Of a stretch of DNA of 64,000 bases, positions 1-64,000 are shown one piece after another. Source of the stretch: Bradyrhizobium diazoefficiens (lineage in GTDB: Bacteria > Pseudomonadota > Alphaproteobacteria > Rhizobiales > Xanthobacteraceae); assembly GCF_016616235.1 (NCBI RefSeq), contig NZ_CP067100.1, positions 1,795,001-1,859,000 of the forward strand, written 5' to 3'. The notes beneath the pieces were generated by a model. That model was not told the origin of the DNA. It was given only the letters and a program-made list of their open reading frames with translations, and ran no database searches. Every line of letters begins with the position of its first letter. The stretch's first letter is position 1. The position numbers and the translations under genes were made by a program.

Positions 1-377
1 GCGGTGCCGATTCCGAGCTTCGTCACGAAATCCTTCTCGGCGAGCCGATCCTGGGTGGTCTCCAGGATCTTGCGGTTCGGCAGCACCGGGCGGCGCGCAT
101 CCAGCACCATCGCAGCCGCCGACGGCACGTTCTCGAATTCGTAGGTGATGACGTCGACGTCATGGGCGAACAGCTCGAGCGCCTCGACGTCGGCATATTC
201 GGCGCAGGTCGCGTTCAGCACGACGTCGAAGGCCGGCGAATCCGGATCGGGCGAGAACACCTGGCAGCGCAGGCCCAGCCGCGCCGCGGCCATCGCCAGC
301 ATCCGCCCCAATTGTCCGCCACCGAGGATTCCGATGGTGTCGCCGGGCTTCAGCTTCACCTGCTTTGCATCAGTCAC
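1..377 (-). CDS. purK: 5-(carboxyamino)imidazole ribonucleotide synthase, N-terminal part (cut by window edge)
   Basis: PurK uses ATP and bicarbonate to carboxylate AIR to N5-CAIR in de novo purine synthesis; PurE then converts the product. Only about the first 125 codons lie in the window, so the C-terminal part is missing because of the window edge, not because of mutation. The N terminus reads [16 protein letters not shown] followed by [10 protein letters not shown], the typical nucleotide-binding glycine loop of the PurK ATP-grasp family. The GTG start at 377 overlaps the TGA stop of purE, so the two genes are translationally coupled in the order purE-purK. The match to the family and the partner gene make this call secure. 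Confidence 0.93.
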
Positions 378-862
378 GCCTTGTCCTCCGGGCGCTCGGC
401 AACCGCCTCGGTCTGCGCCTTGCGCCAGGCGGCGAGGCGATCGGACAGAGCCGGGTCGGACAATGCCAGCACGGACGCGGCAAGCAGCGCCGCGTTGATC
501 GCGCCGGCCTTGCCGATGGCGAGGGTGCCGACCGGGATGCCCGCGGGCATCTGCACGATCGAATAGAGCGAATCGATGCCCTTGAGCGTCCTGGATTCGA
601 CGGGAACGCCGAACACCGGCAGTTCCGTCAGTGCCGCGGCCATGCCGGGCAGGTGGGCCGCGCCGCCGGCGCCGGCGATGATGATCTTGTAGCCCGCCGC
701 CTTGGCGCCCTTGGCGAAGGCAAACAGCCGATCCGGCGTGCGGTGAGCCGAAACGATGCGGGTGTCGGCGGCAACGCCGAGCGCTGCGAGCGTGTCGGCC
801 GCATGCCGCATCGTCTCCCAGTCCGACTGGCTTCCCATGATGATGGCGATCGGCGCGGTCAT
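374..862 (-). CDS. purE: N5-carboxyaminoimidazole ribonucleotide mutase (class I PurE)
   Basis: A 162-residue cytosolic enzyme converting N5-CAIR to CAIR, the step after PurK. The sequence has the PurE signatures in order: GSQSDWETM (residues 10-18), SAHRTP (38-43) with the conserved catalytic histidine at about position 40, and the glycine-rich [12 protein letters not shown] loop (63-74). The length fits bacterial class I PurE, and the adjoining purK supports the mutase (N5-CAIR) activity rather than a direct AIR carboxylase. Its TGA overlaps the purK GTG. The gene is transcribed away from the diguanylate cyclase at 950, with an 87-bp divergent gap. Confidence 0.95.
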
Positions 863-949
863 GACGTCAATTGTGCTCGGAAAACAGAAAGATAGGCCAG
901 ATTAACGGTTCCGGCCGGCGGCTCGCAAGGCGGTGGCAAGGAGAAGGGA

Positions 950-1753
950 ATGCACTATCCTGTCTTGGTGAATCCCCGCAAGCCTTCATTGAGCAGGATG
1001 CCCATGAAGAAACCAAAAAGGGCGCGCGCAGCGAAGGCCAAAAAGGGCCGGAAGACCAGCGCCACCCGCTCCAAGGCCGCCCCGAAACGCTTGGCCAAGC
1101 GTTCCGCCAAGCGCCTTGCCCAACTCCTTGCCAAGCCGGCGCGGCGGGCAGTGTCGGCCGGCGACGGCACCAGGGAAACCATCAAGGCGACCATTCGCGG
1201 TTTGCGGAGCAAGCTCAAGGCGGCCGAGCGGCGGGTTGCCGAACTCGAGGCCGCCGCCGACACCGATTTCCTGCTCGAGATTCCGAACCGGCGCGGTTTC
1301 GAGCGCGAGCTCGCGCGCGCCATCGCCTATATGAAGCGCTACCGCGCCAGCGGTGCGCTGATCGTGCTCGACGTCGACCGCCTCAAGCCGATCAACGATT
1401 CCTTCGGCCATGCCGCGGGCGACCAGGTGCTCAAGGCGATCGCGGCCACGCTGACGCGGCAGGTCCGCGCCTCTGACGTGGTCGGCCGGCTCGGCGGCGA
1501 CGAGTTCGCGCTGCTGCTGTGGAATCTCAGCGAGACCGATGCCAAGGCGAAGGCTGAGATCTTCGAGCAGGCGATCGATGATCTGTCGTTCACCTTTCGC
1601 GGCCAGCACGTGACGGCGGGCGCATCCGCCGGTGTCGCGCTGTTGGGCGCGCAGTCCGATGCGGGCCGCGCTTTGGAAGAGGCCGATGCCGCCATGTATG
1701 TGCGCAAGGCGCACCGGCGGCACGAGCCGCGGATCCGGCTCGTCAGCAGCTAG
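950..1753 (+). CDS. GGDEF-domain diguanylate cyclase with basic N-terminal tail
   Basis: Predicted cytosolic enzyme making c-di-GMP from two GTP. Residues 1-70 are very rich in Lys, Arg and Ala with no transmembrane segment; residues about 78-104 look helical/coiled. The GGDEF domain fills residues about 105-260, with active-site motif GGDEF at 182-186 and an intact RxxD inhibitory site (RASD, 173-176) exactly five residues upstream, so product inhibition is expected. An AAGGAGAAGG ribosome site sits just before the ATG at 950; a later in-frame ATG at 1001 is less well placed. No recognised sensor domain is present. The basic tail may bind nucleic acid or a partner, which is inference. The TAG stop merges with the palindromic repeat that follows. 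Confidence 0.88.
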   Translation: MHYPVLVNPRKPSLSRMPMKKPKRARAAKAKKGRKTSATRSKAAPKRLAKRSAKRLAQLLAKPARRAVSAGDGTRETIKATIRGLRSKLKAAERRVAELEAAADTDFLLEIPNRRGFERELARAIAYMKRYRASGALIVLDVDRLKPINDSFGHAAGDQVLKAIAATLTRQVRASDVVGRLGGDEFALLLWNLSETDAKAKAEIFEQAIDDLSFTFRGQHVTAGASAGVALLGAQSDAGRALEEADAAMYVRKAHRRHEPRIRLVSS

Positions 1754-1801
1754 AGCATGATCCGGAAAAGCGTGCAGCGGTTTTCCGACAAGATCATGCT
1801 C
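1753..1801. repeat. Palindromic intergenic repeat, type A (copy 1)
   Basis: A 49-bp nested palindrome. The outer arms GAGCATGATC and GATCATGCTC match perfectly, as do inner arms CGGAAAA and TTTTCCG. The first base is also the last base of the TAG stop of the upstream cyclase gene. A close second copy lies at 32571-32619. The element probably folds in RNA and may end transcripts from both sides; this role is inferred. Confidence 0.85.
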
Positions 1802-1813
1802 AAACAAAGAGAA

Positions 1814-2065
1814 CTACAGCGTTGCGAGATCTTCCGGCACGTTGCCGAACTTGCGCAGCAGCGTGGCGTCGCCGAACTCGCCGGTCATGGGATCGCCGCT
1901 GCGGCTGAACGCGACCGCGCCGATATGGCCTGCAACGTGCGCCATGATTTCGGCGCGCCGCAACGCGGCCGCCAAGCTCTGGCATTCCTCCGCGGCGCCC
2001 GCGACCGGCGATCCGTCGGCATCGATCAGGAAGGGCATTGCAACGTAGTAGGTCACATCCGACAT
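1814..2065 (-). CDS. Conserved small protein of unknown function
   Basis: An 83-residue protein I do not recognise as a named family. It begins MSDVTYYVAMPFLIDADG and contains an Ala/Glu-rich middle part (AAEECQSLAAALRRAE) that looks like an alpha helix. There is no signal peptide, membrane segment or Cys motif, so it is probably cytosolic. The ATG at 2065 has GGAG about seven bases upstream. It looks like the short host-response-like proteins that are common in Bradyrhizobium, but no function can be assigned. It is convergent with the cyclase gene across the palindromic repeat and lies downstream of another small gene on the same strand. Confidence 0.7.
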   Translation of the reverse strand: MSDVTYYVAMPFLIDADGSPVAGAAEECQSLAAALRRAEIMAHVAGHIGAVAFSRSGDPMTGEFGDATLLRKFGNVPEDLATL

Positions 2066-2087
2066 GGCGTTGCTCCATCAGTGAGGT

Positions 2088-2294
2088 TCAGGCAGCGCTG
2101 CTTCTGCTGCGCGAAGTCTCGGGAATGCAGCCGGCCGAAACAGCCGCCTGCAATTGCTCGAGTTCGGCTTCCAGATATTCGTTGGCCATGATCAGCGCCT
2201 TGATGGTGCTGCGCAGATTGCCGTCGCACATCGCAATCGCCTGATCGCAGGCCTGTTCATAATGGCTGTTGTCGAGAAGGGCGGTTGCCGACAT
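2088..2294 (-). CDS. Small hypothetical protein (about 68 aa)
   Basis: Begins MSATALLDNSHYEQACDQAI and is mostly predicted helix, with a Glu/Leu-rich stretch NEYLEAELEQLQAAV that could form a short coiled coil. I chose the ATG at 2294 rather than the longer reading from 2360 because an AAGGAC ribosome site lies just upstream of 2294 and the extra N-terminal residues look non-coding. It sits 22 bp upstream of the 1814-2065 gene on the same strand and may be cotranscribed. Function unknown. The Ser/Arg-rich C terminus (PETSRSRSSAA) looks disordered. Confidence 0.65.
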   Translation of the reverse strand: MSATALLDNSHYEQACDQAIAMCDGNLRSTIKALIMANEYLEAELEQLQAAVSAGCIPETSRSRSSAA

Positions 2295-2436
2295 CTGCGT
2301 TGTCCTTGTGAGGAGGACTCGTGGGGAGTCCCTGGGTGTTTCCTGGGGCGTCTGGCGCAATAAATGTTCCTATTTTGTTCTTTTGGAGTCAAGCGGATTC
2401 AGATGCGCCGAAGCTGCGGCGAAACGCCGGCGCGGG

Positions 2437-2643
2437 TCAGGCGATGATGTCGGGCGTGATCTGGTCTTCGATGAACGCGATGCGGTCGCGTAGCAACAGC
2501 TTGCGCTTCTTCAACCGCTGTAGCCGCAACAGGTCGGGGGCGGGCGATTGATGCAGTGCATCGATCGCCGCATCGAGATCTCGGTGTTCCTGCTGCAACC
2601 GGGTGAGCTCGGCTTCGAGCTCACGCTCATCTTCATTGGTCAT
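2437..2643 (-). CDS. DUF465/YdcH-like small coiled-coil protein
   Basis: A 68-residue charged protein: MTNEDERELEAELTRLQQEH then a loop and LKKRKLLLRDRIAFIEDQ. This two-helix hairpin with the L-K-x-x-K-L-x-L-x-D-x-I pattern near the C terminus is the hallmark of DUF465 (YdcH/SlyX-sized) proteins, whose function is unknown. A second family member lies 330 bp away on the other strand (2975-3154), with the two genes divergent. It is probably cytosolic. Confidence 0.75.
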   Translation of the reverse strand: MTNEDERELEAELTRLQQEHRDLDAAIDALHQSPAPDLLRLQRLKKRKLLLRDRIAFIEDQITPDIIA

Positions 2644-2974
2644 GTCTGCGGTGGCCGAAAACCGATAGGCGTGAAATTAAGGCTGTGGATGCCCTGTGGA
2701 AATTATCGTCCTTGCGCGACGTGATCGCAAGCGATCTCGGGCCGCTGCGCACCGCTCTCCCGCGAGAATATTTTGAGCGATTCGCAGCGGCGGTGCGCAA
2801 GCACGTTGATATCATGGATTTTTCCAGCGCAGTTCCCTTACTCACGCTTCGTTACATATGAATTTTCAAAAATGAAGCTATGACGACGGATACATATCGA
2901 CAGAACGAATCGGTGATGTAGACTTGTCTTGTCCGGATCGAATCCTGAGGTTCAACCTACCGAGGAGGTTTCGA
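2644..2974. other. Divergent intergenic region between two DUF465-like genes
   Basis: About 330 bp without a convincing gene. The part from about 2840 to 2930 is clearly A/T-richer than its surroundings and probably holds the promoters of the two divergent small genes, but I cannot fix -35/-10 boxes. A 70-codon reading on the minus strand here lacks family features and is not supported. Confidence 0.5.
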
Positions 2975-3154
2975 ATGACAATTCAGGCACATCTTGTTGA
3001 ATTGGAGCGGAAGCACAAACTTCTCGAAAACGAATTGCACGAGGCTCTCGTGCACCTTTCAACAGACGACCTGCAAATTGTTGAGTTGAAGCGCCGGAAG
3101 TTGATGGTCAAGGACCAGATCGAGCGTTTGAGGCAGAGCGAGACGCTCCACTAG
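2975..3154 (+). CDS. DUF465/YdcH-like small protein
   Basis: A 59-residue protein, MTIQAHLVELERKHKLLENE with C-terminal VELKRRKLMVKDQIERL: the same two-helix hairpin and KRRKLxxKDxI signature as the gene at 2437-2643. The ATG at 2975 is chosen because a strong GAGGAGG ribosome site lies at 2962-2968; the longer reading from 2924 has no such site. It is convergent with the oxidoreductase gene and followed by a hairpin at 3195-3224. Function is unknown; such proteins are often abundant or stress-related in alphaproteobacteria. Confidence 0.8.
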   Translation: MTIQAHLVELERKHKLLENELHEALVHLSTDDLQIVELKRRKLMVKDQIERLRQSETLH

Positions 3155-3194
3155 TAACCCCCGTAACAGCGTAGAGTTGATCACACCCTTCATG

Positions 3195-3224
3195 CAGGGA
3201 TGAGAGCTGTCGCGCTCGTCCCTG
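3195..3224. terminator. Hairpin between convergent genes
   Basis: CAGGGATGAG pairs with CTCGTCCCTG (one T-G wobble) around a 10-base loop, between the stops of the DUF465-like gene and the oxidoreductase gene. It is likely a bidirectional terminator, though no strong U tract follows. Confidence 0.5.
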
Positions 3225-3263
3225 CTGGAAGGTGCGCACCGTGCAAGCATGTTTGCGCGGCGC

Positions 3264-4367
3264 TTAGATTCCTGCGAGCTCGGCGACGTGATCGGCGATC
3301 GCAAGCGACGACGTCAGCCCCGGGGATTCGATGCCGAACAGGTTGATCAGGCCTTCGACGCCGTGATCGCGCGGACCCTGCATCAGAAAATCCTGCGTGG
3401 CCACCGCGGGCGGCACGATCTTCGGGCGAATGCCCGAATAGCTCGGCATCAGCGCGCCGTCGGGCAGCGTCGGCCAGTATTTGCGGATCGCCGGATAGAA
3501 GCGCTCGGCGCGTGACGGGTCGACCTCGTAATTGATCGCCTCGATCCATTCGACGTCGGGGCCGAAACGCGCCTGCCCTGCCATGTCCAGCGTCAGATGC
3601 ACGCCCAGCCCGCCGGGCTCGGGCACCGGATAGATCAGCCGCGAGAACGGCGCCCTGGCGTTGCAGCTGAAATAGTTTCCCTTGGCGAGATAGGGGGGTG
3701 GAATCCGGTCGATCGGCATCCCGTCAATGTGGCGCGCCACCGTGACCGCTGAAAGCCCCGCGGCATTGACCAGCAGGCTGCATTGCAAGGTCATCGGCGC
3801 CTCACCGCCGGCCTCGATCTCGATCACGCCGCCGGCCGCCTTGGCGCGAAGCAGCGGGGTGTGAAAGGCAAAGGCCGCGCCGGATCCCTCCGCCTCGCCG
3901 CGCAGCGAGAGCATGAAGGCGTGGCTGTCGATGATGCCGGTCGATGGCGAGAGCAGCGCGGCGTCGCAGGCCAGCGCCGGCTCCAGCGCGCGTGCGGCCT
4001 CGCCGGACAGCAGCTGCATGTCGAGCACGCCGTTGGCCTCGGCATGTGCCTTGATCGATTGCAGCTTCTCGGTCTCTTTCGGGCTGGTCGCGACAATCAG
4101 CTTGCCGCAATTCTTGTGCGGAATGCCGCGCTCGGAGCAGTAGCGATACAGCGCGTGCTTGCCGCTGACGCACATGCGCGCCATCCAGCTGCCGGCGCGG
4201 TAGTAGATGCCGGCATGGATCACCTCGCTGTTGCGCGAGGAGGTGACGGTGCCGATGGCCTCGGCCGCCTCGAGCACGATGACCTCGCGCCCGGCCTGGG
4301 CGAGCTTCCGAGCCACCGCGAGCCCGACCACGCCGGCTCCGATGACGACACAGTCGACCCTATCCAT
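3264..4367 (-). CDS. FAD-dependent oxidoreductase, L-2-hydroxyglutarate oxidase (LhgO)-like
   Basis: A 367-residue DAO-superfamily flavoprotein. The N terminus carries the dinucleotide motif [20 protein letters not shown] (residues 8-27) and then [14 protein letters not shown], a motif typical of the L-2-hydroxyglutarate dehydrogenase/oxidase branch, which oxidises L-2-hydroxyglutarate to 2-oxoglutarate. The C terminus has the FAD-contact region with SGIRPK and [13 protein letters not shown], also family-like. Length is close to that of LhgO proteins. There is no operon partner: it is convergent with the DUF465 gene and divergent from the PAS-GGDEF-EAL gene. The substrate assignment is by family only; glycine or other amino-acid oxidases of the same superfamily remain possible. 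Confidence 0.8.
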
Positions 4368-4569
4368 GGTTGTGCAGGATGTCCGCTTGAAGCGCTGGTC
4401 GCATCAAACCTGGCCGCGACCGCGCAGGGCCGTTTTCCGTTAACGAAGCGTTTATCATGTCAGGGCAATTGCCGTATTTCACGTCACATTTTTCTGTTGC
4501 GCGTACAGGCGTTTACCCGATCCAAACCGGCGAGGCCAGACAATCCGGCGTTGAAATCGCGGGTGGCTG

Positions 4570-7254
4570 ATGGCTGAGAAGAACTGGCACGTGGGCGGCA
4601 CGCTTCCGATTGCTGTGCAGGCCGTGCTGTGCCTGGCCGGCGCGGTCGCGCCTGCGCACGCCTATGCCCTCTCGGACAGTTTCGCGGCGCCGAGCTATGT
4701 CGGCACGCTCGACCCGAATGTGGTCTGGGAAGCCCTGATCGGGGGCATCGTGGTCTGCGCGTTCCTCGCCGCGATTGTGCTGTGGATCCATTCATCGCTG
4801 CGGCGGACCAGGCGCTTGCAGTTGCGGCGCAATGCCTTCGTCTCCAGCGCCATGAACAATCTCAACCAGGGCGTGGTGATGACGGATGCGCGGCGCCGCG
4901 TCATCTTCTGCAACGACCGCTATCTCGAGATCTACGGCCTGACCCGGTCAGATCTCCGCGCCGACATGACCGGCTACGACATCCTCGAGCTGCGGCGCCA
5001 GCGCGGGGTTCTGGGCGTCTCCGACGACGAGTTCTATGAGAAGGCGGCCAGTCCCAACGGGCTCATCACCGAGCTGCCTGACGGTCGCGCCATCCTAGTC
5101 AAATACTTCATTCTGCCGAATGGCGGCTCGGTCGCGACCCATCTCGACGTCAGCGAGCAGCGCAAGCTGTCGCGGCAGCTCGCCTCGACCAAGCAGTTCC
5201 TGGAGACCGTGCTGGACAACGTGCCAGCCTGCGTCGCCGCCAAGAACATCGAGGACGGTCGGTACATCTTCGCCAACAGCGCCTATGAACGGTTCTGGGG
5301 CTTTTCGCGCGACCACGTCGTCGGCAAGAACGCGCGTGAGCTGTTTGCGCCGGCCTCGGCCGCCAGCATCGAAGCGACCGACCGCACCGCGCTGCTGGCG
5401 CCGGACGGGCAGTATCGCAACCAGTTCGAGGTTGAGCGTGGCGACGAGCAGCGCATGGTAGCCTCGATCCGGATCGTGGTCCGGAACGAGAGCAACCAGC
5501 CCGAATTCCTGCTGCTGGTGTTCGAGGACATCACCGACCGCCGCTCGCTGTCGCAGGAGCTGGAAAGCACCAAGAAATTCCTCGAACTCGTGGTCGACAA
5601 CATCCCGGTGGCGCTGATCGTGGAGCAGGTCAAGGATGGCCGCTATCTGCTCGCCAACCGCAGCGCCGAAACAATCCTCAACCGCAGGCGCGAGGAAGCC
5701 ACGGGCCTGACCGCGTCCGACATCTTCAACGCCAAGGAAGCCAAGCTGATCATCGCGCGCGACGAGGCGGCGATCAAAAAGCGCGGCATGATCACCGAGG
5801 AGCATCCGATCTCCACCAAGGACGGCCTACGGCTGTTCCTGACCCGCCGCGCCACCGTGCTCAGCGATGCCGGCGAGCCGCAATATCTGATCAAGACCCA
5901 CGAAGACGTCACCGACCGTCGGCAGACCGAGTCGCGCATGGCGCACATGGCCTATCACGACGGCCTCACCGATCTGCCCAACCGCGCCGCTTTCCTGCAG
6001 GCGCTGACCCAGATGATCGAGGCCTGCGAGGGCACCAGCGAGGAGTTCGCCGTTCTCTGCGTCGATCTCGACGGCCTCAAGGAGGTCAACGACGTGTTCG
6101 GTCATGCGCTCGGCGACAAGCTCCTGATCGAGGTGGCCCATCGGCTCCAGGATTCCGCCCGCGGCGGTGTGGTGGCGCGCCTGTCCGGCGACGAGTTCGG
6201 CCTCATCATCGACGGCAAGCAGCCGGAGGCGGGTCTGGCGCTGGCGCAGCAGATCGGCGAGGCTGTCGCCCACGAATTCCAGATCGACGGCCGGCCGGTC
6301 CGCGCCGGTATTACCACCGGCATGTCGGTCTTCCCGCACAATGGCACTGACGCCGCCTCGCTGCTCGCCAATGCCGGTGCGGCGCTGTTCCGCGCCAAGC
6401 AGAAATCGCGCGGCACCATCAGCCTCTATCAGCCGGAGATGGACCAGCAGATCCGCGACCGCCGCGTGCTGCATCAGGATCTGTCGATGGCGATCAAGAA
6501 CGGGGAGCTTTCACTCGCCTTCCAGCCGCAGGGCGTCGCGCGTCACAGCGTCGCTGAGAGCGAGATCATCGGCTTCGAGGCGTTGGCGCGCTGGCAGCAC
6601 CCGGTGCGCGGCCAGGTCTCGCCGGCCGAATTCATCCCGATCGCGGAAGAGAGCGGCCTGATCGTCGAGATGGGCGAGTGGATCCTGCGCGAGGTCTGCC
6701 GTGAGGCGGCGTCCTGGCCGAATCCGCTCCAGGTCGCGGTCAATTTGTCGCCGGCGCAGTTCATGCACGGCGACGTGGTCGGCCTCGTCCATTCGATCCT
6801 GCTCGAGACGGGCCTTGCGCCCGGCCGGCTCGAGCTCGAAATCACCGAGGGCGTGCTGATCGAGGACTTTGACCGGGGCCTGGCGCTGCTGCGCCGCCTG
6901 AAGGCACTGGGCGTCCGTATCTCCATGGACGATTTCGGCAGCGGCTATTCCTCACTGAGCTATCTCCAGGCGTTTCCGTTCGACAAGATCAAGATCGACC
7001 GCGCCTTCATCATCAATCTCGGCCGCAATCCGCAATCGGCCGCGATCGTGCGCGCCGTGATCGATCTCGGCCACGGTCTCGAAATGTCGATCATCGCCGA
7101 GGGCGTCGAAACCGTGGAGCAACTCGCCTTCCTCGCCAAGGAAGGCTGCGACGGCGTGCAAGGCTACCTGCTCGGCAAGCCGCTGCCGATCGGGAAATAT
7201 GCCGGCCTCGTCGGCCGCACCGAGGCCATGGAGCTTGCGCTCAAGACCGGCTAA
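4570..7254 (+). CDS. Membrane-anchored PAS-GGDEF-EAL bifunctional c-di-GMP protein
   Basis: An 894-residue sensor protein. A hydrophobic N-terminal segment (about 11-32) and a transmembrane helix (about 53-74) are followed by three PAS-like regions (about 85-195, 205-325, 335-455), each ending in the PAC-style pattern (for example FEDITDRR, HEDVTDRR). The GGDEF domain has SGDEF at 539-543; the RxxD inhibitory site is absent (ARGG instead). The EAL domain starts at EAL 670-672 and keeps the catalytic set: VNLSPAQF, EITEG, DDFGSGYSS (787-795), KIDRAF, AEGVE and QGYLLGKP. Both synthesis and hydrolysis could therefore work, with PAS input choosing the direction. It stands alone and ends at a repeat/hairpin. 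Confidence 0.92.
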   Translation: MAEKNWHVGGTLPIAVQAVLCLAGAVAPAHAYALSDSFAAPSYVGTLDPNVVWEALIGGIVVCAFLAAIVLWIHSSLRRTRRLQLRRNAFVSSAMNNLNQGVVMTDARRRVIFCNDRYLEIYGLTRSDLRADMTGYDILELRRQRGVLGVSDDEFYEKAASPNGLITELPDGRAILVKYFILPNGGSVATHLDVSEQRKLSRQLASTKQFLETVLDNVPACVAAKNIEDGRYIFANSAYERFWGFSRDHVVGKNARELFAPASAASIEATDRTALLAPDGQYRNQFEVERGDEQRMVASIRIVVRNESNQPEFLLLVFEDITDRRSLSQELESTKKFLELVVDNIPVALIVEQVKDGRYLLANRSAETILNRRREEATGLTASDIFNAKEAKLIIARDEAAIKKRGMITEEHPISTKDGLRLFLTRRATVLSDAGEPQYLIKTHEDVTDRRQTESRMAHMAYHDGLTDLPNRAAFLQALTQMIEACEGTSEEFAVLCVDLDGLKEVNDVFGHALGDKLLIEVAHRLQDSARGGVVARLSGDEFGLIIDGKQPEAGLALAQQIGEAVAHEFQIDGRPVRAGITTGMSVFPHNGTDAASLLANAGAALFRAKQKSRGTISLYQPEMDQQIRDRRVLHQDLSMAIKNGELSLAFQPQGVARHSVAESEIIGFEALARWQHPVRGQVSPAEFIPIAEESGLIVEMGEWILREVCREAASWPNPLQVAVNLSPAQFMHGDVVGLVHSILLETGLAPGRLELEITEGVLIEDFDRGLALLRRLKALGVRISMDDFGSGYSSLSYLQAFPFDKIKIDRAFIINLGRNPQSAAIVRAVIDLGHGLEMSIIAEGVETVEQLAFLAKEGCDGVQGYLLGKPLPIGKYAGLVGRTEAMELALKTG

Positions 7255-7356
7255 AGCGTTTTCGAGCGCAGTGGATACCGGTTCGCGTCAAGAAAACGCG
7301 TCAAAATAAGAATCCAGAGCCCCGTTCCGATTTCATCGGAACGGAAATGGCTCTAG
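7254..7356. repeat. Intergenic repeat with strong terminal hairpin
   Basis: Directly at the TAA stop of the EAL gene begins AAAGCGTTTTCGAGCG, then GTGGATACCGGTTCGCGT and AAAACGCGTC, a composition I know as a common Bradyrhizobium intergenic repeat. It is followed by a perfect 10-bp hairpin, CCGTTCCGAT (7322-7331) with ATCGGAACGG (7335-7344), flanked by AGAGCC and GGCTCT that extend the pairing. The hairpin probably terminates the upstream gene before glpD. Confidence 0.7.
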
Positions 7357-7392
7357 TGATGGGCAGCGCTTCGCTTCGCTCTCGACGGTTTC

Positions 7393-8853
7393 ATGGCGGA
7401 CTACGATCTTGCGATCATCGGCGGCGGCCTGAACGGTGTCAGCCTCGCCCGCGATGCGGCGGGCCGTGGCCTGAGGGTCATCCTGTTCGAGCAGGGCGAT
7501 CTTGGTGGCGCAGCCTCGTCGGCGACGCCGCGGCTGATCCATGGCGATCTCTCGGTGCTGGAGCGCCGCGGCTTTTCGCGGGTGCGCCGAGCGCTCGCCG
7601 AGCGCCGGACCTGGCTCGCCATCGCGCCGCACCTGGTCCGGCCGATGCGTTTCGTGATTCCCGCCCATTCCGAGGAACGCCCGCCATGGCTGCTGCGCGC
7701 CGGGCTCTATATCTATGACAGTCTGGCGAGCCGAAGCGGCTTGCCTCGATCGGCGACCCTCGACATCACGCATCATCCTGTCGGCAACGCGCTGAAGCGT
7801 CCGTTCGGCGTGGCATTCGAATATTCGGACTGCGTCGTCGACGATTCCCGCCTGGTGGTGCTGACGGCGCTGGATGCAGCCGAACGCGGTGCCGCGATCC
7901 GGACCGGGGCGCGCTGCGTGCGCGCCGATCGGACCGACACCTGGCGGCTCGCAGTGGTCGATCGCGGCCATCGCCGCACGATCACGTCGCGCGCGCTCGC
8001 CAATACCACCGGCGCCTGGACGTCGCTGGTCGCGGAGACCGTGCTGCGGCAGCCGCAGCCGCGGACGGCGGCCGTGCAGATGAGCCAGATCGTCGTGCCC
8101 AGGCTGTTCGAGTCCGAGAACGTCTACGTCTTCCAGAACAGCGACGGGCGGCTGATCTTCGCAAGCCCGTTTGTGCAGGATTTCACGCTGATCGGCACGG
8201 TCACCCATGCTTTCACCGGGGATCCCGCGATCGTCGCGATGCCCGGGGCCGATGTCAGCTATCTCTGTGAGGCGGCGAGCCGCTATTTCCGCGAGCGCGT
8301 CGCCCCGACCGATGTGGTGCGGGCGGTCTCCGGCGTGAACCTGACGCTGGCGTCCGCGCGAGGGCGCGACGGTACGACGCTGTTCCACGCGCGCCGGCGC
8401 AAGGCGCCGCTGATCACGATGTTCGGCGGCGACGTCACCACCTCGCGCCTGCGCGCCGAGCGGGCGGTAACACGGCTGACGCCGTTCTATCCAATGTCGC
8501 GGCCCTGGACAGCGGGTGCACCGCTGCCGGGTGGTGACTTCGCCTGGGATCGTTTCGACCACGAAGTCGACCTCGCCCGCGACCGCTGGCGTTTTCTCTC
8601 GGAGCCGCAAGCCCAGCGCCTGGTGGCGGCCTATGGCTCGCGCCTGCCGGCCGTGCTCGGTGAGGCAAAGACCCGCGATGAGCTCGGTCACACCTTCGGC
8701 CCTGAGCTGACTGCTGCAGAGGTGCGCTATCTCATGACCCGCGAATGGGCGCGCTTTCCGGAGGACATCTTGTGGCGCCGTTCCAAGCTCGGCCTGACCA
8801 TGCCGGCCGCGGACCGTGATATGCTGGCGGCGTTCATGGCGAATGTGATGTGA
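7393..8853 (+). CDS. glpD: Glycerol-3-phosphate dehydrogenase (FAD)
   Basis: A 486-residue flavoprotein oxidising sn-glycerol-3-phosphate to dihydroxyacetone phosphate and passing electrons to quinone at the inner membrane. The N terminus has IIGGGLNGVSLARDAAGRG (FAD Rossmann motif, residues 8-26) and the family motif SSATPRLIHGDL (47-58), close to the SSKLIHGGLRYLE of other GlpD proteins. The C-terminal alpha-helical domain contains EVRYLMTREWARFPEDILWRR-like sequence, also characteristic. Length compares well with about 500 residues elsewhere. The ABC-transporter genes follow on the same strand after about 75 bp, hinting at co-regulation with uptake of a polyol or polyamine, but no glpK or glpF is adjacent. 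Confidence 0.93.
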   Translation: MADYDLAIIGGGLNGVSLARDAAGRGLRVILFEQGDLGGAASSATPRLIHGDLSVLERRGFSRVRRALAERRTWLAIAPHLVRPMRFVIPAHSEERPPWLLRAGLYIYDSLASRSGLPRSATLDITHHPVGNALKRPFGVAFEYSDCVVDDSRLVVLTALDAAERGAAIRTGARCVRADRTDTWRLAVVDRGHRRTITSRALANTTGAWTSLVAETVLRQPQPRTAAVQMSQIVVPRLFESENVYVFQNSDGRLIFASPFVQDFTLIGTVTHAFTGDPAIVAMPGADVSYLCEAASRYFRERVAPTDVVRAVSGVNLTLASARGRDGTTLFHARRRKAPLITMFGGDVTTSRLRAERAVTRLTPFYPMSRPWTAGAPLPGGDFAWDRFDHEVDLARDRWRFLSEPQAQRLVAAYGSRLPAVLGEAKTRDELGHTFGPELTAAEVRYLMTREWARFPEDILWRRSKLGLTMPAADRDMLAAFMANVM

Positions 8854-8928
8854 CTGAGCCCCGCCGAACCGGTTGAGCAAATGCCGATCGGCCGCTAGCG
8901 TGCGGCGGAATCGGGCTTGGCAGGGATC

Positions 8929-10101
8929 ATGACGGACGAGTTGCCCAGGACAGACGTCGCGGCGGGTATGACCGGTGGAGCTGCGCTTCCCGTAGCGGGG
9001 CAGCCACTGCTGCGCATCGAGGGCGTTGCCAAGACCTTCGGGACGTTCCGCGCCGTCGATGGCGTCTCGCTCGACGTCAAGGCCGGCGAGTTCTTTGCGT
9101 TGCTCGGCCCCTCCGGCTGCGGCAAGACCACGCTGTTGCGCATGCTCGCCGGATTCGAGGCGCCGGACGAGGGGCGCATCCTGCTCGGGGATGAGGACAT
9201 CGCGCAGGCGCTGCCGCATGAGCGCCCGATCAACATGATGTTCCAGAACTATGCGCTGTTTCCGCATCTCTCCGTGCGCGACAACATCGCCTTCGGCCTG
9301 AAGCGCGCACGTATGGCGCGCGACGAGATCGCCACGCGCGTCGCCGAGATGGTCGCGCTGGTGAAGCTCGAAGGCCTGGAGAAGCGCAAGCCCGATCAGC
9401 TCTCCGGCGGCCAGCGCCAGCGCGTCGCGCTGGCCCGTGCGCTGGCGCGCCGACCGCAGCTCCTGCTGCTCGACGAGCCGCTCGCAGCACTCGACAAGAA
9501 GCTGCGCGAGAGCACGCAAGGCGAGCTGATGGAGCTGCAGCGCCGGCTCGGGATGACCTTCATCATCGTCACGCACGATCAGGAAGAGGCGATGACGATG
9601 GCGAGCCGGATCGGCGTGATGAAGGCCGGCAAGCTCGCTCAAGTCGCCAGCCCCCGCGAGCTCTACGAGGCGCCGCGCTCGCGCTGGGTCGCGGAGTTCG
9701 TCGGCGACATCAACCTGTTCGATGGCGAGACCAAACTGCGCGACGGTCATCGTCTGGTCATTGGCACGCGCGATGCGGGTGCGCTGGTGGTGGCCGAGCC
9801 GCGCGAACCGGTCGGTGCGGGAAAATTCGCGGTCGCGATCCGCCCCGAGAAGGTCAAGCTGTCGCGGCGCGGCCCGGTGAGCGAGGCCGGTCGCGAAACC
9901 GCGATCAACGCCCTCGACGGCGTGATCGCCGACATCTGCTATCTCGGCGGTACCACCACCTATAAGGTGAAGCTCGACACGGGCGGAATCATTGAGGCGT
10001 CCGTCGCCAATAGCGCGCGCCTCGACGCCGACGCCTTCAGCCTGAACCAGCATGTCGTTGCCTGGTTCACGCCCGATGATTGCGTGGTGCTGCCGTCATG
10101 A
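8929..10101 (+). CDS. potG: ABC transporter ATP-binding protein, spermidine/putrescine type
   Basis: A 390-residue ATPase of the PotA/PotG group. It has Walker A GPSGCGKTT, Q-loop MFQNYALFPHLSV, signature LSGGQRQRVALARAL, Walker B LLLLDEP and switch-region THDQEEAMTM, followed by a C-terminal TOBE-like regulatory domain (IRPEKVKLS). I prefer ATG 8929 over the TTG at 8917, since a purine-rich CAGGGA precedes it. Its stop overlaps the next ATG (ATGA), so translation is coupled to the first permease. No periplasmic binding-protein gene is adjacent. The substrate assignment to polyamines rests on family likeness of all three subunits and is not proven. Confidence 0.85.
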   Translation: MTDELPRTDVAAGMTGGAALPVAGQPLLRIEGVAKTFGTFRAVDGVSLDVKAGEFFALLGPSGCGKTTLLRMLAGFEAPDEGRILLGDEDIAQALPHERPINMMFQNYALFPHLSVRDNIAFGLKRARMARDEIATRVAEMVALVKLEGLEKRKPDQLSGGQRQRVALARALARRPQLLLLDEPLAALDKKLRESTQGELMELQRRLGMTFIIVTHDQEEAMTMASRIGVMKAGKLAQVASPRELYEAPRSRWVAEFVGDINLFDGETKLRDGHRLVIGTRDAGALVVAEPREPVGAGKFAVAIRPEKVKLSRRGPVSEAGRETAINALDGVIADICYLGGTTTYKVKLDTGGIIEASVANSARLDADAFSLNQHVVAWFTPDDCVVLPS

Positions 10102-11012
10102 GCGCGCGCCGCATCTTCGCAAGGCCGGCGCGGTTCTCCGCCATCGCGCCCTATGTCTGGATGGTGCTGTTCTTCCTGGCGCCGTTCGCGTTCGTGCTGA
10201 AGATCAGCCTGTCGCAGACCGCGATCGCGCAGCCGCCTTACGAGCCGGTGTTCGAGCTGACGGCAGGATGGGAAGCGCTGAAGGCCGGCTTCGCCGCGTT
10301 GTCGCTCGACAATTTCAGGCTGCTCATCTCCGACGACATCTATGTGTTCGCCTATGTGCGCAGCCTCACCGTTGCCATCACCGCGACCGCGCTGCTGCTG
10401 CTGATCGGCTATCCCATCGCTTACGGCATGGCGCGATTGCCAAAACGTCGGCAGGCGGTGGCGATGGTGCTGGTGATCGTGCCGTTCTGGACCTCGTTCC
10501 TGATCCGGATCTATGCCTGGATCAACATCCTCCAGCACGACGGCCTGCTCAACCAGATCCTGCTGGCGCTGCATCTGGTCGGCCAGCCCGTGGTGTGGCT
10601 CTCCACCGATACTGCGATGTATATCGGCATCGTCTATTCCTATCTGCCGTTCATGATCCTGCCGCTCTACGCGACGCTCGCCAAGATGGAGCCGGCGCTG
10701 GAGGAGGCGGCCTCCGATCTCGGCGCGCCGCCCTGGCAGGTGTTCTGGCTCGTCACCTTCCCGCTGTCGCTGCCCGGCGTCGGCGCCGGCGTGCTGCTCT
10801 GCTTCATCCCTGTTGTCGGCGAGTTTGTGATCCCGGATCTCCTGGCCGGCTCCAACTCGCTGATGATTGGCCAGACGCTGTGGCTCGAGTTCTTCACCAA
10901 CAAGGACTGGCCGGTCGCCTCGGCCGCGGCCATCGCGCTCCTGGTGCTGCTGCTGCTGCCGCTGCTGCTGTACGAACGGCTGCAGAAGCGGCAGCTGGAA
11001 GAGGGGCGCTGA
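10098..11012 (+). CDS. potH: ABC transporter permease, PotH-like
   Basis: A 304-residue inner-membrane permease with about six hydrophobic segments, starting near residues 12-35 (FSAIAPYVWMVLFFLAPFAF). The EAA-loop is EEAASDLGAPPWQVFWLVTFPLSLPG, at about residues 205-230, where it docks the ATPase. The ATG at 10098 overlaps the TGA of the ATPase gene; upstream in-frame starts would intrude further into that gene and are less likely. The YEPVFEL and NFRLL elements are typical of polyamine permease PotH. It works as a heterodimer with the product of the next gene. Confidence 0.87.
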   Translation: MSARRIFARPARFSAIAPYVWMVLFFLAPFAFVLKISLSQTAIAQPPYEPVFELTAGWEALKAGFAALSLDNFRLLISDDIYVFAYVRSLTVAITATALLLLIGYPIAYGMARLPKRRQAVAMVLVIVPFWTSFLIRIYAWINILQHDGLLNQILLALHLVGQPVVWLSTDTAMYIGIVYSYLPFMILPLYATLAKMEPALEEAASDLGAPPWQVFWLVTFPLSLPGVGAGVLLCFIPVVGEFVIPDLLAGSNSLMIGQTLWLEFFTNKDWPVASAAAIALLVLLLLPLLLYERLQKRQLEEGR

Positions 11013-11016
11013 GGCG

Positions 11017-11829
11017 ATGCGCAAGGTCTCCCGCCTCTCCCGCTTCAATGTCGCCTCGCTCGCGCTGGGACTCGCCTTTCTTTATCTGCCGATCCTGATC
11101 CTCGTGATCTATTCCTTCAATGCCTCGCGGCTGGTGACGGTGTGGGGGGGCTGGTCGCTGCGCTGGTATCGCGAGTTCTTCAATGATCGCGCCATGATCG
11201 AGGCGGCCGGGATGAGCCTGCGGGTCGCGGTCGCCTCCGCCACCATTGCGACGCTGCTCGGCACGCTCGCGGCGGTGGCGCTGTCGCGCGGTGAGCGCTT
11301 TCGCGGCCGCACGCTGTTCTCCGGCATGCTCTATGCGCCGCTGGTGATGCCGGAGGTGATCACGGGACTGTCCTTGCTGCTGCTGTTCGTGGCGCTGAAC
11401 GCCGAGCGCGGTTTCTGGACGGTGACGATCGCCCACACCACGCTGACGATGTGCTTCGTCGCGGTGGTCGTGCAGTCCCGCCTCGGCTCGCTCGACCGTT
11501 CGCTGGAGGAGGCGGCGATGGATCTCGGCTGCAATCCGGTGCACGCCTTCATCGCCGTCACGCTGCCGCTGATCGCGCCTGCGATCGTCGCCGGCTGGAT
11601 GCTGGCCTTCACACTGTCGCTCGACGATCTCGTGATCGCGAGCTTCACTACCGGCCCCGGTTCGGCGACCTTGCCGATCCGGATCTATTCGGAGGTGCGG
11701 CTGGGCGTGAAGCCGGAGATCAACGCGATCTGCACGCTGGTGATTGGCCTGATTGCGGTGGTGATCGTCATCGCCTCGCTCGCTTCAAAATTGTCGAGCT
11801 CGCAGGGCGAGAGCGCAGCGCTGCTGTAG
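11017..11829 (+). CDS. potI: ABC transporter permease, PotI-like
   Basis: A 270-residue inner-membrane permease beginning MRKVSRLSRFNVASLALGLA, with six predicted membrane helices. The family motifs LYLPILILVIYSFNAS near the N terminus, the EAA loop EEAAMDLGCNPVHAFIAVTLPLI (about 165-187) and the strikingly conserved TLSLDDLVIASFTTGPGS are typical of PotI/PotC subunits of putrescine/spermidine transporters. The start lies four bases after the potH stop, so the three genes form one operon. Convergent with the HD-domain gene downstream. Confidence 0.87.
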   Translation: MRKVSRLSRFNVASLALGLAFLYLPILILVIYSFNASRLVTVWGGWSLRWYREFFNDRAMIEAAGMSLRVAVASATIATLLGTLAAVALSRGERFRGRTLFSGMLYAPLVMPEVITGLSLLLLFVALNAERGFWTVTIAHTTLTMCFVAVVVQSRLGSLDRSLEEAAMDLGCNPVHAFIAVTLPLIAPAIVAGWMLAFTLSLDDLVIASFTTGPGSATLPIRIYSEVRLGVKPEINAICTLVIGLIAVVIVIASLASKLSSSQGESAALL

Positions 11830-11884
11830 AGAGCGCCAACGATGGTCGGCACGGCTCAGTCGAACGACCGCGAAATACTAAATC

Positions 11885-12901
11885 TTATGGAAGTTGAGGA
11901 AGTGGTGCCGGTGTCTGAATCTGTCTAATTCTCTCATAGAGTGCTCGTGCACGATCTAAGCGGCCACCAGCAGATTTAGCGCAGTTGATGTTCTCAGGAT
12001 CTTTTGCAAATTTTACTAGCGGGTGAGAAGCTGTAAGGCCTGTTGATGCAACAGAGCCGTCCCTTACGAGAGTTATAGTGCGAGCGAGAAGTTCTACGTA
12101 GATTTTCTCGGCGCCACGTGTTGCCTTATGAAAATAGACAGTAGGATAGAGTTGAAAGAGGCCCAGCACATATGCCTCGGCGGCAAAAATAGCTTTCGGG
12201 CCGAGAACGAACGTTCGGACCTTGCCGAGAGATGTTTCGTCCACGCCGTAGGGTACTTCACCGATTTCCAAGTTTTGGATCAGCCATTCGAAATCAATTC
12301 CCGCATGCTCAGTTCCGACCATTAGTCGATCACGGCGGATATAGTCTAAACGATCGGCGTCGAATTGGCTGGATACAACCGCAGAATAGATCGAACTGCT
12401 TCCGCTGCCGCTCACGACGTCTGCGACATCGTCCGCAAACCCGGACCCTAACTCTCGAAATTCTCTCGCGATCTCGCCGTCACGGATCAAAGTTTCACTG
12501 ACCAATTCATGGTCGGCGAGCTTGAGGTTTAGCCTTCGTCCGACATCCTCAAATGCGTGACTGAAAGGTCCGTGCCCCACATCGTGGACCAACGCCGCAG
12601 CAAGCGCCTGGTCGGCCCTTGTCTGTTCAAAAGGGTGTGTATACTTGCGAACGACATCCATCAGATATCTCGCCGTATGAAAAACACCCAAGCTGTGTAG
12701 AAGCCGCGAATGTGTCGCACCCGGATAGACGAAATCCGAGAATCCGAGTTGCTTGATTCTTCGAAGCCTCTGAAACGGCCTAGTTTGAATCACTTGCCAG
12801 AGCACTCGCTCCAGATGCACTTCATCAACGTTGAAATCGATAATGTCGTGCAGGGGGTCGCGAATGCGCTGTTGTTTCGGCATCTTTCCCGAGCGAATCA
12901 C
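11885..12901 (-). CDS. HD-domain phosphohydrolase (dNTPase/SAMHD1-like, COG1078 type)
   Basis: A 338-residue metal-dependent phosphohydrolase, probably acting on nucleotides. The N terminus KQQRIRDPLHDIIDFN and the core THSRLLHSLGVFHTARYLM (63-81), LVHDVGHGPFSHAFED (104-119; HD at 106-107) and SQFDADRLDYIRRD (178-191) are the H...HD...D motifs of COG1078/SAMHD1-like enzymes. The usual family length is about 400 or more residues, so the C terminus may be short. The gene is visibly A/T-richer than all its neighbours (codons such as AGA and TTA are frequent), which suggests recent acquisition. Start is GTG 12901 or ATG 12883. It lies just downstream of, and in the same direction as, an ABC operon without an ATPase. 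Confidence 0.82.
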   Translation of the reverse strand: MIRSGKMPKQQRIRDPLHDIIDFNVDEVHLERVLWQVIQTRPFQRLRRIKQLGFSDFVYPGATHSRLLHSLGVFHTARYLMDVVRKYTHPFEQTRADQALAAALVHDVGHGPFSHAFEDVGRRLNLKLADHELVSETLIRDGEIAREFRELGSGFADDVADVVSGSGSSSIYSAVVSSQFDADRLDYIRRDRLMVGTEHAGIDFEWLIQNLEIGEVPYGVDETSLGKVRTFVLGPKAIFAAEAYVLGLFQLYPTVYFHKATRGAEKIYVELLARTITLVRDGSVASTGLTASHPLVKFAKDPENINCAKSAGGRLDRARALYERIRQIQTPAPLPQLP

Positions 12902-13000
12902 AGTTTCGTCGGACTACTTGTATCATAGAACAAATCATGAACAAGTCAAGTCCGATTCGGTATCCAAGACCTTTTTGGTTAACGGTCAGCGACTGCAGAT

Positions 13001-13867
13001 CTACGACTTCACCGCACCTGCCGTCAGCCCGCCCACCATGTAGCGGCGGAAGGCGTAGTAGACCGCGGCCGGCGGCAGCGCGTAGATGAAGCCGGTGGTC
13101 ATCAAGAGCTCCCAGGGCGAGTCGTCGGCGGCGAGGAAGTTGCCGAGGGCCACGGGAAGCGTGATCTCCTGGTCGTTGGAGAGCAGCAGGAACGCATAGA
13201 GATATTCGTTCCAGGCCAGCAGCACTGCATAGGTGCCGATCGCGACCAGCGAGGGCATCATCAGCGGCAGATAGACCAGGCGGAAGATCTGAAGCGTGGT
13301 GGCGCCGTCCATCACGGCGGCTTCGTCGAGCTCGACCGGGAGCTTGTCGGAGGCCTGCTTCAGCACCCAGATCGCGTAAGGCGAGGCGATCGTCACCATG
13401 GCCAGGATCAGCGACCAGTGATTGTTGAGCAGGCCGTAATTGCCCATGGTCCGGTACATCGGTACGGCGAGGAACGCCGCCGGGATGAAATAGGTGAACA
13501 GCGCAAGGTTCAGCACCATGCGTCCGCCCGGCACCTTCAGCCGCGAGATCGCGAACGCCGCGGCGGTGGCGATCACCAGCGTCAGCGCGCCGACCGCGGC
13601 GGCGATTACCACCGAATTCCAGAATTGGACGTAGAAGTCGCGCAGGAAATAGTGCTGCTGCTTGAACACGATCTCGAAGTTGTGCAGCGTCGGGTGATCC
13701 GGCCATAGCTTGCCCGAGAACGCATCCTCCTTCGGGGAGATCGCGAACAGGAACATGTGGTAGATCGGGATCATCGTCCACAGCAAGACGGGAATGCCGA
13801 TCAGGAGCAGCCGCGCTTCGGTCGCGACGTCGCGCCAGGAAAATTCGCTTACGCCGGGAAGCTTCAT
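13001..13867 (-). CDS. Carbohydrate ABC transporter permease, MalG-like
   Basis: A 288-residue inner-membrane permease of the CUT1 group. Six membrane helices are predicted, the first about residues 20-45 (LLLIGIPVLLWTMIPIYHMFLFA). The N-terminal SPKEDAF...LWPDHPTLHNFEIVF and the EAA-loop DEAAVMDGATTLQIFRLVYLPLMMPS identify it. Start ATG 13867 overlaps the TGA of the preceding permease. The next gene in this direction is the HD-domain gene, so no ATP-binding subunit is present downstream. Substrate is likely a sugar, polyol or related compound; the sequence alone does not tell which. Confidence 0.86.
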   Translation of the reverse strand: MKLPGVSEFSWRDVATEARLLLIGIPVLLWTMIPIYHMFLFAISPKEDAFSGKLWPDHPTLHNFEIVFKQQHYFLRDFYVQFWNSVVIAAAVGALTLVIATAAAFAISRLKVPGGRMVLNLALFTYFIPAAFLAVPMYRTMGNYGLLNNHWSLILAMVTIASPYAIWVLKQASDKLPVELDEAAVMDGATTLQIFRLVYLPLMMPSLVAIGTYAVLLAWNEYLYAFLLLSNDQEITLPVALGNFLAADDSPWELLMTTGFIYALPPAAVYYAFRRYMVGGLTAGAVKS

Positions 13868-14736
13868 CGCGACAACCGTTTCATCATGAAATACACGAGC
13901 GGCAGGACGAACGGCATTGCGCAGACGATGGAGGCCATCGCGAGCGAGAGCTGGTCGAGCCGGAGATAGCGGATGCCGAGCGTCGACAGCACATGCGTGA
14001 GGTCGGCAGGGCCGCCGCCGGTGAGCAGGTAGACGCTGTTGAAGTCGCCGAGCGTCCAGATCATCGAGAGCAGCGTGCAGGTGATGTAGAGCGTCTGCAT
14101 CGACGGCCAGGTGATGAAGCGGAATTTCTGCCACCAGCTCGCGCCGTCGACCTCGGCGGCCTCGAACAGATCGTGCGAGATCGCGAGGCGTCCGGTGATC
14201 AGGATCAGCGTCCAGAACGGCAGCGACTTCCAGATGTGCACGGCGATCGCCATGCTCAGCGCCACAGTCGGGTCGTTCAGCCAGTTCGGGCCGTCATCGC
14301 CGGTGAGGGAAAAGATGAGATGGTTGATCATGCCCCATTCGGGATTGAGCATGAAGCGCACCGACAGGATGGTCGGGATCGACGGCACCGCCCAAGGCAG
14401 GATGAAGATCACCGAGAGCCATCTGATCCACGTGCGCTGCTGGGCGAAGAAGCCGGACAGGAACAGCGCGATCAGCATCTTGATGTTGATGCCGATGACC
14501 AGGAAGATCAGCGTGTTGACGGCAGCGCGGGCGAAAATCGGGTCGTTGTACAGCGCGACGTAATTCGACGGCGCCCGCGCCAGCCACAGTCCGTAGCAGA
14601 CCGGGTAGACCACGAAGGCAAGGAAAACGAGCAGATAGGGCGCGAGCAGCACGATGCCCCAGACCTGCGCCGGGGTCAGCCGCGACGACAATGGTGGGGC
14701 GGGTATCGACTGATCGCCGGAGAGCGTGATCGCCAT
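13864..14736 (-). CDS. Carbohydrate ABC transporter permease, MalF-like
   Basis: A CUT1 permease of about 290 residues with six membrane helices (first helix VWGIVLLAPYLLVFLAFVVYP). The EAA-like loop FEAAEVDGASWWQKFRFITWP and the neighbouring GGPADLTHVLSTLGIRY are typical of MalF/UgpA-type subunits. I chose ATG 14736; the TTG at 14754 gives six extra residues and is less likely. It is preceded by the binding-protein gene, from which it is separated by a 97-bp gap with a strong hairpin, and overlaps the second permease. Together these three genes form one importer lacking its own ATPase. Confidence 0.86.
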   Translation of the reverse strand: MAITLSGDQSIPAPPLSSRLTPAQVWGIVLLAPYLLVFLAFVVYPVCYGLWLARAPSNYVALYNDPIFARAAVNTLIFLVIGINIKMLIALFLSGFFAQQRTWIRWLSVIFILPWAVPSIPTILSVRFMLNPEWGMINHLIFSLTGDDGPNWLNDPTVALSMAIAVHIWKSLPFWTLILITGRLAISHDLFEAAEVDGASWWQKFRFITWPSMQTLYITCTLLSMIWTLGDFNSVYLLTGGGPADLTHVLSTLGIRYLRLDQLSLAMASIVCAMPFVLPLVYFMMKRLSR

Positions 14737-14761
14737 TCTTTTCGGACTCTTCAAAGAGAAG

Positions 14762-14782
14762 CCGGCCGCGAAACGCGGCCGG
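14762..14782 (-). terminator. Hairpin between binding-protein and permease genes
   Basis: A perfect 9-bp stem, CCGGCCGCG and CGCGGCCGG, with an AAA/TTT loop, followed on the minus strand by a pyrimidine-rich CTTCTCTTT. It lies between the binding-protein stop and the permease start, where such hairpins often protect the 5' mRNA or reduce read-through. Confidence 0.6.
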
Positions 14783-14832
14783 TGTTGTTCTTACACCTCT
14801 CTCCGTCATGTGGGGAGAGGGAGGGATAAACC

Positions 14833-16218
14833 TTAGCCTGCAACCTGCTTGATGCGGGCGATCAGCTCGTCGACGGCCTTGTCGACCGGCACCTTCTCGC
14901 TGACGACCCGGTTCATCGCCTTGGCCCAGACGTTCTCGTTGTTCAGGATGGTGAACTTCCAGTTCTTGGTGAAATCGAACGGCGCGGTGCCGCCCTTGAA
15001 CTGCGTGTAGACCGCCTTGCGGTGCTTGTCGGCCTGCCAGAACGGGCTTTCCTGGCTTGCCTTGGTCACCGGGAACCAGCGGCCGAGCGCGCCCTCGATA
15101 TAGGGACGGACGTTCTCTTCCTGGAGCAGGAAGCTGATGAACTGCTTGGCCTCGGGCTTGTTCTTGGCCGCAGTGAAGACCAGCCCGGTCTTGACGTCGG
15201 AGCGGTAGCGGATCGTCGAGCCATCGGGCGCCTTCGGGAAGGACGCCGTGATGATGTCCTGCTCATAGGCCTTCTTGCCGGCATCGCGCTGCTCCTGCGT
15301 GAGCGCCTGGTTCTGCGAGTCCTCGTACCACTTCGCCGCGATCGAGATCGTGAAGTTGTGCGTCATCACGATGGTCTTGTTGTGGAAGGCGACGTTGTTG
15401 TCCGGATCCTTCCAGGTCGTCGAGGACGGCGGTGTGCAGCCCTTGATGTAGGTATCGGTATAGTCCTTCAGGGCGTGGATCAGGTTCTCGCGAACCTTGG
15501 GATCGTCGACCGTGAGCTTGCCATCGTCATCGACCAGCTTGACGTGGTAGGCGTCCATGAAGGTGTAGAATGACTGGAAGGCGTCGGTGGATTCCACGCC
15601 CATCGGCTGGCCGACCGCATAGATGCGCTGACCGGTGGCCTTGCGGATCGCCGGCTGCACCTTGTCGCACCAGAACGACCAATAGCCGGTCCAGTCGGTC
15701 GGGATGTCGCTCTGCTTGAAGCCCGCCTTCTCCAGCATGTCGTTCCAGATCTGGACGTGCATGCTCTGCTGCTTCAGCGGGAAGCCGTAATAGGCCTTCT
15801 TCTTGGCGACGTCGTCGTAGAGCTTCGATGCCTCCAGCGTGTTCGGCGCGAACCGGTCCTCGATCGGCTTCATGACGTCAGTGAGATCCTCGAGCTTGCC
15901 CTCGAAGGCCCACTTGCCCTGCGCCTGCACGTCATAGGTGTCGGAATAGGCGACATCGGGAACGGTGCCGGCGTCGAGCGCGGCGACCGTCTTCGGAATC
16001 ATGTCCTGGATCGCGTATTGCGACAACTCGACCTTGATCCCGGTCTTGGCTTCGAACTTCTTGATCGTCTCGATCAGCGCGTCGTCTTCGGAGCGGTAGA
16101 AGCCCTTGCCCCACCAGACCGTAATCGTCTTCTGCTGCGCAAATGCGGGTGCAGCGGCTGCGAACAGCCCGGCCGCAGCGACCGCCAGTGTGACTGCGCC
16201 AATAACCTTGGATTTCAC
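14833..16218 (-). CDS. Periplasmic carbohydrate-type solute-binding protein
   Basis: A 461-residue binding protein of the extracellular family 1 group. A signal peptide (about residues 1-27, KSKVIGAVTLAVAAAGLFAA then AFAQ) precedes the mature part starting near QKTITVWWGKGFY. Its length suits a sugar, polyol or glycoside-binding component. I chose GTG 16218 since GAGGGAG lies about seven bases upstream; the TTG at 16233 overlaps that ribosome site. It is the first gene of an operon with two CUT1 permeases. A CCGGT/ACCGG inverted repeat sits just upstream. The ligand cannot be inferred from the sequence. Confidence 0.87.
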   Translation of the reverse strand: MKSKVIGAVTLAVAAAGLFAAAAPAFAQQKTITVWWGKGFYRSEDDALIETIKKFEAKTGIKVELSQYAIQDMIPKTVAALDAGTVPDVAYSDTYDVQAQGKWAFEGKLEDLTDVMKPIEDRFAPNTLEASKLYDDVAKKKAYYGFPLKQQSMHVQIWNDMLEKAGFKQSDIPTDWTGYWSFWCDKVQPAIRKATGQRIYAVGQPMGVESTDAFQSFYTFMDAYHVKLVDDDGKLTVDDPKVRENLIHALKDYTDTYIKGCTPPSSTTWKDPDNNVAFHNKTIVMTHNFTISIAAKWYEDSQNQALTQEQRDAGKKAYEQDIITASFPKAPDGSTIRYRSDVKTGLVFTAAKNKPEAKQFISFLLQEENVRPYIEGALGRWFPVTKASQESPFWQADKHRKAVYTQFKGGTAPFDFTKNWKFTILNNENVWAKAMNRVVSEKVPVDKAVDELIARIKQVAG

Positions 16219-16607
16219 GTTTTTCTCCCTCAAACGGCCGGTGTTTTTAACCGGTCGTATAAAACACTAGCGCATGGCGGTGAGCCGATCTAGCGGCTTC
16301 TTCTCCGACCAATGTCGTGGGGCGGGGACTTGTGAACATGCTTGACGCATGCATCGATCCAATCGCCGCATCAATTCGCAGCAATCAATTCGCCTTGTGC
16401 GTTCTGGCCTTGCCTGGCTATGGGCAACGCCACACACCAACTCGCCGCCAGCGAAAGACCACGGCGTTGTAGGCGGTATGAGGACCGAACGCAACGCGAC
16501 CGCCGGCCGCCACGATGTCGCGGCCGGAGGACCCAAGACGCCACTGAGAACAGGGGCGAATTGATCTGAGGAACTCCGGTTTGAGAAGGGAACGCGCCGG
16601 CGGGCCC
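16219..16607. other. Intergenic region upstream of the binding-protein gene
   Basis: About 390 bp between the binding-protein start and the LysR stop, containing no gene I can support; the short readings here overlap each other on both strands and lack family features. Near the binding-protein start is an inverted repeat, CCGGT (16238-16242) and ACCGG (16250-16254), in an A/T-rich context (GTTTTTA, TATAAAACACTAG), which could be an operator or part of the promoter. The rest shows nothing clear. Confidence 0.45.
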
Positions 16608-17582
16608 TCAGCGTTTGCCTTTCGGCCCGGTGGAAGCGGCATTCGCTGCAGCGGATCGGGACCGCGGCTTGCCTTGCCCGCCGGTGCGGGAAGGAGAGCG
16701 CCACGCCTCGAGCAGCATCTTGAGAAACTGGCTGGCATGAGGAGATAGCGTCGCCCCACGCCTGCGCACGATTCCGATCGTCCGCGACACCTCCGGCTCG
16801 ATCAACCGAATGGTGTGAATGATCGGATGGGCGGCCGTTGGCGTCGCGAGCCTCGGGAGCACGGCGATGCCCAGTCCCGCTTCGACCAGGCCAAGCGAAC
16901 CCGAGAGGTGAGCGACTTCATAGGACCAGTTCAGCTGCAGCCCGTGTCGCGCCAGCGCATTGTCGATCAATGCGCGATTGCCGCTGTTGCGGCCGACGGT
17001 GATCACCCGGTGCGGCACGATCTCGGGCCAGCTGACCTGTTTGCGCGAGGCCAGCGGATGGTCATGGCGGCAAGCCAGCACGAAAGGGTCTTCGACCAGT
17101 TTCTCGAACTCGATCTCAGCATGCGAAGCCCCAATGAAATTGATACCGAAATCGGCTTCTCCGCGCGCGACCGCCTCCAATCCCTCGTTGGCGCCGATGT
17201 CCAGAATCCGGATGCGAATGCGCGGATAGGCTTCGGCAAACCGGCCGATCGCACGCGGCAGGAAGTAGAACACTGCCGTCGGCACCGCAGCCACCGAGAC
17301 CAGACCTGAACTTCGCGCGCCGATATCGTGGATGGCGAGCACCGAGGTCTCGAACTCGTCGATGAGACGGCGCACCTTCGGCAGGAAGTCGCGGCCAGTC
17401 ATGGTGAGGTTGACGTGGCGGGTCGACCGCTCGAGCAGCGGCGCACCGAGGCTTTCTTCGAGCTTCTGAATGCGCCGGCTGAGCGCAGGTTGCGACAGGT
17501 TCAGCGCCTTGGCGGTCCGGACGAAACTCCCGGTCTCGGCGACGGTGATGAACGCCTTGAGGTCAAGCAGTTCTGCGTTCAC
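16608..17582 (-). CDS. LysR-family transcriptional regulator
   Basis: A 324-residue regulator. The N-terminal winged helix-turn-helix (residues about 5-65) includes ALNLSQPALSRRIQKLEE and the substrate-binding domain follows (about 90-295). The tail after residue 295 is basic and Gly/Ser-rich, a little longer than usual. It starts with GTG at 17582 and is divergent from the PrpF-like and DctA-like genes at 17700 and 18826, which it probably controls; LysR regulators usually act on the divergent promoter with a small inducer. A 12-bp perfect palindrome at 17596-17607 in the shared spacer is a candidate part of its binding site. Inducer unknown, perhaps a dicarboxylate. Confidence 0.9.
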   Translation of the reverse strand: MNAELLDLKAFITVAETGSFVRTAKALNLSQPALSRRIQKLEESLGAPLLERSTRHVNLTMTGRDFLPKVRRLIDEFETSVLAIHDIGARSSGLVSVAAVPTAVFYFLPRAIGRFAEAYPRIRIRILDIGANEGLEAVARGEADFGINFIGASHAEIEFEKLVEDPFVLACRHDHPLASRKQVSWPEIVPHRVITVGRNSGNRALIDNALARHGLQLNWSYEVAHLSGSLGLVEAGLGIAVLPRLATPTAAHPIIHTIRLIEPEVSRTIGIVRRRGATLSPHASQFLKMLLEAWRSPSRTGGQGKPRSRSAAANAASTGPKGKR

Positions 17583-17595
17583 GGCAACACTCCAT

Positions 17596-17607
17596 TATAT
17601 CGATATA
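17596..17607. promoter_or_regulatory. Palindrome in LysR divergent promoter region
   Basis: TATATCGATATA, a perfect 12-bp palindrome in an A/T-rich spacer of 117 bp between the LysR start and the PrpF-like start. Position and symmetry suit a LysR-type or promoter site, but the exact boxes cannot be fixed by eye. Confidence 0.45.
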
Positions 17608-17699
17608 CGGAATAATACCTCAGATATTTGCATTTCACAAAAGAGTTGGGAGGGAGGATGGTCTGGTTCGCGTGAAGATGCCGCGAACGGAACAATGCC

Positions 17700-18773
17700 A
17701 TGGACGAACAGATTGCCATTCCCTGTGTGGTCATGCGCGGAGGGACCTCGCGCGGGCCGTTTTTCCTGGCCCGCGATCTTCCGGCCGACCCCAGCTCGCG
17801 CGACGCGGTCCTGCTGTCCGTGATGGGAGGTGGGCACGATCTTGGAATCGATGGAATCGGCGGCGGCAATGCCGTGATCAACAAGGTCGCGATCATTGGA
17901 CCGGCGTCGGTACCAGGCGCCGACGTCGACTACCTGTTCGCCCAGGTGCGGGTTCGTGAAGGGATCGTCGATACCTCGCCCAATTGCGGGAATATGCTGG
18001 CGGCCGTGGGGCCGTTCGCCATCGAAGCCGGCCTGGTGGCCGCGACCGCAGAGCGCACCCATGTGCGCATCCACAATGTCAATACCGGCAAGCTGATTGA
18101 TGCGGTCGTCGCCACGCCTGGAGGGCGGGTGACTTATGAGGGCGATGTGCGGATCGACGGCGTGCCGGGAACGGCCGCACCGATCGAACTGTCGTTTCCC
18201 AATGCGGCCGGCGCCCGCACCGGGCGCCTGCTCCCGACCGGGCGGCCGGTCGACCGCATCGACGGCATCGATGTGACCTGCATCGACGCGGCGATGCCGG
18301 TGATGCTGGTCCGCGCGGCGGATCTGGGCTGGACTGGGCGCGAAGCACCCTCGGACTTCGCCGACAGCGGCTTCCGCGCGCGGCTCGAGAATTTGCGCAT
18401 CGAGGCTGGACGCCGAATGGGTTTTCCAAATTCCGCGGCAATGGTGATTCCCAAACCGGTTCTGATTGCGCCCTCGGGCGAGGCGGCGTTGAACACCCGG
18501 TACTTCATGCCGCACGACTGCCATAGCGCACTGGCCGTCACCGGCGCGGTCGCGATCGCGACTGCGTGTGTCACGCCCGGAACGATCGCCGCGGAGATGG
18601 TCGGACCGCTGGCGCTGCCGGTGCCGATCACGCTTACCCATCCTTCCGGCCAGCTCGTGGTGCGGCTGGAGCCCGGCCCGGTTGCCCGGGTGCAGCGGAC
18701 CGCACGGCGAATTTTCGAGGGCCATGTCTTCGCCCGCAGATCGCACGTGCCTCATTCGGTGCTGGCGGCTTGA
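17700..18773 (+). CDS. PrpF-family isomerase, 4-oxalomesaconate tautomerase-like
   Basis: A 357-residue cytosolic enzyme of the PrpF/GalD fold (diaminopimelate-epimerase-like). Hallmark motifs are CVVMRGGTSRGPFF (residues 9-22), GIDGIGGGNAVINKVAII (48-65), DTSPNCGNMLAAVGPFA (92-108) and a C-terminal GHVFARRSHVP. GalD-type members tautomerise 4-oxalomesaconate in gallate/protocatechuate catabolism; PrpF members isomerise 2-methylaconitate. Context favours the first or a related dicarboxylate, because a DctA-type carrier follows after 52 bp and a LysR regulator lies divergent. No methylcitrate genes are nearby. The exact substrate is an inference. Confidence 0.83.
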   Translation: MDEQIAIPCVVMRGGTSRGPFFLARDLPADPSSRDAVLLSVMGGGHDLGIDGIGGGNAVINKVAIIGPASVPGADVDYLFAQVRVREGIVDTSPNCGNMLAAVGPFAIEAGLVAATAERTHVRIHNVNTGKLIDAVVATPGGRVTYEGDVRIDGVPGTAAPIELSFPNAAGARTGRLLPTGRPVDRIDGIDVTCIDAAMPVMLVRAADLGWTGREAPSDFADSGFRARLENLRIEAGRRMGFPNSAAMVIPKPVLIAPSGEAALNTRYFMPHDCHSALAVTGAVAIATACVTPGTIAAEMVGPLALPVPITLTHPSGQLVVRLEPGPVARVQRTARRIFEGHVFARRSHVPHSVLAA

Positions 18774-18825
18774 AGCCGGACAGCTCCTAGAACCTTCAAG
18801 AACAAGACCCAAGGGAGAAACGAGA

Positions 18826-20211
18826 ATGCAGATGCAAGCGCCGGCTGGGTCCGCGAACGTGGAGCCACGAAAACCATTCTACCGGATCCTCTACGTCCAG
18901 GTGCTGATTGGCCTCATGCTGGGCGTCATCACGGGTCATTTCTGGCCTGAATTTGGCGCTGCTCTGAAGCCGTTCGGAGACGGCTTCGTCAAGCTGGTCA
19001 AGATGATGATCGCACCGATCGTGTTCTGCACCATCGTCAGCGGCATCAACAGCATCAGCGATACCCGCGAGATTGGTCGCACACTGGTGAAATCCATGGC
19101 GCTGTTTTATCTGCTGACCGTGCTCGCACTGCTCGCCGGGCTGATCGCTGTCTCGTTGATCCAGCCGGGCGTGGGCATGCATGTGTCCGTCAGTACTCTG
19201 GATCCGTCGGTGGCTGCGAAATTCACCAAGCAGGCAGGTGCGACCGGATTTGCGGACTTCATGCTGCACATCATCCCGCATTCCTTCTTCGGAGCGTTTG
19301 CCGATGGCGAAGTGCTGCCGGTGCTGCTGATCTCCATCCTGATCGCCTTTGGCCTGAGCCGCGCCGGCGACGGCGGTGCCGCGGTGGCAAAGGCAGTCGC
19401 CTCGTTCTCGCACGTGCTGTTCGTGTCGTTCGGCTTCATCATGAAGCTGGCGCCGCTCGGCGCCTTTGGGGCCATGGCGTTCACGGTGGGGCGCTACGGC
19501 ATCCGCTCGATCGGCTCGCTCGGACTGCTGATCCTGACCTTCTATGTCGCCTGCTCCGTCTTCGTGATCGTCGTGCTTGGTGCGCTGGCGCGGCTGAACG
19601 GCTTCAGCCTGTGGAAGACCATCCGCTACTTCAGGGAAGAATTGCTGATCGTGCTCGGCACCTCGTCCTCGGAGCCGGCGCTGCCCGGCGCGCTGCGCAA
19701 GCTGGAGCAGCTCGGATGCCGGAAAGGCGTGTCAGGGCTCGTGTTGCCGATGGGCTACTCTTTCAATCTGGACGGCAGCGCCATCTATCTGACCTTGGCC
19801 TCGATCTTCATCGCGCAGGCTTGCGACATTCACCTGTCGTGGGGGCAGATCGCGGCGATGCTCGGACTGATGCTGCTGACGTCCAAAGGGGCGGCCGGCG
19901 TGACCGGCAGCGGCTTCGTCGCGCTTGTCGCGACCCTTTCGGTCATGCCGGATCTGCCCGTGACCGCCGTGGCGCTGCTTGTCGGCATCGACCGCTTCAT
20001 GTCGGAAGCCCGCGCGCTGACCAGCATGATCAGCAACTGTGTCGCATCCATCACCATTTCGCTGTGGGAGAACGCTTGTGACCGTGAGGTGTTGGCCCGT
20101 GAACTGGGAGAGATCGGCACCGTCAAGGCCGCAGCCGGGACGAAGACTGCTGGGACAATACTGGTGCAGGAGCGCAAGAGCTGGATCTCAACGACGCAAT
20201 CGGCCGCCTGA
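18826..20211 (+). CDS. C4-dicarboxylate/cation symporter, DctA-like
   Basis: A 461-residue inner-membrane carrier of the DAACS family. It begins MQMQAPAGSANVEPRKPFYR, and has eight or so membrane segments plus the two re-entrant hairpins marked by GTSSSEPALP and YSFNLDGSAIYLTLA. Later GAAGVTGSGFVALVATL is the conserved transport motif shared with DctA. The ATG at 18826 has AAGGGAG upstream. The longer reading from 18568 overlaps the previous gene and is not real. It is linked to a PrpF-like isomerase, so it may import a C4 or tricarboxylate-like intermediate rather than succinate alone. The usual DctB/DctD two-component genes are absent here. Confidence 0.88.
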   Translation: MQMQAPAGSANVEPRKPFYRILYVQVLIGLMLGVITGHFWPEFGAALKPFGDGFVKLVKMMIAPIVFCTIVSGINSISDTREIGRTLVKSMALFYLLTVLALLAGLIAVSLIQPGVGMHVSVSTLDPSVAAKFTKQAGATGFADFMLHIIPHSFFGAFADGEVLPVLLISILIAFGLSRAGDGGAAVAKAVASFSHVLFVSFGFIMKLAPLGAFGAMAFTVGRYGIRSIGSLGLLILTFYVACSVFVIVVLGALARLNGFSLWKTIRYFREELLIVLGTSSSEPALPGALRKLEQLGCRKGVSGLVLPMGYSFNLDGSAIYLTLASIFIAQACDIHLSWGQIAAMLGLMLLTSKGAAGVTGSGFVALVATLSVMPDLPVTAVALLVGIDRFMSEARALTSMISNCVASITISLWENACDREVLARELGEIGTVKAAAGTKTAGTILVQERKSWISTTQSAA

Positions 20212-20382
20212 CGCAAAGCGATAGCCCTCAAGAGGCGAAAGCCCTCATCCGGCGCTTCGCCATAGCCGGAGCTTCATCTCGGCGCCTTCAAAGGCCGGCC
20301 GCCACAGGCGGCCTATGCCGATCCCGCAAGGGCGAGAGGTGAACGAGCGGCGTCAATCGATTTAGCGTAGAGCCGTTCGGCG

Positions 20383-22305
20383 TTAGTTGGCCTTCTCGTT
20401 CTCTTTGGCGTTCTCGGCCGTCGGCGACTCCGTCGGCGGAGGGCGCTTGACGCCGGTGATCTTCTCGATGACCGAGCGCACCGTGTCCCCGGTGGGGCCG
20501 TCCTTCGGCTTGAGCAGCGGGGCGGCAAAGGGCGAGCGGCGGATCAGCACTTCCGAATCGGGGAGGATCAGGGGATCGTCCCAGGGGCCCTGCACCACGA
20601 AGGGCAATTGAAAGCCGGACGCCGTGTTGAGGCTCGCCACGCCCTTCATGTCGTATTCACGCGCCGGCACCGACGCGGTGCCGGTCAGCGTGATCTTCGC
20701 CGCAGGTCCCTCGATGCGGATGTCCTCAGCGGTCGCAACGCCGTCGGCGAATTTCAGTGCGATGGTGAGATTGTCGTAAGGCGTCGAGCCGTTGCGGAAA
20801 TTGCCGCCGCCCGACAGCGGCCGCCGCTCCAGACGCTTCAGCAGCTGCTCGGCATTGATGCCGGCGATCGCGCCGTCATGCCCGGTCACGGTGGCGCTGC
20901 CGTCGAGCGACTGCACGAGGCCGAACGGGCTCGAGCCGGAGGCGAGAAGGGAGACGCTGATGTTGCCGCGGCCGGACAGCTTGTTGAGGCCGAACAGCTC
21001 GGTGGCGCAGGCCTGCAGGTCGACGTCGGTGAACTGGAATTGCGCCTTGATGTCGGCGACGGTGTCTGAGCGGGCGATGCCGAACGAGCCTTTGGCGATG
21101 CCGCCATAGACCTGGGCTTCGCCGACCGAAAGCGCCAGCGTGCCGTTGCGCAAGTTCGCCCCGATCGCGGTGCGGCCGAGCTTGGTCGGCCCGACCGTCA
21201 GCTTGGCTGCGGACAGGCGCATGTCGAGGTCGGTGGTCGAGAGGCCGTTGAGATCGAACAGCTGCCTGTTCCAGTCGCGGGCGCCGCTCGCAAGCAGGCG
21301 GAAGGTGGAGATGTAGGGCGTGAAGTCGAGCGCGTCGGCGGCGAGCGTCGCCTGCAGCGTCTGCCGTCCGTTATTGGCGTAGGTCATGACGCCCTCGGCG
21401 GTGTTGCCGTCGAGCTCGACATTGACATTGGTGAGCGCGATCGAGGCGCCGACGACGTTGGCCCGCGCCTTCAGCGCGAACCGGCCGAAGCCGCCGCTGC
21501 CGGGCTGCGGCTGGCCGGTCCAGCGCAGCGCATTGCGCAAGGACGGGCTGTCAATGGTGAGCGTGCCCTCCATCATAGGGCTGGTGCGGTTGGCGACGCT
21601 GCCGTCGAAGGCGAGCTTGAGCGGGGCGCTGGCGATCCGCGCCTTCAGCCCCGAGCGCTCGCCGGAGAGGGCGGCGACGAAATCGGAAAAGCTGATCGAG
21701 CCGTCGACGCGCTCGCCGCGCCAGTCGAACTGTCCGGTCGCGGCAAAGGAGCGCGAGATTGAGGGCCAGGCCAGCGACAGGTCGATGTCCTCGAGCTTCT
21801 CGGTGCCGTGGGTGGCGGCGTCCTCGTAATCGAGCACGCCGTCCTGGATCCTGATCTCGGAGAACGACACCTGGTTGTCGGCGCCGGGCTTCATGGTGCG
21901 CGCAATGGTCTGGATAAAGGGCGTCCAGTTGCTCTCGCCGTCCGGCTTCAGGCTGACATGGATATGCGGCCGCAGCAGCGTCAGGTCGGCGATCTCGAAC
22001 CGTTGCAGCAAGAGCGGCAGCAGCCGCAGATTGGCGGTGAGCACGTCGACATGGAGCGCGGGATCGCTGGTGCCGCCGTCCTTGAGGCCGACGTCATGGA
22101 AGGAGATGTAGCTCGCCGGCAGCACCGAAATGTCGATATTGCCCGCGACACTGAGCTCGAGCCCGGTCACGTCGCGGATCTGCGCCTCCACCGCCTTGCG
22201 CAGCGCGTCGCGGTTGATGAGCCAGGAGGTCGCGATCAGGGCGATCAGCGTGACGCCGAGCAGGGCCGCGATCGGCGTCCCGAGGCGCTTCATTCCTTGA
22301 GCCAT
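20383..22305 (-). CDS. AsmA-family protein
   Basis: About 640 residues. It starts with one N-terminal membrane anchor (IAALLGVTLIALIATSWLIN), followed by the AsmA N-terminal repeat-like region LRKAVEAQIRDVTGLELSVAGNIDISVLPA and a long beta-rich domain, then the C-terminal DUF3971/AsmA-type segment with GHDGAIAGINAEQLLKRLE and FADGVATAEDIRIEGPAA. AsmA-like proteins are thought to move phospholipids across the periplasm. The C terminus is Glu/Lys/Pro-rich. The start is uncertain (22317, 22305 or 22293). It stands alone and is divergent from the CoA-transferase genes at 22594. Confidence 0.85.
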   Translation of the reverse strand: MAQGMKRLGTPIAALLGVTLIALIATSWLINRDALRKAVEAQIRDVTGLELSVAGNIDISVLPASYISFHDVGLKDGGTSDPALHVDVLTANLRLLPLLLQRFEIADLTLLRPHIHVSLKPDGESNWTPFIQTIARTMKPGADNQVSFSEIRIQDGVLDYEDAATHGTEKLEDIDLSLAWPSISRSFAATGQFDWRGERVDGSISFSDFVAALSGERSGLKARIASAPLKLAFDGSVANRTSPMMEGTLTIDSPSLRNALRWTGQPQPGSGGFGRFALKARANVVGASIALTNVNVELDGNTAEGVMTYANNGRQTLQATLAADALDFTPYISTFRLLASGARDWNRQLFDLNGLSTTDLDMRLSAAKLTVGPTKLGRTAIGANLRNGTLALSVGEAQVYGGIAKGSFGIARSDTVADIKAQFQFTDVDLQACATELFGLNKLSGRGNISVSLLASGSSPFGLVQSLDGSATVTGHDGAIAGINAEQLLKRLERRPLSGGGNFRNGSTPYDNLTIALKFADGVATAEDIRIEGPAAKITLTGTASVPAREYDMKGVASLNTASGFQLPFVVQGPWDDPLILPDSEVLIRRSPFAAPLLKPKDGPTGDTVRSVIEKITGVKRPPPTESPTAENAKENEKAN

Positions 22306-22593
22306 GGTCAATGGCATGTCCTGGTCGGGTTGGTCGTTGGAGCCAGAAGGGCGGGCCGGGGAAACCTGCGTGCCCACGCCCAAGTTCTATTCCTTAAGTC
22401 CCGCAACTTGATGGGTTTTCTTGTCGCTTTCAAGGCCGCGGGCGGGTTTGCCCACCGTGTGGGCAGCTTCTATCACCACCGGCGGGAGCGGAGAACCCCG
22501 TATCATTGACGGCTTCGGACCATTTCGCCTAATAATCGCCGCCAATAGGGCGCGACGGCCTGCAAGCCGAAGGTTCACTCGAAGGTTATTTGC

Positions 22594-23331
22594 ATGAACA
22601 AGGTCTATCCCGACGCCAAATCGGCTCTCGAGGGCGTTCTCAAAGACGGCATGATGATCATGTCGGGCGGCTTCGGCCTCTGCGGCATCGCCGAGGAGCT
22701 GTCGGACGCGATCCGCGACTCCGGCGTCAAGGGCCTGACGGTGGTCTCCAACAATGCCGGCGTCGATGGCATCGGCCTCAGCCGCTTGCTCGAAACCCGG
22801 CAGATCAAGAAGATGATCTCGTCATATGTCGGCGAGAACAAGCTGTTCGCCCAGCAATTCCTCGCCGGCGAGCTGGAACTCGAATTCAATCCGCAGGGCA
22901 CCCTGGCCGAGCGCATCCGCGCCGGCGGCGCCGGCATCCCGGCCTTCTACACCAAGACCGGCGTCGGCACGCTGATCGCCGAAGGCAAGGAAGTGAAGGA
23001 GTTCGACGGCGAGAAGTATCTGATGGAGCGCGGCCTGTTCGCCGACCTCGCCATCGTGCATGCCTGGAAGGGCGACACCGCAGGCAATCTGATCTACCGC
23101 AAGACCGCGCGCAACTTTAACCCGATGATGGCGACCGCCGCGAAGATCACCGTGGCCGAGGTCGAGCATCTGGTTCCGGCCGGTGAACTCAATCCCGACC
23201 ACATCCACACGCCCGGCATCTTCGTGAAGCGCATCGTCGAGGTAGGCACGGCCAAGAAGCGCATCGAATTCCGCAACACGCGCCCGCGTCCGAGCGGCGC
23301 GTCTACGGCTGGAACGGGAGTAGAAATCTAA
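22594..23331 (+). CDS. scoA: 3-oxoacid CoA-transferase subunit A
   Basis: A 245-residue class I CoA-transferase alpha subunit; the enzyme moves CoA from succinyl-CoA to acetoacetate (or a related 3-oxoacid). Family markers include [16 protein letters not shown] (residues 20-35, the glycine-rich CoA-binding loop), [22 protein letters not shown] and [15 protein letters not shown]. Stop TAA at 23329-23331 overlaps the start of the beta subunit gene, so the two are coupled. The C-terminal tail after RIEFRN ([11 protein letters not shown]) is slightly longer than usual. The substrate is not fixed by sequence; 3-oxoadipate transferase is an alternative. Confidence 0.9.
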
Positions 23332-23981
23332 TGGCTTGGACCCGTGAACAGATGGCCGCGCGCGCCGCGAAGGAACTGCGCGACGGCTATTACGTCAATC
23401 TCGGCATCGGCATCCCGACGCTGGTCTCGAACTACATCCCCGACGGCATCGATGTCAGCCTCCAGAGCGAGAACGGCATGCTCGGCATGGGCCCGTTCCC
23501 CTATGAGGACGAGGTGGACGCGGACCTCATCAACGCCGGCAAGCAGACCGTGAGCGAACTGCCCTCGACCTCGTATTTCTCGAGCGCGGATTCCTTCGGC
23601 ATGATCCGCGGCGGCCACATGGACCTGTCGATCCTCGGCGCCATGCAGGTGGCCCAGAACGGCGATCTCGCCAACTGGATGATCCCGGGCAAGATGGTCA
23701 AGGGCATGGGCGGCGCGATGGATCTCGTCGCCGGCGTCAAGCGCGTCGTCGTCGTGATGGAGCATTCCGCCAAGGACGGCCCCAAGCTGCTCAAGCAGTG
23801 CAACCTGCCGCTGACCGGCGAACGCGTGGTCGACATGGTCGTCACCGATCTCGCCGTCTTCACCATCGACAAGCACGGCGACGGCGGCATGGCCCTGATC
23901 GAGCTCGCCGACGGCGTCACGCTCGACGAGGTCAAGGCCAAGACCGAGGCCGAATTCCGCGTCGCGCTGAAGAACACGTAA
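23331..23981 (+). CDS. scoB: 3-oxoacid CoA-transferase subunit B
   Basis: A 216-residue beta subunit carrying the catalytic glutamate of the family in the motif [11 protein letters not shown] (Glu at about residue 47). Other class I signatures are [18 protein letters not shown] near the N terminus and [24 protein letters not shown]. Its ATG shares a base with the TAA of subunit A. The GNAT gene follows 23 bp later. Subunits A and B assemble as a heterotetramer in the cytosol. Confidence 0.92.
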
Positions 23982-24003
23982 AGTCTTCGTAGAAGGGGCG
24001 CGC

Positions 24004-24639
24004 ATGACAATACGGTCTGCGCGTCCCGGAGACGCAGATTTCATCGCACAGACTATTCTGTCATCGCAGCGCGGTTACCGGCCGCGCGGCTGGTTCGACG
24101 TCGCGCTCGGCTGGCCCGAGGCGCAGTGCCGCGATTTCATCGCGCGTATCGCGGTCGCCCGCACCGTGTCGATCTGGCACGTCTCGCAATTCCTGGTCGC
24201 CGAGGTTGACGGCAGGCCTGCGGCGGCGCTCGGTGCCTTCCCGGCGGCAGGCACGGGACCTGCGGCCTGGCGTGCGATCGAGGAAGTTGCGGTCGCTACG
24301 GGGCTCGCTGCGCCGGAGCTGGAAGGCATCCGTCAACGCGCCGCCTATACACGCGCCTCATGGGTTCAGGGCGGCGAGGGCGACTGGATGATCGAGTATG
24401 TCGCGACCGATCCTGCCTATCGCGGCCGCGGTCTCGTGCAGGCATTGATCGCGCACGCGCTGGACCAGGGCCGCGCGGCTGGATTTAGGCGGGCGACGAT
24501 CTCGTTCCTGATCGGCAACGAGCTCGCCGAGCGCGCCTACACCAAGGCCGGTTTTGCCTTCGCCGAAGAGAAGCGCGATCCCGCCTTCGAGGCGATCATC
24601 GGCGCGCCCGGCTTTCGCATGTTCGCTCGCGCGATCTGA
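24004..24639 (+). CDS. GNAT-family N-acetyltransferase
   Basis: A 211-residue GCN5-related acetyltransferase. The N-terminal strand TIRSARPGDADFIAQTIL is the typical GNAT beginning, and the acetyl-CoA-binding segment is IEYVATDPAYRGRGLVQALIAHALDQG (about 130-157), containing R/Q-x-x-G-x-G/A-like YRGRGL. The end, KAGFAFAEEKRD, is also characteristic. The start follows AAGGGG at the ribosome site. It is transcribed with scoAB but an unrelated role is equally possible. The substrate is unknown. Confidence 0.85.
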   Translation: MTIRSARPGDADFIAQTILSSQRGYRPRGWFDVALGWPEAQCRDFIARIAVARTVSIWHVSQFLVAEVDGRPAAALGAFPAAGTGPAAWRAIEEVAVATGLAAPELEGIRQRAAYTRASWVQGGEGDWMIEYVATDPAYRGRGLVQALIAHALDQGRAAGFRRATISFLIGNELAERAYTKAGFAFAEEKRDPAFEAIIGAPGFRMFARAI

Positions 24640-24781
24640 GCACACTTGGTCTCCGCAGCCGCCGGCCCCGGCACGCTGAATTTTTCTCTGGCGTAACAAG
24701 TGCCGTCATCGATCCGAAACTATCATGCGAGATGCGCCGGCTGTTAAGCTGGCGAGGAATGCGATTGAGAAAGGACCGAAA

Positions 24782-25099
24782 ATGATCGGCGAAGTCGTGG
24801 TGATTGGCGGCCTGAATCTGCGGGACGGTGTCTCGCTCGACGAATATGGTCGATTGGGCGAGCGCATGTACAACATTGTCAGCGGCCTTCCCGGCTTTCT
24901 GTCGGTCAAGTCGTTCAAGGCCGATGATGGCGAGGAACTGACCGTGTTTCGCTTTGCTTCGGAGGAGGCACTCGAAGCCTGGCGCACGCATCCAGAACAT
25001 ATCGAGGCGATGAAACGGGGGCATGCCGAATTCTATGCCAATGGTCGCTTGGAGATTTGCAAGGTCATCCGCGAAGTCGGTCCGTTCGAGCACGCCTGA
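24782..25099 (+). CDS. Antibiotic-biosynthesis-monooxygenase-fold (dimeric alpha-beta barrel) protein
   Basis: A 105-residue protein from the ATG at 24782, with AAGGAC upstream; a longer reading from 24725 has no ribosome site. It reads MIGEVVVIGGLNLRDGVSLDEYG then LPGFLSVKSFKADDGEELTVFRFASEEALEAWRTHPEHIEAMKRG, the normal pattern of ABM domain proteins, which include small heme-degrading or quinol-forming oxygenases and many of unknown function. No cofactor-binding motif is evident. It stands between the GNAT gene and the GntR regulator, convergent with the latter. Confidence 0.75.
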   Translation: MIGEVVVIGGLNLRDGVSLDEYGRLGERMYNIVSGLPGFLSVKSFKADDGEELTVFRFASEEALEAWRTHPEHIEAMKRGHAEFYANGRLEICKVIREVGPFEHA

Positions 25100-25116
25100 T
25101 TTGGGTGCAAGCCAAA

Positions 25117-25830
25117 CTAGTCTTCAAAGAAGCCGGGGTGTCTTCCGACAAAGGCATGCAGCTCGCGCGCTACGCGATCGAGGTGGCCCGCCATTTCGCT
25201 TTTCGCCTGATCCGGCGCACGCGCGGCAATCGCGCGGTAGATCGCTTCGTGCTCGCGGAACGTTCCTTCGGGCCGTCCTGGCTCCGGCAACAGCGTTCGA
25301 CGGACTCGCTCAAGGTGGGTCCGGATCGGATCGAGAACCTCGCCAACACGCGCGAGACTCAGGCCTTCGGTCATCTGGCGGTGAAACCTGGTGTCGAGCT
25401 CGTGAAAGCCTTCGAGGTCTCCGCTGGCGATGGCGGCCTTCTGATAGGCGAGATTCTGGCCCAGCGCTGCGACGGCATCATCCGACATGTCGGCTGCACA
25501 GACCCCGACGACCTCCACCTCCAGCGCACGGCGCATCAACATCCACTGCCTGACGTCGTCGAGATGGATCCTGGCGACGTAAGAGCCGCGTTGCGGCTCG
25601 ACGATAACAAGCCCCTCGAAAGCAAGCCGGTTGATCGCCGTAGTGATCGAAAGCTTGGACACTTCGAAAGTGGCGCACCACTCGTTCTTGTCGATCGGCG
25701 TTTCGGGCGCGAGAGCGCCGGATACGATGGCACGCTTGAGCGCAACGTAGGCCTGGTCGACTTTCGATCCTCCCGCCCCGCGTCCTCGCGCGGCAACGGC
25801 CCCGCCGCTGAAGCCCCCGACTGAATGCAT
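25117..25830 (-). CDS. GntR-family regulator (FadR/FCD subfamily)
   Basis: A repressor-type regulator of about 237 residues. The winged helix-turn-helix (about 25-85) reads VDQAYVALKRAIVSGALAPE...LSITTAINRLAFEGLVIVEPQRGSYV, and the all-helical FCD ligand-binding domain spans about 95-220 (GFHELDTRFHRQMTEGLS, HEAIYRAIAARAPDQAKSEM), with Asp/His metal-ligand-like residues. Start at ATG 25830 with GGGGGA upstream; the longer reading to 26073 covers promoter sequence. It is divergent from the sugar ABC operon at 26019 and probably controls it; two inverted repeats lie in the 188-bp spacer. Confidence 0.85.
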   Translation of the reverse strand: MHSVGGFSGGAVAARGRGAGGSKVDQAYVALKRAIVSGALAPETPIDKNEWCATFEVSKLSITTAINRLAFEGLVIVEPQRGSYVARIHLDDVRQWMLMRRALEVEVVGVCAADMSDDAVAALGQNLAYQKAAIASGDLEGFHELDTRFHRQMTEGLSLARVGEVLDPIRTHLERVRRTLLPEPGRPEGTFREHEAIYRAIAARAPDQAKSEMAGHLDRVARELHAFVGRHPGFFED

Positions 25831-25858
25831 GCTGTGATCCCCCGGGGGCTGATTTTCA

Positions 25859-25875
25859 CTTTTCAAGCTGAAAGG
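25859..25875. promoter_or_regulatory. Inverted repeat in GntR/ABC spacer (site 1)
   Basis: CTTTTCA-AGC-TGAAAGG, 7-bp arms with one mismatch around a 3-base centre. It is close to the GntR start and could be an autoregulatory operator. Confidence 0.45.
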
Positions 25876-25907
25876 TCCGATTTGCGCGGAGGCTTGACGA
25901 ACGGCAA

Positions 25908-25928
25908 CTGATATAACTAGCATGTCAG
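25908..25928. promoter_or_regulatory. Inverted repeat in GntR/ABC spacer (site 2)
   Basis: CTGATAT-AACTAGC-ATGTCAG, 7-bp arms with one mismatch around a 7-base centre, about 90 bp upstream of the ABC ATPase start. A good operator candidate for the divergent GntR regulator. Confidence 0.5.
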
Positions 25929-26018
25929 AAAAATAGCAATGGTCGGTCTCACCAGCACAGGTCCCAAGAGGACAGGTCGCGGGGCACGCGAGAGAGCCGG
26001 CCGGGGAGGAGCAACCCC

Positions 26019-27659
26019 ATGGAGACACGCTTTGGCGCCGAGAGAGCGCAGGATGAGCGACGCGCGTCCCCACGGCTGGTCGCGATCGGCAACAACGCCG
26101 GGAGCGGCACGCGAAACGGGGATATTGTGCTTGTTGCCGAGCGGGTCTCGAAATCCTTCGCCGGAGTGAAGGCCCTCAACGCCGTCGACTTCGATCTGCG
26201 CTACGGCGAAGTTCACGCGCTGATGGGCGAGAACGGTGCCGGCAAGAGCACCTTGATGAAAATCCTGGCCGGCGTGCACACGGACTATGACGGCGACGTC
26301 CAGGTCGGAGGCGAGGTCGCCCGGTTCGGCGGCGTTTGCGACGCCGAGGAGGCCGGCGTCGCAATCATTCATCAGGAGCTCAATCTCGTCCCCGAGCTGA
26401 GCGTGGCCGACAATATCTTTCTCGGTCGCGAGCCGCTGATTGCGGGTGTGCTGATCGATCGCCGCCGCATGCTCCGGGTGGCCGCGCGCCTGCTCGAGCG
26501 CCTTGGCGTTAGGATCGCTCCCGAAAGCCGCATCGCGGATTTGCGCGTCGGCGAACAGCAATTGGTGGAAATCGCCAAGGCGCTGTCGCTCAATGCCCGC
26601 ATCCTCATCATGGACGAGCCGACTTCGGCATTGTCGTCGTCCGAATGCGAAACACTGTTCAAGATCGTGCGGCAGCTGGCAGCCGAGGGCGTCGCCATCA
26701 TCTATACCTCGCACCGCATCGAAGAGGTTCTCGATCTCGCCGACCGGGTGACGGTGCTGCGCGACGGCAGGCGCGTCGTCACGGCCCCGATCGGCGACTT
26801 GTCGCGCGGAGCGATCATCTCCGCAATGGTCGGCCGCGACATGGTCGCAGGTGAACGCGATACGGCCGCACGGGACGGCGCAGTCGTCCTTTCGGCGCAC
26901 GACCTCACGCTCGACACGCTCGGCCCTCACGGATGGCGCCGGACGCTGCATGGTGTCAGCTTCGAGCTCAGGCGAGGCGAGATCCTCGGCATCGGCGGCC
27001 TGCTCGGTTCGGGCCGGACCGAAATCCTGGAATCGGTCTTTGGCGTCGCGCGCGGCTGGCGGGGCGGCGAAATCGCCATCGACGGCACCGCCGTCCAGAT
27101 CAGCTCGGCGGCCGACGCCTATCGCCTTGGTATCGCGCTCGTGAGCGAGGACCGCAAGGAGCGCGGCCTGCACCTTGCCGCCTCGATCTGTGACAATATC
27201 GCGTTGCCCTCGATCGCCGCGCTGTCGCGCTTTGGCCTGCGCGCATTCGCGCGTGAACGAGCCTTGGCGCGCGACGTGGTCGACCGGCTGTCGGTCCGCT
27301 GCACCGGCATCGATCAGGCGGCCGCATCGCTCTCGGGCGGAAATCAGCAGAAGATCGTGATCGGGAAATGGCTCGCTACCGAGCCTCGTATTCTTCTGCT
27401 CGACGAGCCGACTCGGGGCATCGATATCGGCGCCAAGCAGGACATCTACCGGCTGATCTTCGATCTTGCCGAGCAGGGCCTCGGCATCGTCGTGGTGACC
27501 TCCGAGATGCCGGAGCTTCTGTTGTTGTCCGACCGCATCCTGGTGATGTGCGAGGGACGGCAGACCGGAATCCTCAGCCGCGAGACCGCGACGCAGGAGA
27601 CGGTGATGCGGCTTGCGGCGCCCGGCATGGCAGCATGGTCGCAGGAAAGCCCATCATGA
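26019..27659 (+). CDS. Sugar ABC transporter ATP-binding protein (RbsA/XylG type, two ATPase domains)
   Basis: A 546-residue protein with two nucleotide-binding domains in tandem, as in ribose, xylose or galactose uptake systems (CUT2). Domain 1: GENGAGKSTLMKILAG Walker A, LRVGEQQLVEIAKAL signature, LIMDEPTSAL Walker B. Domain 2: GLLGSGRTEILESVFG (a degenerate Walker A, as usual for this family), LSGGNQQKIVIGKWL signature and LLLDEPTRGIDIGAKQDIY. About 35 residues at the N terminus are extra. A strong GGGGAGGAG lies upstream. Its stop overlaps the permease ATG (ATGA). Confidence 0.92.
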   Translation: METRFGAERAQDERRASPRLVAIGNNAGSGTRNGDIVLVAERVSKSFAGVKALNAVDFDLRYGEVHALMGENGAGKSTLMKILAGVHTDYDGDVQVGGEVARFGGVCDAEEAGVAIIHQELNLVPELSVADNIFLGREPLIAGVLIDRRRMLRVAARLLERLGVRIAPESRIADLRVGEQQLVEIAKALSLNARILIMDEPTSALSSSECETLFKIVRQLAAEGVAIIYTSHRIEEVLDLADRVTVLRDGRRVVTAPIGDLSRGAIISAMVGRDMVAGERDTAARDGAVVLSAHDLTLDTLGPHGWRRTLHGVSFELRRGEILGIGGLLGSGRTEILESVFGVARGWRGGEIAIDGTAVQISSAADAYRLGIALVSEDRKERGLHLAASICDNIALPSIAALSRFGLRAFARERALARDVVDRLSVRCTGIDQAAASLSGGNQQKIVIGKWLATEPRILLLDEPTRGIDIGAKQDIYRLIFDLAEQGLGIVVVTSEMPELLLLSDRILVMCEGRQTGILSRETATQETVMRLAAPGMAAWSQESPS

Positions 27660-28990
27660 AAGTGCTTCGTCTCCTGTCCCGAACCAAGCTCTATTGGGGC
27701 TTGCTGCTCATCTGCCTGATCGGCGGGCTCACCTCGCCGCACACCTCGTCCGGCAGCAACATCTTTCTGTCCTACGCCAACCTGACCGATGTGCTGCGCC
27801 AGGTTTCGATCACCGGCCTCGTCGCGACCGGCATGACCATGGTCATTCTGCTTGGCGGCATCGATTTGTCGGTCGGCTCCGTTATGGGTTTTTCGACGGT
27901 GATTTGCGCGATGCTGCTCACCAAGCCCGGTTTGACTGCGGCGTCCGCGATGGGCGTTCCGGCCGCAACCATCGTGAGCGGTGTAGCCACCGCGCTGTTG
28001 GCGCGGTTCATTTTCCGGGGTCTGGCGCGCGGCCGCGACATCGGCGCAGGGCGGCGTCCTGATATTGCAGTCTCGCCCTGGCGCAGCCTGTGGATTCCCG
28101 CGCTGCTCGGCGTCCTCTGCGCCACCGCAGTTGCATGGTGGACAACAGGGCAGGTACCCACCAAGTTCGGCGTGCTCGGCGTACTCCTGGTGGCGCCCTG
28201 CCTCGCACTGGTGCTTGGCGCCATCAACGGACTGCTGATCGTCGCCGGACGGTTGCAGCCCTTCATCGTCACGCTGGCGATGATGGTCAGCGCACTCGGC
28301 GTCGCCAGGCTCACGGCGGGCCAGGACAACGCCGTAGTGCCGGTCTACACCGGCACCAACGCCACCGAGGCCTTTGAAATGCTCCGCTCGATGCTGTGGG
28401 GCGTGTTGCCGGTGCCGAGCGTCTTCTTCCTCGCGGCGATCATTCTGTTTGGCGCCATTATGCGTTTCACCACCTTCGGCCGTTACGCCTATGCGATCGG
28501 CGGCAACGTCGAGGCGGCCAAGCTCTCGGGCATCAAGGTCGCCCAGGTCCAGCTCACGGCATATCTGCTGTCCGGACTGCTGGCGGGCATCGCCGGCGTG
28601 CTGTTCGTCGCTCAGTACCGGCAAGGCAAGCCGGACGCCGGCGCCGGGCTGGAGCTCGACGCGATTGCCGCGGTGGTGATCGGCGGCACCAGCCTGATGG
28701 GCGGCCGCGGCGGCCTCGCCGGCACGTTCGTCGGGGTCCTGATTTTCGGCCTGCTCTCGGACATTCTCCAGCTTCAGAACATCGACTCCAACGTCCAGCT
28801 GCTGATGAAGGGATTGATCATCGTCGGCACCGTGCTGGTGCAGGAACAGAATCTCGGCCAGCTCATCGGGCGATGGCGGTTCAGCCGATCGGTCGAAGCA
28901 CAGGTCGACCCAAAAACAGCCGAAACCCATCGGCTGCCAAACGCCCCAACGGCGGATTTTGCAAGGGAGGATCTCGATGAAGCGTCGTGA
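27656..28990 (+). CDS. Sugar ABC transporter permease (RbsC/XylH type)
   Basis: A 444-residue membrane protein of the BPD-transp_2 family: LGGIDLSVGSVMGFSTVICAML near the N terminus, GVARLTAG, GRYAYAIGGNVEAAKLSGI (EAA-like loop) and AIAAVVIGGTSLMGGRGGLAGTFVGVLIFGLL are typical. It is about 120 residues longer than RbsC because of an insertion around residues 85-190, similar to XylH-type subunits, so a pentose or polyol ligand is plausible. The C-terminal 40 residues are hydrophilic. The end overlaps the binding-protein gene by 14 bases. Confidence 0.9.
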   Translation: MKVLRLLSRTKLYWGLLLICLIGGLTSPHTSSGSNIFLSYANLTDVLRQVSITGLVATGMTMVILLGGIDLSVGSVMGFSTVICAMLLTKPGLTAASAMGVPAATIVSGVATALLARFIFRGLARGRDIGAGRRPDIAVSPWRSLWIPALLGVLCATAVAWWTTGQVPTKFGVLGVLLVAPCLALVLGAINGLLIVAGRLQPFIVTLAMMVSALGVARLTAGQDNAVVPVYTGTNATEAFEMLRSMLWGVLPVPSVFFLAAIILFGAIMRFTTFGRYAYAIGGNVEAAKLSGIKVAQVQLTAYLLSGLLAGIAGVLFVAQYRQGKPDAGAGLELDAIAAVVIGGTSLMGGRGGLAGTFVGVLIFGLLSDILQLQNIDSNVQLLMKGLIIVGTVLVQEQNLGQLIGRWRFSRSVEAQVDPKTAETHRLPNAPTADFAREDLDEAS

Positions 28991-29951
28991 ATTCTTGAAA
29001 CTGTCGACCACAATCGCAGGCGCCGCGATGACCGTTTATGTGCCGGCCGGGTGGAGCCCGGCCCGAACCGCAGGCAAGTGGAAGGTCGGCTTTAGCCAAT
29101 GCACAACGCTCGAGCCGTGGCGCGTGCAGTTCAACAAGGATATCCAGGCCGAGGCGAAGAACCATCCGGATGTCGACCTCGTCATTACCGACGGCCAGGA
29201 CAAGACCGAGAAGCAGGTCGCCGATTGCGACAACCTCATCGTGCAGCAGGTCAACGTGCTCCTGATCTCGCCGAAGGAATCGGCGGGGCTCACCGGGGTG
29301 GTCGAAAAGGCGATCGACGCCAAGATCCCGGTCATCGTGCTCGACCGCAACGTCGACACCAAGCGGATCACCCAATTTATCGGCGGCGACAATGTCGCGA
29401 TCGGCAAGGCAGCCGGCGAACATGCGGTGAAGCTGCTCGGCGGTCCCGGCAAGGCGGCCGGCAATGTCGTCGAGATCTGGGGCGGCATGGGCACGCAGCC
29501 CGCGCATGACCGACACGACGGCTTCCATGCGTTCACCGACAAAGAGCCTGGGATCAAGTATCTGCTTAACAACCAGTCGGGCGACTGGAAGCAGGACAAG
29601 GCCTACAACATCATGACGACCGCGCTGCGCAATAACGAGAAGATCGATCTGGTCTATGGCCACAACGACCCCATGGCTTATGGCGCCTATCTCGCTGCCA
29701 AGGACGCCGGCCGCGACAAGGACATCAAGTTCATTCTCGGAATCGACGGCCTGCCGAACGAGGGCGTGACCTGGGTCTCCAAGGGGCAGCTTACGGCGAC
29801 GTTCCTCTACGCAACGCCAGGAGCTGAGGGATTGCGCCAGGCAGTCAAGCTCTTGAAGGGCGAGAAACTGGAGCCGGTCATCACTTTGCCGACGATGCTG
29901 ATCACCAAGGAGAATGCTCCGGACATCCTGAAGAAGAACGGGCTGCTTTGA
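28977..29951 (+). CDS. Periplasmic sugar-binding protein (RbsB/XylF type)
   Basis: A 324-residue binding protein of the periplasmic-binding-protein type I fold. The start MKRREFLKLSTTIAGAAMT has a twin-arginine pattern (RREFLKL), so export may go through Tat. The mature part, KWKVGFSQCTTLEPWRVQF, has the ITDGQDKTEKQVADCDNLIVQQ and VIVLDRNVDT patterns seen in ribose-like binding proteins, and the C terminus ITLPTMLITKENAPDILKKNG. The start is fixed by AAGGGAGG at 28963-28970. It completes a CUT2 importer with the two genes upstream. A 14-bp perfect hairpin follows. Confidence 0.92.
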   Translation: MKRREFLKLSTTIAGAAMTVYVPAGWSPARTAGKWKVGFSQCTTLEPWRVQFNKDIQAEAKNHPDVDLVITDGQDKTEKQVADCDNLIVQQVNVLLISPKESAGLTGVVEKAIDAKIPVIVLDRNVDTKRITQFIGGDNVAIGKAAGEHAVKLLGGPGKAAGNVVEIWGGMGTQPAHDRHDGFHAFTDKEPGIKYLLNNQSGDWKQDKAYNIMTTALRNNEKIDLVYGHNDPMAYGAYLAAKDAGRDKDIKFILGIDGLPNEGVTWVSKGQLTATFLYATPGAEGLRQAVKLLKGEKLEPVITLPTMLITKENAPDILKKNGLL

Positions 29952-29985
29952 CGCTCCGGTCTTCGAAACAGTCATGAGAGGCGCG

Positions 29986-30016
29986 GGGTCTGGTTCGATC
30001 CAATCGAACCAGACCC
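29986..30016 (+). terminator. Perfect hairpin after the sugar ABC operon
   Basis: GGGTCTGGTTCGAT pairs perfectly with ATCGAACCAGACCC (14 bp) around a 3-base CCA loop, downstream of the binding-protein stop. There is no clear U tract, so termination is likely but not certain; it may also block 3' exonucleases and protect the operon message. Confidence 0.65.
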
Positions 30017-30087
30017 TCGCGTTGGCATCGAATGTGCTCGTGCGCGCCACGGCATGAGACCGCCGGCACAATTCACAAGGGGTGAAC

Positions 30088-30681
30088 ATGAACGTCCCGA
30101 TCTTCGGTCGAAGCGACGGTGTGTGGCTGAACCAACCGACACAATGGTCGGCTCAGCGCGACGGCCTTCAGATTGTGACCGACGAAGCCACCGACTTTTG
30201 GCGCGAAACCCACTATGGCTTCAACCGCGACAGCGGGCACTTTCTCGGCTTTCCGACGGCCGAGGCATTCACCGCCGAGTTGCGCGTTCAGGCCGAATTT
30301 CAGGCGCTTTACGACCAGGCGGGCATCATGGTGCGCGTCGACGCGCAGCATTGGGTCAAGGCCGGGATCGAGTTCTCGGACGGACGGGCCATGCTCGCGA
30401 GCGTGCTGACCGACGGACGATCGGATTGGGCGACTGCGGCCTATGAGCACCAGGCCCGTGATTTCTGGGTGCGCGCAACAGTCGCCGACGGCGTGCTTCG
30501 TTTGCAGGTTTCGGCCGATGGCAAGGTCTGGCCGCTCATGCGGTTAGCGCCGTTTGCCAAGGCAAGCTCCTACCTCGTGGGTCCAATGGCCTGCACGCCC
30601 GAGCGGGCCGGCTTGAAAGCTGTTTTCCCGACGTTTCGCCTGACACCGCCACTTGGCAAGGATTTGCACGATCTCGGTTGA
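30088..30681 (+). CDS. DUF1349 family protein (concanavalin-like lectin fold)
   Basis: A 197-residue protein without signal peptide. Its pattern, WRETHYGFNRDSGHF, VQAEFQALYDQAGIMVRVDAQHWVKAGIEFSDGRAMLASVLTDG and FWVRATVADGVLRLQVSADGKVWPLMR, fits DUF1349, which has a lectin/glucanase-like jelly-roll fold of unknown substrate. ATG 30088 has AAGGGG five bases upstream. It follows the sugar ABC operon after a hairpin and may be related to carbohydrate handling in the cytosol, by position only. Confidence 0.8.
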   Translation: MNVPIFGRSDGVWLNQPTQWSAQRDGLQIVTDEATDFWRETHYGFNRDSGHFLGFPTAEAFTAELRVQAEFQALYDQAGIMVRVDAQHWVKAGIEFSDGRAMLASVLTDGRSDWATAAYEHQARDFWVRATVADGVLRLQVSADGKVWPLMRLAPFAKASSYLVGPMACTPERAGLKAVFPTFRLTPPLGKDLHDLG

Positions 30682-30891
30682 ACGAGCAGCCAGTGGCTTT
30701 GGCTAACCTCTGATGCGGCGAGCTGCCGAAGAATGGCGTGGCACTGCGTTCCGCGGCCATGGTCCCGCCGCAGGAGCGCCCAACCGAAACCCCAATCGAA
30801 CCAGTTCCTTCGCTGCCGCGTCCAACCATGTTGGCGAGGCATTTGATCGCGCGTCCGGCTGGCGGCGCGGCGATATGGCAGGAGGGACTTT

Positions 30892-32571
30892 ATGCGCATC
30901 ACCGCAAGATGTTTGGCAACGACGAGCCTGATTCTGGTGCCGATGGCCGTTGCATTGCCATCATGGGCCGCCGATGTTGACACGACATCGGCCGTCGACA
31001 CGGTCACGGTTTACCCGGATGGTGCGACCGTCACCCGCGTCATCACCATCGACCTGCCGTCCGGCGACTCGACGCTGGTCGCCAAGGATTTTCCGCTCGG
31101 TCTCGACACGTCCTCGATCAGGGTCGAGGGTGAAGCGGGCGCAAAGCTCACCATCGGCACGATCGACGCACGGCCGCCGCGCGCGGCACCGGTCAACCTG
31201 CCCGAACTGGATAAGCGTATCGAGGCGTTGAACGACCAGCGCGCCGACCTGCAGGGCGCGATCGATTCGGCGAACGCGCGGCGCAAATTTGCCGAGCACT
31301 TTGCGGAAGCATCCCCGGCCGGTATCGGCGAGAAGGGCGAGGCGCGGCCGATCGCCGAATGGCGCGCGGCCTTTGCCGCGGTCGGCGAGGAAGTTGCGAG
31401 CGCCGATACGGCTATCCGCGAGGCCACGCGCAAATTGCGCGAGATCGACCGGCAGATCGCCGAGCTCGAGGTTGAGCGCAAGGCCAAGCCGCCGAGCAAG
31501 CTTGAGGTTCGCATGGACGTTGCCGCGCTAGCTGCGACCAAGGCGACGCTGCGGGTCAGTTACAATGTGCGCAATGCGCGCTGGCTGCCGCTCTACGACG
31601 CCCGGCTCGACACGGGCGCCAAGGACCGCAAGCCGCAGCTCGAGTTGGTCCGCCGCGCCGAGGTGACGCAATCGACCGGTGAGGATTGGTCCAACGTTAC
31701 GCTGGGCGTCTCCACGGTGCGCATCGGCCGTGGCGGCAGTGCGCCGGAGTTGGGCTCGCTTGTGGCGCAATATCCGCAACCGCCGCGGCCGACGGCACTC
31801 GGCACGGCGTCGGATCTGGCAAGGCCCGCACCCGTCCCGCGTCAGATGCAGATTCCATCATTCGCAGCCAAGGTTGCGGAATCACCCGAGCCGCGCGAGC
31901 GAGCCGACGAGCAGCAGGCTGTTGCCGAGATTGGTGATTTTCAGGCCGCTTTCAAGATTCCAGGCCGCGTCAGCCTCGGCGCCGCCGAGGGGGCCAAGAG
32001 CCTGCGCATCGCCTCGATGAGCGTGCCTGCCGATCTCGCGGTGCGCGCCGCCCCAGTGATCGATCCCACCGCCTTCCTCGAAGCCAGCTTCAAGCAGACT
32101 GATGACACGACGCTGCTGCCGGGCAGGGTCGCGATCTATCGCGACGGCGTCTTCGTCGGCCGCGGCAGGCTCTCGGCATCAGTCAAGGACGACATCGTGC
32201 GGCTCGGCTTCGGCGCCGATGACAAGGTCAAGATCGAGCGCGCGGTGGTGAAACGCAACGAAGGCTCGGCCGGTCTGCTCGTGACGACGTCGAAGACCGA
32301 CGAGCGGTCGTTCAAGACCACGGTTCGCAATGGTCACGACTTCCCGATTCACGTCGCGATCGAGGATCAGCTTCCGATCAGCGAGAACGAGGACATCGTG
32401 GTCGAGATGCTGCCCGCGACCACGCCGCCGACCGCGAGCAACATCCGCGACAGGCGCGGCGTGCTGGAATGGTCGTTCGACGCCAAGCCCGGCGAGACCC
32501 GCGACATCAACTTCGCCTGGCGCATCCGCTGGCCGAAGGACAAGGGCATGGTGATCGTGCCGGCGGGCTAG
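30892..32571 (+). CDS. Mucoidy inhibitor MuiA-like protein (DUF4139)
   Basis: A 559-residue exported protein. Signal peptide about 1-26 (LATTSLILVPMAVALPSWAA), then the DUF4140 N-terminal domain (VDTVTVYPDGATVTRVITIDLPSG), a coiled-coil-like stretch (about 100-190, DKRIEALNDQRADLQGAI, AIREATRKLREIDRQIAELE), and the C-terminal DUF4139 domain (NVRNARWLPLYDARLDTG, STGEDWSNVTLGVST, GVLEWSFDAKPGETRDINFAWRIRWPKD). MuiA was named for inhibition of mucoidy in Rhizobium/Pseudomonas; the biochemical role is unknown. A strong AGGAGGG precedes the ATG. The stop TAG abuts the palindromic repeat. Confidence 0.85.
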   Translation: MRITARCLATTSLILVPMAVALPSWAADVDTTSAVDTVTVYPDGATVTRVITIDLPSGDSTLVAKDFPLGLDTSSIRVEGEAGAKLTIGTIDARPPRAAPVNLPELDKRIEALNDQRADLQGAIDSANARRKFAEHFAEASPAGIGEKGEARPIAEWRAAFAAVGEEVASADTAIREATRKLREIDRQIAELEVERKAKPPSKLEVRMDVAALAATKATLRVSYNVRNARWLPLYDARLDTGAKDRKPQLELVRRAEVTQSTGEDWSNVTLGVSTVRIGRGGSAPELGSLVAQYPQPPRPTALGTASDLARPAPVPRQMQIPSFAAKVAESPEPRERADEQQAVAEIGDFQAAFKIPGRVSLGAAEGAKSLRIASMSVPADLAVRAAPVIDPTAFLEASFKQTDDTTLLPGRVAIYRDGVFVGRGRLSASVKDDIVRLGFGADDKVKIERAVVKRNEGSAGLLVTTSKTDERSFKTTVRNGHDFPIHVAIEDQLPISENEDIVVEMLPATTPPTASNIRDRRGVLEWSFDAKPGETRDINFAWRIRWPKDKGMVIVPAG

Positions 32572-32671
32572 AGCATGATCCGGAAAAGTGCGCAGCGGTT
32601 TTCCGAAAAGATCATGCTCAACAACAGCCTAAAGCGCGATGACGATTCATCCTGATTCATCGCGCTTTAGG
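32571..32671. repeat. Palindromic repeat type A (copy 2) followed by a second hairpin
   Basis: 32571-32619 repeats the nested palindrome at 1753-1801 (outer GAGCATGATC/GATCATGCTC, inner CGGAAAA/TTTTCCG), again sharing a base with a TAG stop. Then 32628-32642 and 32657-32671 form a perfect 15-bp inverted repeat, CCTAAAGCGCGATGA with TCATCGCGCTTTAGG, loop 14 bases. Confidence 0.85.
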
Positions 32672-32699
32672 ATCAGTCGCGCCACGAAGGAGGTGTGCT

Positions 32700-32723
32700 C
32701 CCTCTCCCGCTTGCGGGAGAGGG
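32700..32723. repeat. GC-rich hairpin repeat
   Basis: CCCTCTCCCGC (32700-32710) pairs with GCGGGAGAGGG (32713-32723) around a TT loop. Similar hairpins recur at 51183-51208, and an interrupted one is at 32787 and 33997. Confidence 0.75.
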
Positions 32724-32792
32724 GTGAGGGCTCTTTCCTCTGGGGGAGTCTTCGTCGTCGAGACACCCTCTCCCCAGCCCTCCCCCGCAAGC

Positions 32793-33996
32793 GAGAGCTT
32801 TGCTTAATTGGATGTGCGGGGGTAGTTCCTGCTGCCGGGCTTTTTTTGCGCAGCATCTGACGGCGCACGGCATGGAACGGTTGCGTTTTGGTGGCCGACG
32901 GATGGCTTCGGGCGACGACGGTCATGCTGCAGCTCCCACAGCAGACAGCACCGCCCATCGTTTGAGATTCATGGCGAGGCAGATCAGGCGCAGATGGGTC
33001 TGGTTGCGCGCCAGGCCCAGATAGCGGGCGCGCGCCCAGCGGTAGCCGCCCTTGAGGCGGGCGAAGACCTGCTCGACCGGCGCGCGCCGCTTTCCCACAG
33101 CGTCGTTGAAGCGCTTCTGCCGCTCGGTCAGCGGATGATGCTTGTTGGGGCGGAACATCAGCCGCGGCTTGATGCCTCGCGCACGAAGGCCGCTGCGGCG
33201 CTCGTGCTTGTCATAGGCCTGGTCGGCATACACCGCCTTCTCATCACCGCAGATCAACTCGTCGGCGGGCACCGTGTCGTTGACCGCAGCATCGGTCAGC
33301 TTGCTGCGGCGGATGATCGCCGAGCCCTGGTCGATGCCCACATGTGCCTTGTAGCCGAAGTATCGTTTGCCGCCCTTCTTGGTCCAGCGCGCGTCAGGAT
33401 CGCGCTTGCTGTTGACCAGTTTGCTCGGCGCCAGGCCGTCCGGGCCGGGCGGTTGCGGATCCTCTGGCGGCTTCGGCGGCTTCACCGCCGCCGGAATCAG
33501 ACTCGCGTCGATCAGCGTGCCCCGCCGCACCACCAGCCCATGCGCCTCAATCTGGCGCAAGATCTCACTGAACAGCGTCTCGTCCAGGCCGGCCCGCTGC
33601 AAAGCCTCCCGGAAGCGCCAGATCGTTGCATGGTCGGGGGTCTCGTCGCCCAGCACAAAGCCGCAGAAATCGCGGAACGAGGCCCGATCATCAAGCGCCT
33701 CTTCAAGCTCCGGATCGGACAGCCCGTACCATTGCTGCAGCAGCAGCGCCTTGAACATCACCAGCCGTGGATAGGCCGGCGCGCCCCGCTCCGGTTCCGG
33801 CAGGCCGCCCAGCACGCGCTCCACTGCCTCCCAATCCACCAGTTCGCCAATCCGCCTCAGCACCGGGCTCCCTTTTCCTCGCCGCGACACCAGCGCGTCC
33901 GCGAAGCTCGGTTGTCCAACCTGACGATATGCCATCCCAGCCCCTTTCCCCTCAAGCCAGAGAGAATCCCAGACTCGTGCTTTATGCAAAGCTCTC
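32793..33996 (-). mobile_element. IS5-family insertion sequence, apparently complete
   Basis: About 1.2 kb with inverted ends GAGAGCTTTGC (32793-32803) and GCAAAGCTCTC (33986-33996), 11 bp perfect, encoding one DDE transposase on the minus strand. GCAAGC lies at both flanks (32787-32792 and 33997-34002), the likely target duplication; joining the flanks restores a GC-rich hairpin, CCTCCCCCGC-AA-GCGGGGGAGG. The exact borders are uncertain by a few bases because the flanks resemble the ends. Confidence 0.75.
32922..33935 (-). CDS. IS5-family transposase
   Basis: A DDE transposase of about 337 residues, starting MAYRQVGQPSFADALVSRRG with ATG 33935 and GGGGAAAGGGG upstream. The N-terminal DUF772-like DNA-binding domain contains VMFKALLLQQWYGLSDPELEEAL; the catalytic domain has TLIDASLIP (first Asp), VYADQAYDKHERR (second Asp) and RRAPVEQVFARLKGGYRWARAR (Glu). 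All three acidic residues are present and the frame is open, so the enzyme may be active. The terminal reading from 33989 would begin inside the inverted repeat and is unlikely. Confidence 0.88.
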   Translation of the reverse strand: MAYRQVGQPSFADALVSRRGKGSPVLRRIGELVDWEAVERVLGGLPEPERGAPAYPRLVMFKALLLQQWYGLSDPELEEALDDRASFRDFCGFVLGDETPDHATIWRFREALQRAGLDETLFSEILRQIEAHGLVVRRGTLIDASLIPAAVKPPKPPEDPQPPGPDGLAPSKLVNSKRDPDARWTKKGGKRYFGYKAHVGIDQGSAIIRRSKLTDAAVNDTVPADELICGDEKAVYADQAYDKHERRSGLRARGIKPRLMFRPNKHHPLTERQKRFNDAVGKRRAPVEQVFARLKGGYRWARARYLGLARNQTHLRLICLAMNLKRWAVLSAVGAAA

Positions 33997-34034
33997 GCAA
34001 GCGGGGGAGGGGACGCACCTTCGCCGCGGAACCC

Positions 34035-34262
34035 TCACTTCGCCTTCAGGAAATCCGCGAGGTCGACCAGCATGAACTCGTCATCGTCGGCCTGGTTGGG
34101 ATCGCGGCTGGAGGAGAACGGCAGGGTGTTGTCGTTGCCGACGATGATGTGGGTGTCGTCGACGCGGTCGAGTTCTCGGTGGCGAAGAACGGAAAGGTGT
34201 AGACGCCGTCGTTGAGGGCTTTCCGCGCCTTCTTGTCGGGTTGTGGATCTTCCCTGGGCGTT
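34035..34262 (-). pseudogene. Remnant of an esterase-like-activity-of-phytase family gene (C-terminal end, frameshifted)
   Basis: Reading the minus strand, 34262 to about 34172 gives DPQPDKKARKALNDGVY then TFPFFATEN, and after loss of one base at about 34171 the next frame gives LDRVDDTHIIVGNDN then TLPFSSSRDPNQADDD, EFMLVDLADFLKAK and a stop at 34035. These pieces fit the end of exported phytase/esterase-like proteins (PF13449 type). The rest of the gene is missing upstream, where the 60-residue gene at 34282 begins, so it is both truncated and frameshifted. It lies beside the IS, which probably helped the decay. Confidence 0.7.
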
Positions 34263-34281
34263 GTTCAGCCGTCGCTCGGCG

Positions 34282-34464
34282 TTATCCGCCGTAACAAGGC
34301 TTGCCGGACATCTTCATGGCGCGGCTGCACCGCGGAAGATTCTTGGTCTGCGGTTGCTTGGTGTCCTTCTTGGCCGCAGTCGAGCTTCCAGTTTGAGCCT
34401 GCACCCTGGACGCAGCGGGAACGAGCAATAGAACGGCGACCACGACCAATGCCAATGTCTTCAT
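34282..34464 (-). CDS. Small putative secreted protein (60 aa)
   Basis: MKTLALVVVAVLLLVPAASR then VQAQ forms a clean signal peptide (about 1-24); the rest is 36 residues with Lys/Thr/Ser-rich TGSSTAAKKDTKQPQTKN and two cysteines (LPRCSR, GKPCYGG). Such size and pattern are common for small periplasmic rhizobial proteins of unknown function. The ATG at 34464 lacks a strong ribosome site, but the overall pattern is hard to explain by chance. It lies between the pseudogene remnant and an ABC permease gene. Confidence 0.55.
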   Translation of the reverse strand: MKTLALVVVAVLLLVPAASRVQAQTGSSTAAKKDTKQPQTKNLPRCSRAMKMSGKPCYGG

Positions 34465-34594
34465 GTCAAATGCTCCGGAAAATCAAAAGCAATGTTCTGG
34501 AGCGTAAGCAAGCGATCGCCGACTGTAAAGATGCCACAGGCGCGATTGAGGCCCCTTTCGCGGCGCCGGAGATCGTCTCACAGGCTGGTTCGGA

Positions 34595-35494
34595 TTACTC
34601 CTTTACCGCGCCGGTCAGCGAGGACACGTAATAGTCGACGAACAGCGAGTAGAAGACCGCCACCGGCAGCGAGCCGAGCAACGAGCCCGCCATCAGCGCG
34701 CCCCACTGGTAGACGTCGCCGGTGACGAGCTCGGTCAGGATCGCGACCGGCACGGTTTTGTTGGCGCCGCTCTGGATGAAGGCGAGCGCGTAGATGAACT
34801 CGTTCCAGGACAGCGTGAAGGAGAAGATGCCAGCCGAGATCAGGCCGGGCACCGCCAGCGGCAGCGTGATGCGGCGCAGGATCTGGAGGCGGGTGGCGCC
34901 GTCGACCAGCGCGCATTCCTCGAGCTCGTAGGGGATTGACTTGAAATAGCCGATCAGCAGCCAGGTGCAGAACGGCACCAGGAAGGTCGGATAGACCAGG
35001 ATCAGGGCAAGCGGCGAGTCGAACAGGCCGAACTGCACCACGACGGTCGCAAGCGGAATGAACAGAATCGACGGCGGCACGAGGTAAGCGAGGTAGATGC
35101 CGAGGCCGACATAAGGACTGCCGCGGAAACGCAGCCGCTCGATCGCATAGGCGGCGAGCGTGCTCGCGACCAGCGACAGCGTGGTTGCCCCGATTGCGAC
35201 CATCATCGTCGTCCACAGCCAGCGCGGATAGGCCGTGTCGAACAAGAGGTGCTTGATATGCGCCAGCGTCGGCGAGGAGATCCAGAACGGGTTGTGCTCC
35301 CGGTAGTTCATCAGCTCGGCGTTCGGCTTGAACGAGGTGATCGCCATCCAGTAGAACGGAAACAGCAGGATCAGCACGAAGCAGCCGAGCGGCAGGTAGA
35401 TCATCATCAGTCGCCGCAGCCCGGAATCCCAGGCCATGGTGTCCGGCGCGGCCTTGGCGTCGGCGACAGACCGTTGCGCGACCGTGTCAGTCAT
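34595..35494 (-). CDS. Carbohydrate ABC transporter permease, MalG-like (second system)
   Basis: A 299-residue CUT1 permease: first helix MIYLPLGCFVLILLFPFYWM, then SFKPNAELMNY, and EAA loop EECALVDGATRLQILRRITLPLAVPG (about 205-230), with NEFIYALAFIQSGANKTVPVAI typical of the MalG branch. The ATG overlaps the TGA of the MalF-like gene by eight bases. Together with the next two genes upstream it forms an importer; again no ATPase is encoded beside it. Confidence 0.88.
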   Translation of the reverse strand: MTDTVAQRSVADAKAAPDTMAWDSGLRRLMMIYLPLGCFVLILLFPFYWMAITSFKPNAELMNYREHNPFWISSPTLAHIKHLLFDTAYPRWLWTTMMVAIGATTLSLVASTLAAYAIERLRFRGSPYVGLGIYLAYLVPPSILFIPLATVVVQFGLFDSPLALILVYPTFLVPFCTWLLIGYFKSIPYELEECALVDGATRLQILRRITLPLAVPGLISAGIFSFTLSWNEFIYALAFIQSGANKTVPVAILTELVTGDVYQWGALMAGSLLGSLPVAVFYSLFVDYYVSSLTGAVKE

Positions 35495-36443
35495 TGGCCT
35501 CTCCCTGCTGCCATTTGCGGCGCGCCAGGCCGAAATAGGAGAACAGCGTCGCGAATACCAGGAACGGGATCATCGACACCGCGATCGCGGCGCCTTCGCC
35601 GAGTTCGCCGCCCGCGATGCCGCGCTGGAACGCCAGCGTCGCCAGCAGATGGGTCGAGTTGCCGGGGCCGCCGCGGGTGATCGCGTAGACGAGCTGGAAG
35701 TCGGTGAAGGTGAAAATGATCGAGAAGGTCATGACGATGGCGAGGATCGGCATCATCATCGGGAAGGTAATGTAGCGGAAGCGCTGCCAGGCGCTGGCGC
35801 CATCGAGCATCGCGGCCTCGTAGAGCGAGGGCGAGATGGTTTGAAGGCCCGCCAGCAGCGAGATCGCGACGAAGGGAATGCCGCGCCAGATGTTGGCGGC
35901 GATCAGCGAGAACCGCGCCGGCCAGGCCGAGCCGAGGAAGTCGATATTGCTCGACCGCCAGTGCAGCACGTCGACCAGCAGATAGGAGATGATCGAGAAC
36001 TGCGGATCGTAGATCCACCAGAACGCCAGCGCCGAGAGCACGGTCGGCACGATCCAGGGCAACAGGATGATCGCGCGCAGCAGGCTCTTGAACGGAAAAT
36101 GGTTGTTGAGCAGCAGCGCGAGCCAGAAGCCGAGCGCGAACTTCCCGAAGGTCGCGATCGCCGTGTAGACGACGCTGTAGAACACCGCGTTCCACCACAG
36201 CGAGTCGGTGAGCAGATACTGGAAATTCTCGAGACCGACATAGACGCCCTTGCGGCCGATCGTCGTATCGGTGAAAGCGAGCCAGATGCCGAGGCCGAGC
36301 GGATAGGTCAGGAACACCGCGAGCAGCCCGATCGCGGGCGCAAGGCACATCACGATCAGGAACGGCTTGTAGTCGAACAGCCGCACCAACCAGGACGGTT
36401 GCCGTTGGGCCAGGGCGAGAGGGGGAAGTGTGGTCACGGACAT
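35487..36443 (-). CDS. Carbohydrate ABC transporter permease, MalF-like (second system)
   Basis: A 318-residue CUT1 permease with six membrane helices; conserved stretches include FLIVMCLAPAIGLLAVFLTYPLGLGIWLAFTDTTIG, the EAA loop YEAAMLDGASAWQRFRYITFPMMMP and DFQLVYAITRGGPGNSTHLLATL, typical of MalF/UgpA-like subunits. A complex inverted repeat (36477-36600) separates it from the binding-protein gene upstream, suggesting that message for the permeases is made at a lower level. The ligand is unknown. Confidence 0.88.
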   Translation of the reverse strand: MSVTTLPPLALAQRQPSWLVRLFDYKPFLIVMCLAPAIGLLAVFLTYPLGLGIWLAFTDTTIGRKGVYVGLENFQYLLTDSLWWNAVFYSVVYTAIATFGKFALGFWLALLLNNHFPFKSLLRAIILLPWIVPTVLSALAFWWIYDPQFSIISYLLVDVLHWRSSNIDFLGSAWPARFSLIAANIWRGIPFVAISLLAGLQTISPSLYEAAMLDGASAWQRFRYITFPMMMPILAIVMTFSIIFTFTDFQLVYAITRGGPGNSTHLLATLAFQRGIAGGELGEGAAIAVSMIPFLVFATLFSYFGLARRKWQQGEAND

Positions 36444-36476
36444 CGGGGCGTTGTCCTGTCGTTGAAGGTCACCACG

Positions 36477-36600
36477 CCGTCATTGCGAGGAGCTCGCGAC
36501 AAAATTGCGGAGCAATTTTGCGCTGAAGCGACGAAGCAATCCAGGCTGTAACCGGGGGGCGGGACTGGATTGCTTCGCTTCGCTTCGCTCGCAATGACGG
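36477..36600. repeat. Intergenic inverted-repeat element inside the second ABC operon
   Basis: CCGTCATTGCGAG (36477-36489) at one end and CTCGCAATGACGG (36588-36600) at the other, with internal GACGAAGCAATCCAG and CTGGATTGCTTCG. This is a familiar Bradyrhizobium repeat. It sits between the binding-protein stop (36604) and the permease start (36443). Confidence 0.8.
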
Positions 36601-36603
36601 TCC

Positions 36604-37944
36604 TTACTTCTGCCGCCTGAAATACCGCTTACAGCGTTGCTCGGCTTCCGCGGCCGCGGCCTCCGGCGTAGCGGCGCCTGTGGCGACAGACGCGAACATC
36701 TGGATCAGCACGTAGTCGGCGCTGACGGCACCGGTCGCCGTCGAGATCGGACCCTTGTAGCCGTCATAATAGGTGCTGTTCATGGTGTCCTTGAAGATCT
36801 TGACCTTGGGGTCCTGCGACCACACGGCGGCGTCGGCATAGGCGGCCAGCGGCTGGGCCCAGTAGCCGGAGTTGGCGTTGAGCCACGGCTCGTACTGGTC
36901 CTTTTCCAGCATGAATTGCAGGAAGGCTTTTGCGGCGTTGGGATACTGGCTGTGCTTGAACACCATGGCGTTCAGCGTCAGGCCCGCCATCGGCGAGACC
37001 TTGGCGAGGCCCTTCGGCAGCAGCTGATGCTCGCTGTCCTCGGCAATCGCCTTGGTCGCCGGATCGTTCTTCAGCGAGAAGTACAGCGAGACGCCGTTCG
37101 CGGTCAGCGCGATTTCCTGCGCGGCATAGGCGCGGTTGTTGCTGACGTCGTTCCACGATGTCGTGCCGGCGATGAAGGTCGGGTAGAGCTGCTTGACCCA
37201 GTTCAGCGCGGCGATGGTCTCCTTGCTGTTGATGGTGAGGTTGCCTTCTTCATCGAGCAGGGCAGCGTTGTGCGACCACAGTGCCCAGCTTGCAAAACCG
37301 TTGCCGTCGCCCTTGGCGTTGCCGAGCGCGAAGCCGGCCGGCTTGCCGGCTTTTTGCAGCTTCTGGCACAGATCGAGGATGCCGGCATGATCTTCCGGCA
37401 CCTTGTCGAAGCCGACCGATTGCAGGATCGACTTGCGGTAGATCAGGGGGCCGGCGGAGGCGCCGAACGGCAGTCCGATCCAGGTGTCGCTCTTGTTCTT
37501 CTTGCCGTAGCGCTGCGCCAGCGGCAGCCAGCCGCCATAGCGTTTGCCGACATAGTCGGCGACGTCGGTGAGCTCGATCAGCTTGTCAATATAGATGTGC
37601 GGTGCATCGGAGAAGCCGATGATGATGTCGGGGCCGGCGCCGGAATTGGCGGTGACCGCAGTCTGCTGGTTGATGTCCTCCCAGCCTACGAAGTCGACCT
37701 TGACCTCGACACCGGTTTCCTTCGTGAATTTCGCAGCGTTGGCGCGGAACACGTCTTCGTCGGCCTGGACGAAGCGGACCGGCCGCAGCATGCGCAAGGT
37801 TGCGCCTTTCTCGATCTCGCGCTTGGGCGCCGCCACATCGGCGGCCTTGATATTGGATGTTTGCGCTGCAGCACCGGTGGCGGCAAACGTCGCGGCGGAC
37901 AGGCCCAGCGCCAAGGCATCACGACGTGTGATGTCGTTCCTCAT
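36604..37944 (-). CDS. Periplasmic carbohydrate-type solute-binding protein (second system)
   Basis: A 446-residue binding protein of the extracellular family 1 group. The N-terminus MRNDITRRDALALGLSAATF shows a twin-arginine-type export signal (TRRDALALG), cut near AAAQ. Conserved binding-protein blocks include FTKETGVEVKVDFVGWEDI and GPDIIIGFSDAPHIY; the C terminus is Ala/Glu-rich. GGGAGG precedes the ATG at 37944. It belongs with two downstream permeases and an upstream D-2-hydroxyacid dehydrogenase gene (38039-39082). The ligand may be a sugar acid or polyol that yields a hydroxyacid, which is inference only. Confidence 0.87.
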   Translation of the reverse strand: MRNDITRRDALALGLSAATFAATGAAAQTSNIKAADVAAPKREIEKGATLRMLRPVRFVQADEDVFRANAAKFTKETGVEVKVDFVGWEDINQQTAVTANSGAGPDIIIGFSDAPHIYIDKLIELTDVADYVGKRYGGWLPLAQRYGKKNKSDTWIGLPFGASAGPLIYRKSILQSVGFDKVPEDHAGILDLCQKLQKAGKPAGFALGNAKGDGNGFASWALWSHNAALLDEEGNLTINSKETIAALNWVKQLYPTFIAGTTSWNDVSNNRAYAAQEIALTANGVSLYFSLKNDPATKAIAEDSEHQLLPKGLAKVSPMAGLTLNAMVFKHSQYPNAAKAFLQFMLEKDQYEPWLNANSGYWAQPLAAYADAAVWSQDPKVKIFKDTMNSTYYDGYKGPISTATGAVSADYVLIQMFASVATGAATPEAAAAEAEQRCKRYFRRQK

Positions 37945-38038
37945 CAGTACCTCCCTATGATGTCTCCCTTCCCGGCGTTGATCGCCGGTGAAGGGTCGTT
38001 TCGGTCTTTTGCCGGTTTCCGGCTTGTGGCCGGCCGCC

Positions 38039-39082
38039 TTAGCTGTTCGGACCGCGATCCATGCTGACCGGTTGCCAGCGGCGGAGCGCGGTGTCTTGCA
38101 GCACCGACGGGTTGACGCAGCTTACCGGCCACATGCCCTGAAGCACCAGTGACAATTCGTAGCCCACCCGGCGCTTGCGCGCCTCGTCGAACCGTGCCGA
38201 GGCGGAGGCGACATGGGCCGTCAGGGTCACGTTCTCCATCCTGAGGATGGGGTTGTTGTGCGACGGCGGCTCTGTCTCCAGCACGTCGAGGGCGGCGTGC
38301 GCGATCCAGCCCTCCTGCAGAGCCTTGATCAGGCTCTCCTCGTCCACCGTGGCGCCGCGGCCGGTGTTGATGAAGATCGAGCCCTTCTTCATCTGTCGAA
38401 AATGCTTCTCGGTCAGCATGTGATGCACCTCGGGTCTTGCAGGGGCATGCATCGACACGAAGTCGGACTGCGACAGCACCTCGTTCAGCGTCGCCGGGAT
38501 CACGCCGTGGTCGTACATCAGCGTCTCCTGGATGAAGGGATCGTAGGCCATCATGCGCAGGCCGAACGGCGCGGCGCGCTTGGCAACGGCACGCGCGACA
38601 CGGCCGAACGAGATGAAGCCGAGCGTCTGGCCCATCAGCCGCGGAATCTTCAAAAGCGCCGGCCGGCCCTCGGCCCAGCGCCCGTCGCGCACCATGCGGT
38701 CCTGCTCGACCAGGCGGCGGAAGCCCGCGAGCAGCAGCATCATGGCGTGGTCGGCGACCTCCTCGATGAAGGTGTCGGGAATGTTGGTGACGGGAATGCC
38801 GCGGGCGGTGGCGGCCTTGACGTCGACGCTATCGACGCCGACCGAGCCGAGCGTGATGACCTTGCAATTGTCCAGCGCGTCGATGATCGACTTGGTGATC
38901 GGGATGCCCTTGGCATAGATGGCGTCGGCATTTTTCGCGGCGGCGATGAACTCGGCCTCATTGGCCGGCGCCTCGACGATCTCAGCATCGATCGGATCGA
39001 GCGCCTCGCGCTCGTAGGAATAATCGCTGCCCGCGACCGTGAAGCTCGCGCCCTTCGGCGTCACCACCCTGTATTTCGGCAT
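38039..39082 (-). CDS. D-isomer-specific 2-hydroxyacid dehydrogenase
   Basis: A 347-residue NAD-linked dehydrogenase. The catalytic set is present: Arg in [15 protein letters not shown], Glu in [16 protein letters not shown], and His in [17 protein letters not shown]. The dinucleotide loop reads [14 protein letters not shown], where the canonical G-x-G-x-x-G has Ser in place of the first Gly and Ala in place of the last; the Ala version is known in the C-terminal-binding-protein-like subgroup, but the Ser is unusual. The substrate is unknown. It lies 94 bp upstream of the binding-protein gene on the same strand and is divergent from the chemoreceptor gene. Confidence 0.87.
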
Positions 39083-39343
39083 GTCCTGCTCCCGATTTGT
39101 TTTGTCGGTTCTTGTTGCGACCCGGCCTTCTTGAGCGGGCCTTTGCGTCTTTTACGCGAAATCGAGCCACTCGCGTACAATCGCCGGTTGCCAGGACCGC
39201 GATTATTTGCCGGATTTGTCGGCTGGTCCGGGCTTCTACGGAGGGGTGTAAGTAACTTGCTAAGGGGTCGCACACTAAAAATTGTTTCAAATTTGTGTCG
39301 ACTCACTTGCGTGCCCGCATTCCTTTTCCCCGGAGTCCATCCC

Positions 39344-41029
39344 GTGAACTTGAGCAACCTGAAGATCGCCCCCAAGCTCGGCATCCTTGTCGGCGTTACC
39401 TTGTTCGGCCTGTGCATCTCCGGAGTTCTCGCGGGATATCTGATGAAGCGCGAGATGGTGAACGCGCGCATCGATCAGGCCAAGGCGATCGTGGACATGG
39501 GCCGCAACTTTGCGGCTGCGCTCAGGAAACGCATCGATGCCGGCGAGCTGACGAAGGACGCGGCTCTGGCCGAGCTGCGCCGCTACGGCAACGCGATGAC
39601 CTACGACAACGGCGCCGGCTATCTGTTCGGCACGACCTATGACGGCATCACCCAGATGGCGCCCGATCCCAAGCAGATCGGCACCAACCGCATGGAGGTT
39701 GAAACCAACGGCCGCAAGCTCTCGAAGGAGCTGATGGATGGCGTCAAGGCCAACGGCCAGATCCTTCTCTATTATGAATATGTGAAGCCCGGCCAGGAAA
39801 CGCCGATCCGCAAGCTCGGTTACGCCGTCGCCGTTCCCGGCTTCGACATGTATCTCGGCACCGGCGCCTATCTCGATGACATCGATGCCAGGATGGGGCC
39901 GATCTACTGGCTGCTCGGCTTCGCCATGCTCGGCATCGTCATCGTCGCCGGCAGCGTCGCCTGGATGATCGGGCGCAGCATCAGCCGTCCGCTGGCGCTG
40001 CTCGGTGCCCGCATGAAGGATCTCGCCGACGGCAAGCTCGAAGGCGACATCCCTGGCGTCGGCCGCGGCGACGAGGTCGGCGCGATGGCATCGACCGTCC
40101 AGATCTTCAAGGACAACGCGGTTCGCATCCGCGACCTCGAGAAGACCGAGTCGGACGCCAAGGAGCGCGCCGCGGCGGAACGTCGCAGCACTATGGAGGG
40201 CATCGCCAACGACTTCGAACGCAGCGTCAACGGCATCGTCCGCTCGGTCTCCTCGGCCGCGGCCGGCATGCAGTCGACGGCGCAGTCGATGACCGCGACC
40301 GCGAGCGACGCCTCGTCGCGCGCGGCGACGGTCGGTGCCGCCTCGCAAAAGGCCTCCGGCAATGTCGGCACGGTTGCCGCCGCCGCCGAAGAGCTGTCGA
40401 GCTCGGTCGCGGAAATCTCCCGCCAGGTCACCCGCTCGACCGAGGTCGCGAGCAAGGCCGTCAACGACGCCGAGCGCACCAACGCCACGGTCCAGGTGCT
40501 CTCCTCCGGCGCCGAGAAGATCGGCGAGGTCGTCAAGCTGATCCATTCGATCGCGGCGCAGACCAACCTCTTGGCGCTCAACGCCACCATCGAGGCGGCG
40601 CGTGCCGGTGAATCCGGCCGCGGCTTCGCCGTCGTCGCCTCCGAGGTCAAGGCGCTGGCGAACCAGACCGCGAAAGCGACCGAGGAGATCTCCGCGCAAG
40701 TGGCGGCGATGCAGACCTCGACCAGCGACGCGGTCGCGGCCATCTCCGGCATCACGCAGACGATTGCCGAGATGAGCGAGATCACCGCCGGCATCTCCGC
40801 ATCGATCGAGCAGCAGGGCGAAGCCACCCGCGAGATCGCCCGCAACATCCAGTCGGTCGCGGCCGGCTCGAGCGAGATCAACGCCCATATCGGCAGCGTC
40901 ACCTCGGCCGCGCAAGCGACCGGCTCTGCCGCCACCGACGTGCTCACCAACGCCCGCGAGCTGGACAACCAGTCGGGCGCGCTGCGCAGCGCCGTCGACA
41001 GCTTCCTCGCCAAGGTGCGCGCGGCTTAA
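39344..41029 (+). CDS. Methyl-accepting chemotaxis protein with Cache-type sensor
   Basis: A 561-residue chemoreceptor. Start GTG 39344 follows CGGAG. Helix 1 is about 10-30 ([21 protein letters not shown]); the periplasmic sensor (about 31-185) carries the sCache-like pattern [21 protein letters not shown] and [17 protein letters not shown]. Helix 2 is about 190-212, then HAMP ([20 protein letters not shown]) and the coiled-coil signalling domain with [20 protein letters not shown] and [18 protein letters not shown]. No C-terminal CheR-docking pentapeptide is visible. The ligand could be a small carboxylate, as many sCache_2 sensors bind those. Confidence 0.9.
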
Positions 41030-41047
41030 AGTTCTCGCGCTGAATTC

Positions 41048-41209
41048 GTAGGGTGGGCAAAGACGCGAAAGCGTCGTGCCCACCCTTCATTGAACTCGTC
41101 AGCTGTCATGCCCCGCGAAGGCGGGGCATCCAGTACGCCGCGGCCCATCGGGTCAATCACTGCCGTCTCGGAATACTGGATCGCCCGCCTTCGCGGGCGA
41201 TGACACCTT
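41048..41209. repeat. Two intergenic inverted repeats after the chemoreceptor gene
   Basis: First, GGGTGGGCA (41051-41059) pairs with TGCCCACCC (41077-41085). Then a larger element, TGTCATGCCCC through GGGCGATGACA (about 41106-41207), with GCGAAGGC and GCCTTCGC arms inside. Both belong to repeat types common in Bradyrhizobium. They separate convergent genes and may act as terminators. Confidence 0.75.
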
Positions 41210-41218
41210 CCTAGAGCT

Positions 41219-42196
41219 CTACTGCTTCTCGATCCCGGCATTCGTGATCAGCTTCTCCCACAGCACCAGCTGCTCGTTGACGAACTTGCCGAGCTCCTCC
41301 GGCGTGCCCGAAAATGCGTCCATGCCGAGCGTCGCAAGCTGTGCCTTGATCTCCGGCTTCTCGACGATCTTGCGGATCTCGGCGTTGAGCCGCGTCACGA
41401 TCTCCTTCGGCATCCCGGCCGGACCGAAATAGCCCTGCCACGAGGAGATATCGAAATCGGGCACGCCGGCCTCCTGCATCGAGGGCAGGTTCGGCACCAG
41501 CGGCGAGCGATCCTTGGTGGTGACGGCAAGCGCCCGCAGCGCGTTGCCCTGGACATGCGGCAGCCCGGTGAGGATGTCGACGAACATCATCGAGACGCGG
41601 CCGCCCATGACGTCGTTGAGCGCCGGCGGCGAGCTCTTGTAGGGCACGTGCAACAGGTCGAGCCCGGCATTGTGCGCGAAGGTCGCGCCCGACACGATCG
41701 CCGAAGACGAGCCCGAGGCGTAGCTCAGCTTGCCCGGATTGGCCTTGCCATAGGCAACGAGCTCGCCGACGGTCTTGGCGGGCACGTCGGGGTGGACCAC
41801 CAGCATGAAGGGCAGATCGCCGGTGCGCGCGATCGGGGTAAAGTCCTTGACCGGATCGTAGGTGAGGCTCTTGAGCAGATAGGGATTGGCCGAATGCGTC
41901 GTGTTGGTGGTCACCAGCAGCGTGTAGCCGTCTGGCGCGGCGCGCGCGACATAGGTCGCCGCGATCATGCCGTTGGCGCCGGCTTTGTTCTCGATCACGA
42001 TGCCGACGCCGAGCGCCTGCGACAGATGCTGCGAGATCAGCCGCGTCGTGGTGTCGGTGCCGCTGCCGGCCGCGAATGGCAGCACCAGCGTGATGTTGCG
42101 GCTCGGCCAGGTGTCGGCCTGCGCGGTGGATGCCGCCGCGAGACATAGCGCGGCGGCGCCGGCGGTGCGCAGCATTCGGATCAGTGATGACAGCAT
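41219..42196 (-). CDS. Tripartite tricarboxylate transporter (Bug-type) substrate-binding protein
   Basis: A 325-residue periplasmic binding protein of the Bug/TctC family. Signal peptide about 1-27 (TAGAAALCLAAASTAQAD), then WPSRNITLVLPFAAGSGTDTTTRLI, the typical beginning, and KAGANGMIAATYVARAAPDGYTLLV. The end has SGTPEELGKFVNEQLVLWEKLI. Bug proteins bind carboxylates such as citrate, glutamate or aromatic acids. The TctA/TctB membrane partners are not adjacent, which is common for these orphan Bug proteins. The ligand is unknown. Confidence 0.9.
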   Translation of the reverse strand: MLSSLIRMLRTAGAAALCLAAASTAQADTWPSRNITLVLPFAAGSGTDTTTRLISQHLSQALGVGIVIENKAGANGMIAATYVARAAPDGYTLLVTTNTTHSANPYLLKSLTYDPVKDFTPIARTGDLPFMLVVHPDVPAKTVGELVAYGKANPGKLSYASGSSSAIVSGATFAHNAGLDLLHVPYKSSPPALNDVMGGRVSMMFVDILTGLPHVQGNALRALAVTTKDRSPLVPNLPSMQEAGVPDFDISSWQGYFGPAGMPKEIVTRLNAEIRKIVEKPEIKAQLATLGMDAFSGTPEELGKFVNEQLVLWEKLITNAGIEKQ

Positions 42197-42290
42197 GTCT
42201 GGACGTTCCCTCTCTTTTTTCGTTGGCGGGGAACCTAGCTTCTCCGAGCTGAAATCGGAAGACAGGAGTTTTGTCGCCCGCGTCGCGGAA

Positions 42291-43226
42291 TTACTTCACC
42301 GCAGAGCCCTGGCGCGAGGCGATCACGACGCCGGCGAGCACCAGCGCGTAGCCGATCAGATGAAACGGCTGGAGCTTTTCGCCGAGCAGCAGGATCGCCA
42401 TTGCCGAGCCGAACACCGGCACCAGATGGAAGAACGGTGCGGCGCGGTTCGGGCCGATCAGCGCGACGCCGCGGTTGAAGAAGAGATAGGCGAGCGTCGA
42501 GGGGAAGATCAGGATGTAGCCGAGCGTCATCAGCGTCGTCGTGTCGAATTGCAGCACGCGGCCGCTCCACGCCTCCCAGATCGCGGTCGGCAGCAGCATG
42601 GTCGCGCCGCAGCAGGTGGTGAAGGACAGAAAGGAGAGCTGGTGGATCTTCGGCCGGCGCGGGATGAAGGCGGAGTAGATCCCGAACGCCACCAGCGAGG
42701 AGCCGAACATGAGATCGCCCCTGTTGAAGCTGATGCCGGCGAGCGCGGCGAGATCGCCGCGCAGGATGATGATGAGCACGCCGAGCAGCGAGATCGCGAT
42801 GCCGGCAAACTGTCCGCCCGTCAGCCGCACCCCGAACAGCACCAGCGACCACAGCGCCACGAACAGGGGACCTGCCGACTGGATCAGCAGCGCGTTCAGC
42901 GCTTCTGTATACTGCATCGCCCAGTACGAGATCGCGTTGTTGAAGGCAAAGCCGACCAGCGACAGGAACAGCATCAAGGGCAGGCTGCCGCGCAGGGCAG
43001 GCCAGTCGCGCTTCAGATGCGGCCAGGCGAACGGCAGCAGGATCAGGAACACGCCGAACCAGCGGATCGTGGTCACCGTCAGCGGCGGCACGTGCGCGCC
43101 GACATGGCGGGCGAGCACGATGTTGCCGGCCCAGAACAGCGAGCTCAGGCTGAGCAGCAGATAAGGCTGGTTGTTGAGCCAACTGGCCGGACTCGAGGGC
43201 GCTGGCGCGGGCGAAGCGATCGTCAT
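42291..43226 (-). CDS. EamA/DMT-family transporter (paralog 1)
   Basis: A 311-residue membrane protein with ten predicted helices in two EamA repeats. Conserved sequence includes NQPYLLLSLSSLFWAGNIVLA, LNALLIQSAGPLFVALWSLV, FPSTLAYLFFNRGVALIGPN and VPVFGSAMAILLLGEKLQPFHLIGYALVLAGV. Such proteins usually export amino acids, nucleobases or related metabolites. ATG 43226 is preferred over the GTG at 43268. A clear paralog of the 43916-44848 gene, in the same direction; only a DUF1330 gene on the other strand and a 150-bp repeat lie between. Confidence 0.87.
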   Translation of the reverse strand: MTIASPAPAPSSPASWLNNQPYLLLSLSSLFWAGNIVLARHVGAHVPPLTVTTIRWFGVFLILLPFAWPHLKRDWPALRGSLPLMLFLSLVGFAFNNAISYWAMQYTEALNALLIQSAGPLFVALWSLVLFGVRLTGGQFAGIAISLLGVLIIILRGDLAALAGISFNRGDLMFGSSLVAFGIYSAFIPRRPKIHQLSFLSFTTCCGATMLLPTAIWEAWSGRVLQFDTTTLMTLGYILIFPSTLAYLFFNRGVALIGPNRAAPFFHLVPVFGSAMAILLLGEKLQPFHLIGYALVLAGVVIASRQGSAVK

Positions 43227-43319
43227 TGGCGTCGGTTGCGAGCTTGCGCCGGATTGCCGCCGCGACACAAGTCACGCGGCCGCAATGCTACAATGCGCGC
43301 ATCGACAGAGGAGGTGTCA

Positions 43320-43721
43320 TTGGCGGTTAATATGTTGAACATCGAAGGCCTGGAGCAGCTCGATCGCCAAGCGCCGGTGGTGATGCTGAACCTGATGCGT
43401 TTTCACGCGCGCTCGCGCGACGGCGACGGCTCCGGCTGGGATGCTTATCTCCGTTACAGCGCGATCACCGTGCCGATGATCAAGGCGCGCGGCGGCACGC
43501 TGCTGTGGACCGGCGAGGCCAAGGCGATCGCACTCGGCCCGCATGCGGGCAATGACTGGGATTTCGTCGCGCTGGTCTATTATCCAACCGTCGCGGCGTT
43601 CATCGACATGATGACGTCGAAGGAATACGAGATGCAGGCCAATCCGCATCGCGTCAACGGCTGCGCCGAGCACGTCATCATCGCCACCAGCGAAGCCTAC
43701 AGCAAGTTCAAGACGAGATAG
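43320..43721 (+). CDS. DUF1330-like dimeric alpha-beta-barrel protein
   Basis: About 133 residues from TTG 43320 (AGAGGAGG six bases upstream); ATG 43332 is an alternative. It reads LNIEGLEQLDRQAPVVMLNLMRF, then WDAYLRYSAITVPMIKARGGTLLWTGEAKAIALGP and DFVALVYYPTVAAFIDMMTSKEY, the DUF1330 pattern (stress-responsive A/B-barrel-like). The function is unknown. It is divergent from DMT paralog 1, with a short shared promoter region. The reading upstream to 41967 is a shadow. Confidence 0.8.
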   Translation: MAVNMLNIEGLEQLDRQAPVVMLNLMRFHARSRDGDGSGWDAYLRYSAITVPMIKARGGTLLWTGEAKAIALGPHAGNDWDFVALVYYPTVAAFIDMMTSKEYEMQANPHRVNGCAEHVIIATSEAYSKFKTR

Positions 43722-43737
43722 CGCACGCTCGTTCTTA

Positions 43738-43887
43738 CCCTCCCCTGGAGGGGGAGGGTCGATCGCGCGCAGCGCGAGCGGGGTGGGGTGATCCCTCCAC
43801 TCGGGCAGCGTTCGTTGCCGAGAGACTGTCACCCCACCCGGTCTCTCATCGCTAGCGCGCTACGAGCCGACCCCCTCCAGGGGAGGG
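43738..43887. repeat. 150-bp inverted-repeat element (MITE-like)
   Basis: CCCTCCCCTGGAGGGGG (43738-43754) and CCCCCTCCAGGGGAGGG (43871-43887) are 17-bp perfect inverted ends of a 150-bp non-coding element with inner GGGGTGGGGTGA/TCACCCCACCC. It lies between the DUF1330 gene and DMT paralog 2 and looks like a short mobile or folding repeat. No transposase gene is inside. Confidence 0.8.
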
Positions 43888-43915
43888 TGAATGGCGGCGT
43901 CACGCTTGAATGGAG

Positions 43916-44848
43916 CTACGTCGCCTGCTTCCTTGACGCCGCGAACACCCCGGCCAGCACCAGCGCGAAACCGATGAAGTGGAACGCCTGCGGGTGTTCG
44001 CCGAGGAACGCCATCGCCATGATCGAGCCGAACACCGGCACCACGTGGAAGAACGGCGCGGCGCGGTTGGCGCCGATCAGGCGCACGCCGCGATTGAAGC
44101 AGAGATAGGCGAGCGTCGAGGGGAAGACCGCGACGTAGAAGAGCGTCAAGAGGTTCGGCCCGTCGAGCTTCATCACCGGGCGCGCAGACAGCTCCCAGAT
44201 CTCCAGCGGGAGGAGACAGGCCGCGCCGGCGCCGAAGGTGAAGGCGAGGAACGACAGGCCGTGCATCGGCGGCCGCTTCAAGGTCAGCACCGAGTACAGC
44301 GCGAAGATGACCAGCGCGACGATGAAGATGAGATCGCCCTTGTTGAATTCGATGTTCGACAGCGTGGTGACATCGCCATGCAGCAGGATCGTCAGCACGC
44401 CGCACATCGAGAGCAGCACGCCGAACGCCTGCGCCACGGTGAGGCGGACGCCGAGGATGGCGAGCGACCACAGCGCCACCACCAGCGGCGCGGCCGACTG
44501 GAGCAGCAGCGTGTTGAGCGCCTGGGTATGCTCCAGCGCCCAATATTGCAGCGTGTTGAAGGCGCCGATGCCGGTGATCGAGAGCGTGATCATCAGGCCA
44601 AGCCGGCCACGGATCGCGGGCCAGTCCTGGGCGAGGTGTTTCCAGGCGAACGGCAGCACCAGGAGAAAGGCGAAGAACCAGCGCAGGAATGACAGCGTCA
44701 CCGGCGGAATGTGGCCGGCGGCGAGACGCCCGACGATGGCATTGCCGGCCCAGCACAGCGCGGTGATGCACAGCAGCAGATAAGGCTGGTTGGCGACCCA
44801 GTTGTGGCCGGATGTTTCCGCGCTCGTGGTCTGGCCGGTGGCGGACAT
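43916..44848 (-). CDS. EamA/DMT-family transporter (paralog 2)
   Basis: About 310 residues with ten helices and two EamA repeats: NQPYLLLCITALCWAGNAIVG, LNTLLLQSAAPLVVALWSLA, FPSTLAYLCFNRGVRLIGAN and VPVFGSIMAMAFLGEHPQAFHFIGFALVLAGV. Nearly every motif is matched in paralog 1 (42291-43226), so tandem duplication is likely. Start ATG 44848 or 44875. The substrate is unknown. Confidence 0.87.
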   Translation of the reverse strand: MSATGQTTSAETSGHNWVANQPYLLLCITALCWAGNAIVGRLAAGHIPPVTLSFLRWFFAFLLVLPFAWKHLAQDWPAIRGRLGLMITLSITGIGAFNTLQYWALEHTQALNTLLLQSAAPLVVALWSLAILGVRLTVAQAFGVLLSMCGVLTILLHGDVTTLSNIEFNKGDLIFIVALVIFALYSVLTLKRPPMHGLSFLAFTFGAGAACLLPLEIWELSARPVMKLDGPNLLTLFYVAVFPSTLAYLCFNRGVRLIGANRAAPFFHVVPVFGSIMAMAFLGEHPQAFHFIGFALVLAGVFAASRKQAT

Positions 44849-45222
44849 TGTGATCGTTATGGCCCCGCGTGGCATGCGCCGGGAGCCATCCGGCCCGGCG
44901 AAGTCCGGGCCGGCTCATCACCCGGCGCTGCCCAAAGACACGGAAATCGCGCCTGCAGCAACGGGGGGCGGATGCATCGCGACCATGCAGCGGCGGATGC
45001 AGCTTCTCAGGCTTTGGTCGAAGCCATTGCGTTCGTCGCCGACGTTTCTGGATTTTCCGGGGATATCAAAGGCTTGGAGCGCGCTCCGAGCCCCGAAAAA
45101 GCCCCGTTCTTGCTTGCCTAGAGAGGCTGCATCCTTTATCCGGTTGGCTGCCTCGCGTGCGAGCGGCCCCGGCCGTGGATTGGGCTGGGCGCATCTACTA
45201 TCTTCGAAGGGAATCCCCGCGA
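44849..45222. other. Intergenic region upstream of purA
   Basis: About 370 bp with no supported gene. A strong hairpin, CCGGCCCGG (44890-44898) with CCGGGCCGG (44905-44913), lies near the DMT gene start. The stretch around 45100-45150 (CTTGCTTGCC... CATCCTTTATC) probably contains the purA promoter, but the boxes cannot be assigned with confidence. No riboswitch pattern is evident. Confidence 0.45.
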
Positions 45223-46515
45223 ATGGCCAATGTTGTCGTCGTCGGCGCCCAGTGGGGCGACGAAGGGAAGGGCAAGATCGTCGACTGGTTGTCGGAGCAG
45301 GCGGACATCGTCGTCCGCTTCCAGGGCGGTCATAACGCCGGCCACACGCTGGTGATCAACGGCAAGACCTACAAGCTGGCGCTGTTGCCCTCCGGCGTGC
45401 TGCGCGAGGCGAAGCTGTCGGTGATCGGCAACGGCGTGGTGTTCGATCCCACAGCCTTCCTGGACGAGGTCGCCAAGCTGCGTGCCCAGGGCGTCGCGGT
45501 CTCGCCGGACAATCTGCGCATCGCCGAGAACGTCACGCTGATCCTGCCGCTGCACCGCGAACTCGACGCGCACCGTGAATCCGCCAGTGCCGCGACCGCG
45601 ATCGGCACCACCCGCCGCGGCATTGGACCTGCCTATGAGGACAAGGTCGGCCGCCGCGCCATCCGCTTGATGGACCTCGCCGACCTCGACACGCTCCCGC
45701 ACAAGATCGACCGGCTGCTGGCGCATCACAATGCCTTGCGCCGCGGTCTCGGCCTGCCCGAGTTCGACGGCAAGGAGATTTTGAAGGAGCTGAGCGCGCT
45801 GGCGCCGCAGCTGTTGCCCTATGCCGAGACGGTGTGGCGGCTGCTCGACATCGAGCGGCGCGCCGGCAAGCGCATGCTGTTCGAGGGCGCGCAGGGCGCG
45901 CTGCTCGACGTCGATCACGGCACCTATCCTTACGTCACCTCGTCCAACACGGTGGCGGCGCAGGCCGCGATCGGCTCGGGCCTCGGACCGGGCGCCGTCG
46001 GCTACGTCCTCGGCCTGTGCAAGGCCTACACGACCCGCGTCGGCCAGGGCCCGTTCCCGACCGAGCAGGACAATGAGATCGGCCGCAAGATCGGCGAGCG
46101 CGGCCGTGAGTTCGGCACCAACACCGGCCGTCCGCGCCGCTGCGGCTGGTTCGACGCCGTGCTGGTTCGCCAGGCGGTCCGCACCTGCGGCATCAACGGC
46201 CTCGCGCTGACCAAGCTCGACATCCTCGATGGCTTCGATTCGATCGAGGTCTGCACCGGCTACAAGCTCGACGGCAAGGAGATCGATCACTTCCCGGCCG
46301 GCGAGGGCGCGCAAGGCCGGGTCGAGCCGATCTACGAGACCATCGAGGGTTGGAAGGAGCCGACCGCCAACGCCCGCTCCTGGGCGGACCTGCCGGCCCA
46401 GGCCATCAAATATGTCCGCCGGATCGAGGAATTGGTGGGCTGCCCGGTCGCCTTGCTTTCCACCAGCCCCGAACGCGAAGATACTATCCTCGTGCAAAAT
46501 CCGTTTGAGGCTTAA
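45223..46515 (+). CDS. purA: Adenylosuccinate synthetase
   Basis: A 430-residue GTP-dependent enzyme that joins IMP and aspartate to adenylosuccinate, the first committed step to AMP. Signatures in order: [18 protein letters not shown] (residues 4-21, P-loop and catalytic Asp), [12 protein letters not shown] (IMP-binding), [47 protein letters not shown] and [13 protein letters not shown]. Length equals that of other PurA proteins. ATG 45223 is preceded by AAGGGAA. A downstream gene begins 37 bp after the stop. With purE/purK at the left edge, two purine steps are in this window but not in one operon. Confidence 0.97.
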
Positions 46516-46552
46516 CGATATCTTACCGGGACGCGCGTATAGTTGAGTAGAA

Positions 46553-48166
46553 ATGGCTGATTACTATCCGCTGATCGCCCGCGCTATTGCCGCCCTGGAC
46601 CCCAACGCTCCCGGCGAAAGCCGTCGCGCGCTCTATGAGCGGGCGCGCACGGCGCTGATCGCGCAACTCCGCAGCGTTCAGCCGCCGCTCTCCGAATCCG
46701 AGATCACCCGCGAACGGCTGTCGCTGGAAGAGGCCGTCCGCAAGGTCGAATCGGAGGCCGCCCAGCGTGCCCGCGAAGCCTCGCGGCCCGGTGGCGCCGT
46801 TCGCAGCAGCAGCGGCGACGCCTTCCGCCGGGCCAGCACCCGTGCCGCCGAGGGCAACCCGGCCGCGTCCCAGCCGGCTGCTCCGCCGCGCACCCGCCCG
46901 GCCCCGCCGCCGCCGCGTGCGGATCGTCCGTCCTTCAACGCCGATGACCAGGGCGATGCCCAGCGTCCGCCGCGCGCGCCGCGTTTCGACGCACCGCGCC
47001 AGCCCGGTCCGTCCGCGCCGCCGATGCCGGAGCCGCCCGCGCCGCAGGCCGGGCGCGACCGAGGCGGTCCGCGCCGTCCGCCGGACATCGGACCTTCGCC
47101 GCCGCTGCCGCCGGCGCCGGGCGTGCGCGGCTTCCGCGACATCACCGCCGATGCCAACGATCTCGGCGGCGCCGCGGCGCAGGCGAGCCGCGCCGCGCGC
47201 CGCACCTATGCCAACGTGCCCTCGCCCTCGCCGGAATTCGACCGGCTGGAGCCGAGCCTGGAAAACCGCGCCGGCGAGCAGGACGCGCCTTATTCTTACG
47301 ACGAGTCGATCGAGGAGGCCGAGCGCTACGCGCCGCAGCCGCCGTCGCCGCGTCCGCGCATCGCGCCCGAGCGCGACGCCAAGAAGCGTGCCCGCACCGG
47401 CTCGGGGTTCCCGTTCAAGAGCGCGATCGCCGTCGGCATCGTGCTGATCCTGGTCGGCGCCGGCATCCTCTGGGGCAAGCCGCTGCTCCAGACCGCGACC
47501 AACTTTTTCAAGTCCTCGCCGACCCAGGTGGTGGAGGCGCCTAAGGAGCCGGCCCAGCCGCAGAGCAAGCCCAAGATTCCGGATCGCGTCGGCCAGCCCT
47601 CGGCGAGCGATCAGCCGGTCGCGCCGGTGGCGCAGAAGGTCGTGCTCTATGACGAGGATCCGTCCGATCCGAAGGGCAAGCAATATGTCGGCTCGGTGGT
47701 GTGGCGGCTCGAGCCGATCAAGGCGTCGGGCAACCAGAAGGCCGACGTCGCCGTGCGCGCCGAGATCGAGATTCCCGAGCGCAAGTTCAAGATGACGATG
47801 TCGTTCCGCCGCAACACGGACTCCTCGCTTCCGGCGAGCCATACCGCGGAGCTGACCTTCATCCTGCCGCCGGATTTCCCGGGCGGCAGCGTCTCCAACG
47901 TCCCCGGCATCTTGATGAAGTCGAACGAGCAGGCGCGCGGCACGCCGCTCGCCGGCCTCGCGGTCAAGGTCACCGACGGCTTCTTCCTGGTCGGCCTCTC
48001 CAATGTCGATGCCGATCGTGCCCGCAACGTCCAGCTCCTGAAGGAGCGCTCGTGGTTTGACGTGCCGCTGGTCTATGCCAACCAGCGCCGCGCCATCATC
48101 GCCATCGAGAAGGGCGCCCCCGGCGAGCGCACCTTCAACGACGCCTTCGCGCAGTGGGGCGACTAG
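46553..48166 (+). CDS. Proline-rich single-pass membrane protein of unknown function
   Basis: A 537-residue protein I cannot name. Residues about 1-65 form a helical charged domain (YPLIARAIAALDPNAPGESR, REREA-type heptads); about 75-285 are a long Pro/Arg/Ala-rich disordered linker; a single membrane helix follows at about 289-309 (SAIAVGIVLILVGAGILWG); the C-terminal 230 residues, beginning TQVVEAPKEP, hold a beta-rich domain (VLYDEDPSDPKGKQYVGSVVWRLEP and IEIPERKFKMTMSFRRN). It is probably an inner-membrane protein with the last domain in the periplasm. It starts 37 bp after purA. A fresh domain search would tell whether the end is a known family. Confidence 0.65.
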   Translation: MADYYPLIARAIAALDPNAPGESRRALYERARTALIAQLRSVQPPLSESEITRERLSLEEAVRKVESEAAQRAREASRPGGAVRSSSGDAFRRASTRAAEGNPAASQPAAPPRTRPAPPPPRADRPSFNADDQGDAQRPPRAPRFDAPRQPGPSAPPMPEPPAPQAGRDRGGPRRPPDIGPSPPLPPAPGVRGFRDITADANDLGGAAAQASRAARRTYANVPSPSPEFDRLEPSLENRAGEQDAPYSYDESIEEAERYAPQPPSPRPRIAPERDAKKRARTGSGFPFKSAIAVGIVLILVGAGILWGKPLLQTATNFFKSSPTQVVEAPKEPAQPQSKPKIPDRVGQPSASDQPVAPVAQKVVLYDEDPSDPKGKQYVGSVVWRLEPIKASGNQKADVAVRAEIEIPERKFKMTMSFRRNTDSSLPASHTAELTFILPPDFPGGSVSNVPGILMKSNEQARGTPLAGLAVKVTDGFFLVGLSNVDADRARNVQLLKERSWFDVPLVYANQRRAIIAIEKGAPGERTFNDAFAQWGD

Positions 48167-48251
48167 GCTTGTTCACCTCTCCCTGCGGGAGAGGTGAGGT
48201 GAGCCCTGAGCGCGCGTCGATTCAATCAGAACCCATCGCGCTCTGGGACAA

Positions 48252-48788
48252 CTACTTCGACGTCGCGCCGATCGGATTCTCCGGCGAGCCAAGGCCTGAG
48301 CCGGAGCTGCCGATCGGTTGTCCGTTGGCGGAATGGCCGACACCGACACCGGCTGCACCCACGGCGCCCGATGATTGGTCCGCTGCCTGTGCCGTGTTCA
48401 AACCGTTGACGGCGGTATTTTTCTGGGCGGCCGCCGTCGCGCTCGGACCGCCGAGCGAGGGAGCCGAAGGCACGAAATAGTTCGTCGCCTTCCTTGGCGT
48501 GGAGATTGCGCCGGCGGTGCCCGTCGTTGCCGTCGTGCTGCCTGTTGTTCCGCTCGTATTGTCGGTCGGTCCCAGATTGGTCGCTGGCCTGATGGTGTTG
48601 GTCCCGCTGAACGCCCCGTAACTGCCGGCGCCATAGGCCCCGTTTCCGTAGGCGCCTGCCGAACCCGCCGCGGCAGAGCCGGTGCCGCCCGAGCCGGCAG
48701 CAGCTCCGCTCGTGCCCTGCGCAAGGGCCGGCGTGGCGATGCCGATAAAGGCGATCGCGACCAGCGTTCCAAATGTCGGTGATGCCAT
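48252..48788 (-). CDS. Gly/Ala/Ser/Thr-rich secreted protein
   Basis: About 178 residues. A signal peptide (about 1-24, FGTLVAIAFIGIATPALAQ) is followed by low-complexity GTSGAAAGSGGTGSAAAG and GAYGNGAYGAGSYGAF and then TTGSTTATTGTAGAIST with a SAPSLGGPSATAAAQKN part. ATG 48788 has GGAGCGG upstream; the TTG at 48821 is less likely. Low-complexity secreted proteins of this kind are frequent in rhizobia, but no function can be given. Convergent with the gene at 46553. Confidence 0.65.
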   Translation of the reverse strand: MASPTFGTLVAIAFIGIATPALAQGTSGAAAGSGGTGSAAAGSAGAYGNGAYGAGSYGAFSGTNTIRPATNLGPTDNTSGTTGSTTATTGTAGAISTPRKATNYFVPSAPSLGGPSATAAAQKNTAVNGLNTAQAADQSSGAVGAAGVGVGHSANGQPIGSSGSGLGSPENPIGATSK

Positions 48789-48929
48789 GTTCCGCTCCGA
48801 TGCTTGTTCGAAACGGATCAATGTCGGGAACTCAACAATGTTTCCCTCGCTGTCGAACGAGCGGCGAGCGCGCTAGTGGCGCCCGCCGCCGGTCAACGCT
48901 GTCGCCGGCCGGCCGGGCAGCCGTCCGGC

Positions 48930-49202
48930 TTATTGCGCCGCCGCTTCCCGCTTGCGCGCGGCGGCGGCCGCTGCGTGCTCGCGGTCCATCACGGCGCGGC
49001 AGCCGGGGCTGACATGCGACTTGTTCCGCACCATGCAGGCGGTGATCCTGGGAATGTCGGGGATCTCACTGGAGCAAAGCCGCATCGCGTCGGCGGAGCA
49101 CATCTGCTGTGCTTCGGATGAGAAGGCGAGACCAGGTGATGTCTGGAGTGCGATGGCCGCGGTGAAGGCCAACAGCGAAACGGTGGTATGATAGCGTGAC
49201 AT
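48930..49202 (-). CDS. Small secreted Cys-rich repeat protein (1)
   Basis: A 90-residue exported protein. Signal peptide about 1-26 (TTVSLLAFTAAIALQTSPGLAF); the mature part contains CSADAMRLCSSEIPDIPRI, TACMVRNKSHVSPGCRAVM, four cysteines in a C-x5-7-C...C-x10-11-C pattern close to the Cys-rich (GLG1/FGFR-like) repeat, followed by an Ala/Arg/Lys tail. The gene at 49724-49966 encodes a protein with the same Cys layout. A structural, disulfide-bonded periplasmic role is inferred. Confidence 0.72.
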   Translation of the reverse strand: MSRYHTTVSLLAFTAAIALQTSPGLAFSSEAQQMCSADAMRLCSSEIPDIPRITACMVRNKSHVSPGCRAVMDREHAAAAAARKREAAAQ

Positions 49203-49460
49203 GCAGAATACGTCCCCGAGTTCCGTGGGCTTGAGCCCGCTTGATTTTGGGGCGCCGCACGCGGCTTGATCTGCCGCATGTCACAGCCTTCACGCCGGGA
49301 CCTTGCTCCCGCATGTGGTCGCTCGATTTCTTGATGTTCGAATCGAAAAGTGCTGCGCCGCCCGATTCGAGTATGCGCCATTGTCACGGAGCTGCAATGG
49401 CCGGCGTGAAGGAATTCGCAATTGTTGCGCGCACGTCACGCACGACGCGGCAACGCGCGA

Positions 49461-49688
49461 TCAGATCGGCCGATCGGGCGATGCGCTCGCGTCGTCGGCA
49501 TCATCAGCGCCGAGCGCGGCGTGTTCCTCGACGGCGCTGACGCCCTTTGCCGTGAGCTCGAACAGATCGCCGTCCTTCATCACATAGCCCTCGGCGATCA
49601 GCTCGCCGATCTTGCCGTGCCGGTCGTCGGCGAAGGCAACGGATTGGCTGATGTCCCTGAGGATCGAGAGTTGTTCGTCGCGCAGCAT
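49461..49688 (-). CDS. Small winged-helix-like protein of unknown function
   Basis: About 75 residues: MLRDEQLSILRDISQSVAFA then GKIGELIAEGYVMKDGDLFELTAKGVSAVEEHAALG, which has a DNA-binding-like hairpin (YVMKDGDLFELTAKG) similar to small MarR/PadR-like or DUF domains; no family can be named. The C terminus is Asp/Ala-rich. ATG 49688 (with GGAG nine bases upstream) is preferred to 49697. It lies just downstream of the small Cys-rich gene on the same strand. Confidence 0.6.
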   Translation of the reverse strand: MLRDEQLSILRDISQSVAFADDRHGKIGELIAEGYVMKDGDLFELTAKGVSAVEEHAALGADDADDASASPDRPI

Positions 49689-49723
49689 GTCTGACATCTC
49701 CGATCTCTGCAGGGGCTCGATCC

Positions 49724-49966
49724 TCACATGCCGTGGCTCTGGAATACCTTGCTGCAGGACCGCGACAGCTTGGCCCGGTTGGCTTGCAGGCAGCTCTGCA
49801 CCGCATTGTCGTTGCCGAGCTCCTTGCGACAGAGGCGCGATGCGTCCCGCGAGCAGGCGTTCTGCTCCTGCGGCGTACCCATGTGGCCTTGCGCGCGAAC
49901 GGGCGCGCTCGATAGGCCGCTCAGCGCGGCCAGCGTGATCGTCGCCAGAACAAGTTTGCGGGACAT
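49724..49966 (-). CDS. Small secreted Cys-rich repeat protein (2)
   Basis: An 80-residue exported protein: signal peptide about 1-26 (LATITLAALSGLSSAPVRAQ), then CSRDASRLCRKELGNDNAV and SCLQANRAKLSRSCSKVF: four cysteines in the C-x3-Dx-x-LC...C-x4NRxxLSxxC layout of the Cys-rich repeat. ATG 49966 has GGAG six bases upstream. Closely similar in pattern to the 48930-49202 product, although sequence similarity by eye is limited to the Cys framework and the CS..A.RLC part. Confidence 0.78.
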   Translation of the reverse strand: MSRKLVLATITLAALSGLSSAPVRAQGHMGTPQEQNACSRDASRLCRKELGNDNAVQSCLQANRAKLSRSCSKVFQSHGM

Positions 49967-50112
49967 CGGCGGCTCCAATCCGGCAGTGAATGTTCTCAGG
50001 GTCCTGTCTGAACTCGGCGCCTTGCCACTTGTTCCCCTCGAAGCCGGGCCGCGCCCGCTGTTCAAGGTTCCCGCGGCGCTGCTATAACGGGGCAGAGTTG
50101 TGAGGGTGTTCG

Positions 50113-50538
50113 ATGAAACGCTATCTGGTGTTTGCCCTGGTCGGTCCGTTCGTCGGCGGGTTCCTGCTGCTGCTGACCACGACCTACCAGTCCGGCTATT
50201 GGACCCAGACTAATCTGGGCGAGGTCGGCAAGCTGTTCGCCGTGTTCTTCAAGACCCTGCAATACAGCTATTTGTTTGGCTTTCTGCCTTCGCTGATGAT
50301 CGGCGCGGTCGACGACATCCTGTTGCATGTCAGGCGGATTGGTCCGGTGCTGCGCATGCTGCTGGTCGGCCTGTTCGCCTTCGTGCTGGCCTCGTTGACC
50401 TACAGTTCGCGCGGGCCGGACTCCGGCGCGGTTCAGTTCATCCTGTATGGCCTCGTCGGGTTCGTGCCGGCGGCGATGTCGTCCTGGCTCGTGCATAGAT
50501 ATGTCGAAGAGCCGCAACCGGCGGCGGCACCGACCTGA
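50113..50538 (+). CDS. Four-helix membrane protein of unknown function
   Basis: A 141-residue inner-membrane protein: MKRYLVFALVGPFVGGFLLL starts a first helix; further hydrophobic stretches are YSYLFGFLPSLMIGAV, MLLVGLFAFVLASL and YGLVGFVPAAMSSWLV, giving four helices. No signature motif is recognised. GAGGGTG precedes the ATG. The hydrophilic C terminus RYVEEPQPAAAPT may be cytosolic. Followed by the DUF4112 gene on the same strand after 59 bp. Confidence 0.7.
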   Translation: MKRYLVFALVGPFVGGFLLLLTTTYQSGYWTQTNLGEVGKLFAVFFKTLQYSYLFGFLPSLMIGAVDDILLHVRRIGPVLRMLLVGLFAFVLASLTYSSRGPDSGAVQFILYGLVGFVPAAMSSWLVHRYVEEPQPAAAPT

Positions 50539-50597
50539 GCGCGCGACGTTCGGGCGCGGCAGCAACCTCCGCCGCACCAGGGCGTTCTTCAGAGACC

Positions 50598-51140
50598 ATG
50601 ACCATGTCCGACGACGATATCCTTACGCCGCGCAAATCCCGTTCGGGAGGCCGCTCACGCGCGGGCTCTTCGCGCGCCGAGGCGCGCGGGCCGATCATCG
50701 ACCAGGACGGCCGCGAGATCCGGCCCGAGACGCTGGAGGAGGGGTTTCGCGAGTTTCGTTTTGATTTCGGGCAAGGCAATCCGTTCGGCAACCTGACGCG
50801 CGAGCAGCGGATCGCGCGGCTCGAGGCGATCGCCAAGCTGCTCGACGTCGCCTTCATCCTGCCCGGTACCAATATCCGCTACGGCATCGACGGGCTGATC
50901 GGGCTGATTCCTGTCGTCGGCGACATCATCACCACGGCGATCTCGCTGTGGCTGGTGCGCGAGGCCCGCGCGCTCGGCGCGCCCTGGTACATCACCGCGC
51001 GCATGCTCGGCAATGTCGCGGTCGACGGCGTGGTCGGCATGGTGCCGTTCGCGGGCGATGCTTTCGACGTCATGTTCCGTGCCAACATGCGCAACGTGCG
51101 CCTGCTCCGCCGCTGGCTCGACAAGCAGCCGCGGGTGTGA
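50598..51140 (+). CDS. DUF4112 protein
   Basis: A 180-residue membrane-associated protein. The N terminus (1-60) is Arg/Ser/Glu-rich and likely disordered; the DUF4112 domain follows: RIARLEAIAKLLDVAFILPGTNIRYGIDGLIGLIPVVGDIITTAISLWLV, then MLGNVAVDGVVGMVPFAGDAFDVMFRAN. The G-L-I-P-V-V-G-D and V-P-F-A-G-D repeats are diagnostic. Role unknown. The start could be 50598 or 50604; the ribosome site is weak. Confidence 0.85.
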   Translation: MTMSDDDILTPRKSRSGGRSRAGSSRAEARGPIIDQDGREIRPETLEEGFREFRFDFGQGNPFGNLTREQRIARLEAIAKLLDVAFILPGTNIRYGIDGLIGLIPVVGDIITTAISLWLVREARALGAPWYITARMLGNVAVDGVVGMVPFAGDAFDVMFRANMRNVRLLRRWLDKQPRV

Positions 51141-51182
51141 GGGCCTGAAGGCTCCCGACAGTCGAGCGTCAGGCTCGGTGCA

Positions 51183-51208
51183 CCTCTCCCGCTTGCAAGC
51201 GGGAGAGG
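51183..51208. repeat. Perfect 26-bp palindrome
   Basis: CCTCTCCCGCTTG followed directly by its reverse complement CAAGCGGGAGAGG, downstream of the DUF4112 stop and upstream of a convergent gene. Same family as the hairpin at 32700-32723. Likely terminator or repeat. Confidence 0.75.
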
Positions 51209-51284
51209 GAGAACCACAAACAAAAAGCGCGACGGCCTATCGGCCATCGCGCCTTCTGCGCACATCGGAGGCTTGCGAAGAAAC

Positions 51285-51578
51285 TTACGCCGCGTCGGCG
51301 TCGGTCTCCGCGGCCGCCTCCGCCTTGCGGCGGCGGGGCAGCGGGAAGGCTTCGCTCTCATACAGCGAGCGGATGCCGTTCTGGTCGAAGCGCGCTTCCT
51401 CGACCTGGAGATAGGCGCCGTTCAGCGAATCCGTCGGCAACTGCTCCATCGCGAACTGCACGGCTTCGGCCGCGGTGCCGAACCGGCGATAGGTGAAGCC
51501 CGCGCGCTTCTTCTTGCGGATGGCGGCGGGGAACAGTTCGGCGGAAGTGTTGAAGTTGAACGGACGCAGTGGACGCAT
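51285..51578 (-). CDS. Conserved small protein of unknown function
   Basis: A 97-residue protein: [20 protein letters not shown], then [54 protein letters not shown], and an Ala/Glu/Asp-rich end. The middle pattern ([12 protein letters not shown], a helix, followed by beta-type [11 protein letters not shown]) appears coherent, so it is probably real and cytosolic. ATG 51578 has GAGG about nine bases upstream. No family recognised. Confidence 0.65.
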
Positions 51579-51792
51579 GGTCAAAGACCTCGTGATCTTC
51601 TCTGGGGCTTTAAGCGCGTGGGGTTTGGGAGGGCAGGGGCCGCAATCGAGCGGGCCCGCCGCACATGGCATTTTCGTCCACTAATATAGGCCGATTTGAC
51701 AAAATTGCGACCCCTGCGATGGGAGATGATGAATCCGCGCATGGCAGGCCCGCAAAGACAAAAACTGAATTTATTTCAGCGGCTTACGTGGT

Positions 51793-51957
51793 TTACAGCT
51801 TGCCAAGAAGGAGCAAGACGAGCAGCACCACCAAAACGACACCGCCGATTCCCATGCCGGAATGGCCCATGCCATAGCCATAGCCGCCGATCCGGCCCGA
51901 CCAGCCGCCGAGCAGATAGATGATCACCAGGATGATCAGGATGGTCCCAAGCGTCAC
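51793..51957 (-). CDS. Small DUF3309-like membrane protein
   Basis: About 54 residues starting at GTG 51957 with GGGAGGATG-type ribosome site: VTLGTILIILVIIYLLGGW, then SGRIGGYGYGMGHSGMG and IGGVVLVVLLVLLLLGKL. Two hydrophobic helices around a Gly-rich loop is the DUF3309 pattern. Function unknown; members are widespread small membrane proteins in alphaproteobacteria and often stress-linked. Confidence 0.75.
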   Translation of the reverse strand: MTLGTILIILVIIYLLGGWSGRIGGYGYGMGHSGMGIGGVVLVVLLVLLLLGKL

Positions 51958-52064
51958 GGCATCCTCCCTGGCGGCCGCGGACCGTGCGCATCGGCTGCAC
52001 CGCCAGGAGGGAAATGCATGTTGGCTCCATCGGGTTCCATTCGGGAACCCGATGGGGCGCAATA

Positions 52065-52484
<420 letters not shown>

Positions 52485-52514
52485 GGGTCTCCCGTTTCGT
52501 TTGCGATCTCGCGA

Positions 52515-53222
52515 TCAGTTGGTGGCCTTGCTGGCACTGACCAGCGTCGGCTTTTCGATGTAGTTATCCGCGAACAGCTTTTTCAGGTTCGCGACCTTCG
52601 GAAGATCGTTGTAGGCGATGTAGGGCTGGTTCGGGTGCAGCGTCAGATAATCCTGGTGATAGGCCTCCGCCGGGTAGAACGCCTCCAGCGGACTGATCTT
52701 GGTCACGATCGGCTTGCCGAACACCTTGGCGCCGTCGAGCTGGGCAATGTAGGCCTCCGCCACCTTCTTCTGCTCGTCGGACGTCGTGAAGATCGCCGAG
52801 CGATATTGCGTGCCGGTGTCGGGGCCCTGGCGATTGAGCTGGGTCGGGTCGTGCACCACCGAGAAGTAGATCTGGAGGATCTTTCCGTAAGTAATCTTCT
52901 TCGGGTCGTATTTGATCTCGACCGATTCGGCGTGGCCGGTCCGGCCGCTCGAGACGGTCTGGTAATCCGCGGTCGCCTTGGTTCCGCCGGCATAGCCGGA
53001 GACCGCGTTGATGACGCCGGCGGTGTGCTGGAACACGCCCTGCACACCCCAGAAGCAGCCGCCGGCGACCACAGCGGTCTGGATCCCGGTAGCGGGCGCC
53101 GCGTCCATGGCGGGAGCGGGGATCACGACCGCATCCTCGGCGGCCCGCGACGGCATGGCGAAGGCCAGTGTCAGGGCGGCGGCTGCGAACAGGGACAGGG
53201 GGCGGAGCAAGGTTCGGCTCAT
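52515..53222 (-). CDS. msrA: Peptide methionine-(S)-S-oxide reductase, exported
   Basis: About 235 residues. A signal peptide (about 1-28, PLSLFAAAALTLAFAMPSRAA) shows it is periplasmic. The catalytic motif is AGGCFWGVQGVFQ, with the Cys in GCFWG, and further conserved GYAGGTKATADYQTVSSGRTGHAESVEI and YHQDYLTLHPNQPYIAYNDLPKVANLK blocks. MsrA reduces methionine-S-sulfoxide. ATG 53222 has GAGG seven bases upstream; longer readings are not needed. It precedes msrB in the operon. Confidence 0.95.
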   Translation of the reverse strand: MSRTLLRPLSLFAAAALTLAFAMPSRAAEDAVVIPAPAMDAAPATGIQTAVVAGGCFWGVQGVFQHTAGVINAVSGYAGGTKATADYQTVSSGRTGHAESVEIKYDPKKITYGKILQIYFSVVHDPTQLNRQGPDTGTQYRSAIFTTSDEQKKVAEAYIAQLDGAKVFGKPIVTKISPLEAFYPAEAYHQDYLTLHPNQPYIAYNDLPKVANLKKLFADNYIEKPTLVSASKATN

Positions 53223-53485
53223 GGCGCATCCTCGAGTGCAGGGAAGGGAGAGTTTAGGATGATCGGGACGGAGCGAACAGTCCGTCCGTCGTGGTTTCCG
53301 TTGCCCAAGATACGGGTGAGCCGGCCGGTTGTTACGTTGGAACGGACACGAAGGCGTGAAACCGGCATGGTAGCGTGGCAGAAGGGGCCCGGCGGCGTCG
53401 GGCCGAGACTTCATCGGTCCCACTGAACCCGCGCTTGGAAGCGCCGACATAAAAATGTGTGGGACCGGAGCTTGATTTGTCGACC

Positions 53486-55171
53486 ATGTTGCGCGTCTTT
53501 TCCCTGACCTTCCTTGCTCTGTTGTCATCCATGCCGATGGCTGCGGCCGACCCGCCGCCCGCCGACGACGTCGCGACCTGCCGCGACCGGCAGGCGGAGA
53601 CGCAAGCGCGAACGCAAGCCTGCGAAAATCTCCTCAATGCCGAGCGCGTCACCGGCAAGGACAAGGCCACGGCGCTGCTTGTGCACGGCAATGCGCTGAT
53701 CACCAGGCGCGACTATGACAAGGCGATCGAGGCGTTCTCGGCCGCCATCGCGCTCGAGCCGGACAGTGCCCTGATCCTCAATTCGCGCGGCATCGCTTAC
53801 GAGCGCAAGGGCCAGGACGATCTGGCTTTGGCCGATTACAACCTCGCACTCCAGAAGCGCCCGACTTATGGCGTTCCCTACAACAACCGCGGTGTCATCC
53901 AGCTGCGCCGGGGCGCGCTGCAAAGCGCGCTCGACGATTTCAGCCTGTCGATCAAATATGCGCCCAGATTCCTGCTCGGCTGGACCAATCGGGCCCGCGT
54001 GCGCACGCTGACGAAAGATTTCGATGGCGCGCTCGCCGATTTCGCCGCGGCCGAGAAGATCGATCCGGCCGCGCCGCAGATCGCGGCCAACCGCTGTGTC
54101 ACTTACGGCTTGATGGGCAAGTACGACCAGGCCTTTGCCGATTGCAACCAGCTGATCGAGCGGCAGCCAAAGAACATCTACGCGATCAACAACCGCGCCG
54201 ACGTCAGCATGATGAAGGGCGATCTCGATGCCGCGCTGAGGGACTACAACGCAGTCATCCAGATCAGCCCGAACAATGTTCGCGCGCATTCCGGCCGCGG
54301 CCAGATCTACGAGCGGCGGAAAGATCTCGCCCAGGCGAGAGCCGACTACCGTTCGGCGGCCTATTCGCTGACGCCGTTCGACGAGATCGACGTGGCACGC
54401 GCCCGCGCCATCGCGCGGGAGCGGCTTGCCGCGCTGACGCCGCAGGCGCCGGCCGCCGCGGGCGGGCGCCGCGTCGCGCTCGTGATCGGCAACGGCGCCT
54501 ACAAGAACGTCCATGCGCTGCCGAATCCGCCGCGCGACTCCAGGCTGATCGCAGGCGCGCTGCGCGATGTCGGCTTCCAGACCGTGATCTCCGTCAACGA
54601 TCTCACCCGCGACAAGTTCTTCGAAGCGCTGAAGTCCTTCGCGGAGGAGGCGGAGAAGGCCGACTGGGCCGTGGTCTATTACGCCGGCCACGGCTTTGAG
54701 ATCGGCGGGGTGAATTACCTCGTCCCCGTCGACGCCAAGCTTGCCGCCGACAAGGACGCCGAGACCCAGGCGGTTGCGCTCGAGCAGGTGATCGCCGCCG
54801 TCGGTGCTGCGCGAAAAGTGCGCCTCGTGATGCTGGATGCGTGCCGCGACAATCCGTTCGCGCCGACCATGCAGCACACGCTGTCGCTCAAGCTGGTCGA
54901 CAAAGGTTTCTCCAACATCGAGCCCGGCGCCGGCTTGATGGTGGTCTACGCCGCCAAGCACGGCGAGACCGCGATCGACGGCGACGGCGGCGCCGACAGC
55001 CCCTTCGCCACCGCGCTTGCCCGCGACATCAAGCAGCCGAAGGTCGAGATCCGAAAACTGTTTGACATCGTCCGCGACGATGTCTGGTCCGCGACGAAGC
55101 ACGAGCAGCAGCCGTTCACCTACGGCTCGCCGCCGGGTCGCGAGGATTTTTATTTCGTGGCGGGGAAGTGA
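53486..55171 (+). CDS. Exported TPR-caspase-like (peptidase C14) protein
   Basis: A protein of about 561 residues. Signal peptide about 1-22 (LRVFSLTFLALLSSMPMAAA); a Cys-containing segment follows; then five or so TPR units (about 65-290, e.g. YDKAIEAFSAAIALEPDSALI, DLALADYNLALQKRPTYG, GALQSALDDFSLSIKYAPR, DLDAALRDYNAVIQISPNN). The caspase-like domain starts about residue 320 (RRVALVIGNGAYKNVHALPNP), with catalytic His in VVYYAGHGFEIGG and Cys in LVMLDACRDNPF. The domain belongs to the prokaryotic metacaspase/orthocaspase-type family and may cut Arg/Lys or other sites; role unknown. ATG 53486 preferred; GTG 53459 also in frame. Confidence 0.9.
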   Translation: MLRVFSLTFLALLSSMPMAAADPPPADDVATCRDRQAETQARTQACENLLNAERVTGKDKATALLVHGNALITRRDYDKAIEAFSAAIALEPDSALILNSRGIAYERKGQDDLALADYNLALQKRPTYGVPYNNRGVIQLRRGALQSALDDFSLSIKYAPRFLLGWTNRARVRTLTKDFDGALADFAAAEKIDPAAPQIAANRCVTYGLMGKYDQAFADCNQLIERQPKNIYAINNRADVSMMKGDLDAALRDYNAVIQISPNNVRAHSGRGQIYERRKDLAQARADYRSAAYSLTPFDEIDVARARAIARERLAALTPQAPAAAGGRRVALVIGNGAYKNVHALPNPPRDSRLIAGALRDVGFQTVISVNDLTRDKFFEALKSFAEEAEKADWAVVYYAGHGFEIGGVNYLVPVDAKLAADKDAETQAVALEQVIAAVGAARKVRLVMLDACRDNPFAPTMQHTLSLKLVDKGFSNIEPGAGLMVVYAAKHGETAIDGDGGADSPFATALARDIKQPKVEIRKLFDIVRDDVWSATKHEQQPFTYGSPPGREDFYFVAGK

Positions 55172-55187
55172 CGGGGTTGGCGATGCC

Positions 55188-55278
55188 GTAGGGTGGGCAA
55201 AGCGGAGCGTGCCCACGCATCTTGTTGCTTATGGAGAGAGATCGTGGGCACGGCGCTTTGCGCCTTTGCCTACCCTAC
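55188..55278. repeat. Intergenic inverted repeat
   Basis: GTAGGGTGGGCAAAG at one end and CTTTGCCTACCCTAC at the other with inner GCGTGCCCAC/GTGGGCACG arms. It is related to the first repeat at 41048. It separates convergent genes (caspase-like and helicase). Confidence 0.75.
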
Positions 55279-55290
55279 GGGAGCGGTGCT

Positions 55291-56406
55291 CTAAACAACA
55301 ATACTCAGCCGCTTCGCCGCCCGCGTGATGCCCGTATACAGCCACCGCGCCCGCGACTCCTGAAACGCAAAGCTCTCGTCGAACAACACGACGTCGTCCC
55401 ATTGCGAGCCCTGCGATTTGTGCACGGTCAGCACATAGCCGTAATCGAACTCGTCATAGGGCTTGCGCTGCTCCCAGGCGATCTGCTCGACGCCGCCCTC
55501 GAAGCAATCGGCGCGCACCGACACCTTCGTCACCTTGTGCCCAAAATCCTCGTCTGGCGACAGCCGCATGGAAAGGATGCGCGATTTCGAGCGCGAGGTG
55601 TTGCGCGACTTCACACGCCACAGACCGCCGTTGAACAGGCCCTTCTTGCGGTTGTTGCGCAGGCACACCAGCTTGTCGCCGGCGACCGGAAAGACGTCCT
55701 CGATATTCTGGCGCTGGCGCACCCGCATGTTGTAGGCGCGCCTGGTGTTGTTGCGGCCGACCAGGACCTGGTCGGCGCCCATCACGCGGTCCGGATCGAG
55801 CTCTTTGCGCGACACCACCTCGCTCTCGCCGTAGCGGCCGATGTCGAGCTCGCGGCCTTCGCGGACGTCCATCGACATCCGCACGATCGGATCGTCCTGG
55901 GCCTGGCGGTGCACCTCGGTCAGCATCGCGTCGGGCTCGGAGTTGGTGAAGAAGCCGCCGCCCTGGATCGGCGGCAGCTGGGCGGGATCGCCCAGCACCA
56001 GCAGCGGACATTCGAACGACATCAGGTCGCGGCCCAATTCGGCATCGACCATCGAGCATTCGTCGATCACGATCAGCTTGGCTTTCGAGGCCGGCGCGTC
56101 GTCCCACAGCTCGAAGCTCGGTTGCTCCTCGCCGGATTCGCGGGCGCGGTAGATCAGCGAGTGGATGGTGGAGGCCTCGTCGCAGCCCTTGTTGCGCATG
56201 ACGAGCGCCGCCTTGCCGGTGAAGGCGGCGAACTTCACTTCGCCGTCGACGCCCTCGGCGATGTGCCGCGCCAGCGTGGTCTTGCCGGTGCCGGCAAAGC
56301 CGAACAGGCGGAACACGGGCGGCGTGCCGTTGCGGCCGGGTTTTGCTTTGAGCCAGTCGCCAACGGCCTTGAGCGCGGCGTCCTGATGTGGAGTGAAGGT
56401 GGCCAT
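55291..56406 (-). CDS. RecD/UvrD-like ATP-dependent DNA helicase
   Basis: A 371-residue single-subunit SF1B helicase: FTPHQDAALKAVGDWL, Walker A LFGFAGTGKTTLARHI (about 34-49), Walker B LIVIDECSMVDAELG, GDPAQLPPI motif III, then the UvrD-C2-like DFGYVLTVHKSQGSQWDDV motif V and WLYTGITRAAKRLSI motif VI. Such stand-alone RecD-like helicases (similar in size to phage Dda) are found in many rhizobia; they may act in repair or replication-fork restart. ATG 56406. No repair partner is adjacent. Confidence 0.88.
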   Translation of the reverse strand: MATFTPHQDAALKAVGDWLKAKPGRNGTPPVFRLFGFAGTGKTTLARHIAEGVDGEVKFAAFTGKAALVMRNKGCDEASTIHSLIYRARESGEEQPSFELWDDAPASKAKLIVIDECSMVDAELGRDLMSFECPLLVLGDPAQLPPIQGGGFFTNSEPDAMLTEVHRQAQDDPIVRMSMDVREGRELDIGRYGESEVVSRKELDPDRVMGADQVLVGRNNTRRAYNMRVRQRQNIEDVFPVAGDKLVCLRNNRKKGLFNGGLWRVKSRNTSRSKSRILSMRLSPDEDFGHKVTKVSVRADCFEGGVEQIAWEQRKPYDEFDYGYVLTVHKSQGSQWDDVVLFDESFAFQESRARWLYTGITRAAKRLSIVV

Positions 56407-56576
56407 GGTCTTTCGGGAGACGAGAGGGCGCCAGCATAATTGAGTCGCCACTATCCAAACTAACCATTCGGACTGCGCAATCAAGCCATTCTCCCGCGCG
56501 GCGGAATTGCTGCTCCGTAGACAGCTTCGCCCCGCGCATTAAGATACCCGCAACAAGAACAAGCGGGAGAGGCGTC

Positions 56577-57782
56577 ATGAAGTTCGGCATCTTCTATGAG
56601 CTGCAATTGCCGCGGCCCTGGGTCGCCGGCGACGAGCTCGCCCTCTACCAGAACGCCCTCTCGCAGATGGAGCTCGCGGACAGTCTCGGCTACGACCACG
56701 CCTGGGTGGTCGAGCATCACTTCCTCGAAGAGTACTCGCATTCGCCTTCGCCGGAATCGTTCCTCGCCGCGGCGAGCCAGCGTACCAAAAACATCCGGCT
56801 CGGCCACGGCATCCTCCAGCTCACCACCAACCATCCGGCGCGTGTTGCCGAGCGTGTCGCGGTGCTCGACCTGCTCTCCAATGGCCGCTGCGAGTTCGGC
56901 ATGGGTGAGAGCGCGTCCATCACCGAGCTGACGCCGTTCGGCCGCGACATGGAAACCAAGAAGGAGGTGTTCGAGGAGGCCGTCGCCGCGATCTTCCCGA
57001 TGTTCAAGGACGCCGGCAGCGAGCATCACGGCAAGTATTTCGACATCCCTCTGCGCAACGTCGTGCCCAAGCCGGTGCAGAAGCCGCATCCGCCGCTGTG
57101 GATGGCGTGCTCGCAGCTGCCGACCATCGAGCGCGCCGGCCGTCACGGCTTTGGCGCGCTCGGCTTCCAGTTCGTCAGCGCCGATGCCGCGCATGCCTGG
57201 GTGCACGCCTATTACAACGCCATGACCAAGCGGCTGCACAAGCTCGCCGACTACGAGATCAATCCGAACATGGCGCTGGTGTCGTTCTTCATGTGCGCGA
57301 AGACGGACGAGGAGGCGCGTGCCCGCGCCGATGGCGCCACCTTCTTTCAGTTCGCGCTGCGCTTCTACGGCGCCGCGCAGAACCGCCAACGCCCGGCGCC
57401 GTACACCGTCAACATGTGGGACGAGTACAACAAATGGAAGCGCGACAATCCGGAAGCGCAGGAGGCAGCATTGCGCGGCGGCCTGATCGGCTCGCCGGAG
57501 ACGCTTCGGCGGAAACTGAAGCGCTTCCAGTCCTCGCATATCGACCAGGTGATCTTGCTCAATCAGGCTGGCAAGAACAGCCACGAGCACATCTGTGAAT
57601 CGCTCGAGCTGTTCGGCCGCGAGGTGATGCCGGAGTTCCAGAACGACCCGGCGCAAGCCGAATGGAAACGAGGCGTGATGAGCGGCGAGATCGAACTCGA
57701 AGAGATCGATACCCAGGCTTTTACGGATCGTTATGGCAAGCTTGCGATCAATGTCGCCCCTGCTAAGGCCTCAGCGGAATAA
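56577..57782 (+). CDS. LLM-class flavin-dependent oxidoreductase (luciferase-like)
   Basis: A 401-residue TIM-barrel flavoprotein: MKFGIFYELQLPRPW start and the YDHAWVVEHHFLEEYSHSPSPE, RIRLGHGILQL-like (TKNIRLGHGILQLTTNHPARVAERVAVLDLLSNGR) and EFGMGESASITELTPFG motifs are diagnostic for the F420/FMN-dependent monooxygenases of luciferase type. C-terminal QSSHIDQVILLNQAGKNSHEHI closes the barrel. It needs FMNH2 from a reductase partner, not seen here. GGGAGAGG precedes the ATG. Substrate unknown. Confidence 0.9.
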   Translation: MKFGIFYELQLPRPWVAGDELALYQNALSQMELADSLGYDHAWVVEHHFLEEYSHSPSPESFLAAASQRTKNIRLGHGILQLTTNHPARVAERVAVLDLLSNGRCEFGMGESASITELTPFGRDMETKKEVFEEAVAAIFPMFKDAGSEHHGKYFDIPLRNVVPKPVQKPHPPLWMACSQLPTIERAGRHGFGALGFQFVSADAAHAWVHAYYNAMTKRLHKLADYEINPNMALVSFFMCAKTDEEARARADGATFFQFALRFYGAAQNRQRPAPYTVNMWDEYNKWKRDNPEAQEAALRGGLIGSPETLRRKLKRFQSSHIDQVILLNQAGKNSHEHICESLELFGREVMPEFQNDPAQAEWKRGVMSGEIELEEIDTQAFTDRYGKLAINVAPAKASAE

Positions 57783-57999
57783 GCTGGTCGTTAAGTCATG
57801 TTGCTGACGCAATCTCTGTCTTAACGGGTGACAACTTAAAACACTGCGTGGGAATCACTCTGGTTCGCACCACGGTTCCATAGCCAAGGGGTTGGCTCGA
57901 ATCCGCAAAACATCGGTGCAAGCGTCATGAACGCCTCCGCGTTCGCTTGCCCGTTTGCGGTGTCGGGAACCGGAAGACGAAAAAATCACAGGAGTTATG
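57783..57999. other. Intergenic region with a stem-loop
   Basis: About 217 bp. A nested stem-loop, GCAAGCG...CGCTTGC enclosing AACGC-CTCC-GCGTT, occurs at about 57918-57950, just upstream of the RlpA-like gene. Otherwise nothing clear. Confidence 0.4.
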
Positions 58000-58491
58000 A
58001 TGTTGTTCCGCTCGAGCGCCGCACTTTGCGGCGCCCTGCTTACGCTTGCCGTTTCTGTTACCGTTGCTCGAGGTGAAACGCGTGGGGATCACCCGAGCGC
58101 CCTCGTCGATGCCGCCTCCGGGAATGCGGTCGTCGGCGCTGCATCCATGTACAATCCGTTCAAGCCCGGCAAGGAGGAGGGCGGTCCAAGCACAGCCTCC
58201 GGCGAGCGTTACGATCCCTCCGACTGGGCGGCTGCCATCAAGACGACCTTGCGCAGGAAATTTGGTGGGGTCCCATTTGGCGAGAGGCCGAAATTTGCCC
58301 TGGTCGAGGCCGTCGGCAAGAAGGTCATCGTCAAGATCAACGACGTGGGACCACTCAGGCCCGGCCGCATCATCGATTTCAACGAGCGCACGATGCGCCA
58401 TTTCGATCCCAGCCTGGAGCGCGGCGTCATCAAGGACGTCAAGGTCAGCCCGCTTTCGGGGGACAATTGGACACTGGGGCCGGTGGGCTGA
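58000..58491 (+). CDS. RlpA-like double-psi-beta-barrel lipoprotein/lytic transglycosylase-like
   Basis: About 163 residues. Signal peptide about 1-24 (FRSSAALCGALLTLAVSVTVAR); then the DPBB domain with GAASMYNPF, TASGERYDPSDWAAAIKTTL, IVKINDVGPLRPGRIIDFNERTMRHF, matching RlpA except that NDRGP reads NDVGP. The Cys in the signal (LCGALL) is not in an ideal lipobox. RlpA cuts naked glycan strands at the septum; the Asp of the NDxGP motif is present. ATG 58000 (AGGAG six bases upstream) or 57997. Confidence 0.8.
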   Translation: MLFRSSAALCGALLTLAVSVTVARGETRGDHPSALVDAASGNAVVGAASMYNPFKPGKEEGGPSTASGERYDPSDWAAAIKTTLRRKFGGVPFGERPKFALVEAVGKKVIVKINDVGPLRPGRIIDFNERTMRHFDPSLERGVIKDVKVSPLSGDNWTLGPVG

Positions 58492-58499
58492 AGGTCCGT

Positions 58500-58817
58500 T
58501 CAGCGACTGGCTGTCGCCTTCGTCAAAACGAACAGGTGAGAGCCTGCGGCGATCACCGAAAAAACAACTATCCCTAATTCAGCGCCGTGGACGTACTGCG
58601 GCGTATATACCGAAGCTAGCCAAATGAAGAGCCGAACGGCTGCCATGAAGACAATCATTCCCCACATCGCCAGCCATTTTGGAGCGTACCAGGTTGGCTC
58701 GCCGTCGCGTCCCCATTGCATCGCAACTCGCTCGCCTTCGATCCGGCGGCCAAAATAAATGTTGAATGCGACGACCACGGCAACAGCGAAGCCAAGGACG
58801 TAATCTGCGGACAACAT
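58500..58817 (-). CDS. Small membrane protein of unknown function
   Basis: A 105-residue inner-membrane protein with about three helices: YVLGFAVAVVVAFNIYFGRR, WLAMWGMIVFMAAVRLFIWL and LGIVVFSVIAAGSHLFVL. A short polar stretch (IEGERVAMQWGRDGEPTWY) lies between helices 1 and 2. No family recognised. The A/T content is a little higher than in neighbours. Convergent with the RlpA-like gene. Confidence 0.6.
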   Translation of the reverse strand: MLSADYVLGFAVAVVVAFNIYFGRRIEGERVAMQWGRDGEPTWYAPKWLAMWGMIVFMAAVRLFIWLASVYTPQYVHGAELGIVVFSVIAAGSHLFVLTKATASR

Positions 58818-59139
58818 GCTTTGCGCCTTCTGGAATAGCAGCCGGGCTTATCGGCGCATGGCCGACATCGCGGCGGCGCTGGCTAATCGCGGCTTGTGAC
58901 CTATAGCGGACGGTTCGCGCATCTCGTTCTGCCCCTACATGACTTCCTAGCCGATGGGCTTTCTGTCGGCCACGCGGGCGCTCGTTCACTCGCAAGTATG
59001 AAGATCATCCGATCGCGTTCCTAATCTGCAGGAACCAAGAGGATGCCTGTGCGTTGCCGGGCTGCTCTTTGGTGTGACCCCGTCGAATCCGGCTCGCCTC
59101 TGCTGGGTGGCCGGACGGAGGCCGGGCGAGGTAGCGCAG
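58818..59139. other. Intergenic region upstream of the LuxR-like gene
   Basis: About 320 bp with no supported gene. The upper part is somewhat A/T-richer; possible promoters for the flanking divergent genes lie here but are not resolved. In-frame readings from 59074 lack a ribosome site, whereas GAGG at about 59127-59130 favours GTG 59140 for the LuxR-like gene. Confidence 0.4.
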
Positions 59140-61233
59140 GTGCTTCCTATCCGACTATTGATAGCAGATCGTCGTCCGATCGTCCTGCAGGGTTTTGCCA
59201 CGCTACTCGCGGCGGAGCGTGACTTCGAGATTGTCGCATCATGCAGCAATGGCGCGGGCTGCCTCGAAGCAGTGCGGAGGTTGACGCCAGATGTCGCCCT
59301 TGTGGAGGACGGATTTTCTGACGTGACGGCTTCTGAAATGCTCGCCACCGTTACTTCGGAAGACCTTCCCACGCGCCTGGTATTCTACACAGCATCGGTT
59401 GCGCGAGGCGATATCGCTGACGCGGTCGCCGCGGGTGCCTGCACCGCGATTCCGATGCGCGAGGAGCCCGAAACGTTGTTGCAGTCCCTGAGGCTGGTGG
59501 CACCGCCCGCGCATCGGGCGGTTGCCCGCAATCCCGGCAATGGCGCGTCCGGCGAAAAAGGACTTGCAGGGTTGACGGACCTGGAGCGCAAGATCATGCG
59601 CCTGGTCGCCTGCGGTATGTCGAACAAGGAGATCGCTCGCCAGCTCAAGGTCGCCCCAGGCACCATCAAGGCGCGAGTTGATCGCATATCTGCGCAGTTT
59701 GAGATCAAAAACCGGACCGAGCTCGCAACGTTCGCTCTGTCGCGCCTTTACGGCGGGATCGGCGCGCTTGCAGCTCTGATCTGGGCGGCGCTGGACGACG
59801 TCCAACCCGTGAGCGCAGCTGATCATGCGCACGCCGATAGCCTTACGGTAGTGGCCGCAGACGACGCCGGCGCTGTCGTGACGATCAAAATCAGCCCTCA
59901 AAAAACGGCCGCTGCTTCGGGTAAGACGACCAAGGCCGTGAGTAAATCCGGTGGTGTGGAGAACTCTTTAGCTGATATTGCGGGGCGGTTCAGCAAGCTC
60001 ATCGAATCCCGCGCCGATATCGCCGCCAGCACGATCACACCGCCGACACTCAACGCCGCAAGGTCGGGCATCAGTGAGTTTGGCGCGTTTATGCTCATGA
60101 CGTTTGGAGTTTCGATCTACGAATTCCTTAACAGTGCTGCGCAGGCGTTCACTTACCGCGATGGCTTTGCGTCGGCTGCCGCAAATGGCACCAGCGAACT
60201 GGGCGCCTTTAATCCGCTTGGCAGCGCCGGCACGAACCCAACCGAGTCAGAGAACCTGGTCTGGCCTGATCCCGAAATCCGCCATGAATCATTCGTTTTC
60301 GAGGCTGGCCAAGGCGATACCATCGGCAGAAGCGACGAGCGTCAGATCATCGATGCAGCCGCAAGCGAACATGGCTTAGGTGCCGGCGGCAACCCTCACA
60401 TTGGATCCGGCGCCGTCGACGCTGCGATCGATCATGGCGGCTCCGGGCAGGCGGCCGCAACCAACGTGTCGGGGAATGCCGAACACGGCACAACACATGC
60501 GACCGCGGTAGATGGATCCAATGACGAGCAATCGCGCGCTGATTTGCATGTTTCGGAACAGGGCGCCGCAGCCGGTAACCCACATGCCGGGGACGGGCCG
60601 CCCGGACACGATTCGGATCATGGACAGTCGCAGCGCGATTTGCATGTTTCGAAAGAGGGTGCAGCAGCCAGTAAGCCACACGCCGAGGAGGGACCACCCG
60701 GACACGATTCGGACCATGGACAGCCGCAGCGTGATTTGCATGTCTCGGAACAGGACGCAGCAGCCGGTAAGCAGCACGCGAAGCACGACTCATCCGGACA
60801 CGAATCTGATCGCGGGCAATTGCATCGCGACTTACACGCTTCGGAGCAAGGTTCGTCAACTGCCGATCAGCATGCCGAGGACGATGCACAGAGTAGCCAT
60901 TTCAATTCCGGACACTCGCACGCTGACTTGCACAAGGCGTCCACGAGCGGATCTACAACTCAGCATGCGGGGCCGGGCCAGAATGCAACGGCAGCTGCGC
61001 CCCAGGTCGAAGATTCCTTTCATTTCAAGGATGACAGGGCAGAGATCAGAGCTTCAGAATACTCTGAGAACGGCCACAGACCGGATGCAGTGGAACATGC
61101 TCTGCACGATGCCGGACAAAATGGACTGGCGCCGATTCTGGATGCGGACCTGATTGGCCCTTCGCATGCCGAGCAAAGCGTCCCTGATCACGCAAGAGTT
61201 GAGCACCATCTGACGCATGATTTGTTTGTGTAG
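59140..61233 (+). CDS. LuxR/NarL-type regulator with degenerate receiver and His-rich repeat tail
   Basis: About 697 residues. Residues about 4-120 have a NarL-type receiver fold (IRLLIADRRPIVLQGFATLL), but the acidic pair reads D-R, Glu56 (LVED) takes the phospho-Asp position and the conserved Lys is missing (IPMRE). A LuxR helix-turn-helix follows (about 143-205: LTDLERKIMRLVACGMSNKEIARQL and APGTIKARVDRI). Then comes a short hydrophobic stretch (GGIGALAALIWAALD) that could touch or span the membrane. The remaining 470 residues are low-complexity, with five 32-residue His-rich repeats (DLHxSE...HA...GHxSDxGQ) at 60541-60964 or so. GTG 59140 is preferred. Confidence 0.8.
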   Translation: MLPIRLLIADRRPIVLQGFATLLAAERDFEIVASCSNGAGCLEAVRRLTPDVALVEDGFSDVTASEMLATVTSEDLPTRLVFYTASVARGDIADAVAAGACTAIPMREEPETLLQSLRLVAPPAHRAVARNPGNGASGEKGLAGLTDLERKIMRLVACGMSNKEIARQLKVAPGTIKARVDRISAQFEIKNRTELATFALSRLYGGIGALAALIWAALDDVQPVSAADHAHADSLTVVAADDAGAVVTIKISPQKTAAASGKTTKAVSKSGGVENSLADIAGRFSKLIESRADIAASTITPPTLNAARSGISEFGAFMLMTFGVSIYEFLNSAAQAFTYRDGFASAAANGTSELGAFNPLGSAGTNPTESENLVWPDPEIRHESFVFEAGQGDTIGRSDERQIIDAAASEHGLGAGGNPHIGSGAVDAAIDHGGSGQAAATNVSGNAEHGTTHATAVDGSNDEQSRADLHVSEQGAAAGNPHAGDGPPGHDSDHGQSQRDLHVSKEGAAASKPHAEEGPPGHDSDHGQPQRDLHVSEQDAAAGKQHAKHDSSGHESDRGQLHRDLHASEQGSSTADQHAEDDAQSSHFNSGHSHADLHKASTSGSTTQHAGPGQNATAAAPQVEDSFHFKDDRAEIRASEYSENGHRPDAVEHALHDAGQNGLAPILDADLIGPSHAEQSVPDHARVEHHLTHDLFV
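60541..61020 (+). repeat. Five tandem 96-bp repeats coding His-rich segments
   Basis: The GAYTTRCAY (Asp-Leu-His) anchor recurs at 60541, 60637, 60733, 60829 and 60925: exactly 96 bp, or 32 codons, each time. Copies 1-3 are most alike; 4 and 5 are degenerate. Each unit has about four to six histidines. Confidence 0.85.
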
Positions 61234-61419
61234 CTTACTCGACGCCTCACTAGCGTCGGTGCCGCGGCTTTGAGCGTTGCCGGCCGCGTCCGCCGTCTGC
61301 TGCCGACCAGGAGTTCGGCATTAACCATCATCCGCGGTTCCCCCCTGAGCGGCATCCCTTCGAAGTTTCTTAAATTTTGCTGGGTACCTCTTTTGGGCGG
61401 AGTGACCTGGGGAAAGAGC

Positions 61420-62286
61420 ATGGGTAAGCGGGCCAAACGTGGAAAGGCGGAGACGCTCGCACTACCCGCGGTCGCGAGAGTTGCGATTGGCGCAGTGGCC
61501 GTCGCCGTAGTGGGGTACGGTTTGCTGTCTCGTCCGGCGAGCGTGCAACCGTCACGGAAGCCGTCGGCGCCTGAAGCCCGGGCATCCTCAACGCCGGTTT
61601 ACGTCGCTCCAGTTCATGCATCAGCGCCAGCTCCGGCTCCGATTCCTCCTCCCGCCTCGGCCCCTCTGGTCGAACCACCAAAAGCCGACGCCGACGTTCC
61701 CGGAGCACTTGTCCGGCAGGTGGTTGACTACGCCAGCCACCAGGCGCCCGGCACCGTGATCATCGATACCAAGAACACGTTCCTTTATCTCGTCCTGAAC
61801 GACACGCAAGCGATGCGCTACGGCATCGGTGTTGGCCGCGAAGGTTTCGCATGGTCAGGCGAGCAGACCGTGGCGCGTAAAGCCGAATGGCCGGATTGGC
61901 GCCCGCCTGCGGAGATGGTCGGGCGTCAGCCTTATCTGCCGCGGTTCATGGCAGGCGGTCCCGGCAACCCGCTCGGCGCCCGGGCGATGTATCTGGGCGA
62001 GACCGAATATCGCATTCACGGCACCAACAAACCCGATACGATCGGCAAGCGGGTGTCGTCCGGCTGTATCCGGCTGACCAATGACGACGTCACGGATCTG
62101 TATGAGCGGGTGAAAGTCGGAGCCAAGGTGATCGTGCTGCCGGCAAATGCGGCCCGCCGGCCATCCCAGGGCGCGCCGACCGACGCCGCGTTCCGATTGC
62201 CTGACCCGGCATTGCCATCGAAGCGGCCGCTCGCGGCTAACGCGCAGATGCTGTCACCCGGACCGAAGATCGCCGAGGCGCAGTAA
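61420..62286 (+). CDS. L,D-transpeptidase (YkuD domain)
   Basis: A 288-residue exported or anchored cell-wall enzyme. A signal-anchor (about 18-40, ARVAIGAVAVAVVGYGLLS) leads into a Pro/Ala-rich linker (about 45-95) and the YkuD domain: TVIIDTKNTFLYLVLNDTQAMRYGIGVG, then the catalytic IHGTNKPDTIGKRVSSGCIRLTNDDV, with active Cys in SSGCIRL. It makes 3-3 peptidoglycan crosslinks or attaches proteins. ATG 61420 with GGGGAAAG upstream; the long reading from 61270 is unlikely. The end is Pro/Ala-rich and disordered. Confidence 0.93.
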   Translation: MGKRAKRGKAETLALPAVARVAIGAVAVAVVGYGLLSRPASVQPSRKPSAPEARASSTPVYVAPVHASAPAPAPIPPPASAPLVEPPKADADVPGALVRQVVDYASHQAPGTVIIDTKNTFLYLVLNDTQAMRYGIGVGREGFAWSGEQTVARKAEWPDWRPPAEMVGRQPYLPRFMAGGPGNPLGARAMYLGETEYRIHGTNKPDTIGKRVSSGCIRLTNDDVTDLYERVKVGAKVIVLPANAARRPSQGAPTDAAFRLPDPALPSKRPLAANAQMLSPGPKIAEAQ

Positions 62287-62506
62287 ACTCAGTCCTCGGG
62301 CTGTAACTGACGACAAGCAAACATTCAGGTCGCCGCTTTAGCCCATCGCTGGCTCTGCGACCATCTAGCAGGGGTCTGCATTCAGGCGTAGAGGGGACTG
62401 GAGCTCCGGCTGCTCTTTGCTTCGGCTTGTGACCCGGAGCTGACTTGATCGAAGTTGGGCTGATCGCTTAAACCAGCTGCGATGCCTGAAAAGATAGGAA
62501 GCTCGT

Positions 62507-62902
62507 ATGCCCCTGCGATCAGCATATTTTGAAAACTGGAAAAGTGGTCCTACGGTACTCCTTTGGGGTGACGCAACCGGCATGCGTCGGTTGGAAGACT
62601 TTCTGCGGGCTCTCTGGAGGACTCCGTACGCCCCTGCGTTTGAAGACTTCTGCATCCCCGTAGATGGCAACAAGATTACAATCAGACCTGTATCGGTCGA
62701 GCGAGACGCCGGGATGCGTCACGGCCGCGATGCTTTGGAGTGGAGCCTGCATCCGGCATTGGCAGAGGATTTTGCTGACAGAATAGCCGCGTTGGTGCCA
62801 TCAGCGTCAGGACATCAGTATCTCGACGCTCGCGGAAACAGTGTCGCGGTTGAAGTTTCGGCGGGCGAGTATCCAGAGACCTTTCATCCAAATCGACGAT
62901 AA
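62507..62902 (+). CDS. Hypothetical protein, unknown function
   Basis: A 131-residue cytosolic-looking protein, MPLRSAYFENWKSGPTVLLW with later GMRRLEDFLRALWRTP and RHGRDALEWSLHPALAEDFADRIAALV. AGGAAG precedes the ATG by about seven bases. It has no signal, membrane span or motif that I recognise, but codon use and composition look coding. It lies between the transpeptidase and P450 genes on the same strand. Confidence 0.6.
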   Translation: MPLRSAYFENWKSGPTVLLWGDATGMRRLEDFLRALWRTPYAPAFEDFCIPVDGNKITIRPVSVERDAGMRHGRDALEWSLHPALAEDFADRIAALVPSASGHQYLDARGNSVAVEVSAGEYPETFHPNRR

Positions 62903-63041
62903 ACCCGCCGACATACGGCAACGTCCGTTTGTGGCCCATAACGAACGTCGTTGATGCGTTCGTCGATGTCCGTTGTTATAGGGCATGCGGACCACTATCG
63001 CGTCCCTCGTTCCCGGCAATGTAGATACATCCTCATCCGGC

Positions 63042-63063
63042 CTGTCCCTATCCTTAGGGACAG
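63042..63063. promoter_or_regulatory. Inverted repeat upstream of the P450 gene
   Basis: CTGTCCCTA-TCCT-TAGGGACAG, perfect 9-bp arms and 4-base loop, about 60 bp before the P450 start. It could be an operator or a terminator of the preceding gene. Confidence 0.5.
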
Positions 63064-63124
63064 ACGCCGGCGGCGGATTTCGGTAGTCTGTCCTGGATCA
63101 CACGACACTCCAGGGGAGGCCGCC

Positions 63125-64000
63125 TTGAGCACCGCGCCGCGCATCGACATCGACCCGACCGCATTCTGGGCCGACCCCTATCCGATGCTCGCAAAGATGC
63201 GCAAGGAGGCGCCGATCGCCTTCGTGCCGCAGCTCGGCTCGACGCTCTTGGCCAGTCGCGATGACATCTCGATCTCCGAGAAGCAGATCGACGTGTTCTC
63301 CTCGCACCAGCCCGCCGGCCTGATGAACCGGCTGATGGGCCACAACATGATGCGCAAGGACGGCGAGGCGCACCAAATCGAGCGGCGCGCGATGTTTCCG
63401 GCGGTGTCGCCGAAGACGGTGAAGGCCTACTGGACCGCGGTGTTCCAGGCCCATGCGGATCGCATCCTCGATGAGATCGCGCCGGGGCGCATCGACCTCA
63501 TGCGCGACTTCGCGCTGCCGTTCTCCGGCGAGTGCCTGAAGTCGATCACCGGCCTCACCAATATCGGCTTTGAGGACATGGATGCCTGGTCGCAAGGCAT
63601 GATCGAGGGCATTGCCAACTACGCCGGCGATCCCGCGGTCGAGGCGCGCTGCCACGCCGCGACGTCAGGCATCGACGCCGCGATCGACGACATCCTGCCG
63701 GCGATGCGCAAGCATCCCGATCAGAGCATTTTGGGCGTGCTGCTCGCCTCCGGCATGCCGATGGAAAGCGTGCGCGCCAACGTCAAGCTCGCGATCTCGG
63801 GCGGCCAGAACGAGCCGCGCAAGGCGATCGCCGGCACGGTGTGGGCGCTGCTGACTCATCCCGCGCAGCTCGATCTGGTCCTGCGCGGTGACGTGTCCTG
63901 GCTCCAGGCCTTCGAGGAATATGCCCGCTGGATCTCGCCGATCGGCATGTCGCCGCGGCGGATCGCAAAGCCGTGGACGATCCGCGACGTGTCGTTTGAG
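63125..64000 (+). CDS. Cytochrome P450, N-terminal 292 residues (cut by window edge)
   Basis: The gene starts at TTG 63125 with a strong GGGGAGG at 63113-63119 and runs off the window. It reads STAPRIDIDPTAFWADPYPM, a typical bacterial P450 N terminus without a membrane anchor, then VFSSHQPAGLMNRLMGHNMM and the helix-C-like HQIERRAMFPAVS. The I-helix is LAISGGQNEPRKAIAGTVWAL, where the normal A-G-x-(D/E)-T is G-G-Q-N-E-P; ExxR is EYAR in FEEYARWISP. The heme Cys lies outside the window. Electron partners and substrate are unknown. Confidence 0.88.
   Translation, partial: MSTAPRIDIDPTAFWADPYPMLAKMRKEAPIAFVPQLGSTLLASRDDISISEKQIDVFSSHQPAGLMNRLMGHNMMRKDGEAHQIERRAMFPAVSPKTVKAYWTAVFQAHADRILDEIAPGRIDLMRDFALPFSGECLKSITGLTNIGFEDMDAWSQGMIEGIANYAGDPAVEARCHAATSGIDAAIDDILPAMRKHPDQSILGVLLASGMPMESVRANVKLAISGGQNEPRKAIAGTVWALLTHPAQLDLVLRGDVSWLQAFEEYARWISPIGMSPRRIAKPWTIRDVSFE

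Follow-up and report, generated by a model that had tools for sequence, protein, structure and literature searches.

The open reading frame at 59140..61233 of the window (the whole stretch of 64,000 nucleotides of Bradyrhizobium diazoefficiens DNA that was analysed) very probably encodes a chimera, in which a transcription regulator is joined at a hydrophobic segment to the body of a VCBS/RTX surface protein. The best overall explanation, to which we assign a probability of roughly 0.6, is a Bradyrhizobium chimera that would act as a membrane-tethered, phosphorylation-independent regulator. The 697 residues comprise, in this order, a pseudo-receiver, a LuxR-type DNA-binding domain, a hydrophobic helix, and a His-rich tail. 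In favour of the start at 59140, most aligned homologues begin at the equivalent Met. Homologous fusions occur in short forms, such as the window protein, and in long forms, the two being told apart by match length and frame length. The features are as follows.

59140..61233, + strand: whole gene, 697 residues, GTG start (a 719-residue frame if begun at the GTG at 59074)
59140..59499, + strand: pseudo-receiver, residues 1-120 (Response_reg 30.5 bits; alignment with NarL, 1a04; block pLDDT 69-93)
59569..59745, + strand: LuxR/GerE-type helix-turn-helix, residues 144-202 (GerE 49.1 bits; Foldseek matches to NarL, LiaR, and DesR)
59746..59805, + strand: hydrophobic helix, residues 203-222, marking the junction to the putative surface-protein body; possible membrane anchor (homology of the long forms to FecR-type proteins starts here)
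59836..59892, + strand: VCBS-like relic 1, residues 233-251 (region inside above-cut-off TIGR01965 matches of the relatives P0047, P0011, and P0105)
60064..60174, + strand: VCBS-like relic 2, residues 309-345 (residues 313-373 of P0074 match TIGR01965)
60292..60369, + strand: stretch like the entry to the RTX region of long forms, residues 385-410 (by eye against L044 and L047; no Pfam match)
60541..60828, + strand: three clear repeats of 32 residues (96 bp), DNA identity 72-85%
60829..60924, + strand: fourth repeat, diverged, DNA identity 53-57%
60925..61020, + strand: DLH anchor only, no further repeat, DNA identity 31-35%
61012..61029, + strand: DSFHFK motif, common to long and FecR-type proteins (F627 and F629 invariant in 62 rows)
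61219..61230, + strand: C-terminal DLFV, an acidic residue followed by three hydrophobic residues (ends of homologues)

A DNA-binding domain fused to a repeat tail had been proposed in the original prediction, and both were indeed found in one reading frame, with GerE well identified by Pfam (49.1 bits). Response_reg was barely above its cut-off (30.5 against 30.2 bits), and no Pfam match was obtained behind residue 200. The first 200 residues are closest by sequence to NarL (1a04, E = 3e-19), and the closest NCBIfam model, among the best 25 of 34 rows, was PRK10651 (93.9 bits against a cut-off of 250). AlphaFold2, run with 62 sequences, modelled the receiver and the helix-turn-helix domain (block pLDDT 69-93), with a continuous helix (residues 192-219) extending from the last helix of the DNA-binding domain into the hydrophobic segment. 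The model, of mean pLDDT 48, is good for residues 1-220 only; the tail is probably disordered, since its pLDDT is almost wholly below 50. The best Foldseek matches were full-length regulators of the NarL/FixJ family (LiaR, NarL, EvgA, VraR, and DesR), with target TM-scores of 0.4-0.6 for whole chains, and the receiver-only entry 3eul, with a target TM-score of 0.80-0.85.

The window protein has the receiver and GerE domains of NarL/FixJ regulators in the usual order and lacks the combination of a phosphorylatable Asp, an acidic pair, and a Lys. In the alignment with NarL, the phosphoacceptor Asp is matched by Glu56 and the Lys by Met106, and Arg11 falls within the acidic pair; these are the roles that we take the aligned NarL residues to have. 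Recognized by profile and devoid of the key residues, the domain is a pseudo-receiver. A census of the phosphoacceptor place, made by pattern rather than by alignment in 138 rows (120 listed homologues, including the window's own entry, and 18 fetched loci), gave Glu in 112, Ala in 9, Asp in 2, and Gly in 1, with 14 unread. Six stand-alone regulators were also read: five kept the Asp and the sixth, L055, had Glu. All six kept the Lys, their acidic pair already containing Arg or Cys. The Lys is also retained in long forms (L047 and L048, for example), and its change to Met was seen in short forms. Judged from the sequences, the change of the Asp is the only receiver change general to the fused forms. 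Since Arg in the acidic pair and the Lys are common to stand-alone regulators and long forms, and since L055 has Glu, the residue changes are not all tied to the fusion.

The window protein therefore resembles NarL/FixJ response regulators (NarL, 1a04) in the order and fold of receiver and helix-turn-helix and differs from them by the replacement of the Asp and Lys and by about 480 additional C-terminal residues. In aspartate-less receivers, Glu is said to be the commonest residue at the Asp place. It can mimic phosphorylation there in many regulators, but in some pseudo-receivers this explanation has been refuted; how pseudo-receivers are activated is termed a mystery (PMC12632262). The window protein shares with these receivers the Glu at the Asp place and a changed Lys place, but it is fused to a surface-protein body, for which the available portions of two papers have no counterpart (PMC12632262; PMC4395418).

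Proteins carrying the same tail behind other N-termini located the joint. A search with a tail profile matched 49 of 265 Bradyrhizobium genomes, and nine matches outside the regulator places were fetched (L084 to L092). Two carry the regulator (L084 and L085), four a FecR-like N-terminus (L086 to L089), and one a short N-terminus (L090); L091 and L092 are short pieces. FecR exceeded its cut-off of 24 bits in L087 (24.6) and L089 (28.6) and fell below it in L086 (14.4); L088 was assigned by eye and by its match to L086. BLASTP segments of the long forms L044 (from residue 213), L043 (225), and L046 (224) begin at residues 136-137 of L086, the start of the helix, as does a segment of only 23 residues of L047 (from residue 212). 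Residue 213 of L044 likewise begins at residue 147 of L087, the corresponding place. Between the window protein and L044, the match extends over residues 5-222 and so takes in the helix. Its own BLASTP match to L086 lies in the body, not the helix, and its residues 199-461 align at 30% with residues 903-1164 of L086, inside the cadherin-like/VCBS body of the latter. A third kind of protein (nine fetched) has no more than about 85 residues ahead of the same helix, the count starting at the stop codon upstream. No Pfam domain was detected before the helix in the six of these that were scanned, and the nine end with DLIV (six), DLNV (one), otherwise (one), or off the locus (one). Because the same helix and body also follow FecR domains and short N-termini, the body can be taken to start with the helix, to which three kinds of N-terminus are attached, the regulator among them.

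The FecR-type versions of the body lie at L086:914-5929, L087:590-4429, and L089:333-3980. A FecR-plus-linker query matched 262 of the 265 Bradyrhizobium genomes at E 1e-8, many of the matches probably being to FecR only. In L090 and L104 to L112, all from Bradyrhizobium, the helix has, by eye, the appearance of a late-placed signal or anchor segment, and A-x-A-A-D-P or a similar sequence often comes next.

The body itself was identified from the long forms. VCBS and Peptidase_M10_C were found in five of the six scanned (L043, L044, L046, L047, and L048), with TIGR01965, the NCBIfam model for VCBS, scoring 33 to 446 bits against a cut-off of 15.5. RTX was present in three of the six (L043, L044, and L048), and Cadherin_4 and Big_9 in L044. 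In the sixth, L050, none of VCBS, Peptidase_M10_C, RTX, or Cadherin_4/Big_9 was detected in Pfam or among the best 25 of 45 NCBIfam rows. The stretch between helix-turn-helix and repeats also matches VCBS in the short proteins P0047 (40.5 bits), P0074 (26.1), P0011 (22.5), and P0105 (20.1). These four of the five short proteins rescanned are above the cut-off in mid-protein, the exception being the window protein, for which no VCBS was seen among the best 25 of 34 NCBIfam rows, no VCBS-like or RTX match in Pfam, and no HemolysinCabind match up to E 5. Since VCBS still scores in four short relatives and is missing from the best 25 of 34 rows for the window protein, its gene seems to be a shortened member of the family, in which the VCBS part would have eroded and the RTX part been lost. 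The last 60 residues of the tail had been said to resemble VCBS-like proteins in composition only. This view has to be abandoned, as the tail aligns with VCBS-bearing long relatives and four of five short proteins exceed the VCBS cut-off. A second transmembrane segment followed by a signal-peptidase site was considered for residues 312-337 (hydrophobic, then A-x-A) and rejected, comparison with the long relatives identifying a degenerate VCBS repeat.

The C-terminal end is also shared. An acidic residue (Asp or Glu) followed by three residues that are hydrophobic or Thr ends 125 of the 138 rows; the other 13 include two near misses (P0011 and P0077), the rest being apparently stand-alone, shorter, cut, or frame-disrupted. 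In 62 rows, little or no variation is seen in DSFHFK and in several of the C-terminal His residues. The tails of L044, L047, and L049 have repeats, mostly of 33-34 residues, that share the GQSQRDLH core, along with a motif resembling DSFxFK and HDLIV at the C-terminus. The DLFV of the window protein has the acidic residue and three hydrophobic residues that mark type I-exported proteases, a motif dispensable for LipB according to the text available (PMC2642768). The window's genome harbors six type I HlyD genes above the cut-off. Among VCBS proteins, Bll3563 of B. diazoefficiens (3441 residues) has a suggested role in adhesion, as far as the available text goes (PMC6515984). The likeness to VCBS/RTX type I-secreted proteins as a class lies in the VCBS-type body of most long relatives scanned and, for the window protein, in the shared tail and C-terminal motif. 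In contrast to these secreted proteins, the window protein has a transcription regulator as its N-terminus and no RTX match.

The repeats had been described as exact 96-bp tandem units carrying DLHxSE five times at 32-codon spacing. The spacing is exact, with DLH at residues 468, 500, 532, 564, and 596 (bases 60541, 60637, 60733, 60829, and 60925), but the sequence is not: DNA identity is 85, 75, and 72% among units 1 to 3, dropping to 53-57% in unit 4 and to 31-35% in unit 5. Only units 1, 3, and 4 have DLHxSE itself; unit 2 reads DLHVSK and unit 5 DLHKAS. With 9-16% protein identity to the other units in addition to its low DNA identity, unit 5 is an anchor only. TRF reported 2.8 copies of 96 bp. 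At a lag of 96, the best 192-base stretch is 79% identical, against at most 41% at the same lag in 300 codon shuffles; the repeat is thus not due to chance.

The protein search returned at least 199 homologues after scoring part of its candidates. The best 120 were used, and all of those with an organism name were from Bradyrhizobium. A scan of genome contigs gave 30 loci, 27 from Bradyrhizobium and three from other bacteria that matched only within residues 4-202. At E 1e-50, 107 of 265 Bradyrhizobium genomes matched, two of them with stand-alone regulators only. The in-frame fusion was found in at least 105 of the 265 (about 40%): 37 with short forms and 77 with long forms, nine having both. 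This count omits second pieces of the same genes in G183 and G082, includes G095 as short despite an interrupted frame, and is a lower bound, the fusions L084 and L085 lying below the E 1e-50 threshold. Such a distribution rules out a frameshift or assembly artefact and disposes of the concern, raised with the original prediction, that the tail might be a separate gene joined by frameshift. In a midpoint-rooted tree of 44 N-termini, the short type formed one clade (25 rows, support 100/99). Whether short or long forms came first depends on a weak root (deepest forks 51/40); the VCBS relics in short forms point to loss. Short-type copies with apparently interrupted reading frames were observed in L035 (B. 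sacchari) and G095:C14, indicating that the short-type gene can be lost.

Among 391 genomes of the family, the regulator half matched 83 at E 1e-30. Eight of these were outside Bradyrhizobium, where the matches lie in stand-alone frames of 228-248 residues and stop at residues 200-203 of the query; no regulator fusion was found outside Bradyrhizobium in this set. FecR, helix, and linker together matched 70 of the 391 at E 1e-25, some matches covering helix and linker only. Eight of these 70 genomes belong to five genera outside Bradyrhizobium, and there the matches span FecR and helix. A stand-alone regulator lies 3-4 kb from the fused gene in six genomes (G185, G186, G205, G233, G245, and G261). 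Probably, then, a NarL/FixJ-type regulator was duplicated and came to stand where a type-I-secretion-like surface protein had its own N-terminus. The simplest history would be that the stand-alone gene was duplicated and fused to a neighbouring surface-protein gene in Bradyrhizobium, the Asp being lost before or after.

The window's own genome carries a stand-alone paralogue retaining Asp and Lys at L075:8993-9688 (5127064, 5127 kb). The ORF beside it, L075:7813-8685, has counterparts, identified by eye, near the stand-alone copies in L099 and L100. Proximity of this paralogue to a type I HlyD gene was considered as a clue and dropped, the two being about 14 kb apart.

Neighbours of the fused gene are mostly not conserved across loci, and no secretion gene or metal gene was found in the four neighbouring ORFs scanned. 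An RlpA-like (DPBB) ORF (window 57955-58491) and an L,D-transpeptidase gene (61270-62286) flank the region. The latter gene follows the fused gene in 5 of the 27 Bradyrhizobium loci (L016, L019, L020, L021, and L026), some loci being cut short, and none of the window gene's other neighbours was observed at the corresponding position in the 27. The L,D-transpeptidase gene was rejected as an operon clue.

Selection was assessed by Nei-Gojobori dN/dS, mainly in pairs of the window gene with L012, L013, L014, and L019; the segments are short and the pairs few, and values for the 23-residue linker and the last 17 residues are unstable. The ratio was 0.12-0.22 for the receiver, 0.27-0.36 for the helix-turn-helix, and 0.08-0.19 for the hydrophobic helix (20 codons), which had the lowest value in three of the four pairs. 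Farther along the gene, the VCBS relic gave 0.33-0.58, the middle 0.47-0.83, the repeats 0.33-0.50, and the C-terminal part 0.58-0.83, the helix-turn-helix and the repeats being about equal in two of the four pairs. Five further pairs gave 0.10-0.30 for receiver plus helix-turn-helix. In the four of them usable beyond residue 202 (L030/L037 is usable only up to that point), residues 203-345 gave 0.51-0.78, the part that follows 0.34-0.78, and the final 80 residues 0.25-1.18. Selection has clearly maintained the receiver and the helix, with weaker constraint on the middle and the end.

These values bear on an alternative in which the protein is a soluble cytoplasmic regulator and the tail a decaying remnant of the fusion, tolerated because it is disordered, so that only residues 1-220 matter. 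The tail pLDDT below 50, the higher dN in the tail (dN/dS of 0.33-0.83 against 0.12-0.36 for receiver and helix-turn-helix), and the lack of a VCBS-like or RTX Pfam match in the window protein are all consistent with such decay. However, the reading frame and C-terminal motif persist in 125 of 138 rows, DSFHFK and several C-terminal His residues hardly vary, the repeats are at 0.33-0.50, and the helix is the most constrained segment in most pairs. We consider a vestigial tail rather unlikely.

That the entire protein is exported by a type I system, with the regulator half as a passenger (for example as a DNA-binding part at the surface), appears improbable. The body and C-terminus are those of VCBS/RTX proteins, the genome has its six HlyD genes, and type I export relies on a C-terminal signal in the available text of one report (PMC3034196). 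Against this, a canonical regulator fold with dN/dS of 0.12-0.36 in receiver and helix-turn-helix is more than a mere passenger would seem to need, and FecR or short N-termini serve the same body without a regulator.

The His content underlay the proposal of a metal or pH sensor, in which His/Asp-rich repeats would bind Zn, Ni, Co, Cu, or protons and alter the activity of the regulator. In the window protein, the last 250 residues are 12.4% His. In 109 listed homologues, including the window's own entry, the median was 10% (6.8-14.4) in that stretch against 1% in the first 200 residues, and HHH occurs twice in the last 250 residues of all listed proteins of at least 550 residues. The corresponding range is 4.4-9.6% in 15 long forms and 5.2-10.4% in three FecR-type proteins. 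In the long forms L043 and L045, other, unrelated His-rich repeats of similar composition replace the DLH repeats, hinting that composition rather than sequence is kept. The tail of the window gene has no match at E 1 in other genes of the same genome. His richness is a property that travels with the surface-protein tail, whether the regulator is there or not, and, although the tail may bind metal or protons, metal sensing is not needed to explain it. The metal sensor, the least probable of the readings considered, was set aside as the main one for lack of support: the same kind of tail occurs on the three FecR-type proteins without regulator and on long forms, several with calcium-type RTX; the accompanying body domains are VCBS and calcium-type RTX; Cys is absent from the last 250 residues in 102 of the 111 proteins in a set that has the window protein twice and includes one long form; and the mostly unconserved surroundings offered no metal gene among the four ORFs scanned.

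We tentatively favour, at somewhat under even odds for the mechanism taken by itself, a membrane-tethered regulator independent of phosphorylation. The pseudo-receiver and LuxR domain would stay in the cytoplasm and regulate without phosphorylation, and the hydrophobic helix would tether them to the inner membrane. The tail would be extruded or held by the export route of the surface-protein relatives, and activity would be set by tethering, export, or release instead of by a kinase. Tethering is a proposal, not a result, because the hydropathy of the helix is borderline (19-residue mean of 1.49 in the window protein). In 99 relatives, the median of the best 17-residue hydropathy window was 1.57, the best window not always being the helix. 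A bolder version of the tethered regulator, which we regard as doubtful, is that, in more than one-third of the Bradyrhizobium genomes searched, one and the same polypeptide chain connects the chromosome with the outside of the cell. Its C-terminal part would be threaded outward, and its DNA-binding domain would directly sense whether the tail is exported or lost, the presence of calcium, or contact with a surface.

One-component membrane regulators of the ToxR/CadC type have a cytoplasmic DNA-binding domain, a membrane segment, and a C-terminal part beyond the membrane. The window protein may have the same topology (compare PMC9214523). It differs from ToxR/CadC by its LuxR-type helix-turn-helix and pseudo-receiver and by a C-terminal part that comes from a family of secreted type. 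The original prediction that no standard family has this architecture agrees with the literature searched: no published description of a regulator-VCBS/RTX fusion was found by title or start of abstract, in a coverage that leaves out most subscription journals.

The fusion indicates that a transcription regulator serves as the N-terminal domain of a surface-protein family, at a joint where other members have a FecR-like domain or a short leader instead, and it corrects a tempting annotation as a metal sensor. If the regulator is membrane-tethered, root-nodule bacteria would have a new way of coupling gene expression to the cell surface, and a testable mechanism of control would become available for pseudo-receivers.
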